DNA of 30,151 nucleotides. Origin: a virus. The notes under the pieces are model-generated. The model was not told the origin of the DNA. It saw only the letters and a program-made list of their open reading frames with translations, and did not search any database. The position numbers and the translations under genes are program-made. The stretch spans positions 1-30,151 of the IMG/VR virus record IMGVR_UViG_3300021356_000115; one strand, 5' to 3'. Below, in pieces: positions 1 to 30,151 of the stretch (positions are counted from its first letter, which is position 1; every line of letters starts with the position of its first letter).

Positions 1-1
1 T

Positions 2-211
2 GTGGTAGTTCAAAATCCTCTTGTAGCAGTTCCTAGTGCTCAAGGTCAGATTGGATTTGCTCCCTGGTCAGTGCTCTCAAAAGAAGACGATGGTATCAAA
101 GTTGAAAAACAATACGTTGTCTATTTGATTGACACGCGAGACGAGATCGTAGAGAATTATAAGAAGATCTTTTCCCCGATTGAAACCCCAAGCAAGAAAC
201 TGATTCTATGA
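2..211 (+). CDS. Sm-like small protein, C-terminal part (5' end outside window)
   Basis: This reading frame is open to the left window edge, so only the last 69 residues of the protein are visible. The pattern (N/D)P-x-V, then PW, then a beta-rich stretch and a C-terminal helix ending in an E-x-Y motif matches the two complete small proteins at 3000-3371 and 3310-3570. I place all three in the Sm/LSm-like family seen in cyanomyoviruses, whose members form RNA-binding rings elsewhere. The stop overlaps the start of the next gene, which suggests translational coupling. The family call is by eye and the true start is unseen, so an unrelated small beta-barrel protein remains possible. Confidence 0.55.
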   Translation: MVVQNPLVAVPSAQGQIGFAPWSVLSKEDDGIKVEKQYVVYLIDTRDEIVENYKKIFSPIETPSKKLIL

Positions 212-1326
212 TGCAAGTATCTGAGGATGATGCCGTATGGGCGGCAAATGAATTTATTGATTACTTCAAAAACTTTTCCTCCATTGAGGATTATCTTCGT
301 TATGTGAAAAAAGAAGTCATCGCTCAGACAAGTCAATTGACTCCACTTCAGGATGAATTCTTTAATGAGGATATTCATCCTAGCGAGATGGAGTTTGATA
401 TTAAATTTGTTGGTACTCGCTTTCAACAGGCAGTACCGCAAGAACACTATGTCAATCTGTTGAGAGCAGTGTCCTCTCATAATAACGAAAGTAATATTCC
501 TGGCAGAGAACTGCGTTGGATGATCTTTGAAAAGAACACTCAGCAGTGTCTTGGATTCATTCGCTTTGGTTCTCCCACTATCAATTCAAAACCCAGGAAC
601 CTGTGGTTAGGTAAGGCACCTAATCTGTCTGTATTCAATCGCCATGCTGCGATGGGATTTGTGATTGTCCCGTCTCAACCTTTTGGATATAACTATCTTG
701 GCGGTAAACTGTTGGCACTTCTGTGCTGCTCCCACTTTGCCCGTGAGACTTTGAATGAAGTCTTTGAGAAAGACATTGCTCTGTTTGAGACAACCTCCCT
801 GTATGGATCTACCACGTCTGCTTCCCAGTATGACGGTCTCAAACCCTTTATGAGGTACAAGGGTCTTACGGAGAGTAAGTTCCTCCCCCTGCTTCACGAA
901 GAGGTCTTTCACCGCCTGCATGACCGATTCACCCTGTTGAACAACAACACTCCCTTGACAGACAACAGAGCGTCTTCTAAGAAGATGAAACGGCAGACTA
1001 AGATGATCTCCATTATCAAGAAGTCTCTGCAGGATCAGGACAAACTGAAGGAGTTCAATGAGGTTATCAATACTGCATTTGGACTGACCCAGAAGAAGCG
1101 ATTCTATATCTCCGACTATGGATATTCAAATGTCCGTGAAGTGATTATGGAAGAGCAGGATGAGTTGGTCCGTGGTCCTAACTGGGATAAGTATCACTTG
1201 GAGAATATTATTTCTTGGTGGAAGAAGAAAGCAACCAAGAGATATGATAAACTTAAGCAGGAAGGTCGGTTCAGGACCAAGGTAGAACTCTGGACAGAAG
1301 ATGATGACATTCAAATTATTAGATAA
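208..1326 (+). CDS. DruA/DUF4338-like protein
   Basis: This is a 372-residue protein. Its central region (about residues 100-225) has the order of blocks I associate with the DUF4338 domain of DruA from the Druantia defence system: an LGFIRFGSP strand (115-123), an R..LWLG block (130-135), N..VFNRH (139-146), FVIVPSQPFG (151-160), a helix with LGGKLLALL (164-172), and ETTSLYGS (194-201) before a YDG...G.T segment. The C-terminal third (about 255-372) is basic and probably helical. Starts at 208 and 211 are both possible; 208 gives an overlap with the upstream stop. The gene lies directly before gp62, so it travels with the replication operon. Its function is unknown. The resemblance is distant, and I infer a family link, not a defence role. 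Confidence 0.5.
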   Translation: MMQVSEDDAVWAANEFIDYFKNFSSIEDYLRYVKKEVIAQTSQLTPLQDEFFNEDIHPSEMEFDIKFVGTRFQQAVPQEHYVNLLRAVSSHNNESNIPGRELRWMIFEKNTQQCLGFIRFGSPTINSKPRNLWLGKAPNLSVFNRHAAMGFVIVPSQPFGYNYLGGKLLALLCCSHFARETLNEVFEKDIALFETTSLYGSTTSASQYDGLKPFMRYKGLTESKFLPLLHEEVFHRLHDRFTLLNNNTPLTDNRASSKKMKRQTKMISIIKKSLQDQDKLKEFNEVINTAFGLTQKKRFYISDYGYSNVREVIMEEQDELVRGPNWDKYHLENIISWWKKKATKRYDKLKQEGRFRTKVELWTEDDDIQIIR

Positions 1327-1694
1327 TGGAACTCAAAGACTGGCTCAATTCAATCAACTTCAATAAAGAAGATCTAACAGAACACACGAAAGACTATCCT
1401 CCATACATTGTCAATCGTTGTCTCTCTGGACACCTTGACTGCATTATGTTTGCCAATGAGATGAACCTCCACCATCATCTTGACAAAGATATGCAATATT
1501 CATTTTATCTAAATAGTCTGAGAAAGAAGAAGAGATTCTCTCCTTGGCTCCGTAAGGATAAAGTCCAGGATCTAGAATGTGTCAAACAATACTATGGTTA
1601 TAGTAATGAGAAGGCATCACAAGCTCTGAAAATTCTGACAAACGAACAGATTAACTACATTAAAAAACGACTTGACACTGGAGGAAGAAAATGA
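1326..1694 (+). CDS. 62: Clamp loader small subunit gp62
   Basis: This 122-residue protein fits gp62, which joins gp44 to form the ATP-dependent clamp loader that places the gp45 sliding clamp on primer-template DNA. Recognisable features are the N-terminal LKDWLNSIN segment, the YPPYIVNRCLSGHLD block (about 25-39) and the basic RKKKRFSPWLRK segment (66-77) typical of cyanophage gp62. It is shorter than T4 gp62 (187 residues), as is usual in marine relatives. The start overlaps the upstream stop by one base, and its end overlaps the regA start by four bases. Gene 44 is not in the window and would be expected upstream of the left edge. Confidence 0.85.
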   Translation: MELKDWLNSINFNKEDLTEHTKDYPPYIVNRCLSGHLDCIMFANEMNLHHHLDKDMQYSFYLNSLRKKKRFSPWLRKDKVQDLECVKQYYGYSNEKASQALKILTNEQINYIKKRLDTGGRK

Positions 1695-2125
1695 GTACTG
1701 TTGAACCTACGGTACAGTGGTCTCAGGACCAAATGATCGAAGTGATTTTGAATGAACCTGATGACTTCCTGAAAGTCCGTGAGACACTGACCAGAATCGG
1801 AGTAGCATCCCGCAAAGAGAAGAAACTCTATCAGTCTTGCCACATCCTGCATAAGCAGGGAAGATATTTTATCGTTCACTTTAAGGAACTGTTTGCCCTG
1901 GATGGTAAGCACGCCAACCTGACTGTGAATGATGTTCAGAGACGTAACCGTATTGTACGTTTGCTTGCCGACTGGGGCCTGATCGGTGTTGTGAACCCTG
2001 ATACTGTTATGGACATTGCTCCCCTTAACCAGATTAAAGTCCTTGCATACAAGGATAAATCAGACTGGGTGTTGGAGCAGAAGTATAATATTGGTAAGAA
2101 AGGAAAGACCCAGGAAGCAGAATAA
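1691..2125 (+). CDS. regA: RegA translational repressor
   Basis: RegA binds the translation initiation regions of early mRNAs, including its own in T4, and blocks ribosome loading. This 144-residue protein has the family signature LYQSCHILHKQGRYFIVHFK followed by ELFALDG (about residues 47-73), then a basic DVQRRNRIVRLLADWGLIG segment (81-99). T4 RegA is 122 residues, and the extra residues here are mainly a charged C-terminal tail. The start overlaps the gp62 stop (ATGA). The stop codon lies inside an AATAAATA late-promoter-like box, and a terminator follows about 50 bases later. Confidence 0.92.
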   Translation: MSTVEPTVQWSQDQMIEVILNEPDDFLKVRETLTRIGVASRKEKKLYQSCHILHKQGRYFIVHFKELFALDGKHANLTVNDVQRRNRIVRLLADWGLIGVVNPDTVMDIAPLNQIKVLAYKDKSDWVLEQKYNIGKKGKTQEAE

Positions 2126-2128
2126 ATA
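2121..2128 (+). promoter_or_regulatory. Late-promoter-like box AATAAATA at regA end
   Basis: AATAAATA overlaps the regA stop codon and resembles the T4 late promoter TATAAATA except at the first base. A 6-bp hairpin (2134-2139 with 2148-2153) and then a strong terminator (2173-2204) follow within 80 bases, so any transcript starting here would be short. An AT-rich match of this size can occur by chance. Confidence 0.3.
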
Positions 2129-2172
2129 ATAATGCGATCTTTCGTGCGGTCGCTTCAAAAGTCGGAACTTAC

Positions 2173-2204
2173 AAGAGGTGTGGTTTACCCCATACCTCTT
2201 TTTT
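2173..2204 (+). terminator. Rho-independent terminator after regA
   Basis: Bases 2173-2183 pair with 2190-2200 as an 11-bp stem with one G-T wobble and a 6-base loop, followed by a run of six T. It closes the gp62-regA transcription unit. Confidence 0.85.
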
Positions 2205-2214
2205 ATGTTTGTGC

Positions 2215-2222
2215 TATAAATA
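2215..2222 (+). promoter_or_regulatory. Late promoter TATAAATA for hsp20
   Basis: This is an exact T4 late promoter octamer, located just after the regA terminator and 58 bases before the hsp20 start codon. It would be read by host RNA polymerase carrying the phage gp55-type sigma factor. Confidence 0.7.
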
Positions 2223-2279
2223 TATCGGATGCCTTCGGGGTCCACACAATCTAATCTCGCTTTAAAAGGAGAAGTAAAA

Positions 2280-2714
2280 ATGGGAAACCTACAGAAGTTT
2301 CATGCAGCCGACTTACCAAAGTTGCTTGAAAAGATAAATAGGAATAGTATTGGTATGGATGATTACCTTAGCAGGGTGTTTGATCTCCACGAAACAACTG
2401 CTAGTTATCCACCATACAACCTAGTGACAGTCAGCAACGTCGAATCTAGACTGGAACTAGCACTTGCTGGATTTAAAAAGAAACAAGTAAATGTCTACAC
2501 ACAAGACGGAAAACTCTTCGTCGAAGGACAACGAGAAGACGGTGAAACAGAAACAACATATGTCCACAGAGGAGTGGCTCAAAGATCTTTCACTAGAGCA
2601 TGGACCCTCAGTGACGAGACGGAAGTTAGATCAGTTAGCTTTGAGGATGGGTTGCTGAGTATCACACTTGGCAGAATTGTCCCACAACATCATCAAAGAA
2701 AGGATTGGTTCTGA
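2280..2714 (+). CDS. hsp20: Small heat-shock protein Hsp20
   Basis: This is an alpha-crystallin-type small heat-shock protein that would hold unfolding proteins in a refoldable state. The 144-residue product contains YPPYNLVTVSN (about 40-50), ALAGF (61-65), GKLFVEGQ (77-84), RGVAQRSFTRAWTL (97-110) and FEDGLLSITLGR (121-132), which is the IbpA-like domain order. An in-frame ATG at 2229 is rejected because the ATG at 2280 has a strong ribosome site (AAAGGAGAAG, ending about five bases upstream). Hsp20 between regA and gene 43 is a typical cyanomyovirus arrangement. A role in head assembly or host protection is suspected for the family, not shown here. Confidence 0.9.
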   Translation: MGNLQKFHAADLPKLLEKINRNSIGMDDYLSRVFDLHETTASYPPYNLVTVSNVESRLELALAGFKKKQVNVYTQDGKLFVEGQREDGETETTYVHRGVAQRSFTRAWTLSDETEVRSVSFEDGLLSITLGRIVPQHHQRKDWF

Positions 2715-2746
2715 TATCCTGACTAAATTCTGACGCAATGAATACA

Positions 2747-2771
2747 AAAGTGTATCAACGTGATACACTTT
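2747..2771. repeat. Perfect 11-bp inverted repeat between hsp20 and microprotein gene
   Basis: AAAGTGTATCA (2747-2757) and its exact reverse complement (2761-2771) are separated by three bases. The repeat covers the place where the -35 of the downstream TATAAT box would lie, so it could be an operator. It could also be a weak bidirectional terminator for hsp20, since A- and T-rich ends flank it but no long T tract follows. Confidence 0.75.
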
Positions 2772-2777
2772 CTACTA

Positions 2778-2783
2778 TATAAT
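2778..2783 (+). promoter_or_regulatory. TATAAT -10 box for the microprotein gene
   Basis: A perfect -10 hexamer inside TATATAAT lies 24 bases before the 27-codon gene. At a 17-base spacing the -35 position reads TCAACG, a poor match, and falls inside the inverted repeat. This suggests an activator-dependent or palindrome-controlled promoter. Confidence 0.45.
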
Positions 2784-2806
2784 TATGTACCATTGGAGGA
2801 CGACTT

Positions 2807-2890
2807 ATGAATCTCACAGCCGCCACTCTCACTATTGGGACCGCAATGACTCTTTTTTTCAACGGGACCCTTGGGGGCGCATTCCCCTAA
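2807..2890 (+). CDS. 27-residue hydrophobic microprotein
   Basis: This short gene has a clear ribosome site (GGAGGA, 2795-2800, six bases before ATG), its own TATAAT box, tandem stop codons (TAA TAG), and a strong terminator about 40 bases further on. The product starts MNLTAATLTIGTAMTLFF and ends in a Gly-rich, uncharged tail; it could form one membrane segment. I recognise no family. GGGAC (2864-2868) can pair with GTCCC (2893-2897) and GGGG with CCCC inside it, so the end of the gene and its stops may be folded in the mRNA. The coding assignment rests on signals and context only. Confidence 0.55.
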   Translation: MNLTAATLTIGTAMTLFFNGTLGGAFP

Positions 2891-2899
2891 TAGTCCCCC

Positions 2900-2906
2900 C
2901 TAAATA
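2900..2906 (+). promoter_or_regulatory. CTAAATA late-promoter-like box
   Basis: CTAAATA lies after the microprotein stop and about 20 bases before a strong terminator hairpin. It resembles the CTAAATA variant also seen upstream of the genes at 10461 and 11892. A transcript started here would be about 50 bases long unless the terminator is read through into the Sm-like gene at 3000. Confidence 0.3.
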
Positions 2907-2925
2907 AAATATCGTCGCCGCTGAC

Positions 2926-2967
2926 AGAGGGGTAACTGGCCAAATCCAGTTGACGCCCCTCTTTTTT
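2926..2967 (+). terminator. Strong rho-independent terminator before the Sm-like pair
   Basis: AGAGGGG (2926-2932) pairs with CCCCTCT (2956-2962), and AACTGG (2934-2939) pairs with CCAGTT (2946-2951) inside it, followed by TTTTTT. The two-part stem has a small internal loop. Confidence 0.85.
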
Positions 2968-2999
2968 ATTGGTAGACTGTTTGGAGGTAAAAACTGACT

Positions 3000-3371
3000 A
3001 TGACTATTAAATTATTGGTTCTGAAGTCTGGAGAGGATGTTATCGCAGACGTTCAAGAAATGGTGGTTGAAGAGAAGGTAGTTGGATATTTTCTAAATAA
3101 ACCCTGTGTTGTTAGAGCGAGTAACTATTCTCCTATCAAAGATGAGGAGACTAATGAGAACTCGCAAAAGAACGCATTTGAAGTTCGATTCTATCCCTGG
3201 GTGCCACTTGCAAAAGATCCAGTCATTCCTCTGACACTAGACTGGGTTGTAACGATGGTTGAACCTATGGAAAAACTTACTCAATTATATGTGGAGCAAA
3301 TTCTGAGTTATGGACAAACTAATCAAGATCCTGGTGCTGACAACGAATCAGATTCTAATCAGTCAGATTGA
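3000..3371 (+). CDS. Sm-like (LSm family) protein
   Basis: This 123-residue protein starts with MTIKLLVLKSGEDVIADVQE, a strand-turn-strand opening typical of Sm-like folds, followed by GYFLNKPCVVR (about 29-39), FYPWVPLA (63-70), a strand, and a C-terminal helix reading LYVEQIL. Its acidic tail is rich in Asp, Glu, Asn and Gln. Sm/LSm proteins usually form rings that bind U- or A-rich RNA; that role is inferred for this phage protein. GGAGG at 2983-2987 is the ribosome site, with rather long spacing. It is a paralogue by motif of the next gene and of the partial gene at the left edge. The next gene overlaps it by 62 bases in another frame. Confidence 0.6.
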   Translation: MTIKLLVLKSGEDVIADVQEMVVEEKVVGYFLNKPCVVRASNYSPIKDEETNENSQKNAFEVRFYPWVPLAKDPVIPLTLDWVVTMVEPMEKLTQLYVEQILSYGQTNQDPGADNESDSNQSD

Positions 3372-3570
3372 AGAAGTAGGTGCTGATATTGGAGAACCAG
3401 ATTGTAAACTGGTAGATCCCTATGTCATCACTAAAGATGGTACACTAGAACCCTGGTTACTTAATGTGACTAGAGAGGATACCTTTATGATGAGTTCTGA
3501 TAAAATCTTAACTCTTACCACCCCAACACCCACACTGCTTGAAAAATACGAGGACTTGACTAAGGGATGA
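3310..3570 (+). CDS. Second Sm-like protein
   Basis: This is an 86-residue protein opening MDKLIKILVLTTNQILISQI, then CKLVDPYVIT (about 32-41), the LEPWLLN block (46-52), DKILTLTTPTP (64-74) and a C-terminal helix with EKYEDL. The order P-x-V, PW, strand, helix matches the neighbours at 2-211 and 3000-3371. It overlaps the previous gene by 62 bases and ends in an ATGA overlap with gene 43, so it is probably translated together with the polymerase. RNA binding is inferred from the family only. Confidence 0.6.
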   Translation: MDKLIKILVLTTNQILISQIEEVGADIGEPDCKLVDPYVITKDGTLEPWLLNVTREDTFMMSSDKILTLTTPTPTLLEKYEDLTKG

Positions 3571-6062
3571 AATTTTACACTAATGTCCAGATGATCGGGA
3601 ACCAGTTCCTTGTTCGTGGCGTTGAAAATGGACGGAGGTATGAACATAGGGATGAGTTCTTCCCTACTTTGTTTGTGAAGTCAAAGAGAGAAACTAAGTA
3701 TAAGACATTAAGTGGAGAATCTGTAGAACCTATTCATCCTGGCACAGTTCGGGATTGTCGTGACTTTTATAAAAAATACGAAGACGTTGATGGATTTGAT
3801 ATCTATGGAAATGACCGATATATCTACCAATATATTTCTGAAAAGCATCCTGAAGAAGAAGTCAAGTTCGACATCAATCAAATCAAACTTGTTACAATTG
3901 ATATTGAGGTATCATCTGAACAAGGATTCCCAGACGTAGAATCTGCGTCTGAAGAGATTTTGGCAATTACTATTCAGGACTACAACACTAAAGAGATCAA
4001 GACCTGGGGCGTGAAACCATTTCACAATACTCAGGAGAACGTAACATACTATCATTGTCCCTCAGAGCAGGAACTCTTGACTCACTTTATCAACTATTGG
4101 ATGGTTGATGTCCCTGACGTGATCACAGGTTGGAACTGTGAACTGTATGATATCCCATACATCTGTAAGAGACTCTACAGGGTGCTTGGAGAGAAGTTGA
4201 TGAAGCGTATGTCCCCCTGGGGACTTGTAACCGAATCAAAGAAGTTTATCAAGGGTAGAGAGCATAGCGTCTTTGATGTGGGTGGATGTTCTGTGCTTGA
4301 TTATCTGGACTTGTATAAGAAGTTTACTTATAAGGCACAGGAATCTTATCGACTGGATTACATTGCAGAAGTAGAACTAGGACAGAAGAAACTGGATCAC
4401 AGTGAGTTTGATACGTTCAAAGATTTCTATACTCATGGTTGGCAAAAGTTCATCGAATACAACATTGTTGACGTAGAACTGGTTGACAGATTGGAAGATA
4501 AGATGAAGTTAATCGAACTTGCACTTACTATGGCGTATGATGCTAAGGTAAACTATAACGATGTCTTCTATCAGGTAAGGATGTGGGATAATATTATCTA
4601 CAACTATCTGAAGAAAAGAGATATTGTTATTCCTCCTAGACTTAAGTCGGATAAGAATGAAAAATACGCAGGTGCATACGTCAAGGAACCGACTCCTGGA
4701 AAGTATGATTGGGTTGTTAGTTTCGACCTTAACTCTCTGTATCCTCATCTTATTATGCAGTACAATATCTCGCCAGAGACACTTTTGGAGGAGAGGCACC
4801 CAACAGCCACAGTTGATCGAATTCTTAATGAAGAGATAAATTTTGAGATGTACAAGGACAATGCGGTCTGCGCTAATGGTGCAATGTACCGTAAGGATGT
4901 CCGTGGGTTCTTGCCTGAATTGATGGAGAAGATGTATGGCGACCGTGTTATCTTCAAGAAGCGAATGCTACAAGCCAAGCAACAGTATGAGAAGACGCCT
5001 ACTAAGGCACTTGAGAAAGAAATCGCACGTTGCAACAACATTCAAATGGCGAAGAAGATTTCTCTTAACTCTGCTTATGGTGCTATTGGTAACCAATATT
5101 TCAGGTATTACAAACTAGCAAACGCAGAAGCAATCACCCTGTCGGGACAAGTCAGTATCCGATGGATTGAAGGTAGGATGAATGAATATCTAAATAATCT
5201 GTTGGAAACGGAAGGCGAAGATTATGTCATCGCATCTGACACTGACTCAATCTACCTTAATCTTGAACCTCTTGTTGCTAAATTTTTTGGTAGCAAGTCT
5301 GGTGATAAGACAAAGATTGTTTCAATCCTGGACAAGATCTGTCAGGATAAGTTGGAACCATTCATTGAGAAGAGTTACCAGGAGTTGGCGGACTACGTAT
5401 CGGCATATGACCAAAAAATGCAAATGAAGCGTGAGAATATTGCTGACCGTGGCATTTGGACTGCGAAGAAGCGATACATTCTTAACGTGTGGAACAGTGA
5501 AGGAGTTCAATACACAGAACCCAAACTGAAAGTGATGGGTATTGAATCCGTCAAATCATCAACACCTGCTCCCTGTAGGAAGATGTTGAAAGACGCCTTC
5601 AATATTTTGATGACTGGAACTGAAGATGATGTGATTGATTTTATTGAAAAGTCTCGCGCCAACTTTAAAAAACTTCCGCCAGAACAAGTATCCTTCCCAA
5701 GGTCTGCATCAGACGTTGTGAAGTACAAAGCACATTCTGGAATTTATGTTAAGGGAACTCCTATACATATACGGGGCGCTCTTTTGTTTAACCATTACAT
5801 CAAAGAGAGCAAACTCGATCACAAATATTCATTGATCCAGAACGGCGAAAAAATCAAATTCTGTTATTTGAAGAAACCAAATATCATTCACGAAAACGTT
5901 ATCTCATTCATTCAAGAATTCCCCAAGGAACTTGATCTTGACAGGTACGTTGACTATGACTTACAATTTGAGAAAGCCTTTCTTGAACCACTCAAAGCAA
6001 TCCTAGATTCTATTGGGTGGAGTGTTGAGAAAACCAATACCTTGGAGTCATTCTTCGCATGA
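3567..6062 (+). CDS. 43: DNA polymerase gp43 (family B)
   Basis: This is the replicative DNA polymerase with 3'-5' proofreading exonuclease. All expected motifs are present in its 831 residues: Exo I TIDIEV (110-115, D112 and E114), Exo II GWNCELYDIP (188-197), Exo III YNIVD (298-302), motif A SFDLNSLYP (385-393), motif B KKISLNSAYG (496-505) and motif C ASDTDSIYL (556-564). T4 gp43 has 898 residues; marine relatives are usually near 830. It starts within the ATGA overlap with the Sm-like gene. The last base of its stop-codon region overlaps the following small gene. It works with the gp45 clamp, gp44/62 loader, gp41 helicase and gp61 primase. No frameshift or split was seen. Confidence 0.97.
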   Translation: MKFYTNVQMIGNQFLVRGVENGRRYEHRDEFFPTLFVKSKRETKYKTLSGESVEPIHPGTVRDCRDFYKKYEDVDGFDIYGNDRYIYQYISEKHPEEEVKFDINQIKLVTIDIEVSSEQGFPDVESASEEILAITIQDYNTKEIKTWGVKPFHNTQENVTYYHCPSEQELLTHFINYWMVDVPDVITGWNCELYDIPYICKRLYRVLGEKLMKRMSPWGLVTESKKFIKGREHSVFDVGGCSVLDYLDLYKKFTYKAQESYRLDYIAEVELGQKKLDHSEFDTFKDFYTHGWQKFIEYNIVDVELVDRLEDKMKLIELALTMAYDAKVNYNDVFYQVRMWDNIIYNYLKKRDIVIPPRLKSDKNEKYAGAYVKEPTPGKYDWVVSFDLNSLYPHLIMQYNISPETLLEERHPTATVDRILNEEINFEMYKDNAVCANGAMYRKDVRGFLPELMEKMYGDRVIFKKRMLQAKQQYEKTPTKALEKEIARCNNIQMAKKISLNSAYGAIGNQYFRYYKLANAEAITLSGQVSIRWIEGRMNEYLNNLLETEGEDYVIASDTDSIYLNLEPLVAKFFGSKSGDKTKIVSILDKICQDKLEPFIEKSYQELADYVSAYDQKMQMKRENIADRGIWTAKKRYILNVWNSEGVQYTEPKLKVMGIESVKSSTPAPCRKMLKDAFNILMTGTEDDVIDFIEKSRANFKKLPPEQVSFPRSASDVVKYKAHSGIYVKGTPIHIRGALLFNHYIKESKLDHKYSLIQNGEKIKFCYLKKPNIIHENVISFIQEFPKELDLDRYVDYDLQFEKAFLEPLKAILDSIGWSVEKTNTLESFFA

Positions 6063-6256
6063 GAGACCAATACACAATTGACGACGGCGAATCCAAACAA
6101 GAGAAATGGAATCGCGGACTTGATATCTTTATTGAGTCTGTGCATAAACCAGACGCTGCACTTCGCCAATGTGCTCACAATCAGAAGTGCTACCACGAGC
6201 TAATGGACGTAAGGCAGAACGTCCTTGATTACCTGAAAACCCTACGCTGGCATTGA
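6059..6256 (+). CDS. Conserved small hypothetical protein
   Basis: This 65-residue, mostly helical charged protein overlaps the end of gene 43 (ATGA) and the start of the next small gene. It has Cys at about 38 and 44, His-rich positions and no recognisable domain. Its place between polymerase and uvsX suggests it belongs to the replication operon. I recognise it only as the kind of small gene commonly found here in cyanomyoviruses; its function is unknown. Confidence 0.65.
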   Translation: MRDQYTIDDGESKQEKWNRGLDIFIESVHKPDAALRQCAHNQKCYHELMDVRQNVLDYLKTLRWH

Positions 6257-6426
6257 TGGAACTACCTATTAACGACAAAGAACTAAAGACGATTGTAAGT
6301 GCTCTCCGCCTTGGTGGTGACTCTGCACTCTATCAAAAACTGAATACGATCAAAGAGATCCGTGATGCCAACCCAGATGGATCTTATAAGAAAATTGCCC
6401 GCGAACAGTTTGGATTTGTATTGTAA
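6256..6426 (+). CDS. Small hypothetical protein, 56 residues
   Basis: The ATG at 6256 shares its A with the upstream TGA, and the frame runs to TAA at 6424-6426, two bases before uvsX. The product begins MELPINDKELKTIVSALRLG and is helical and charged, with no signal peptide or membrane segment. The tight overlap on both sides supports it as a real coupled gene. No function can be assigned. Confidence 0.7.
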   Translation: MELPINDKELKTIVSALRLGGDSALYQKLNTIKEIRDANPDGSYKKIAREQFGFVL

Positions 6427-6428
6427 TT

Positions 6429-7445
6429 ATGGATTTTTTGAAGGAAATTGTAAAAGAGATCGGAGATGACTACACAAAACTCGCAAGAGACATCGACGAT
6501 AGTGAAAAATATGTGGACACAGGTTCGTACATTTTTAACGGACTTGTTTCAGGGTCTATATTTGGTGGTGTATCTGGGAATAAGATTACTGCCATTGCTG
6601 GGGAGTCTTCTACTGGAAAAACTTTTTTCAGTCTTGCTGTCGTCAAGAACTTCCTTGATGCTAATCCTGATGGGTATTGTCTATATTTTGACACTGAAGC
6701 CGCTGTTAATAAATCTCTTATCGCAAGTCGGGGTATTGACCTAGAGCGACTGGTTGTTGTAAACGTTGTTACAATTGAAGAGTTTAGGACCAAAGCCTTG
6801 AAGGCAGTTGATATATACCTTAAGAAACCAGAAGATGAACGCAGACCTTGTATGTTTGTGCTAGACTCTCTGGGTATGCTGTCTACAGAGAAGGAGATCA
6901 CTGACGCACTGAACGACAAACAAGTTCGTGACATGACCAAATCTCAACTGGTCAAAGGTGCATTCAGAATGTTGACTCTGAAACTGGGACAAGCAAACAT
7001 TCCTATGATCGTTACCAACCACACCTACGATGTCATTGGCGCTTATGTCCCTACAAAAGAAATGGGTGGAGGCAGTGGACTCAAGTATGCTGCTTCTACA
7101 ATCATCTATCTCAGCAAAAAGAAAGAAAAGGATGGAACGACTATCGTCGGAAACCTTATCAAGGCTAAGACTGCTAAGTCGCGTCTGAGCAAGGAGAACA
7201 AAGATGTTACGGTGCGCCTGTATTACGATGAGCGTGGTCTTGATCGATATTATGGTCTTCTTGAGCTTGGTGAGATTGGCGGACTTTGGAAAAACGTTGC
7301 TGGTCGATATGAGATGACTGTTGATGGTGAGACTAAGAAAGTCTACGCCAAAGCAATTCTCAAAGATCCTGAAGTCTACTTCACTCCTGAAGTAATGGAG
7401 AAGTTGGATGAAGTTGCCCGTGAAGAGTTTAGTTATGGTCAATGA
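6429..7445 (+). CDS. uvsX: UvsX RecA-like recombinase
   Basis: UvsX is the phage strand-exchange protein that drives recombination-dependent replication and repair. The 338-residue product has the Walker A motif GESSTGKT (58-65), a Walker B strand CMFVLDSLG (141-149), an acidic DTEAA segment (88-92) and a DNA-contacting loop region near TNHTYD...EMGGGSGLKY. T4 UvsX is 391 residues; marine versions are shorter. It follows the 56-residue gene by two bases, and its stop overlaps the next gene (ATGA at 7442-7445), so all are probably on one early or middle transcript. Confidence 0.95.
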   Translation: MDFLKEIVKEIGDDYTKLARDIDDSEKYVDTGSYIFNGLVSGSIFGGVSGNKITAIAGESSTGKTFFSLAVVKNFLDANPDGYCLYFDTEAAVNKSLIASRGIDLERLVVVNVVTIEEFRTKALKAVDIYLKKPEDERRPCMFVLDSLGMLSTEKEITDALNDKQVRDMTKSQLVKGAFRMLTLKLGQANIPMIVTNHTYDVIGAYVPTKEMGGGSGLKYAASTIIYLSKKKEKDGTTIVGNLIKAKTAKSRLSKENKDVTVRLYYDERGLDRYYGLLELGEIGGLWKNVAGRYEMTVDGETKKVYAKAILKDPEVYFTPEVMEKLDEVAREEFSYGQ

Positions 7446-7984
7446 TCAAAATTATCAAGACTGGAATCAACGTTGATAAAGTCGTACAACAACTGAAGAA
7501 ATATCCACAGGACTGGGACCATCAGAAACATCTGAAGGATTCTCAGTCCTTGGTTGATAGAGGATTTGCTGACTTGCCAGTTAGCGCACTTCAACTTATA
7601 ATGGGCGGAGTCAAACACAAAGATGATTTTGTAGGAGACTCTGAGATCAACATCAAAACCCCTGCCTACGCTCATCACAGTGAGATCAGAAAGATCATAC
7701 GCAAGCACTTTAAGAACGCAGAGATTCATCGTTGCGGTTTTCTTTCACTCCCTGTTGATGAGATTGTAGGAGCACATATTGACGAGGGTACATATTACCT
7801 GAGCAGAAACAGGTATCACCTTTCCATACTTGGAAGGTATCAATATTTCTGCGGCAAAGAAACTGTCATTGTTGAACCAGGAACTCTTCTATGGTTTAAT
7901 AACAAACTACCTCACGGCACTGTTAATATCGGTGACGAGACCCGCATCACATTTGTATTCGATATCCCTCATGGACAAAGTTGA
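7442..7984 (+). CDS. Putative Fe(II)-dependent dioxygenase (Asp/Arg hydroxylase-like)
   Basis: This 180-residue protein shows the cupin-type metal triad: H112 and D114 in AHIDEG, H158 in LPHGTVN, and R168 in ETRITFVFD as candidate 2-oxoglutarate anchor. The segment RYHLSILG and the EPGTLLWFNN turn resemble the aspartyl/asparaginyl beta-hydroxylase family. The substrate is unknown; protein hydroxylation or nucleobase modification are both possible. The start overlaps the uvsX stop, and its end overlaps the gp41 start by 14 bases, so it is embedded in the recombination-replication operon. Confidence is high for the fold and low for the role. Confidence 0.7.
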   Translation: MIKIIKTGINVDKVVQQLKKYPQDWDHQKHLKDSQSLVDRGFADLPVSALQLIMGGVKHKDDFVGDSEINIKTPAYAHHSEIRKIIRKHFKNAEIHRCGFLSLPVDEIVGAHIDEGTYYLSRNRYHLSILGRYQYFCGKETVIVEPGTLLWFNNKLPHGTVNIGDETRITFVFDIPHGQS

Positions 7985-9347
7985 AATTCTTATTCTTAGG
8001 AATCTGATTTATAATGAAGAATATCTTCGTAAGGTAGTCCCTTTCTTGAAGTCGGATTACTTTGAAGACCCTCACCAGAGAATTGTCTTTGAAGAGATTG
8101 CTTCCTTTGTTCAGGAATATAATGAACCTGCAACGAAGGAAGTCTTATGTATCGAAACTGAGAAACGCTCTGATATTAATGACACTTCTTTTAAAGAAGT
8201 AACGAAACTCATTAGTTACTTGGAAGATGTTCCAACCGATTATGATTGGTTGTGTGACACCACAGAAAAGTGGTGTAGGGATCGTGCCATTTATTTGGCA
8301 CTGATGGAATCCATCGCACTTGCTGATGGTAAAGACGAGAAGAAGGACCGTGATGCTATCCCAAGCATCCTGTCAGATGCACTAGCAGTCTCCTTCGATA
8401 CTCACGTCGGACACGATTACTTACTTGATTATGAGGCAAGGTATGAAAGCTATCACCGCAAAGAAGACAAGATCGAATTCGACCTTGAGTATTTCAACAA
8501 AATTACGAAAGGTGGTCTCCCGAATAAAACGCTTAACATTGCTCTCGCTGGCACTGGTGTCGGCAAGAGTTTGTTTATGTGCCATATGGCAGCTTCCGCC
8601 CTCCTGGGAGGGAAGAACGTATTATACATCACGCTTGAAATGGCTGAAGAGAAAATTGCGGAGCGAATTGATGCTAACCTCCTCAATGTACCTATTCAGG
8701 AGATAACTGATCTTCCCAAGGTAATGTTTGAGGATAAGGTGACAAATCTCTCTAAGAAAACTCAAGGTACACTAATTATTAAAGAGTACCCTACAGCATC
8801 TGCGCACAGTGGACACTTTAAGTCACTTCTTAACGAACTTGCACTTAAGAAGTCATTTAGACCTGATATTATTTTCATTGATTACCTTAATATATGTGCT
8901 TCCTCGCGGTATCGCGGAAACAGCACTGTCAATTCATATTCATATATCAAGGCAATTGCTGAAGAACTTAGAGGACTCGCTGTCGAAGCGAACGTACCTA
9001 TCGTATCTGCCACCCAGACTACCCGTTCTGGTTATGGTAGCTCTGACGTTGAGCTTACTGATACTAGTGAGTCCTTTGGTCTCCCTGCTACTGCTGATCT
9101 TATGTTTGCCCTTATTTCAACTGATGAGCTTGAGGAACTCGGGCAGATTATGGTGAAGCAGTTGAAGAATCGATACAACGATCCGACAATCCACAAACGC
9201 TTTATTGTGGGTATTGACAGGGCGAAGATGCGGTTGTATGATTGTGAGCAATCCGCCCAGGATGATGTTCTTGACAAAGGCAAGGAAGAAGAGTATGATT
9301 TTGAGGAACGGAAACCAAAAAAATCTTTTGAAGGATTCAAATTCTGA
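7971..9347 (+). CDS. 41: Replicative DNA helicase gp41 (DnaB-like)
   Basis: gp41 is the hexameric 5'-3' helicase that opens the fork and pairs with primase gp61. The 458-residue product (T4: 475) has a helical N-terminal domain, Walker A GTGVGKS (194-200), the ITLEMAEEKIAERI segment following it, and Walker B IIFIDYLN (300-307), then the SATQTTRSGY block with the sensor residues. The frame is open further upstream, but the ATG at 7971 gives the family's MDKVEILILRNLIYN beginning and only a 14-base overlap with the dioxygenase gene; starts further upstream would add an unrelated hydrophobic leader. Confidence 0.95.
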   Translation: MDKVEILILRNLIYNEEYLRKVVPFLKSDYFEDPHQRIVFEEIASFVQEYNEPATKEVLCIETEKRSDINDTSFKEVTKLISYLEDVPTDYDWLCDTTEKWCRDRAIYLALMESIALADGKDEKKDRDAIPSILSDALAVSFDTHVGHDYLLDYEARYESYHRKEDKIEFDLEYFNKITKGGLPNKTLNIALAGTGVGKSLFMCHMAASALLGGKNVLYITLEMAEEKIAERIDANLLNVPIQEITDLPKVMFEDKVTNLSKKTQGTLIIKEYPTASAHSGHFKSLLNELALKKSFRPDIIFIDYLNICASSRYRGNSTVNSYSYIKAIAEELRGLAVEANVPIVSATQTTRSGYGSSDVELTDTSESFGLPATADLMFALISTDELEELGQIMVKQLKNRYNDPTIHKRFIVGIDRAKMRLYDCEQSAQDDVLDKGKEEEYDFEERKPKKSFEGFKF

Positions 9348-9351
9348 ACTT

Positions 9352-9756
9352 ATGACTGTTGATACTGCTAAATACCTTGAGTTTGTCCATGGCGTGACTA
9401 GTGCTCCTAGTCTGGACTATCCAGTTCTTTCGGCACGCTTGTCGGAACTGGAAGCCAATGGTGCTAACGTTACTCAACTTCTGACAGCCGCTCTGGGACT
9501 GACTGCCGAAGCAGGAGAGTTTACAGAGGTCGTAAAGAAAATCTTTCTTCAGGGTAAACCCTATACGGAAGAGAACGTCTTTCATATGAAGCGTGAACTG
9601 GGCGATATCTGCTGGTATCTTGCTCAGGCATGTATGGCACTCGATACCACATTTGATGAGGTGATTGAGATGAATGTTGACAAACTGCAAGCACGCTACC
9701 CTGGTGGTAGTTTTGACGTACACAAATCTGAAAACCGTAAAGAGGGAGACCTATGA
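9352..9756 (+). CDS. MazG-like nucleotide pyrophosphohydrolase
   Basis: This 134-residue protein fits the all-alpha NTP pyrophosphohydrolase (MazG) fold, which hydrolyses NTPs or dNTPs, possibly ppGpp-like alarmones, to monophosphates. The metal-binding pattern is visible as LTAEAGEFTEVVKK (E53 and E56) and KRELGDICWYL (E82 and D85). The start at ATG 9352 follows the gp41 stop by four bases; longer frames upstream would overlap gp41 and add out-of-family sequence. Single-domain MazG proteins are common cyanophage auxiliary genes. The next gene overlaps by four bases. The substrate cannot be read from the sequence. Confidence 0.8.
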   Translation: MTVDTAKYLEFVHGVTSAPSLDYPVLSARLSELEANGANVTQLLTAALGLTAEAGEFTEVVKKIFLQGKPYTEENVFHMKRELGDICWYLAQACMALDTTFDEVIEMNVDKLQARYPGGSFDVHKSENRKEGDL

Positions 9757-9965
9757 CCAAAGAACAAGAACACCTGCAACAACTGCTGCAACAGCAAAAA
9801 GATTTGGTAAAAGAAGTTGAAGCGCTTCAACAAGAGATTGAAGGAAAGCGTCAAACATTCTTCAAAGTTCAAGGTGCAATTGAATACCTCAATCAAACTG
9901 GTGTAGAACTTGAAGGATTTCAAACTGCTGAAGACACCGCAGAAGAAGGAGTAACTGAAGAATGA
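9753..9965 (+). CDS. Small coiled-coil protein
   Basis: This 70-residue protein is Gln/Glu/Leu-rich, with heptad-like spacing through residues 5-35 that predicts a short coiled coil, and an acidic tail. It overlaps the MazG-like gene (ATGA) and the next gene by four bases. No family function is recognised; a dimeric adaptor is a guess from the coiled coil alone. Confidence 0.7.
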   Translation: MTKEQEHLQQLLQQQKDLVKEVEALQQEIEGKRQTFFKVQGAIEYLNQTGVELEGFQTAEDTAEEGVTEE

Positions 9966-10147
9966 TCAAACTTGAGTTAGATGTGAAGCAGGCAGCATCT
10001 GTCAGATGTGCTTTGTTCGAAGAGCAGAAAGAATATACTCTTGATCTTACCTGCTGTCCTCAACGGATTGTTGACATCCGTGATATAATTGTTAACATAG
10101 ACGATCAGATTGAAGAGGAACTTAAGAATGAAACTGCTGACTCTTGA
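9962..10147 (+). CDS. Small hypothetical protein, 61 residues
   Basis: The product begins MIKLELDVKQAASVRCALFE and is amphipathic and acidic, with two adjacent Cys near residue 31. The start is in an ATGA overlap with the coiled-coil gene, and the end overlaps the following gene by 20 bases. No function is recognised. Confidence 0.6.
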   Translation: MIKLELDVKQAASVRCALFEEQKEYTLDLTCCPQRIVDIRDIIVNIDDQIEEELKNETADS

Positions 10148-10346
10148 AGATTATGAAAAGGCTGGAGAAACTTTCTGGCCAAAATATCATTATGTTGCCA
10201 AGGAACTTGGTGAAGATGCAAAACCAGAAGAAGTTCTGAAGGTCATGGAAGCAATTGGCGGTGTTGCTCTCAAGGTTGCATTGGAAGAAAAACTGTCTGG
10301 ACCTTTCGGATTCAATAAAAAGAAGAAGGAAGAAAATGAGGACTGA
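10128..10346 (+). CDS. Small hypothetical protein, 72 residues
   Basis: I chose ATG 10128 over the in-frame ATG at 10110 because GAGGAA at 10114-10119 is well placed as its ribosome site. The product begins MKLLTLEDYEKAGETFWPKY and ends in a Lys/Glu-rich tail. Its stop codon lies inside a small terminator hairpin. It is the last gene of the replication block before tRNA-Ala. Function unknown. Confidence 0.6.
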   Translation: MKLLTLEDYEKAGETFWPKYHYVAKELGEDAKPEEVLKVMEAIGGVALKVALEEKLSGPFGFNKKKKEENED

Positions 10347-10357
10347 TGTCCTCTTTT
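10338..10357 (+). terminator. Small terminator overlapping the end of the 72-residue gene
   Basis: GAGGAC (10338-10343) and GTCCTC (10348-10353) form a 6-bp stem with a TGAT loop that holds the stop codon, followed by four T. It separates the replication block from tRNA-Ala and is probably leaky because of its size. Confidence 0.55.
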
Positions 10358-10359
10358 AG

Positions 10360-10432
10360 GGGGTTATAGCTCAGTTGGTAGAGCGCCTGCTTTGCAAGCA
10401 GGATGTCAGCGGTTCGAGTCCGCTTAACTCCA
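10360..10432 (+). tRNA. tRNA-Ala (anticodon TGC)
   Basis: A complete cloverleaf is visible: acceptor GGGGTTA with TAACTCC (one G-T pair), D arm GCTC/GAGC, anticodon stem CCTGC/GCAGG with loop TTTGCAA (anticodon 10393-10395), T arm AGCGG TTCGAGT CCGCT, discriminator A. CCA is not encoded. It is separate from the main tRNA group near 22-24 kb. Confidence 0.96.
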
Positions 10433-10434
10433 TT

Positions 10435-10441
10435 CTAAATA
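10435..10441 (+). promoter_or_regulatory. CTAAATA late-promoter variant
   Basis: This box lies 20 bases before the ATG of the 463-residue gene and directly after tRNA-Ala. The same CTAAATA box stands before the gene at 11892, and both genes look late. The distance to the start is short, so the leader would be only about ten bases. Confidence 0.45.
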
Positions 10442-10460
10442 CTTAAAAAGTATTATAGAG

Positions 10461-11852
10461 ATGGCAGCACTAAAGCTTGCAGACTTTGCTGGAATATTGA
10501 CTGCGATTGAAAAGATTCCTGGCATTACCATCGAAGATAAATCTACCTCCAGATCTAAGAAACTTCTTCTGAAGGCAGATGATAGGATGACTCTGGCATC
10601 TCAAGTTAATGCCTTTTTAGATGAGAGAAAAGTAAAATATTCTTCCAAGATTGTATCTGGATCTAGTTTTCCCGCGACAATTGTTGTGGTTGATGGTGAG
10701 AAAATTAAGCAAGCAGTATTCATATATAAACCTGGAAAGAAAAAGGCAGCGGATGCTAAGACAACTCTGATGCAAGAGCAGGCATCGACTTATGTCTTCA
10801 AACGTGTGTTGAAAGATAACAAGACGTGGCCATCAACACAAGCGATGATGGAAGACAAGACAACGATGGATGGGATCAAGGAAGTCTATCCGTCTGTTGA
10901 TTATGAATGGTTGGATGTATTTTGGAAACAGCATGTAAGAATGTTCAAAGAGTTTGGATCTCCCTCCTTTGATATATTTGACCACAGTGGTAGTGGATCC
11001 TTTATGGATTACATCACTGATATTATTGTCAAAAAATATGGGATTAGTAAAAAGGATAACTGGGATCCTGCTGACATGTGGTTGATCAAAGGATCTATAA
11101 AACAAATTACCGATGTTATTGACAGGACTGTTGAAGGTAGCAAGGGAACTCAGACTATTGAGGAACTTAACGCTGTTATGCGATCCATGTATCAAAAGAG
11201 AAAACTTGTCGGAGTATCTCTGAAAAAAGTTTCTGGACAGCAAGCAAAGTGGGAAGAGTTTAATGTTAAAGAATTAACTCTTGATGAAATTGATGATTAC
11301 AACTTTCCCAATGTTGAGACTAAGATTAGATTGGATCCTGACATGTCTCAAGACACTGTGGTTAAATTGACTAAGGATAATGGTAAGGGATATAAGTTTC
11401 AGATCAAGGCAAACAACTCTACAGGATTCAGTAATCTGAAGTGGGAAGCAACTCAGATTGGCGCTGGTGCTGCTAGAGGTGGTAAAGCACAGGTTGATCT
11501 TGTGGTTCAACTATTGAAAGATGCTGGGCAACCATTTGAAAAAGCAAATGGTCAATATCCCAAGACCAGAGATGAATATATTAAAAGGAAGTCCGAGTTT
11601 GAATCTATGTTTGACATGGTGAACAAATATGCGGACACTCAAGTCAAGACTAAGGAAGAATTTAGTCAGAACATTGAAGGGTTATTCTTAGATAAACCAT
11701 ACGTTGCTAATGCAAAACTTATACAACTTGCATTTCTTGATGCTGTCTATAAGATTACTCCCAAGAAAAAACAGCAAGAGGTTTGGACCGATATTGTATT
11801 CCTTGCTATCAAGAAAGGTAATAAGTTTGGACCATTTGGAAAGTTGTATTAA
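10461..11852 (+). CDS. Unknown 463-residue protein, late-type gene
   Basis: I cannot name a family with confidence. The protein is soluble, Lys-rich, without signal peptide or membrane segment. Two segments stand out: WDPADMWLIK (201-210) and LVGVSLKKVSG (249-259). A strand with a conserved Asp followed about 45 residues later by a strand with Lys loosely recalls PD-(D/E)xK nuclease-like folds, though the expected acidic residue before the Lys is replaced by Ser-Leu. The C-terminal quarter reads KLIQLAFLDAVYKITPK and ends in basic residues. It follows a CTAAATA box and precedes the capsid-targeted nucleotidyltransferase, so it may be a late or virion-associated protein. The nuclease idea is speculative. 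Confidence 0.75.
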   Translation: MAALKLADFAGILTAIEKIPGITIEDKSTSRSKKLLLKADDRMTLASQVNAFLDERKVKYSSKIVSGSSFPATIVVVDGEKIKQAVFIYKPGKKKAADAKTTLMQEQASTYVFKRVLKDNKTWPSTQAMMEDKTTMDGIKEVYPSVDYEWLDVFWKQHVRMFKEFGSPSFDIFDHSGSGSFMDYITDIIVKKYGISKKDNWDPADMWLIKGSIKQITDVIDRTVEGSKGTQTIEELNAVMRSMYQKRKLVGVSLKKVSGQQAKWEEFNVKELTLDEIDDYNFPNVETKIRLDPDMSQDTVVKLTKDNGKGYKFQIKANNSTGFSNLKWEATQIGAGAARGGKAQVDLVVQLLKDAGQPFEKANGQYPKTRDEYIKRKSEFESMFDMVNKYADTQVKTKEEFSQNIEGLFLDKPYVANAKLIQLAFLDAVYKITPKKKQQEVWTDIVFLAIKKGNKFGPFGKLY

Positions 11853-11860
11853 TATCAACG

Positions 11861-11867
11861 CTAAATA
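11861..11867 (+). promoter_or_regulatory. CTAAATA late-promoter variant before the nucleotidyltransferase gene
   Basis: CTAAATA lies 31 bases before the ATG at 11892, in a 39-base intergenic gap. It matches the box before the gene at 10461. Confidence 0.45.
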
Positions 11868-11891
11868 TAGTATAGGAAAAGACTAATATCA

Positions 11892-13115
11892 ATGAAAAGT
11901 TTCTTTCAGTTCCTGGGTGAGGCTTCGCAGGCATCTGCACAGGCAAAAAAACTGAATCTGAAAAGTGACGGACACGGTGGTTGGTTAGACTCCCGTGGAG
12001 AGTTTGTTGCGAAAACGCAAGATGGCAAACTCAAGTTCTTCAATCAAGGACAGAAACCTGGTGAAAAAGATCCTGATCAGGTAAGAACGAAGAACAATCA
12101 ACAACCTGTTGCTACTCAGAATCAATCTAAAAAGCAAGAACCACAAGCAACCAAGAAGGCAGAACCTAAACCAGAAGAAGGTGGTGAAGGTGGAGAAGAT
12201 ACTCTGACTGTAACCTTTGGTCGCTTTAACCCACCAACAGTCGGTCACGAAAAGTTGATGAGTGCTGCAAAGAAAGCATCTGCTGGCGGCCCTCTGAAAG
12301 TATATCCATCCAGAACACAGGATCCTAAAAAGAATCCACTGGATCCTGATATGAAGATCTCCTTTATGAAGAAGATGTTCCCTGATTATGAGGAGAACAT
12401 TATCAATGATTCTGAGATGAAGTCCATCTTCAATGTTCTTCAAGCAGCAGATCAAGAAGGATATTCAAGTGTAAACATTGTTGTTGGTTCAGATCGTCAA
12501 GCAGAGTTTGAGAACTTGGCAACCAAGTATAATGGGGAACTTTATAACTTCGATCAGATCCGTGTTATTTCTGCTGGTGTAAGAGATGCAGATGCTGAGG
12601 GTGTAGAGGGTATGTCTGCATCCAAGATGCGTAAGGCAGTTATGGATGATGACTTTGAGTCATTCCGTAAAGGTACTCCCAAGAATCTTGACGACGGCGA
12701 TACCCAAGCACTGTTTGATGCAGTCCGCACAGGTATGGGCGTCAAGAAGAAAAAGAAAGAAGTTGCAGAGATGTGGGAGATCGCCCCTAGATTTGATACT
12801 AGAACTCTCCGTGAACAGTATGTTAATGGTTTGATCTATCGTATTGGTGATGTTGTCGAGAGTCTCCACACTGGTCTGATTGGTAAGATCATTCGTAGAG
12901 GAACCAATCACTTGATCTGCGTAACCAAAGAAGACTATATGTTCAAGTCTTGGATTCGTGATGTTATGGAATCAGTTGTAAACTATCCTGGTCCTTCGGG
13001 TGTTTCTGGAGAAAAAAGAGAAGTCGGAACTGATGCCTATCGTGAGTATGCTATGAAGATGACAGGCACTAAAGAAATCAAGAACTTCATAAATAAGTAT
13101 AAGAAAAAAAAGTAG
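11892..13115 (+). CDS. Nucleotidyltransferase (NMN adenylyltransferase-like) with capsid-targeting-like N-terminus
   Basis: The 407-residue protein has a cytidylyltransferase/NMNAT-type HxGH-fold domain: FGRFNPPTVGHEKLM (109-123, the TVGH being the nucleotide-binding motif) and MSASKMRKAV (241-250), matching the second family motif. This domain would transfer a nucleotidyl group, perhaps to nicotinamide mononucleotide or another phosphate substrate. The N-terminus MKSFFQFLGEA resembles the targeting peptide of T4 internal head proteins (MKTYQEFIAEA), and LGE matches the gp21 protease pattern with cleavage before A11. A Gln/Lys/Glu-rich linker (about 20-103) joins it to the enzyme. Residues about 310-360 form an extra small domain with a GLIGKIIRRG turn. 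Packaging in the capsid is inference. Confidence 0.8.
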   Translation: MKSFFQFLGEASQASAQAKKLNLKSDGHGGWLDSRGEFVAKTQDGKLKFFNQGQKPGEKDPDQVRTKNNQQPVATQNQSKKQEPQATKKAEPKPEEGGEGGEDTLTVTFGRFNPPTVGHEKLMSAAKKASAGGPLKVYPSRTQDPKKNPLDPDMKISFMKKMFPDYEENIINDSEMKSIFNVLQAADQEGYSSVNIVVGSDRQAEFENLATKYNGELYNFDQIRVISAGVRDADAEGVEGMSASKMRKAVMDDDFESFRKGTPKNLDDGDTQALFDAVRTGMGVKKKKKEVAEMWEIAPRFDTRTLREQYVNGLIYRIGDVVESLHTGLIGKIIRRGTNHLICVTKEDYMFKSWIRDVMESVVNYPGPSGVSGEKREVGTDAYREYAMKMTGTKEIKNFINKYKKKK

Positions 13116-13119
13116 AACA

Positions 13120-14523
13120 ATGTCAACCAATCCTTTGAATGATATTTCCAAGGTATACTTGGATCAGATTGCTGAGAAAAAGAAGGACGATACCTATCTT
13201 GAACCTGACATGAAGAAGCGTCAGGCAAACAATGAGAAAGCACGTAAGGAACTTGCAAAGGGTCCTCAAATGAAGAACCCACATTTTGAGGAGACTCAAA
13301 TGGAAGGTGTTCGTGACACTGATCCTGAAAAGGGAACTAAAGAGCGTAAGGCACGCCTTGAGAAGAAGCGTGGTATGAAACTGGATGATCATCCTCAGTA
13401 TGCTAAGGAAGCACTTGATCCTGTTGGCAAGGAAGATGGTGATGTTGATAACGACGGAGATAAGGATTCTTCAGATAAGTATCTGCTGAAGCGCCGTAAG
13501 GCCATCGGCAAGGCAATGAAGAAGAGACTCAAGGAAGAAAGAGAGTCACTGTCTGAAGTTATTGATGACAATCCACCAAAGACTGTAAAAGAGAAGAAAG
13601 TAAATAACAAGATCGTCATCAATCCTAAACTGGGTGAAGCAGTAGAGGAAATTGGTGGAACTCTTATCGAACATATCGAAGTCGATGAGATGGATTTCAT
13701 CGTTGAGAGTGTATATGATGAACTGATCGAAGAGGGTTACTCTGAAGATGATGTTGAGGCAGCAATTGAAAATGCTATGGAGGCAACTGTAACCTTCGGG
13801 CATGACACTAAGAATCTTAAGAAAGACGGTTCTCAAGTCGGTTCTAGGAGAAAATTCCTCAAGAGAAAGGCTGGAGAGTTTCTTCAGAAGGCAAAGAAGA
13901 AAGCGGGAATGGCATCTGCTAAGGCACAAGTCGCTGCTTATAATAAGGGCAGAGAAGTCAAGCAAGCAGTTGCAGATAAGGCAAGAGCAAAGAAGCAAGG
14001 TGTTAAAAATTTCATCAAGAAGCAGGCTCAAAAAGTTGTTGACAAGATGAGCGAAGAGGCGGTAGAAGAGACCTACACTGTCACTAATGCTGATAAGAAA
14101 GCAAACACTCCTGCATATCAAGCATATAAAGCAGGTAAGAAAAAGAAGGACGGCACCCCAATGTATAAGGCTGCTGATCACATGGGAGAAGAGGCATCAA
14201 TGTCTCAGCAAGAACTCATGCTTCAGAAAAAGAAAGCAAGAATCGACAGAATGATTGCTATGAAAAGAGCACAGGAACTCTCCAAGACAAAGGCAGGCGG
14301 AGACACCCCTGCTAAGGCAATGGGTGAAGGGTTGTCTATTGATCAGCAGATGAAAATTTCTCAGGATTACAATAGAAAGTCTCCTGAAGAAAAGAAGGCA
14401 ATGAATAAGAAAGTCATGGGCATTGTCAAAAAGGTAAGACAAGAGAAGGACACCAGAACAGACGCTCAAAAAATGACTGATGCAACTGGTCCTCGCCCTG
14501 GTTCACGTTATAGAGGTGACTGA
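13120..14523 (+). CDS. Lys/Glu-rich late protein with EF-hand-like loop
   Basis: This 467-residue protein is extremely rich in Lys, Glu and Ala, and largely helical. A loop DVDNDGDKDSSD (108-119) has the Asp spacing of an EF-hand or dockerin calcium site and is followed by a basic helix. An acidic section (about 175-225) and a very basic section (about 245-315) alternate, resembling T4 head-core or internal DNA-associated proteins. It starts four bases after the nucleotidyltransferase stop and overlaps the DUF3008 gene by one base. A scaffold or internal head role is inferred from composition and context; it could also be a DNA-binding protein released at infection. Confidence 0.7.
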   Translation: MSTNPLNDISKVYLDQIAEKKKDDTYLEPDMKKRQANNEKARKELAKGPQMKNPHFEETQMEGVRDTDPEKGTKERKARLEKKRGMKLDDHPQYAKEALDPVGKEDGDVDNDGDKDSSDKYLLKRRKAIGKAMKKRLKEERESLSEVIDDNPPKTVKEKKVNNKIVINPKLGEAVEEIGGTLIEHIEVDEMDFIVESVYDELIEEGYSEDDVEAAIENAMEATVTFGHDTKNLKKDGSQVGSRRKFLKRKAGEFLQKAKKKAGMASAKAQVAAYNKGREVKQAVADKARAKKQGVKNFIKKQAQKVVDKMSEEAVEETYTVTNADKKANTPAYQAYKAGKKKKDGTPMYKAADHMGEEASMSQQELMLQKKKARIDRMIAMKRAQELSKTKAGGDTPAKAMGEGLSIDQQMKISQDYNRKSPEEKKAMNKKVMGIVKKVRQEKDTRTDAQKMTDATGPRPGSRYRGD

Positions 14524-15011
14524 TGCCTGCAGTATCTAAAGCACAGCAACGTTTTATGGGTATGGTCTATGCCGTAAAGAAGGGGGAGATGTCTGCTCCC
14601 TCTTCTGAAGTTGCGAAGGCTGCTGCTTCTATGTCAAAGAAAGATGCTAAGGACTTTGCATCAACCAAGCATAAGAAACTTCCTGAGAAAAAAGTTGCAA
14701 AGGAAGCATATTATGGTGGTGAAGAGCAAAGGAAAAAGGATGAGAAGAAGAAAAAGATTGATGCCTTTATGGATAAGGCAATGCCAAAGCGTACCTTTGA
14801 TCAACTAGGTAGAGAGACTGATCGCCGCACTGGTAAACTGAAAGAGAGTAAGTACGACAAGTACGATAAAGAGAAGAAAGAGTTTGCTAAGTCAGATCGT
14901 AAGATGAAATTTGGAAAGTTCTATGACAGAGCAAAGCAATCTAGATTGCGTCCTGGTGAAGTCAAAAAGTATGATAAGAAACTTGGTAGATACGTTTCAA
15001 ACAAAGATTGA
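14523..15011 (+). CDS. DUF3008-type protein with C-terminal extension
   Basis: The N-terminal 55 residues match DUF3008: PAVSKAQQRFMGMVYAVKKG, then SEVAKAAASMSKKDAKDFAS and TKHKKLPEKK. DUF3008 proteins are normally about 55-75 residues; here about 105 further Lys/Tyr/Asp-rich residues follow, including two KYDK-type repeats. The family's function is unknown. It is the third in a run of Lys-rich genes (11892-15011) that I take to be head-associated. Start and stop overlap the upstream gene by one base. Confidence 0.7.
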   Translation: MPAVSKAQQRFMGMVYAVKKGEMSAPSSEVAKAAASMSKKDAKDFASTKHKKLPEKKVAKEAYYGGEEQRKKDEKKKKIDAFMDKAMPKRTFDQLGRETDRRTGKLKESKYDKYDKEKKEFAKSDRKMKFGKFYDRAKQSRLRPGEVKKYDKKLGRYVSNKD

Positions 15012-15042
15012 GGATATATAGAGTGTAGAACTGAGGTTCATT

Positions 15043-15246
15043 ATGCTCGCAATTTTACTCCCACTCGCATCCAAGGTAATCTCTGATGCCGTCAAAAAGA
15101 TTCCAGAGAATGAAGAACTCGGTGAGAAACTCATTGAGATCTGTCTTGTTATCCTTGCTAAAGCGGTTAAGTTGACCAAGACTGACATGGATGATCAACT
15201 TCTTGAAGTTGTATCCAAGGCGATTAAAGCAAGAGAAGAAGAATGA
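15043..15246 (+). CDS. Small protein with hydrophobic N-terminal half
   Basis: This 67-residue protein opens MLAILLPLASKVISDAV, has a second hydrophobic helix at IEICLVILAKAV (about 31-42) and a charged end. It might be membrane-associated, but Lys and Glu between the helices make an amphipathic soluble bundle equally possible. A terminator follows directly after the stop, so it closes the late block. No family is recognised. Confidence 0.65.
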   Translation: MLAILLPLASKVISDAVKKIPENEELGEKLIEICLVILAKAVKLTKTDMDDQLLEVVSKAIKAREEE

Positions 15247-15253
15247 TAAGGTT

Positions 15254-15283
15254 GGGAGACCAAATTCAAGGTCTCCCGTTTTT
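15254..15283 (+). terminator. Rho-independent terminator
   Basis: GGGAGACC (15254-15261) pairs with GGTCTCCC (15270-15277) around an 8-base loop, followed by G and five T. Its T tract runs straight into the next late promoter. Confidence 0.85.
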
Positions 15284-15290
15284 ATAAATA
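15283..15290 (+). promoter_or_regulatory. Late promoter TATAAATA for the virion protein gene
   Basis: An exact T4 late octamer lies 32 bases before the ATG at 15322, and its first base is the last T of the preceding terminator. Confidence 0.75.
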
Positions 15291-15321
15291 TAATTAGCAA
15301 ATATTTCAACGGAAGAAAGAC

Positions 15322-15867
15322 ATGGCACTTTGGGGGAATAATGATTCCATCCGTGGCGGTGGAACAGTAGCACTTAATTATCAGACTGGAGCTGTTACCG
15401 GAACTGCAACCACCTTTGGACAGACTGGAGCAATTCAGGAAGGCGATATTATTCGCTTTGGTACTAGAGACAACGTTTATTTTGGTGATGCCGTTGTCGT
15501 CAGCGTTGCAAGCACCACTTCATTGACGATTGGTTCTACTGCAGGACTGAGTGGAGTTGCAATCGCAGGAACCACCTATGTTGGTTCACAACTTCCTAAG
15601 TCTTCTATTCTTGATTCCAAGTATAGTGAGAAGTCTGGTGTTGGCGCTAACGATTCATACATCTATGGTGTTGCATCTGAAGGACTGGACAACGCACAGT
15701 CTTCTAGTTTCGCACTGACTCACGCTGGTTGGGTTGGAGTTACTACCTACATCGATGCTTCTGGAAACTACAGAGTTAAGTCTGAGACTCTTGTCGCAAT
15801 GTCTGGTATCACCACGGGTAACGCACCTGCGTTCCCACCTGGTAACGAATACGGCGGCGTAAGCTGA
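15322..15867 (+). CDS. Virion structural protein, beta-rich
   Basis: This 181-residue protein begins MALWGNNDSIRGGGTVALNY and is rich in Thr, Ser, Gly and Val, with short strand-turn repeats (TGAVTGTATTFGQTG, then EGDIIRFGT and TTSLTIGSTAG). I recognise the MALWGN opening and composition from cyanophage virion proteins, but not its place in the particle; a head decoration or tail component is possible. An exact late promoter precedes it, and GGAAG is the ribosome site eight bases before ATG. It has no signal peptide or membrane segment. Confidence 0.7.
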   Translation: MALWGNNDSIRGGGTVALNYQTGAVTGTATTFGQTGAIQEGDIIRFGTRDNVYFGDAVVVSVASTTSLTIGSTAGLSGVAIAGTTYVGSQLPKSSILDSKYSEKSGVGANDSYIYGVASEGLDNAQSSSFALTHAGWVGVTTYIDASGNYRVKSETLVAMSGITTGNAPAFPPGNEYGGVS

Positions 15868-15887
15868 TAAACTAATCTGACTAGAGT

Positions 15888-16283
15888 ATGATTTTTAATG
15901 AACTGAATGAGGATAACTTCCTCCTGTTTGCCATCAAATATCATCAGAATCCTCAGGCAGTCACTAAAAAAGACTTTGAAAAAGATTTAAATCATTTCAA
16001 ATATATTAAAAGACTACTGAAACGATACCGTAATACAGGTGAGCTAAAAACTCACCTGTTGGTAAATCATTTTATCATTCTGTATAATATATTTGGTGAA
16101 GCAGCAACTCCAATGCTTTTCTTTAAAATTGATCGGGATTTGTGGCCTGCAATGAAGAGTTTTATAATATTCTTGAATAAGTTTCCTGAGTATCCTAAAA
16201 CCTTTATTCATGACATCAAGGTCGATCTTGAATGTATGAAGTCCTTATATCAAATCTACAATGGACAAGAAGAATTTGTTTGA
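15888..16283 (+). CDS. Conserved hypothetical protein, 131 residues (DUF7207-like)
   Basis: This helical protein contains FAIKYHQNPQAVTKKDFEKD (about 14-33), FKYIKRLLKRY (37-47) and HFIILYNIFGEAATPMLFFKI (61-81). I recall this pattern as a conserved T4-like phage protein family (DUF7207) of unknown function; the family label is from memory. It lies 20 bases after the virion protein and overlaps the next gene by 23 bases. It has hydrophobic helices but no clear membrane segment. Confidence 0.7.
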   Translation: MIFNELNEDNFLLFAIKYHQNPQAVTKKDFEKDLNHFKYIKRLLKRYRNTGELKTHLLVNHFIILYNIFGEAATPMLFFKIDRDLWPAMKSFIIFLNKFPEYPKTFIHDIKVDLECMKSLYQIYNGQEEFV

Positions 16284-16467
16284 ACGATTAAAACAAATCC
16301 GCGAAGAGGGTGTTGTGGGGGCTCCTACTAACTCAATGGCGAGTGGAAAGATTGCAGGTTCTGTTGAAGCGGGTGATCAACCCCCAGTAAGAAGAAAGAG
16401 AAAGAAGTATATTTACCAGAAGGGACTAAGAAAGATTTGGAAACCCGAAAATGGCCGATCAAGTTAA
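16261..16467 (+). CDS. Small basic protein, 68 residues
   Basis: The product has a charged N-terminal helix (LFERLKQIREEG), then a flexible APTNSMASGKIAGSVEAGD section and a very basic end with PPVRRKRKKYIYQKG. Similar APTN...AG...PPVRRK proteins occur in other T4-like phages, as I recall. Its start lies inside the previous gene and its end overlaps the next by 17 bases. The function is unknown; nucleic-acid or membrane-surface binding is possible from the charge. Confidence 0.65.
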   Translation: MDKKNLFERLKQIREEGVVGAPTNSMASGKIAGSVEAGDQPPVRRKRKKYIYQKGLRKIWKPENGRSS

Positions 16468-16852
16468 GGTTGCGGTACTAGAAGAAAGACTTGAAAACTT
16501 TGAGGCATTTGTCTCTAAGTTGGACGCTGCTATTGAAAAAATAGCGGAGGTAAATAATAATGTGTCGCGCATGTTGGCGGTTCATGAAGAAAGAATATCA
16601 AAACAAGAAGAAATCGACTCAGTACTGTTTGATAAGATCGACAAACTCCGTGATAAAATGGACAGCGATCACGACAGCGTTAGTAAACGATTATCTGTAT
16701 TGGAACGAAAACTTTGGTTGGGACTCGGAGCACTGGGAGCAGTGGTAGCACTTTCCAATCCACAAGCAATTAAAATGATTAGACCCTTGTTATCTTCCGC
16801 AGAGAGTGCTATAGTGGCACCAGTGGTTGCCTTTGTGAATGGATCATATTGA
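16451..16852 (+). CDS. Coiled-coil protein with one C-terminal membrane segment
   Basis: The 133-residue protein has a long heptad-patterned region (about 5-85) and then a hydrophobic segment LWLGLGALGAVVALS (88-102), followed by a second apolar stretch near 118-129. This tail-anchored coiled-coil shape resembles XhlA-type proteins that assist phage lysis, but such shapes are not specific. It overlaps the small basic gene upstream and primase downstream (14 bases). The lysis link is weak inference. Confidence 0.7.
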   Translation: MADQVKVAVLEERLENFEAFVSKLDAAIEKIAEVNNNVSRMLAVHEERISKQEEIDSVLFDKIDKLRDKMDSDHDSVSKRLSVLERKLWLGLGALGAVVALSNPQAIKMIRPLLSSAESAIVAPVVAFVNGSY

Positions 16853-17816
16853 TTCCAAGTTTATTGGACTCGTATCACCAAGACTTCAGAAGTTTAAGAG
16901 AGTAAAGTCAAACCTTTATAACTTCCGTTGTCCTATCTGTGGAGACTCACAGAAGAACAAGAATAAGACTAGAGGATACTTGTATGCTGTAAAGGCAAAC
17001 ACTAACTTCAAGTGTCACAATTGTGGTGCGTCAATGTCGCTTAACAACTTCTTGAAGGAGGTAGATCCTGCTATCCATAAGCAATATACTATGGAGAAGT
17101 TTAAGAGTGGTCACACTGGTAGGAACTTCTTTACTGAAGAACCTGAGTTTAAGTTTGAGGCACCCAAGTTCAAGACAAAGATTAAACTTCCTAAGTGTTC
17201 TGAGAATTCTGGAGCAGAGGGTTATCTTGTAGCGAGAAAACTTGACCCTGAGAACTTTTACTTTGCTGAACACTTTAAGAAGTTTGTCAATAAATTAAAA
17301 CCAACTTTTGAAGATACAAAGTATGATGAACCACGCATCATCATTCCTTTGTATTATAAGAAAAACCTAATTGGTATTCAGGGCAGATCTATGGATTTTG
17401 GAAATCCTAAGTCTGTTAAATATATCACTGTGATGATTAATGATGACGCACCAAAAATCTATGGGTTGGACAACATCAAGTCCGATGCTCCAGTCTATGT
17501 TACGGAAGGACCATTCGACAGCACGTTCATTTCAAATGCGATTGCTATGTGTGGAGCTGATGCTGATGTTCGTAAGTGGGGGGTTAGCAATCCTGTGTGG
17601 ATCTATGATAACGAACCACGTAATCGAGAGATCGTCAACCGAATCGCAAAAACAATCGATTCTGGTGACAAGGTAGTAATCTGGCCTGATCGAATTGATG
17701 ATAAAGACATCAATGATATGGTTATGTCTGGACTTGACGTTCAATCTATGATAGAATCAAATACATACTCTGGTTTAGAAGCAAAACTTAAATTCACCTC
17801 TTGGAAGAAAATATGA
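16839..17816 (+). CDS. 61: DNA primase gp61
   Basis: gp61 lays RNA primers for lagging-strand synthesis in complex with helicase gp41. The 325-residue product (T4: 342) has the N-terminal zinc-binding motif CPICGDS (31-37) paired with CHNCG (59-63), and a TOPRIM-like core with VYVTEGPFDS (219-228, E223 as the likely metal ligand), IYDNEP (255-260) and VVIWPDRIDDKDIND (279-293). It overlaps the coiled-coil gene by 14 bases and the nrdA start by four bases. Confidence 0.93.
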   Translation: MDHIDSKFIGLVSPRLQKFKRVKSNLYNFRCPICGDSQKNKNKTRGYLYAVKANTNFKCHNCGASMSLNNFLKEVDPAIHKQYTMEKFKSGHTGRNFFTEEPEFKFEAPKFKTKIKLPKCSENSGAEGYLVARKLDPENFYFAEHFKKFVNKLKPTFEDTKYDEPRIIIPLYYKKNLIGIQGRSMDFGNPKSVKYITVMINDDAPKIYGLDNIKSDAPVYVTEGPFDSTFISNAIAMCGADADVRKWGVSNPVWIYDNEPRNREIVNRIAKTIDSGDKVVIWPDRIDDKDINDMVMSGLDVQSMIESNTYSGLEAKLKFTSWKKI

Positions 17817-20113
17817 GTAACGGTACGAAGGTTAAGAAGAGAGACGGGAGAATCGAGTCTCTTGATTTGGACAAAATGCATCTGATGGTAGACGAGGCGT
17901 GCCAAGGTCTTGCGGGTGTATCAGCAAGTCAGGTTGAAATGAAATCTGGCATTCAGTTTTACGACGGTATCACAACAGCAGAGATTCAAGAAATTCTGAT
18001 CAAAGCAGCAAGCGATCTGATTGATCTTGATCATCCTAACTATCAGTTCGTAGCAGCACGTCTGCTTCTATTTGCTCTCCGTAAGCAACTGTATGGTCGT
18101 ATGAGAGAGTTCCCGTCTCTTGCAGACCACATCACCAAACTTGCGTATGATGAGGTTTATGACAAGGACATCTTTACCAAGTATTCAATTGAAGAGATTC
18201 AGAAAGCAGAAGGTTTCATTGATCACGATCGTGACTTTCTGTTTACATATGCTGGTTTAAGGCAGGTTGTAGATAAATACCTAGTACAGGACAGATCGTC
18301 TGGAGAGGTCTTTGAGACTCCTCAACAGATGTATATTATGATTGCTCTGACTATCTTTGCCGAGTATCCCAAGGACACTAGGATGTCCTACGTAAAGAGG
18401 TATTACGATGCAATCTCCAAGCACCGAATCAACATCCCAACGCCAATCATGGCAGGGGTCAGAACACCCATTCGTCAATTTGCATCTTGTGTTCTCGTTG
18501 ATGTTGATGACACCCTCGATAGTATCTTTAGCAGCGATATGGCTATTGGCAAATACGTTGCACAGAGGGCTGGTATCGGTATCAACGCGGGCAGAATCCG
18601 TGGCATCAACGCTAAGATCCGAGGCGGAGAGGTACAACACACAGGCGTGGTCCCCTTCCTTAAAAAGTTTGAAGCAACTGTCCGATGCTGCACACAAAAC
18701 GGCATCAGAGGTGGTTCTGCTACAGTTCACTTTCCTATCTGGCATCAAGAGATCGAAGACATCATCGTCCTGAAGAACAACAAAGGTACTGAAGATAACA
18801 GGGTAAGGAAACTTGACTACTCAATCCAGATTTCAAAGATTTTCTACGAACGTTTCATTGCGGATGGAGAGATTAGCCTGTTCTCACCGCACGACGTACC
18901 AGGTCTCTATGACGCTTTTGGTACTGATAGGTTCGATGATTTATATGTGGGGTTTGAACGAGATGAGTCTGTTCCAAGAAAAACTGTCGGGGCGCAGAAA
19001 TTAATCCTTGATATTCTCAAAGAGAGAGCAGAGACTGGTCGTCTGTATCTGATGAATATCGATCATTGCAACTCTCACTCTTCCTTCAAGGATAAGGTGA
19101 ACATGAGTAACCTCTGCCAAGAGATCACTCTGCCTACAGATCCTATCAATCATATCGATGATCAAGCAGGAGAGATTGCTTTGTGCATCCTGTCTGCTAT
19201 CAACGTAGGCAAGGTCAAGTCTGATGATGAATTGGAAGAACTCTGTGATCTGGCAGTCCGTGGACTTGAGGAATTGATTGATTATCAGGGATATCCAGTT
19301 GCTGCAGCAGAACGCGCTACAAAGGCACGTAGATCGCTTGGAATTGGTTTTATCGGTCTTGCTCACTATCTTGCTAAGTTGGGTTATAATTACGATTCCC
19401 AAGAGGCATGGGACGCAGTTCATGGACTCACCGAATCCTTCCAGTATTACCTGCTGAAAGCATCCAATCAACTTGCGAAGGAGAAGGGTTGGTGTGAAGA
19501 GTTTGGTCGCACCAAGTATGCGGATGGCATCCTGCCAATCGATACATACAAGAAGGACGTAGATGAAATTACCACGCAGGGGTACCAGCATGATTGGGAA
19601 GGTCTTAGAGCATCTATCCTGGAATTCGGACTCAGACATAGCACTCTGTCCGCACAAATGCCTTCGGAGAGCAGTTCCGTTGTGTCAAATGCAACAAACG
19701 GAATCGAACCTCCTAGAGACTACCTGTCCGTTAAGAAGAGCAAAAAGGGCCCGCTTAAGCAAATTGTTCCGCAATACGGATCCCTGAAGAATAACTATAC
19801 CTTGCTGTGGGATATGCCATCTAACCGTGGGTATGTTAATATTGTCGCAGTCATGCAGAAGTTCTTTGATCAAGCAATTTCTGGTAACTGGAGTTACAAT
19901 CCTGAGAACTATCCAGACAATGAAGTCCCAGTGTCCGTCATGGCACAAGACTTTTTGACTACATATAAGTACGGTTGGAAAACTTCTTACTATCAGAATA
20001 CAAACGATCTTAAGTCTGATGAAGTTCAAGAAGAGAACAACGCCGAGCTAGATAATTTGCTAAATGAGTTAGAACAAGCCGAGGAGGGAGAGTGTGAATC
20101 CTGTGCAGTTTAA
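17813..20113 (+). CDS. nrdA: Ribonucleotide reductase class Ia large subunit NrdA
   Basis: NrdA reduces ribonucleoside diphosphates to deoxy forms for phage DNA synthesis. The 766-residue product starts with an ATP-cone-like region (KRDGRIESLDLDKMHLMV, about 9-26). Key residues are visible: C226 in FASCVLVD, the NLCQEI motif with N433, C435 and E437, the MPSESSSVVSNATNG loop, the SYYQNT radical-path tyrosine pair near the end, and the C-terminal GECESCAV redox cysteines. Start ATG 17813 overlaps the primase stop (ATGA), with GGAAGAAAAT as ribosome site; a TTG at 17801 is less likely. It is full-length and apparently intact. Confidence 0.96.
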   Translation: MSNGTKVKKRDGRIESLDLDKMHLMVDEACQGLAGVSASQVEMKSGIQFYDGITTAEIQEILIKAASDLIDLDHPNYQFVAARLLLFALRKQLYGRMREFPSLADHITKLAYDEVYDKDIFTKYSIEEIQKAEGFIDHDRDFLFTYAGLRQVVDKYLVQDRSSGEVFETPQQMYIMIALTIFAEYPKDTRMSYVKRYYDAISKHRINIPTPIMAGVRTPIRQFASCVLVDVDDTLDSIFSSDMAIGKYVAQRAGIGINAGRIRGINAKIRGGEVQHTGVVPFLKKFEATVRCCTQNGIRGGSATVHFPIWHQEIEDIIVLKNNKGTEDNRVRKLDYSIQISKIFYERFIADGEISLFSPHDVPGLYDAFGTDRFDDLYVGFERDESVPRKTVGAQKLILDILKERAETGRLYLMNIDHCNSHSSFKDKVNMSNLCQEITLPTDPINHIDDQAGEIALCILSAINVGKVKSDDELEELCDLAVRGLEELIDYQGYPVAAAERATKARRSLGIGFIGLAHYLAKLGYNYDSQEAWDAVHGLTESFQYYLLKASNQLAKEKGWCEEFGRTKYADGILPIDTYKKDVDEITTQGYQHDWEGLRASILEFGLRHSTLSAQMPSESSSVVSNATNGIEPPRDYLSVKKSKKGPLKQIVPQYGSLKNNYTLLWDMPSNRGYVNIVAVMQKFFDQAISGNWSYNPENYPDNEVPVSVMAQDFLTTYKYGWKTSYYQNTNDLKSDEVQEENNAELDNLLNELEQAEEGECESCAV

Positions 20114-21293
20114 GATTTCGACAATGGACGATCAACCGTCCGTGAAAAAAACTGTTGAAGGCATGACTGTCTTCAATACAGAACAAGTTAACACTAAAAA
20201 GCAACCAATGTTTTTTGGAAAACCTCTGGGAGTCCAGAGGTATGATTCCTACAAGTATCCCGTTTTTGATAAACTTACAACCCAACAACTGGGATACTTC
20301 TGGAGACCTGAGGAAGTGTCACTTCAAAAAGATCGTGGAGATTATCAGACACTTCGCCCCGAACAGAAACATATCTATACTTCCAACTTGAAGTATCAGA
20401 TCATGCTTGATTCAATTCAAGGTCGTGGTCCTGGAATGGCATTCATTCCTTACTGCTCCTTACCTGAACTTGAGGCATGTATGGAAGTTTGGGGATTTAT
20501 GGAAATGATCCATAGTCGTTCATATACTTACATTATCAAGAACGTATATTCAGACCCATCAGAGGTCTTTGATAAGATTGTATCTGACCCCCGTATTCTG
20601 GAGCGTGCTAGTAGCGTTACAGAGGCATATGATGACTTCATCAATAGTGCTCAAACATGGGGCAATGGACAGATGTGGCAGGCAGACTTTAGAGATTCAC
20701 CATCAGCACAATGGGAGATCAAAGATGTCAAACGCAGACTCTACAGAGCAGTCGCCAACGTTAACATTCTTGAGGGTATTCGGTTCTACGTTAGTTTTGC
20801 TTGTAGTTTCGCCTTCGGTGAACTTAAGCTTATGGAAGGATCAGCTAAGATCATCTCTCTTATCGCAAGAGACGAAAATCAACACCTAGCAATCACTCAG
20901 AACATTCTGAACAAGTGGAAGGCAGGTGATGATCCTGAGATGAAGCAAATTATGAAGGAAGAAGAAGAGTGGACATATGCTGCATTTGATCGTGCTGTAA
21001 ACGAAGAGAAACGTTGGGCAGACTACCTGTTTAAGGACGGATCGATGATTGGTCTCAACGATAAACTTCTGCAACAGTATGTGGAATGGATTGCAAATAG
21101 AAGACTCAAAGCGATTGGACTGAAACCACAGTATGATATCGCTGCTAAGAACAACCCACTGCCTTGGACGCAGCACTGGATCTCCTCTAAGGGTCTCCAG
21201 GTTGCTCCACAAGAAACAGAGGTTGAATCATATGTTGTTGGAGGAATCAAACAAGATGTGAAAAAGGACACATTCAGTGGTTTCCAACTCTGA
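20094..21293 (+). CDS. nrdB: Ribonucleotide reductase small subunit NrdB (GTG start)
   Basis: NrdB carries the diiron-tyrosyl radical cofactor for NrdA. In 399 residues the ligand set keeps E. coli spacing: D83 in GDYQTL, E137 and H140 in FMEMIHSRSY with radical Y144, E227 in NILEGIRFY, E261 and H264 in ARDENQHLA. The frame begins with GTG at 20094, six bases after the strong GGAGGGA ribosome site at 20082-20088, inside the last codons of nrdA (20-base overlap). An ATG at 20124 is the alternative and would drop ten residues. A terminator follows, so nrdAB closes the operon. Confidence 0.95.
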   Translation: MNPVQFKISTMDDQPSVKKTVEGMTVFNTEQVNTKKQPMFFGKPLGVQRYDSYKYPVFDKLTTQQLGYFWRPEEVSLQKDRGDYQTLRPEQKHIYTSNLKYQIMLDSIQGRGPGMAFIPYCSLPELEACMEVWGFMEMIHSRSYTYIIKNVYSDPSEVFDKIVSDPRILERASSVTEAYDDFINSAQTWGNGQMWQADFRDSPSAQWEIKDVKRRLYRAVANVNILEGIRFYVSFACSFAFGELKLMEGSAKIISLIARDENQHLAITQNILNKWKAGDDPEMKQIMKEEEEWTYAAFDRAVNEEKRWADYLFKDGSMIGLNDKLLQQYVEWIANRRLKAIGLKPQYDIAAKNNPLPWTQHWISSKGLQVAPQETEVESYVVGGIKQDVKKDTFSGFQL

Positions 21294-21306
21294 TATGTGC
21301 TAGATA

Positions 21307-21330
21307 GGGGAGGTAACACTCCCCTTTTTT
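21307..21330 (+). terminator. Terminator after nrdB
   Basis: GGGGAG (21307-21312) and CTCCCC (21319-21324) form a stem with a 6-base loop, followed by six T. The start codon of the next gene follows two bases after the T tract. Confidence 0.85.
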
Positions 21331-21331
21331 A

Positions 21332-21493
21332 ATGCCTAGAAATCAAGTCACAATCGCAGAACTCAGAACTAGAGTAGAGAGACTTAAGAACGAACTATAC
21401 TGGGAGGAAAGTAAGTATGGTTCAGAGGCCAGAGGATTGGCCCATAAATACCTCAATCAGGTATTTGATATTCTAGATGAGTATAGACTATGA
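21332..21493 (+). CDS. Small helical protein, 53 residues
   Basis: The ATG at 21332 opens a frame to TGA at 21491-21493. The product begins MPRNQVTIAELRTRVERLKN and ends in NQVFDILDEYRL; a short coiled coil is likely. I recall very similar small proteins next to nrdB in cyanomyoviruses. There is no ribosome site directly before the ATG: the only GGAGG is in the left arm of the terminator, 19 bases upstream. Its 3' end overlaps the nuclease gene by 17 bases. Function unknown. Confidence 0.7.
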   Translation: MPRNQVTIAELRTRVERLKNELYWEESKYGSEARGLAHKYLNQVFDILDEYRL

Positions 21494-21914
21494 GAATCCT
21501 TGGGTTTACTTGGAACGAACTTTTAATAGTGACGATGTTGGTGATTACTTTGGTTTTGTTTATGAAATTACCAATCTCCTCAACGGCAGACGTTACATTG
21601 GAAGAAAGTATTTTTGGTCGTTCCGAACTCCCAAAGGAAAGAAACGCAAAGTAAAACAAGAATCAGATTGGAAAAAGTACTATGGGTCTTGTCCAGAACT
21701 TAAAGAAGACATTATCAAATACGGCAAGCAGAATTTTAGCAGAACTATCATCAGCCTTCATAAGACGAAGGGCAAAACTAATTTCGAAGAAACCAGACAA
21801 CTCTTCGGAAACAATGTCCTTACCGAATCCCTTGACGACGGAACCCCCAGATACTACAATAGCAACATCCTCTCAAGGTACTTCCGAAAAGATTACTATG
21901 GAAAAGACGAGTGA
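21477..21914 (+). CDS. GIY-YIG-like endonuclease
   Basis: The 145-residue protein carries a plausible GIY-YIG core: GFVYEITNLLNGRRYIGRKYF (26-46, with YIG at 40-42 and R43), a WKKYYGS block (65-71) and FEETRQLF (103-110) with E104 or E105 as candidate metal ligand, then YYNSNILSRY near the end. The GIY half is degenerate (GFVY). It could be a free-standing homing-type enzyme or a conserved recombination or repair nuclease; the small size and conserved place beside nrdB favour the second. It overlaps both neighbours. Confidence 0.7.
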   Translation: MSIDYENPWVYLERTFNSDDVGDYFGFVYEITNLLNGRRYIGRKYFWSFRTPKGKKRKVKQESDWKKYYGSCPELKEDIIKYGKQNFSRTIISLHKTKGKTNFEETRQLFGNNVLTESLDDGTPRYYNSNILSRYFRKDYYGKDE

Positions 21915-22104
21915 AGAAATTGTCTGTCATATCCATGACTGGGCAGTAGACCGCATTGCAGATATGCATCAAGAAGTTGCGGACAATCAAAAGGACATGG
22001 GGGAACTTGACGACGCCTATGCTATCTACCAGGAGTTCGCTGAATGGATTGAACCTGAAGGCGAGGATATCGAACTACTATCACTAGAACGAGACGACTT
22101 CTAG
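21898..22104 (+). CDS. Small acidic protein, 68 residues
   Basis: I chose ATG 21898, which overlaps the end of the nuclease gene by 17 bases, over a longer frame from 21682 whose first 72 codons are out of frame with the nuclease and of low complexity. The product begins MEKTSEEIVCHIHDWAVDRI and is strongly acidic and helical. A terminator follows. No function is recognised. Confidence 0.6.
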   Translation: MEKTSEEIVCHIHDWAVDRIADMHQEVADNQKDMGELDDAYAIYQEFAEWIEPEGEDIELLSLERDDF

Positions 22105-22112
22105 GGGCATAC

Positions 22113-22139
22113 AGAGGGGTTTCAGGACCCCTCTTTTTT
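22113..22139 (+). terminator. Rho-independent terminator
   Basis: AGAGGGGT (22113-22120) pairs perfectly with ACCCCTCT (22127-22134) around a 6-base loop, with a T run to 22139. It ends the nuclease unit before the tRNA region. Confidence 0.88.
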
Positions 22140-22143
22140 ATGC

Positions 22144-22172
22144 TTGACAATACCCTGAATGATAAGTAAAAT
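22144..22172 (+). promoter_or_regulatory. Sigma70-type promoter TTGACA-17-TAAAAT
   Basis: A perfect -35 (22144-22149) and a five-of-six -10 (22167-22172) are separated by 17 bases. It lies directly after the terminator and 99 bases before tRNA-Arg, upstream of a second, stronger promoter. Confidence 0.65.
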
Positions 22173-22200
22173 TTGGCTTGTCCGGTTCCAAGGGGAGCTA

Positions 22201-22218
22201 TAAGTATTACTTAAGTAT
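22201..22218. repeat. Direct repeat TAAGTAT, 11-base period
   Basis: TAAGTAT occurs at 22201-22207 and again at 22212-22218, one helical turn apart, and nine bases before the -35 of the consensus promoter. The spacing would suit an activator site, but seven-base AT-rich repeats can arise by chance. Confidence 0.4.
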
Positions 22219-22227
22219 CTAAGAGAG

Positions 22228-22256
22228 TTGACACACTTAGCAGAGACTTGTATAAT
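22228..22256 (+). promoter_or_regulatory. Consensus promoter TTGACA-17-TATAAT for tRNA-Arg
   Basis: Both hexamers match the sigma70 consensus exactly (22228-22233 and 22251-22256) with the ideal 17-base spacer. The tRNA starts 15 bases after the -10, so the primary transcript begins just before the mature 5' end. It should be an early promoter read by unmodified host polymerase. Confidence 0.9.
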
Positions 22257-22270
22257 TAAAAGGTATTCAA

Positions 22271-22344
22271 GACTCGTTAGCTCAGCTGGATAGAGCAACT
22301 GCCTTCTAAGCAGTCGGTCGTAGGTTCGAATCCTACACGAGTCG
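22271..22344 (+). tRNA. tRNA-Arg (anticodon TCT)
   Basis: Acceptor GACTCGT pairs with ACGAGTC, D arm GCTC/GAGC, anticodon stem ACTGC/GCAGT with loop CTTCTAA (anticodon 22305-22307), T arm GTAGG TTCGAAT CCTAC, discriminator G. CCA is not encoded. It decodes AGA and AGG. Confidence 0.96.
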
Positions 22345-22384
22345 TTAATAATATTATAGATAGTAAAAGTCTTAAAGTAGTAAA

Positions 22385-22693
22385 ATGTCTCTTACTTATA
22401 CTTGGAATATTGTCAATTTACAAAGCAATACTTCTGACGGTATTGTATACCTTGCTGAATTCGAAGTTACAGCAACTGATGGTACTAATAGTACTGTTAC
22501 TAATCAATCTGTTAATTTGGATGAACCTGCAGAAGGAGATACTGTTATTCCTTATGCTAATCTTACCGAGAGTGTTGTTCTTGGTTGGGTACAAGATAGA
22601 GTTGTAACTTCTGATATTGAAACTGAAATTCAAGGATTTTTCTCTGCAGATGTCGATAGACAAAGTACAGTTACATATGGCACACCTTGGTAG
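22385..22693 (+). CDS. Conserved beta-rich protein, 102 residues
   Basis: The product begins MSLTYTWNIVNLQSNTSDGI and alternates short strands with Thr, Asp and Asn-rich turns; it has no membrane segment. Small proteins opening MSLTYTW are, as I recall, widespread in marine T4-like phages and may be virion-associated. It sits between tRNA-Arg and the promoter for tRNA-Gly, and it may be read from the tRNA promoters. The role is unknown. Confidence 0.65.
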   Translation: MSLTYTWNIVNLQSNTSDGIVYLAEFEVTATDGTNSTVTNQSVNLDEPAEGDTVIPYANLTESVVLGWVQDRVVTSDIETEIQGFFSADVDRQSTVTYGTPW

Positions 22694-22700
22694 TCATAAC

Positions 22701-22729
22701 TTGACACCTTAACAAGAATACTTTATAAT
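22701..22729 (+). promoter_or_regulatory. Consensus promoter TTGACA-17-TATAAT for tRNA-Gly
   Basis: Exact -35 (22701-22706) and -10 (22724-22729) hexamers are separated by 17 bases. The sequence AAGGTATTCAA after the -10 (22733-22743) also follows the tRNA-Arg promoter (22260-22270), so the two are copies of one promoter cassette. Confidence 0.9.
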
Positions 22730-22749
22730 CATAAGGTATTCAATTGAAT

Positions 22750-22821
22750 GCGGAGTTAGTTCAGCGGTAGAACGCTATCCTTCCAAGTTAGATGTCGTCG
22801 GTTCGATTCCGATACTCCGCT
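22750..22821 (+). tRNA. tRNA-Gly (anticodon TCC)
   Basis: Acceptor GCGGAGT pairs with ACTCCGC, D arm GTTC/GAAC, anticodon loop CTTCCAA (anticodon 22782-22784), T-arm loop TTCGATT, discriminator T. The anticodon stem CTATC/GTTAG holds one T-T mismatch. CCA is not encoded. Confidence 0.93.
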
Positions 22822-22837
22822 TTCCTTCTTTAGGAAC

Positions 22838-23002
22838 ATGAAACCAGTAGAAATACTTCTACTCATATCAGAGTTAGAAGGATCTTATCAACATACTAAA
22901 AAACTTGGTTTCGACCAAGACTCCGCCATTCTCCGTGCTATGTGTGATAAGTATCACAAACTGTATTTCAAACTAAAGAGGGAACAACATAATCCTCTAT
23001 AG
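22838..23002 (+). CDS. Small hypothetical protein, 54 residues, overlapping tRNA-Asn
   Basis: The product begins MKPVEILLLISELEGSYQHT and is helical with a basic end. AGGAA six bases before the ATG at 22838 is a fair ribosome site. The stop codon TAG at 23000-23002 lies inside tRNA-Asn, whose acceptor strand forms the last codons of the gene. The conserved look of SELEGSYQHTKKLGFDQDSA supports coding. Processing of the tRNA would cut the mRNA before its stop codon. Confidence 0.6.
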   Translation: MKPVEILLLISELEGSYQHTKKLGFDQDSAILRAMCDKYHKLYFKLKREQHNPL

Positions 23003-23065
23003 CTCAGTTGGTAGAGCAGGTGACTGTTAATCACCCTGTCCCTGGTTCGAGTCCAGGTGGAGGAG
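22993..23065 (+). tRNA. tRNA-Asn (anticodon GTT)
   Basis: Acceptor TCCTCTA pairs with TGGAGGA (one T-G pair), D arm GCTC/GAGC, anticodon stem GGTGA/TCACC with loop CTGTTAA (anticodon 23026-23028), T arm CCTGG TTCGAGT CCAGG, discriminator G. CCA is not encoded. Its first ten bases overlap the preceding small gene. Confidence 0.96.
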
Positions 23066-23087
23066 TTAAAGGAATTGGGATAAGATA

Positions 23088-23735
23088 ATGATCTGTGAAG
23101 TTTATGATGACAAGTTTGATCCCTTGTATTTGCATCATTTGTTTGAAAATACTATATCAAGACTTCCATATGACTTTACCAATGTTGCAAATAGAGATAC
23201 TTACCCTTATGGATTTAGTGGATCACACCGCCTAGTTGGATGTACTGTTTTTAATAGAGACGGATTAAATCGTATCACTAAGATAGAACAAGAGGGGTAT
23301 GATGAACTTTATAAGATGTATGAAATTATTGAAAACGGAATTCTTGGGAGAAAGTTTTATCTTTCCAATATTGCTGTAAACTTACAAACTAAAGATATGG
23401 ACGGCACTTGTCATGCAGATGCCGCTGAAGGAGAAGATGATGAATATACTATTCTAGTAATGTCCAATCCCGTATGGAAGAAAGAGTGGGGTCCTGCTTC
23501 TTTTCAATTACTAGAAAAATATGATAATGATTCCAAGGTTATTGAAGACCACGAATATGTTCCTGGGAGAGTTCTTGTTATTCCTTCACCTCATCCTCAC
23601 AGAGGTCTTGCTCCAATTGAACGGTATGTATATCGGACTTCTATTGTATTCAGAGTCACACCAAATTTTGAAAAACATATCCCTTCATTTCATTCCCGTA
23701 GAGGGTCGTCAATTAAACCACATATGTATCGTTAA
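23088..23735 (+). CDS. 2-oxoglutarate/Fe(II) dioxygenase, prolyl-hydroxylase-like
   Basis: The 215-residue protein has the HxD...H...R pattern of 2OG-Fe(II) oxygenases: H109 and D111 in GTCHADAAEG, H171 in PHPHRGL, and R183 in YVYRTSIVFRV as the 2-oxoglutarate anchor. Strand LSNIAVNLQ and VLVIPSP support the double-stranded beta-helix fold. Such enzymes are common cyanophage auxiliary genes; the substrate (protein side chain, nucleobase or small molecule) is unknown. It lies between tRNA-Asn and the tRNA-Val promoter and is unrelated in sequence to the dioxygenase at 7442 apart from the metal motif. Confidence 0.8.
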   Translation: MICEVYDDKFDPLYLHHLFENTISRLPYDFTNVANRDTYPYGFSGSHRLVGCTVFNRDGLNRITKIEQEGYDELYKMYEIIENGILGRKFYLSNIAVNLQTKDMDGTCHADAAEGEDDEYTILVMSNPVWKKEWGPASFQLLEKYDNDSKVIEDHEYVPGRVLVIPSPHPHRGLAPIERYVYRTSIVFRVTPNFEKHIPSFHSRRGSSIKPHMYR

Positions 23736-23738
23736 AAC

Positions 23739-23767
23739 TTGACATCCATTTCAGGAAGTGTTATTAT
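23739..23767 (+). promoter_or_regulatory. Promoter TTGACA-17-TATTAT for tRNA-Val
   Basis: An exact -35 (23739-23744) and a five-of-six -10 (23762-23767) are separated by 17 bases, with the tRNA starting nine bases after the -10. It is the third tRNA promoter of this design, without the AAGGTATTCAA leader. Confidence 0.85.
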
Positions 23768-23775
23768 ATCACCAA

Positions 23776-23847
23776 GCCCGAATAGCTCAGCGGTAGAGCA
23801 TCTCGTTTACACCGAGGCGGTCGGCGGTTCGATCCCGTCTTCGGGCA
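23776..23847 (+). tRNA. tRNA-Val (anticodon TAC)
   Basis: Acceptor GCCCGAA pairs with TTCGGGC, D arm GCTC/GAGC, anticodon stem TCTCG/CGAGG with loop TTTACAC (anticodon 23808-23810), T arm GGCGG TTCGATC CCGTC, discriminator A. CCA is not encoded. Confidence 0.95.
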
Positions 23848-23855
23848 TATAAATA
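23848..23855 (+). promoter_or_regulatory. Late promoter TATAAATA directly after tRNA-Val
   Basis: An exact late octamer starts at the base after the tRNA-Val discriminator and lies 28 bases before the zinc-ribbon gene. It would give late expression of that gene and of the downstream tRNAs. Confidence 0.65.
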
Positions 23856-23875
23856 AATCACTTACAACCTGTATT

Positions 23876-24124
23876 ATGATTATCGTAAGATGCAAAGAAT
23901 GCGGCCGCGAACTAGTCAGCACTAGTAAACTCCAGAACTGCGGTTGCCCAAATCAAATGACTTTAATTGACAGTAAAGTTGGTGCTGTTGACTTGGATAA
24001 AGTAGTCATGGTATCATATAACAGAGAAGACAAGATTGATAGTGTCTTCTCCCGCGAAGAACTTGCGTATCAAGAGCAAAGAAGAAAGCGTAAAGTAAAG
24101 CGGTTGGACTTTGAAGTCCGATAG
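23876..24124 (+). CDS. Small zinc-ribbon-like protein
   Basis: This 82-residue protein has CKECG (6-10) and NCGCP (21-25), a likely four-Cys zinc site, followed by an acidic VGAVDLDKVVMVS segment and a basic C-terminal helix (EQRRKRKVKR). Similar small proteins with CKECG and NCGCPN are, as I recall, common in cyanomyoviruses; their function is unknown. The stop codon ends at the base before tRNA-Tyr. Confidence 0.7.
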   Translation: MIIVRCKECGRELVSTSKLQNCGCPNQMTLIDSKVGAVDLDKVVMVSYNREDKIDSVFSREELAYQEQRRKRKVKRLDFEVR

Positions 24125-24206
24125 GGGTAGGTGTCCGAGTGGTTAATGGAGGCGGACTGTAAATCCGCTGGCTCTGCCTACGGGGGTTCAAATCCCTCCC
24201 TGCCCA
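24125..24206 (+). tRNA. tRNA-Tyr (anticodon GTA)
   Basis: This class II tRNA has acceptor GGGTAGG with CCTGCCC, anticodon stem GCGGA/TCCGC with loop CTGTAAA (anticodon 24159-24161), a long variable arm, T arm GGGGG TTCAAAT CCCTC, and discriminator A. Bacterial tRNA-Tyr also carries a long variable arm. The preceding gene's stop codon abuts it. Confidence 0.94.
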
Positions 24207-24208
24207 TT

Positions 24209-24293
24209 GGAAAAGTGGTCGAGTGGTTGATGGCACTGGTCTTGAAAACCAGCGATGTGAGAGCATCCGTGGGTTCGAATCCCACCTTTTCCG
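24209..24293 (+). tRNA. tRNA-Ser (anticodon TGA)
   Basis: This class II tRNA has acceptor GGAAAAG with CTTTTCC, anticodon stem CTGGT/ACCAG with loop CTTGAAA (anticodon 24243-24245), a long variable arm, T arm GTGGG TTCGAAT CCCAC, and discriminator G. It follows tRNA-Tyr by two bases, so both probably come from one precursor. Confidence 0.95.
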
Positions 24294-24359
24294 TTTCAAT
24301 TACTACAGAAATTCTTAAGAAATAGTGTATCATCTATATACAGCTATACGTTAAGACAT

Positions 24360-24581
24360 ATGGCGCTATTTTATCTGCTAACGCTGACATTTGTTGTCTT
24401 AGTAGCGTATGCTGGGTATGATGCGACTATGCGATTAGTTGCTTATGCTGACCTAACAATCAGATATCAAATCATTCAGGTGAGAATGTACTTCATGCGT
24501 AGAAGACTCCAGAAGTCATTGAACCTAGATTTACAAGAACTCAAAAAGGAACGAAAAGCAAATGACCGATCTCAAAATTGA
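24360..24581 (+). CDS. Single-pass membrane protein, 73 residues
   Basis: Residues 2-19 (ALFYLLTLTFVVLVAYAG) form one clear membrane segment, followed by YDATMRLVAYADL and a basic helix with YFMRRRLQKSLN. The DATMRL...YADL...RYQ pattern is familiar to me from cyanomyovirus small proteins. It is the first of a run of tiny genes that overlap one another. The preceding 66 bases hold no clear promoter. Function unknown. Confidence 0.7.
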   Translation: MALFYLLTLTFVVLVAYAGYDATMRLVAYADLTIRYQIIQVRMYFMRRRLQKSLNLDLQELKKERKANDRSQN

Positions 24582-24834
24582 GAGAGTAGAATGTCCTAAG
24601 TGTGGGGCAATTTGGATTAATGGTGAGCACCGTTGGGGTGGCACTGGTGCGGTTGGAAATGAACTAGACTTAGCAGGTCTAGTTTGTAATAAACTAGGTG
24701 ATGAAAGGTGTATCAATCCAAGCAAAGGGATTGATGGGGGACAGACCTGGGCATGGCGTGCTGGGTTTATCGATGGTAAGATTGAGGAACGCCAAAAGAT
24801 GATGAACGAATTCAACAGTCTTGATGATGTCTAA
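24562..24834 (+). CDS. Small Cys-containing (zinc-ribbon-like) protein, 90 residues
   Basis: The protein begins MTDLKIERVECPKCGAIWIN; C11, C14, C42 and C50 could bind one zinc ion. The middle reads GNELDLAGLVCNKLGDERC and the end is charged and helical, with AGFIDGKIEERQ. It overlaps its neighbours by 20 and 8 bases. A conserved small phage protein of unknown role; a zinc ribbon is the only domain hint. Confidence 0.7.
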   Translation: MTDLKIERVECPKCGAIWINGEHRWGGTGAVGNELDLAGLVCNKLGDERCINPSKGIDGGQTWAWRAGFIDGKIEERQKMMNEFNSLDDV

Positions 24835-25018
24835 CACCCCGATTAGTAAAGAAGAAGTCCAAGAAATGATTGATACTGCGATACGCAGACACAATCGTAA
24901 TGCTGGAATGATTAGTATGTTCGTTGGTTTCTTTGTCCTTGGACTCTTCTCTGAAGGTTTACTGAGACTTATTGGAGTCATACCTCCCCTACTACCATGG
25001 CTACAAATCAACTTATAG
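24827..25018 (+). CDS. Single-pass membrane protein, 63 residues
   Basis: ATG 24827 is preferred; ATG 24824 adds one Met and is equally possible. A charged helix (SKEEVQEMIDTAIRRHNRN) precedes a membrane segment MISMFVGFFVLGLF (28-41) and a second apolar stretch ending PPLLPWLQINL. It overlaps the genes on either side by 8 and 22 bases. No function is recognised. Confidence 0.65.
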   Translation: MSNTPISKEEVQEMIDTAIRRHNRNAGMISMFVGFFVLGLFSEGLLRLIGVIPPLLPWLQINL

Positions 25019-25182
25019 TCGAATGGATTGGTATTGTCCTTGCAATAGTGTTTGGCATTACTATGTTTTGTCAAGGACACTTTATTCTACATGGTAAGAA
25101 TGGTTACAGACATTCTGAACGTGAACAGCAGAAAATGAAAGATGCTAGGAAACAAGTAGAAAAAGCAATCAAGGGAAAATGA
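24997..25182 (+). CDS. Single-pass membrane protein, 61 residues
   Basis: One membrane segment is clear (LIVEWIGIVLAIVFGITMFC, about 6-25), followed by a basic cytoplasmic-type tail ending in KQVEKAIKGK. It starts inside the preceding gene and overlaps the next by four bases (ATGA). Function unknown. Confidence 0.65.
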   Translation: MATNQLIVEWIGIVLAIVFGITMFCQGHFILHGKNGYRHSEREQQKMKDARKQVEKAIKGK

Positions 25183-25301
25183 ACGCTGACGAAAAGAGAG
25201 AGTTCTACAAAGGACTACGAGAGCGCATCAAACAACTTAGAATGGAACACTTGTTTGAGGAACCATGTCCACTTTACGAACCAGAGGATGATGACAAATG
25301 A
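25179..25301 (+). CDS. Tiny acidic protein, 40 residues
   Basis: ATG 25179 and the stop at 25299-25301 both lie in ATGA overlaps with the genes on either side, which supports real coupled translation despite the small size. The product begins MNADEKREFYKGLRERIKQL and ends in an Asp/Glu-rich tail. AAGGGAAAA precedes the start. No family is recognised. Confidence 0.55.
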   Translation: MNADEKREFYKGLRERIKQLRMEHLFEEPCPLYEPEDDDK

Positions 25302-25507
25302 ATCCAGTAGTATTAATTGCTTGTCTATCACCGATTGCAATCATATGGATTGTGATGAAACTCAGTTTATTGTTTTTCTCAGCGAATGATGAACGAAGGT
25401 ATGTCAAAGCAGAATCCAAAAAACCACACGGACCTTATGTGGCAGACCCATATGCAGACGTTGACGAAGAGGAAGAGGAGTATGGAGATCGCACAGACTA
25501 TCGATAA
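25298..25507 (+). CDS. Single-pass membrane protein with acidic tail, 69 residues
   Basis: The N-terminal half is a membrane segment (VVLIACLSPIAIIWIVMKLS, about 4-23, extending to residue 28); the rest is charged and ends in a DVDEEEEEYGD stretch. Start ATGA overlap with the 40-residue gene. Its last 26 bases overlap the next gene. Function unknown. Confidence 0.65.
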   Translation: MNPVVLIACLSPIAIIWIVMKLSLLFFSANDERRYVKAESKKPHGPYVADPYADVDEEEEEYGDRTDYR

Positions 25508-25616
25508 GGCCCTTGAGGAGTATTACTCTGAGAAGGGAGAACCTGTACCACAATGGAGAACTAAAAAGGATCCAGACTGGTGGATCGAATACCTACGCGA
25601 ACTGGAGGAAGAGTAA
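25482..25616 (+). CDS. Tiny charged protein, 44 residues
   Basis: I chose ATG 25482 because GAGGAAGAGGAG lies just upstream and the longer frame from 25386 is shadowed by the previous gene. The product begins MEIAQTIDKALEEYYSEKGE and has a DPDWWIEYLRELEEE end. Its stop overlaps the next start by one base. No function is recognised. Confidence 0.5.
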   Translation: MEIAQTIDKALEEYYSEKGEPVPQWRTKKDPDWWIEYLRELEEE

Positions 25617-25774
25617 TGCACGCTGCAGGACACTTTGCCGCATGGGTGTTAAATACTTGGTGGACCGTCGCCGTACTGGGATGGTCGCTCGTATTCGTTC
25701 CTATCATTGGAATGCATTTGGTTCATAAGAATGGATGGCAACATTGGGAACCTTTTGACAGGAAGCATAAGTAG
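25616..25774 (+). CDS. Single-pass membrane protein, 52 residues
   Basis: ATG 25616 shares its A with the preceding stop. Residues about 8-33 (ending AVLGWSLVFVPIIG) form a Trp-rich membrane segment, and a short His/Lys tail follows. It closes the membrane-microprotein group. A longer in-frame start at 25580 would overlap the previous gene and add charged residues. Confidence 0.6.
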   Translation: MHAAGHFAAWVLNTWWTVAVLGWSLVFVPIIGMHLVHKNGWQHWEPFDRKHK

Positions 25775-25789
25775 CGTTATAATAGTAAT

Positions 25790-25797
25790 TATAAATA
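25790..25797 (+). promoter_or_regulatory. Late promoter TATAAATA for virion genes
   Basis: An exact late octamer lies 59 bases before the ATG at 25856, and GAGGGGA (25837-25843) provides the ribosome site. It marks the change from small early-type genes to late structural genes. Confidence 0.75.
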
Positions 25798-25855
25798 TTG
25801 AAAGGATATAGACTAAATTTCCTAATGGAAAATAAAGAGGGGAAATTATAACATT

Positions 25856-27034
25856 ATGATGACGCCATCCGAACTCTTCAACAACGTGAATGAAGTTGTT
25901 GAAGTCGTCGAAGAATCGATTGAAGATAAGCAGGTACTGGAAGAGGACATCTCTCATTCAGTATCATTGATTGATGGTGCCTTCAGAAACATTCAGGAAC
26001 AGATCCTGAATTCAAATAGAAAGGAACTGTCTCCTTACAAAGATCAGGTTATTGAAGTTTATAATCTCTGTAAGGATATTAAAGAGAATCAACTTCCTAG
26101 GTATAAGAAGGAAGTTCTTCAGAGTGATCTGAGAACAGAGTCTAGAATTACTGAACTCAAGAAAGAGTTGTATGAAACTCTTGAGCAAAGAATTACTGAG
26201 ACAGAAGAAACTATCAAGGTCTACTTCAGAGAAGAGATCAAGGGTGTCAATAAACTCAGAGCAAGTGTTCTTGCAGTAGAGGAATATATTGGTAAGAATC
26301 AAAAGACAATCCTTGAATTGAGAAAGGATGTCTTCGCAGAATTGAGAAGAAAGGATGTTACTTCTGAGACCACTCAGAACATCATCAATAAGAAGTTAGA
26401 TGAGATTGGTAAAGAGTATGAAACTCTGAGTGAAAGTCTTCTGAGTGATCCTCCTTCTACAGATAATCCTGATCCAATTACTCCATTAGATCAAGACTTT
26501 GTAACTCTGGATCAACTTAAGGATCACTATCGTCTCTTTGTCAATAGAGTTCAACAGCAACTTTATAGTATTGGTGGCGGCGGTGAGACCCGACTTGAGT
26601 TCCTGGACGATATTGATAGGGACACTGCTCTGATTGATGGTAGAGTTCTTAAGTATGATTCATCTGGTTTGACTAATGTCGAAAACTCAGACACTTACTT
26701 TGATTGGAGTTGGCAGACAAATACAAGTGAGCAGATTGATGCTCTGAAAGGATTTGCTTTCAACACTAGCAACTCTAACTATTCAGCAACACAATGGCAG
26801 GATCCTAACCCTGGTAGCACTAAGTTCTCTATCAGATACCATTCTAATAATACTATTGATCTCTTTGATGAATCAAACAGTGAGGTTATTGCTACTAAAG
26901 ATACAAATGGTGATGGCAATCCTATCTACATCAGTTGGGTAGCAGGTGGTGCTACAAATAATCAAGATCAAATGGTTGATGACTTCTTTGGTGGTGGTGA
27001 TGTTGGTATTGCCTTGACAACCACTGCAGTTTGA
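25856..27034 (+). CDS. Virion structural protein with coiled coil and GGGG hinge
   Basis: The 392-residue protein has a long helical region (about 1-195), with heptad-like repeats between about 90 and 195, an acidic linker, then FVTLDQLKDHYRLFVNRVQQ (215-234) followed by GGGG (240-243) and LEFLDDIDRD. The C-terminal part is Asn, Thr and Ser-rich and beta-like, with an NDGDG-type turn. The QQQL...GGGG hinge also occurs in the next gene, and I recall it from other cyanophage tail or fibre proteins. ATG 25856 and 25859 are both possible. Assignment to tail fibre or baseplate is inference. Confidence 0.75.
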   Translation: MMTPSELFNNVNEVVEVVEESIEDKQVLEEDISHSVSLIDGAFRNIQEQILNSNRKELSPYKDQVIEVYNLCKDIKENQLPRYKKEVLQSDLRTESRITELKKELYETLEQRITETEETIKVYFREEIKGVNKLRASVLAVEEYIGKNQKTILELRKDVFAELRRKDVTSETTQNIINKKLDEIGKEYETLSESLLSDPPSTDNPDPITPLDQDFVTLDQLKDHYRLFVNRVQQQLYSIGGGGETRLEFLDDIDRDTALIDGRVLKYDSSGLTNVENSDTYFDWSWQTNTSEQIDALKGFAFNTSNSNYSATQWQDPNPGSTKFSIRYHSNNTIDLFDESNSEVIATKDTNGDGNPIYISWVAGGATNNQDQMVDDFFGGGDVGIALTTTAV

Positions 27035-27052
27035 TATAAACTGTTGTGGTAA

Positions 27053-27126
27053 CGGGACGTAGCTCAGTTTGGTAGAGCACCCGCTTTGGGAGCGGGCGGC
27101 CGTAGGTTCAAATCCTATCGTCCCGA
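27053..27126 (+). tRNA. tRNA-Pro (anticodon TGG)
   Basis: Acceptor CGGGACG pairs with CGTCCCG, D arm GCTC/GAGC, anticodon loop TTTGGGA (anticodon 27087-27089), T arm GTAGG TTCAAAT CCTAT, discriminator A. CCA is not encoded. It stands alone between two late virion genes, 18 bases after the first one's stop codon. Confidence 0.95.
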
Positions 27127-27130
27127 CTGA

Positions 27131-27138
27131 GATAAATA
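27131..27138 (+). promoter_or_regulatory. Late-promoter variant GATAAATA
   Basis: GATAAATA differs from TATAAATA in the first base only and lies 20 bases before the start of the 646-residue gene, directly after tRNA-Pro. Confidence 0.55.
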
Positions 27139-27157
27139 TTTAAAATATTGACTGATA

Positions 27158-29098
27158 ATGTCAGAGGGACTGGGAGATTTTTTTAAACTTATCGCTGAAG
27201 ATAAGAAAAAGAAGAAAGAAGAATTCAATGAACTGGTCGGTGACTTAGGATTGAATTCTCTTTTTTCGGAGATAGGTGCTGAAAAGAAAAAGATTAAGGA
27301 AGCAAAAGAGCGTGCTGCTGCTAAACTTGTAGAAGAAGAAAAGAAAAAGAGAGAACAGTTTGATAAATTGGTTGGAGGATCTGTAGACGATCTCTTTCAG
27401 GATTTGATTCAAGCAAAGAAAGATGTTGTTGAAGATAAGAAACAAGAAGAAGAAAGGCAGAAGCAAGTCCTCAATTCCTTTGAAAGTTTCCTGACCAAAA
27501 AGATTGAAGATATTGAAGAGATCAAAGAAGAGATTGTTGCTGAGGAACCAGTAGAAGAGGAAGTAGTAGTAGAAGAAGTAATAGAGGAAGTCGTAGAAGA
27601 AGTTGTTGAAGATGAATCCTTGATTGAGAAATCATTAGGACTTCTTTCTGAACCAAGCGAAGTTGTTAATGCGGATCAAAACTTTGCAACCCTTGAGGAT
27701 CTGCAGAAGCACTATAGAGAGTTCTTAGGTAAGATTCAGCAACAACTTTCTACACTTGGTGGCGGTGGTATTGAAGACGCACCCAAGACAGGTGGCCCTT
27801 ATGTCAGAAGAAACCAGGCATGGGAAGTCATCAGTTCGGGTGGAGTTGGTGCTGGTGGAACTTGGTCAGTAGATACAGTTGGCATCAACACTACCAAGAG
27901 TGTGGGTATTGGAACCACTGCAAAGGATGGTTATAGTTTATATGTTCAAGGTGATGCAAGAATCACAGGTATTCTTACGGTGGGTGAGAGTTCTGTTACC
28001 ATTGATGGTAAAGAGGATAAGATCATTATTGGTAGTGGCACTACTATCACAGAAGGTGGTAATGCCGAATTTGTTGGTGTTGTAACCACTTCAGGGATTC
28101 ATTTAGACGATGGTAATAAAGCAACTTTTGGTGATAATGATGATTTCCAGATTTTTCACCACAGTAATGGAACTGGCATTATTCAGAATGCTGGTTCTGG
28201 TCAACTACAAATTCGTAGTGATGAAATCAGACTACTGAATCAAGCGACTGATGAAGACTATGCTTTCTTCAGGGATGATGGTGCAGTAGAACTTTATTAC
28301 GACAACTCCAAGAAATTTGAAACCACTGGTTATGGTGTCACAGTCACTGGCATTTCATCTGCTCAAAATGTAAGTATTGCAAACACCTTTAGATATCCAC
28401 CTTACATCACTGGTGGTACAGTTCCAAGAGCAATCAAGTCTCAGGGTGGTTATGGTAGAAGTAGTGCATTCGATGAGTATCAAACTGGAACAGAGGCATC
28501 TCAAGACCCAGCAGACTACATTGAATATACGCAAGAGTTAGCAAATTCTGGAACCTGGAAGAGGTTTGGTATCACCACTGATGGAAACCAAGCGAGAGAT
28601 GGTAACTGGTGGGGAGAAACTAATCCCAATTATGATCAATCAAGAGGTCTCTTTGGTGGTCTTACTAATCCAGCAGGTGTAGATAACTTTTTTGACTTCA
28701 GTGAGAACACAGCATTCAATAATGCAGTAACCACTGGTAGTCTTAAATATACACAGGCACTTGGTTCATTTAGTCTCAAGGAGTGTAATGTAGGTGACTT
28801 GGTTTTAGCCAGATTTGACCTTAATATTATGCCTATGGTCACCAATACAACTGTAGAGGTGGCACTCATCTATTCAAATCGTGATGCAAGTGACAATATC
28901 ACCTTCACATTCCCTCTGACTATCACGCCATTTACCTACGGCAATGGAACTGTTGGTCGTGGTTATCTACTGAGACCAACCATTACTGCATATATGGCAA
29001 ATGATCAGGATGTTAATTCCAGATCACTCCTAGCAATCAAAGCAGACAATCCAATCCTTGTTAATCCTATCGGTGTTCTTTTTACTATCCAACGATGA
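27158..29098 (+). CDS. Large virion protein, coiled-coil head and fibre-like body
   Basis: The 646-residue protein has four parts. Residues 1-100 are Lys/Glu-rich and hold two copies of a KK..E.F..LVG...LF motif. Residues 115-160 are almost only Glu, Val and Ile. Residues 172-204 carry the shared ATLEDLQKHYREFLGKIQQQ hinge plus GGGG. The rest is beta-rich: SVGIGTTAKDGYSLYVQGDA and FGDNDDFQIFHHSNGTGI segments resemble repeats in cyanophage tail fibre or neck proteins. Its stop overlaps the next start. It is probably a fibre or whisker-like component, unidentified beyond that. Confidence 0.75.
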   Translation: MSEGLGDFFKLIAEDKKKKKEEFNELVGDLGLNSLFSEIGAEKKKIKEAKERAAAKLVEEEKKKREQFDKLVGGSVDDLFQDLIQAKKDVVEDKKQEEERQKQVLNSFESFLTKKIEDIEEIKEEIVAEEPVEEEVVVEEVIEEVVEEVVEDESLIEKSLGLLSEPSEVVNADQNFATLEDLQKHYREFLGKIQQQLSTLGGGGIEDAPKTGGPYVRRNQAWEVISSGGVGAGGTWSVDTVGINTTKSVGIGTTAKDGYSLYVQGDARITGILTVGESSVTIDGKEDKIIIGSGTTITEGGNAEFVGVVTTSGIHLDDGNKATFGDNDDFQIFHHSNGTGIIQNAGSGQLQIRSDEIRLLNQATDEDYAFFRDDGAVELYYDNSKKFETTGYGVTVTGISSAQNVSIANTFRYPPYITGGTVPRAIKSQGGYGRSSAFDEYQTGTEASQDPADYIEYTQELANSGTWKRFGITTDGNQARDGNWWGETNPNYDQSRGLFGGLTNPAGVDNFFDFSENTAFNNAVTTGSLKYTQALGSFSLKECNVGDLVLARFDLNIMPMVTNTTVEVALIYSNRDASDNITFTFPLTITPFTYGNGTVGRGYLLRPTITAYMANDQDVNSRSLLAIKADNPILVNPIGVLFTIQR

Positions 29099-30151
29099 AT
29101 ACAATTAGAGTAGTACATAATCACGCAGGCAACTGCATCAACTTCTATAACTCAACACAACCTGTTTATTGGAATGGTTGTCTTGAGGCAAGTGTTGCTG
29201 CTGGAACAACAGATAGAATTAATATTGAAAATAATATTAGGGATGTTGGTGCGGGTAGTAGCATCTACGAATTCTTTAGAGTTCCATATACTTTATTTGT
29301 TGATGCTGATAATGTCGGGTTCGCCAGTGCTCAGGGTGCCGTAAATTATATCAATGATGCTGCTAATACTATCAGTCAAACCAGTAGGTTTATTATGAGT
29401 GATGCGGATACCATTGATTTTAAAGTTGATGACTCATTCAGTACCATTCTGTTGGACAATGGTGATGAGTATCCCACTGACTACCTTAAGGCATCTGCAA
29501 GTGGGGACAACATTGATATCACAACTAGACAGGCAGCATCAGATATTGTCATTTATGAGGGACTGAGAGTAGCAAATGTAACCATCAATGGTGTTGGTCT
29601 TGGAACCACACAAGCAAATGTAGTTAATGATTTGAACTCTTTGTTTACACAGACTGGTGGCGCAAATGCTCCTGTCATCTCCTCTGCTAGTTCTATCACT
29701 GTTGGTGTGGGATCTATCATCAACTATGAAGCAACAACAACTGGTGGTGAGGTGTCTGCATTTGAATGGACTAACTTACCAGAAGGTGTTACTCAGGTTA
29801 CCAATCACCCACAGAAACTAATTGGTGGTTCTGATTTGAATGCTGGTACATACAATATGACCCTGAGAGCACACAACTACGTTGGGATGGCAAAGACCAC
29901 CATCACACTGAATGTAACTCAAGCTTATACAAACTCAAAATCCACATCGTTTGGTGACACTGAATATACCATCAGAACAAGACAGAGTGGTGAATTTACA
30001 AACCTGCAGAAGTCAAGTGGTCAGGCAATGCCTGCCCATAGTTATTCTATGTGGTTCAAACCAGTCTCATCAAGTAATCCTCCCAATAACCAATCCGTTT
30101 TCTTTGCCTTTAGTCAGTTAGGAACATTTAGTGGAACAAGTTATATTGATC
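29095..30151 (+). CDS. Partial adhesin-like virion protein (3' end outside window)
   Basis: ATG 29095 overlaps the upstream stop, and the frame stays open for 352 codons to the window edge. The product begins MNTIRVVHNHAGNCINFYNS. Residues about 190-275 look like an Ig-like (He_PIG/cadherin-type) domain, with APVISSASSITVGVGSIINY, an AFEWTNLPEGV turn and GTYNMTLRAHNYVG. After about 305 the pattern SYSMWFKP...VFFAFSQL suggests the beginning of a LamG/concanavalin-A-like lectin domain. A host-receptor or glycan-binding tail component is likely. Domain calls are by eye, and the C-terminus is missing. Confidence 0.75.
   Translation, partial: MNTIRVVHNHAGNCINFYNSTQPVYWNGCLEASVAAGTTDRINIENNIRDVGAGSSIYEFFRVPYTLFVDADNVGFASAQGAVNYINDAANTISQTSRFIMSDADTIDFKVDDSFSTILLDNGDEYPTDYLKASASGDNIDITTRQAASDIVIYEGLRVANVTINGVGLGTTQANVVNDLNSLFTQTGGANAPVISSASSITVGVGSIINYEATTTGGEVSAFEWTNLPEGVTQVTNHPQKLIGGSDLNAGTYNMTLRAHNYVGMAKTTITLNVTQAYTNSKSTSFGDTEYTIRTRQSGEFTNLQKSSGQAMPAHSYSMWFKPVSSSNPPNNQSVFFAFSQLGTFSGTSYID

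Follow-up and report, generated by a model that had tools for sequence, protein, structure and literature searches.

We identified a gene in a fragment of a T4-like cyanophage genome whose product is probably an internal head protein, namely an adenylyltransferase that would be made late, targeted by an N-terminal tag, cut by the protease gp21 and ejected with the DNA. The fragment analysed, hereafter the window, is 30,151 nucleotides long (IMG/VR record IMGVR_UViG_3300021356_000115) and the gene lies at 11892..13115 on the + strand. We propose that the enzyme is expressed from its own late-type promoter and that a ten-residue capsid-targeting sequence would draw it into the prohead core, gp21 cutting after E10. 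The mature protein would be a NadM/NadD/CoaD-type adenylyltransferase with a small module tethered to its N-terminal side by a flexible linker and an SH3-like domain on its C-terminal side. It would exit the head with the DNA and, within minutes of the start of infection, may act on a small nucleotide substrate. Cleavage, ejection, substrate and cellular role are what we infer here; the presence of relatives in virions was already known before this analysis.

The window is closely related to Synechococcus phage S-SM2, with which it has in common the order gp43, uvsX, gp41, mazG, the present cytidyltransferase gene, gp61, nrdA and nrdB. The 407-residue product, which begins MKSFFQFLGEAS, matches PHROG 395 (phrog_395 / T4-GC190 'cytidyltransferase'; E 9e-105), whose cyanophage members are annotated as cytidyltransferase or NMNAT. 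Matches were found in 533 phage records, the best being S-SM2 (74%) and S-SCSM1 (73%). Upstream on the same strand is a phrog_1462 gene (10461..11852), preceded by CTAAATA at 10435-10441, whose product is weakly homologous to virion protein 90 of S-SCSM1 (22%, E 6e-5). Downstream, also on the + strand, are a basic modular protein homologous to S-SCSM1 virion protein 92 (13120..14523; 38% over ~290 columns), a DUF3008 protein homologous to virion protein 93 (14523..15011; PF11450, 50/57 identical) and a homologue of virion protein 95 (15322..15867; 58% identity). Genes labelled virion protein (89-93, 95 and 97) make up most of the island around the orthologue in S-SCSM1.

Several other features of the region were observed. 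The product of ORF 13120-14523, like those of L082:21235-22644 and L104:9931-11493, is Lys/Glu-rich, has many hydrophobic-x-E stretches and is built of reusable modules, e.g. KEDGDVDNDGDKDSSDKYLLKRRKAIGKAM and WRNDLSEV, which are common to several cyanophage virion proteins. The slot upstream of the enzyme (window 10461-11852; L104:7328-8662; L082:18651-19970; L090:32671-34008) is occupied by several divergent or unrelated proteins that share a D...G(V/I)SLKK-like pattern, one of which, S-SCSM1 90, is a virion protein. By eye, D..GVSLKK suggested that ORF 10461 encodes a PD-(D/E)xK nuclease; this was dropped as unproven after a structure search, in which the model (pLDDT 74) returned weak Pol beta/lambda matches only (E 0.02, TM 0.2). 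Within the phage replication region, window positions 208-1326 encode a protein with a DruA-like domain (PF14236, E 1e-8), a component of Druantia defence. Eight tRNA genes are present (10360-10432 and 22271-27127; Ala, Arg, Gly, Asn, Val, Tyr, Ser and Pro), and a tRNA-Ala gene lies directly 5′ of the virion-protein island in the window and likewise in S-SM2 and S-SCSM1.

The protein is ordered as tag (MKSFFQFLGE/A, the slash marking the predicted cut), small folded module, disordered linker, adenylyltransferase domain, SH3-like domain and tail. An AlphaFold model shows the small module, the linker and the SH3-like domain, and is confident at residues 105-285. The small module (residues 20-52, KLNLKSDGHGGWLDSRGEFVAKTQDGKLKFFNQ; 11949..12047, +) is conserved, consists of beta strands (pLDDT ~90) and was not mentioned in the initial annotation; it has a similar counterpart in phrog_3561 and a weak one in the S-CREM2 virion kinase region. 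The same annotation had described a flexible linker, and residues 53-104 (12048..12203, +) agree with this, being disordered (pLDDT 32-40, thus below 50, at 58-100) and poorly conserved (identity 0.32). The adenylyltransferase domain (residues 105-285; 12204..12746, +) carries GRFNPPTVGH (110-119), KKNPL (146-150), GSDR (199-202) and SASKMR (242-247). It is followed by a C-terminal SH3-like beta domain of five strands (residues 300-362; 12789..12977, +; pLDDT 81-90 over 311-360), which S-WAM2 encodes as an ORF of its own and P-HM2 as part of a different protein, and by a basic tail (residues 363-407; 12978..13112, +), parts of which have low pLDDT.

A NadM/NadD/CoaD-type fold is secure for the modelled catalytic domain. 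Foldseek matched it to CoaD, NadD and NadM (E 1e-5 to 1e-4, prob 1.00); these three account for the best 50 structure matches, with the top ones split between CoaD and NadD. In 74 diverse relatives, residues G110, R111, N113, P114, G118, H119, G199, D201, R202, R231, S242, A243 and R247 are invariant, a set that includes all expected catalytic motif positions. The protein has both the fold and the two signature motifs of the HIGH-type nucleotidylyltransferase superfamily (PF01467). The Pfam model itself was found in 59/74 relatives, and on the window protein alone it scores 17 bits, under the cut-off of 21 that relatives exceed. A PDB sequence search with the family profile gave spurious matches only, all outside the catalytic domain. 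The literature label of glycerol-3-phosphate cytidylyltransferase was rejected on the identity of the best 50 structure matches, and no NCBIfam model of that kind was matched. Like NadM, NadR, NadD and CoaD, the protein has GxFxPxxxGH and SxSxxR motifs, with NadM-like GRF and KNP motifs; it differs from them in its extra tag, module and SH3-like domain and in having neither a Nudix nor a kinase domain.

The domain had been called NMNAT-like on the strength of TVGH and SASKMR. The fold and motifs stand, but the protein reaches no curated cut-off for NMNAT or CoaD families (TIGR00482, for NMN/NaMN adenylyltransferases, gives 13.1 bits vs 112.45) and activity on NMN is a prediction. Of the candidate reactions, conversion of NMN to NAD+ ranks first, and we put it forward tentatively. 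Evenly balanced, in our judgement, is the possibility that the packaged enzyme is a NadM-derived transferase that adenylylates something other than NMN, such as a different cofactor precursor, the end of an RNA or some protein, in concert with adjoining or fused nucleotidyl-transfer genes. Jumbo phages that bear NadV have a NadM-Nudix of their own 1-2 kb from it and, in addition, a separate tag-less copy of the adenylyltransferase, with SNUABM_50 encoding a NadR-like gene besides; because both are kept, the adenylyltransferase likely has a distinct job. The lack of NadV in ten complete T4-like genomes points the same way, as does the neighbourhood of the gene. A DUF6267 protein carrying KWDGAPA, a ligase-like motif, directly precedes the enzyme in 66/66 S-SZBM1-like loci, L255 has Pol-beta-type transferase domains fused ahead of the enzyme, and another transferase of this type, S-CREM2 gp156, is encoded near the orthologue gp154. 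Against a substrate other than NMN, the protein comes nearest to NMN/NaMN enzymes in sequence and motifs: among the 74 relatives the NCBIfam models matched were NadD (28), NadR (28) and CoaD (2), and the family profile aligns with phage NadM across the GRFxxxxxGHE and KNP motifs common to both.

We also noted the following about these neighbours and fusions. The DUF6267 proteins (upstream of the orthologue in L105-L184; L094:62-1294) contain KWDGAPA, EGYVAV/EGFVAI and KLV stretches, which we take to resemble ATP-dependent ligase motifs I, IV and V. A single relative of S-CREM2 was found in viral contigs. In L255, L253 and L257 a Pol-beta-type nucleotidyltransferase domain sits behind the tag (MKFKDYITES / MRFKDFINES) and before the adenylyltransferase domain. 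Relatives of 900-1136 aa (L208, L219, L200, L226 and L237) have a tag-like start, the adenylyltransferase, an SH3-like domain and, after these, a series of basic modules (DUF5824, HNH_3, DUF5754), often parted by acidic stretches ending LDE that may be further protease sites. By domain make-up only, some relatives, fusions of 500-1136 aa with HNH, DUF5824 and Pol-beta-type domains behind the tag, can be likened to phage polyvalent effector proteins (PMC5512222); they differ in that their core is a T4-type tag plus a HIGH-type adenylyltransferase.

The initial annotation further suggested that the enzyme acts against NAD-depleting defences. An injected NMNAT that restores NAD+ would accord with the NMNAT-like fold and early delivery, and genes for NAD+ salvage, NadV together with NadM or NadR, are reported from phages. 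Reported phage NadM, however, always co-occurs with NadV, and NMNAT alone is unable to rebuild NAD+ from nicotinamide. NadV was found in 0/18 T4-like records, of which ten are whole genomes, including T4, and the window's own genome is a 30 kb fragment; in jumbo phages NadV pairs with another, dedicated NadM. Moreover, the few copies packaged per virion would presumably be a small dose for bulk NAD+ synthesis. We therefore rejected this role as a guess that is not supported by gene context: that the enzyme counters NAD depletion is improbable, and restoration of NAD+ by an injected NMNAT is equally so.

Packaging in the capsid, which had been raised as a possibility, is strongly supported. Orthologues have been detected by mass spectrometry in virions of four cyanophages: T4-GC190 in purified S-SM1 (PMC3037559), a cluster number that S-SM2 gene 161 also bears; ORF91 of S-SCSM1 (PMC9602691), which is 73% identical to the window protein; S-SZBM1_140, with 2 peptides (PMC9146016); and S-CREM2 gp154, with 3 peptides (PMC10665884). 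On the evidence of these four orthologues from other phages, together with the T4-type tag and its LxE/A site, the window protein is very probably carried in the head. Two of these groups caution that abundant enzymes may contaminate CsCl-purified phage (PMC9602691, PMC10665884). The protein could accordingly be a common auxiliary metabolic enzyme that the infected cell produces and that was detected in virions as a contaminant, a reading to which the low peptide counts (2-3), the position of the gene among the replication genes mazG, gp41, gp61 and nrdA and its metabolic annotation in the literature all lend something. We consider it very unlikely, given four independent virion proteomes, neighbours that are virion proteins and the features of the N-terminus and promoter described below.

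The initial annotation had likened the N-terminus to the T4 capsid-targeting peptide, and this held up well. MKSFFQFLGE/AS is identical at 6/12 positions to T4 IPIII MKTYQEFIAEAS (MKTYQEFIAE/AS), most other positions are similar, and LGE/A replaces IAE/A. In T4, a capsid-targeting sequence is reported to be common to two proteins, IPII and IPIII (PMC9958956). A strict pattern, MK[ST][FYL]xxF[ILVM]xE[ASG], was run on candidate starts: in the T4 genome it matched IPII and IPIII only, and in S-SM2 only the orthologue and one hypothetical gene, SSM2_065. In the window the strict pattern matches the start of 11892-13115 only. A looser pattern was found in 18/38 orthologue clusters vs 15/791 other gene families from the same loci (p about 5e-18). 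Among 252 relatives examined the tag is kept even in far-diverged ones, in many of which it is joined straight to the catalytic domain, e.g. MILSFKEYIVEA and MQFKSFGEYVTEA.

The tag (residues 1-10; 11892..11921, +) ends in a predicted gp21-type site. In T4, gp21 trims the N-termini of the IPs and of Alt. In 81 near relatives, which are related sequences so that position counts and dN/dS are descriptive, L8 is present in 80/81 (one I), position 9 is N, S, T, G or K, E10 is present in 81/81 and A11 in 80/81. A free P2 between fixed L8 and E10 is the hydrophobic-x-E pattern that the gp21 rule predicts, in keeping with the earlier reading of LGE as such a site, and it is unexpected in a cytoplasmic enzyme. 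Moreover, dN/dS is lower in residues 2-12 (0.039) than in any other segment of the protein: the 20-52 module (0.077), the linker (0.607), the catalytic domain (0.106), the SH3-like domain (0.103) or the tail (0.281). The tag shows no drop in synonymous change, and therefore the constraint acts on the protein. The most strongly constrained part of the protein is thus a T4-type tag, contrary to what contamination by a metabolic enzyme would lead one to expect. By sequence, the protein has what marks a capsid-targeted protein, namely a ~10-residue IPII/IPIII-like N-terminal peptide and an (I/L)xE motif with a free middle residue, and we consider it likely that the tag is a targeting signal and is cut, the predicted cleavage falling after E10.

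The gene also carries a T4-type late-promoter-like box, CTAAATA, 24 bases before its start codon (11861..11867, +). TAAATA occurs <=60 bases upstream in 77/77 near orthologues, and in S-SM2 it precedes 12/22 structural genes vs 1/21 replication genes (Fisher p 0.0006), which again speaks against an ordinary metabolic gene. Among S-SZBM1-like relatives the box is found in 2/77 only, and there the enzyme gene follows, nearly overlapping, the DUF6267 gene upstream. 

Known head proteins offer two comparisons. The protein resembles T4 IPII and IPIII in its ~10-residue MK(T/S)(Y/F)xxFIxEA tag and hydrophobic-x-E site and, by prediction, in late expression (from the late-type box) and head location (from the mass spectrometry of orthologues); those are small non-enzymes of Escherichia phages, whereas the window protein is an enzyme and its family of tags is found across marine T4-like phages. 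T4 Alt is likewise a nucleotide-using enzyme that travels in the virion, is trimmed by gp21 in T4 and is predicted to act as soon as infection begins, but it is an ADP-ribosyltransferase of another fold without the tag (MELITELFDED). The cyanophage virion 'cytidylyltransferase / NMNAT' of S-SM1, S-SCSM1, S-SZBM1 and S-CREM2 (T4-GC190) is the orthologue itself. That the protein is mainly structural, its N-terminal peptide binding scaffold and its enzyme activity lost or incidental, would suit its basic, modular, virion-associated neighbours and the fusions of 500-1136 aa, but is highly improbable given that all superfamily active-site residues are invariant in the 74 diverse relatives and that catalytic dN/dS is low (0.106).

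Counting against the proposed targeting, the enzyme also has tag-less relatives consisting of the bare catalytic domain, in P-HM2, S-WAM2 and jumbo phages. In PA5oct the tag-less gene is not marked as detected by mass spectrometry, though both neighbours are; this fits the tag as packaging determinant, one case being weak evidence. Steering of a foreign protein into the head by the tag has been demonstrated in T4 alone. The virion papers on the S-SM1, S-SCSM1, S-SZBM1 and S-CREM2 orthologues describe no targeting signal or cleavage site, and a full-text literature search for capsid targeting and cyanophage returned nothing beyond a T4 head review. The address tag, as a targeting and cleavage signal, and its spread over marine phages seem new.

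Lastly, a tag profile was built from environmental relatives only, without T4, using BLOSUM-smoothed counts, and run on the start codons of six phages. Among 671 T4 starts it ranked gp2 1, IPIII 2, IPII 3, IPI 5, gp22 7 and gp24 10. A plain log-odds profile without smoothing left T4 IPII/III outside the top nine starts; their ranking thus depends on allowing similar residues. In S-CREM2, proteins detected by mass spectrometry took ranks 1, 2, 4 and 6 of 596 (gp154, gp13, gp136 and the SAM hydrolase gp6), and with the orthologue gp154 left out 3 of the top 5 starts belong to detected proteins (p about 0.005). The profile is an imperfect predictor: its top T4 match is gp2, and SSCSM1_30 has a clear tag yet no virion-protein label. 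S-CREM2 gp6 (L302:3837-5081), detected in virions and starting MKDFDSFLEE, is a plausible tagged anti-restriction cargo.

We hypothesise, at about even chances, that marine T4-like phages in general use the T4-type head-targeting tag as a readable address label, with which they deliver unrelated enzymes and multi-domain proteins, and that the injected proteome of uncultured phages is thereby predictable from sequence. That the cargo comprises the adenylyltransferase, the S-CREM2 SAM hydrolase, Pol-beta-type transferases and the 1000-residue fusions we hold just as evenly. Cyanophage virion proteomics has repeatedly found this enzyme without stating its route of entry or whether its presence is due to contamination. 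A conserved signal of the T4 type for targeting and cleavage would answer how it enters, and would make the question of contamination directly testable through one predicted N-terminal peptide. Should the signal prove general, one could draw up a list of the proteins injected by abundant ocean phages, and what the enzyme does as infection gets under way would become a concrete question.
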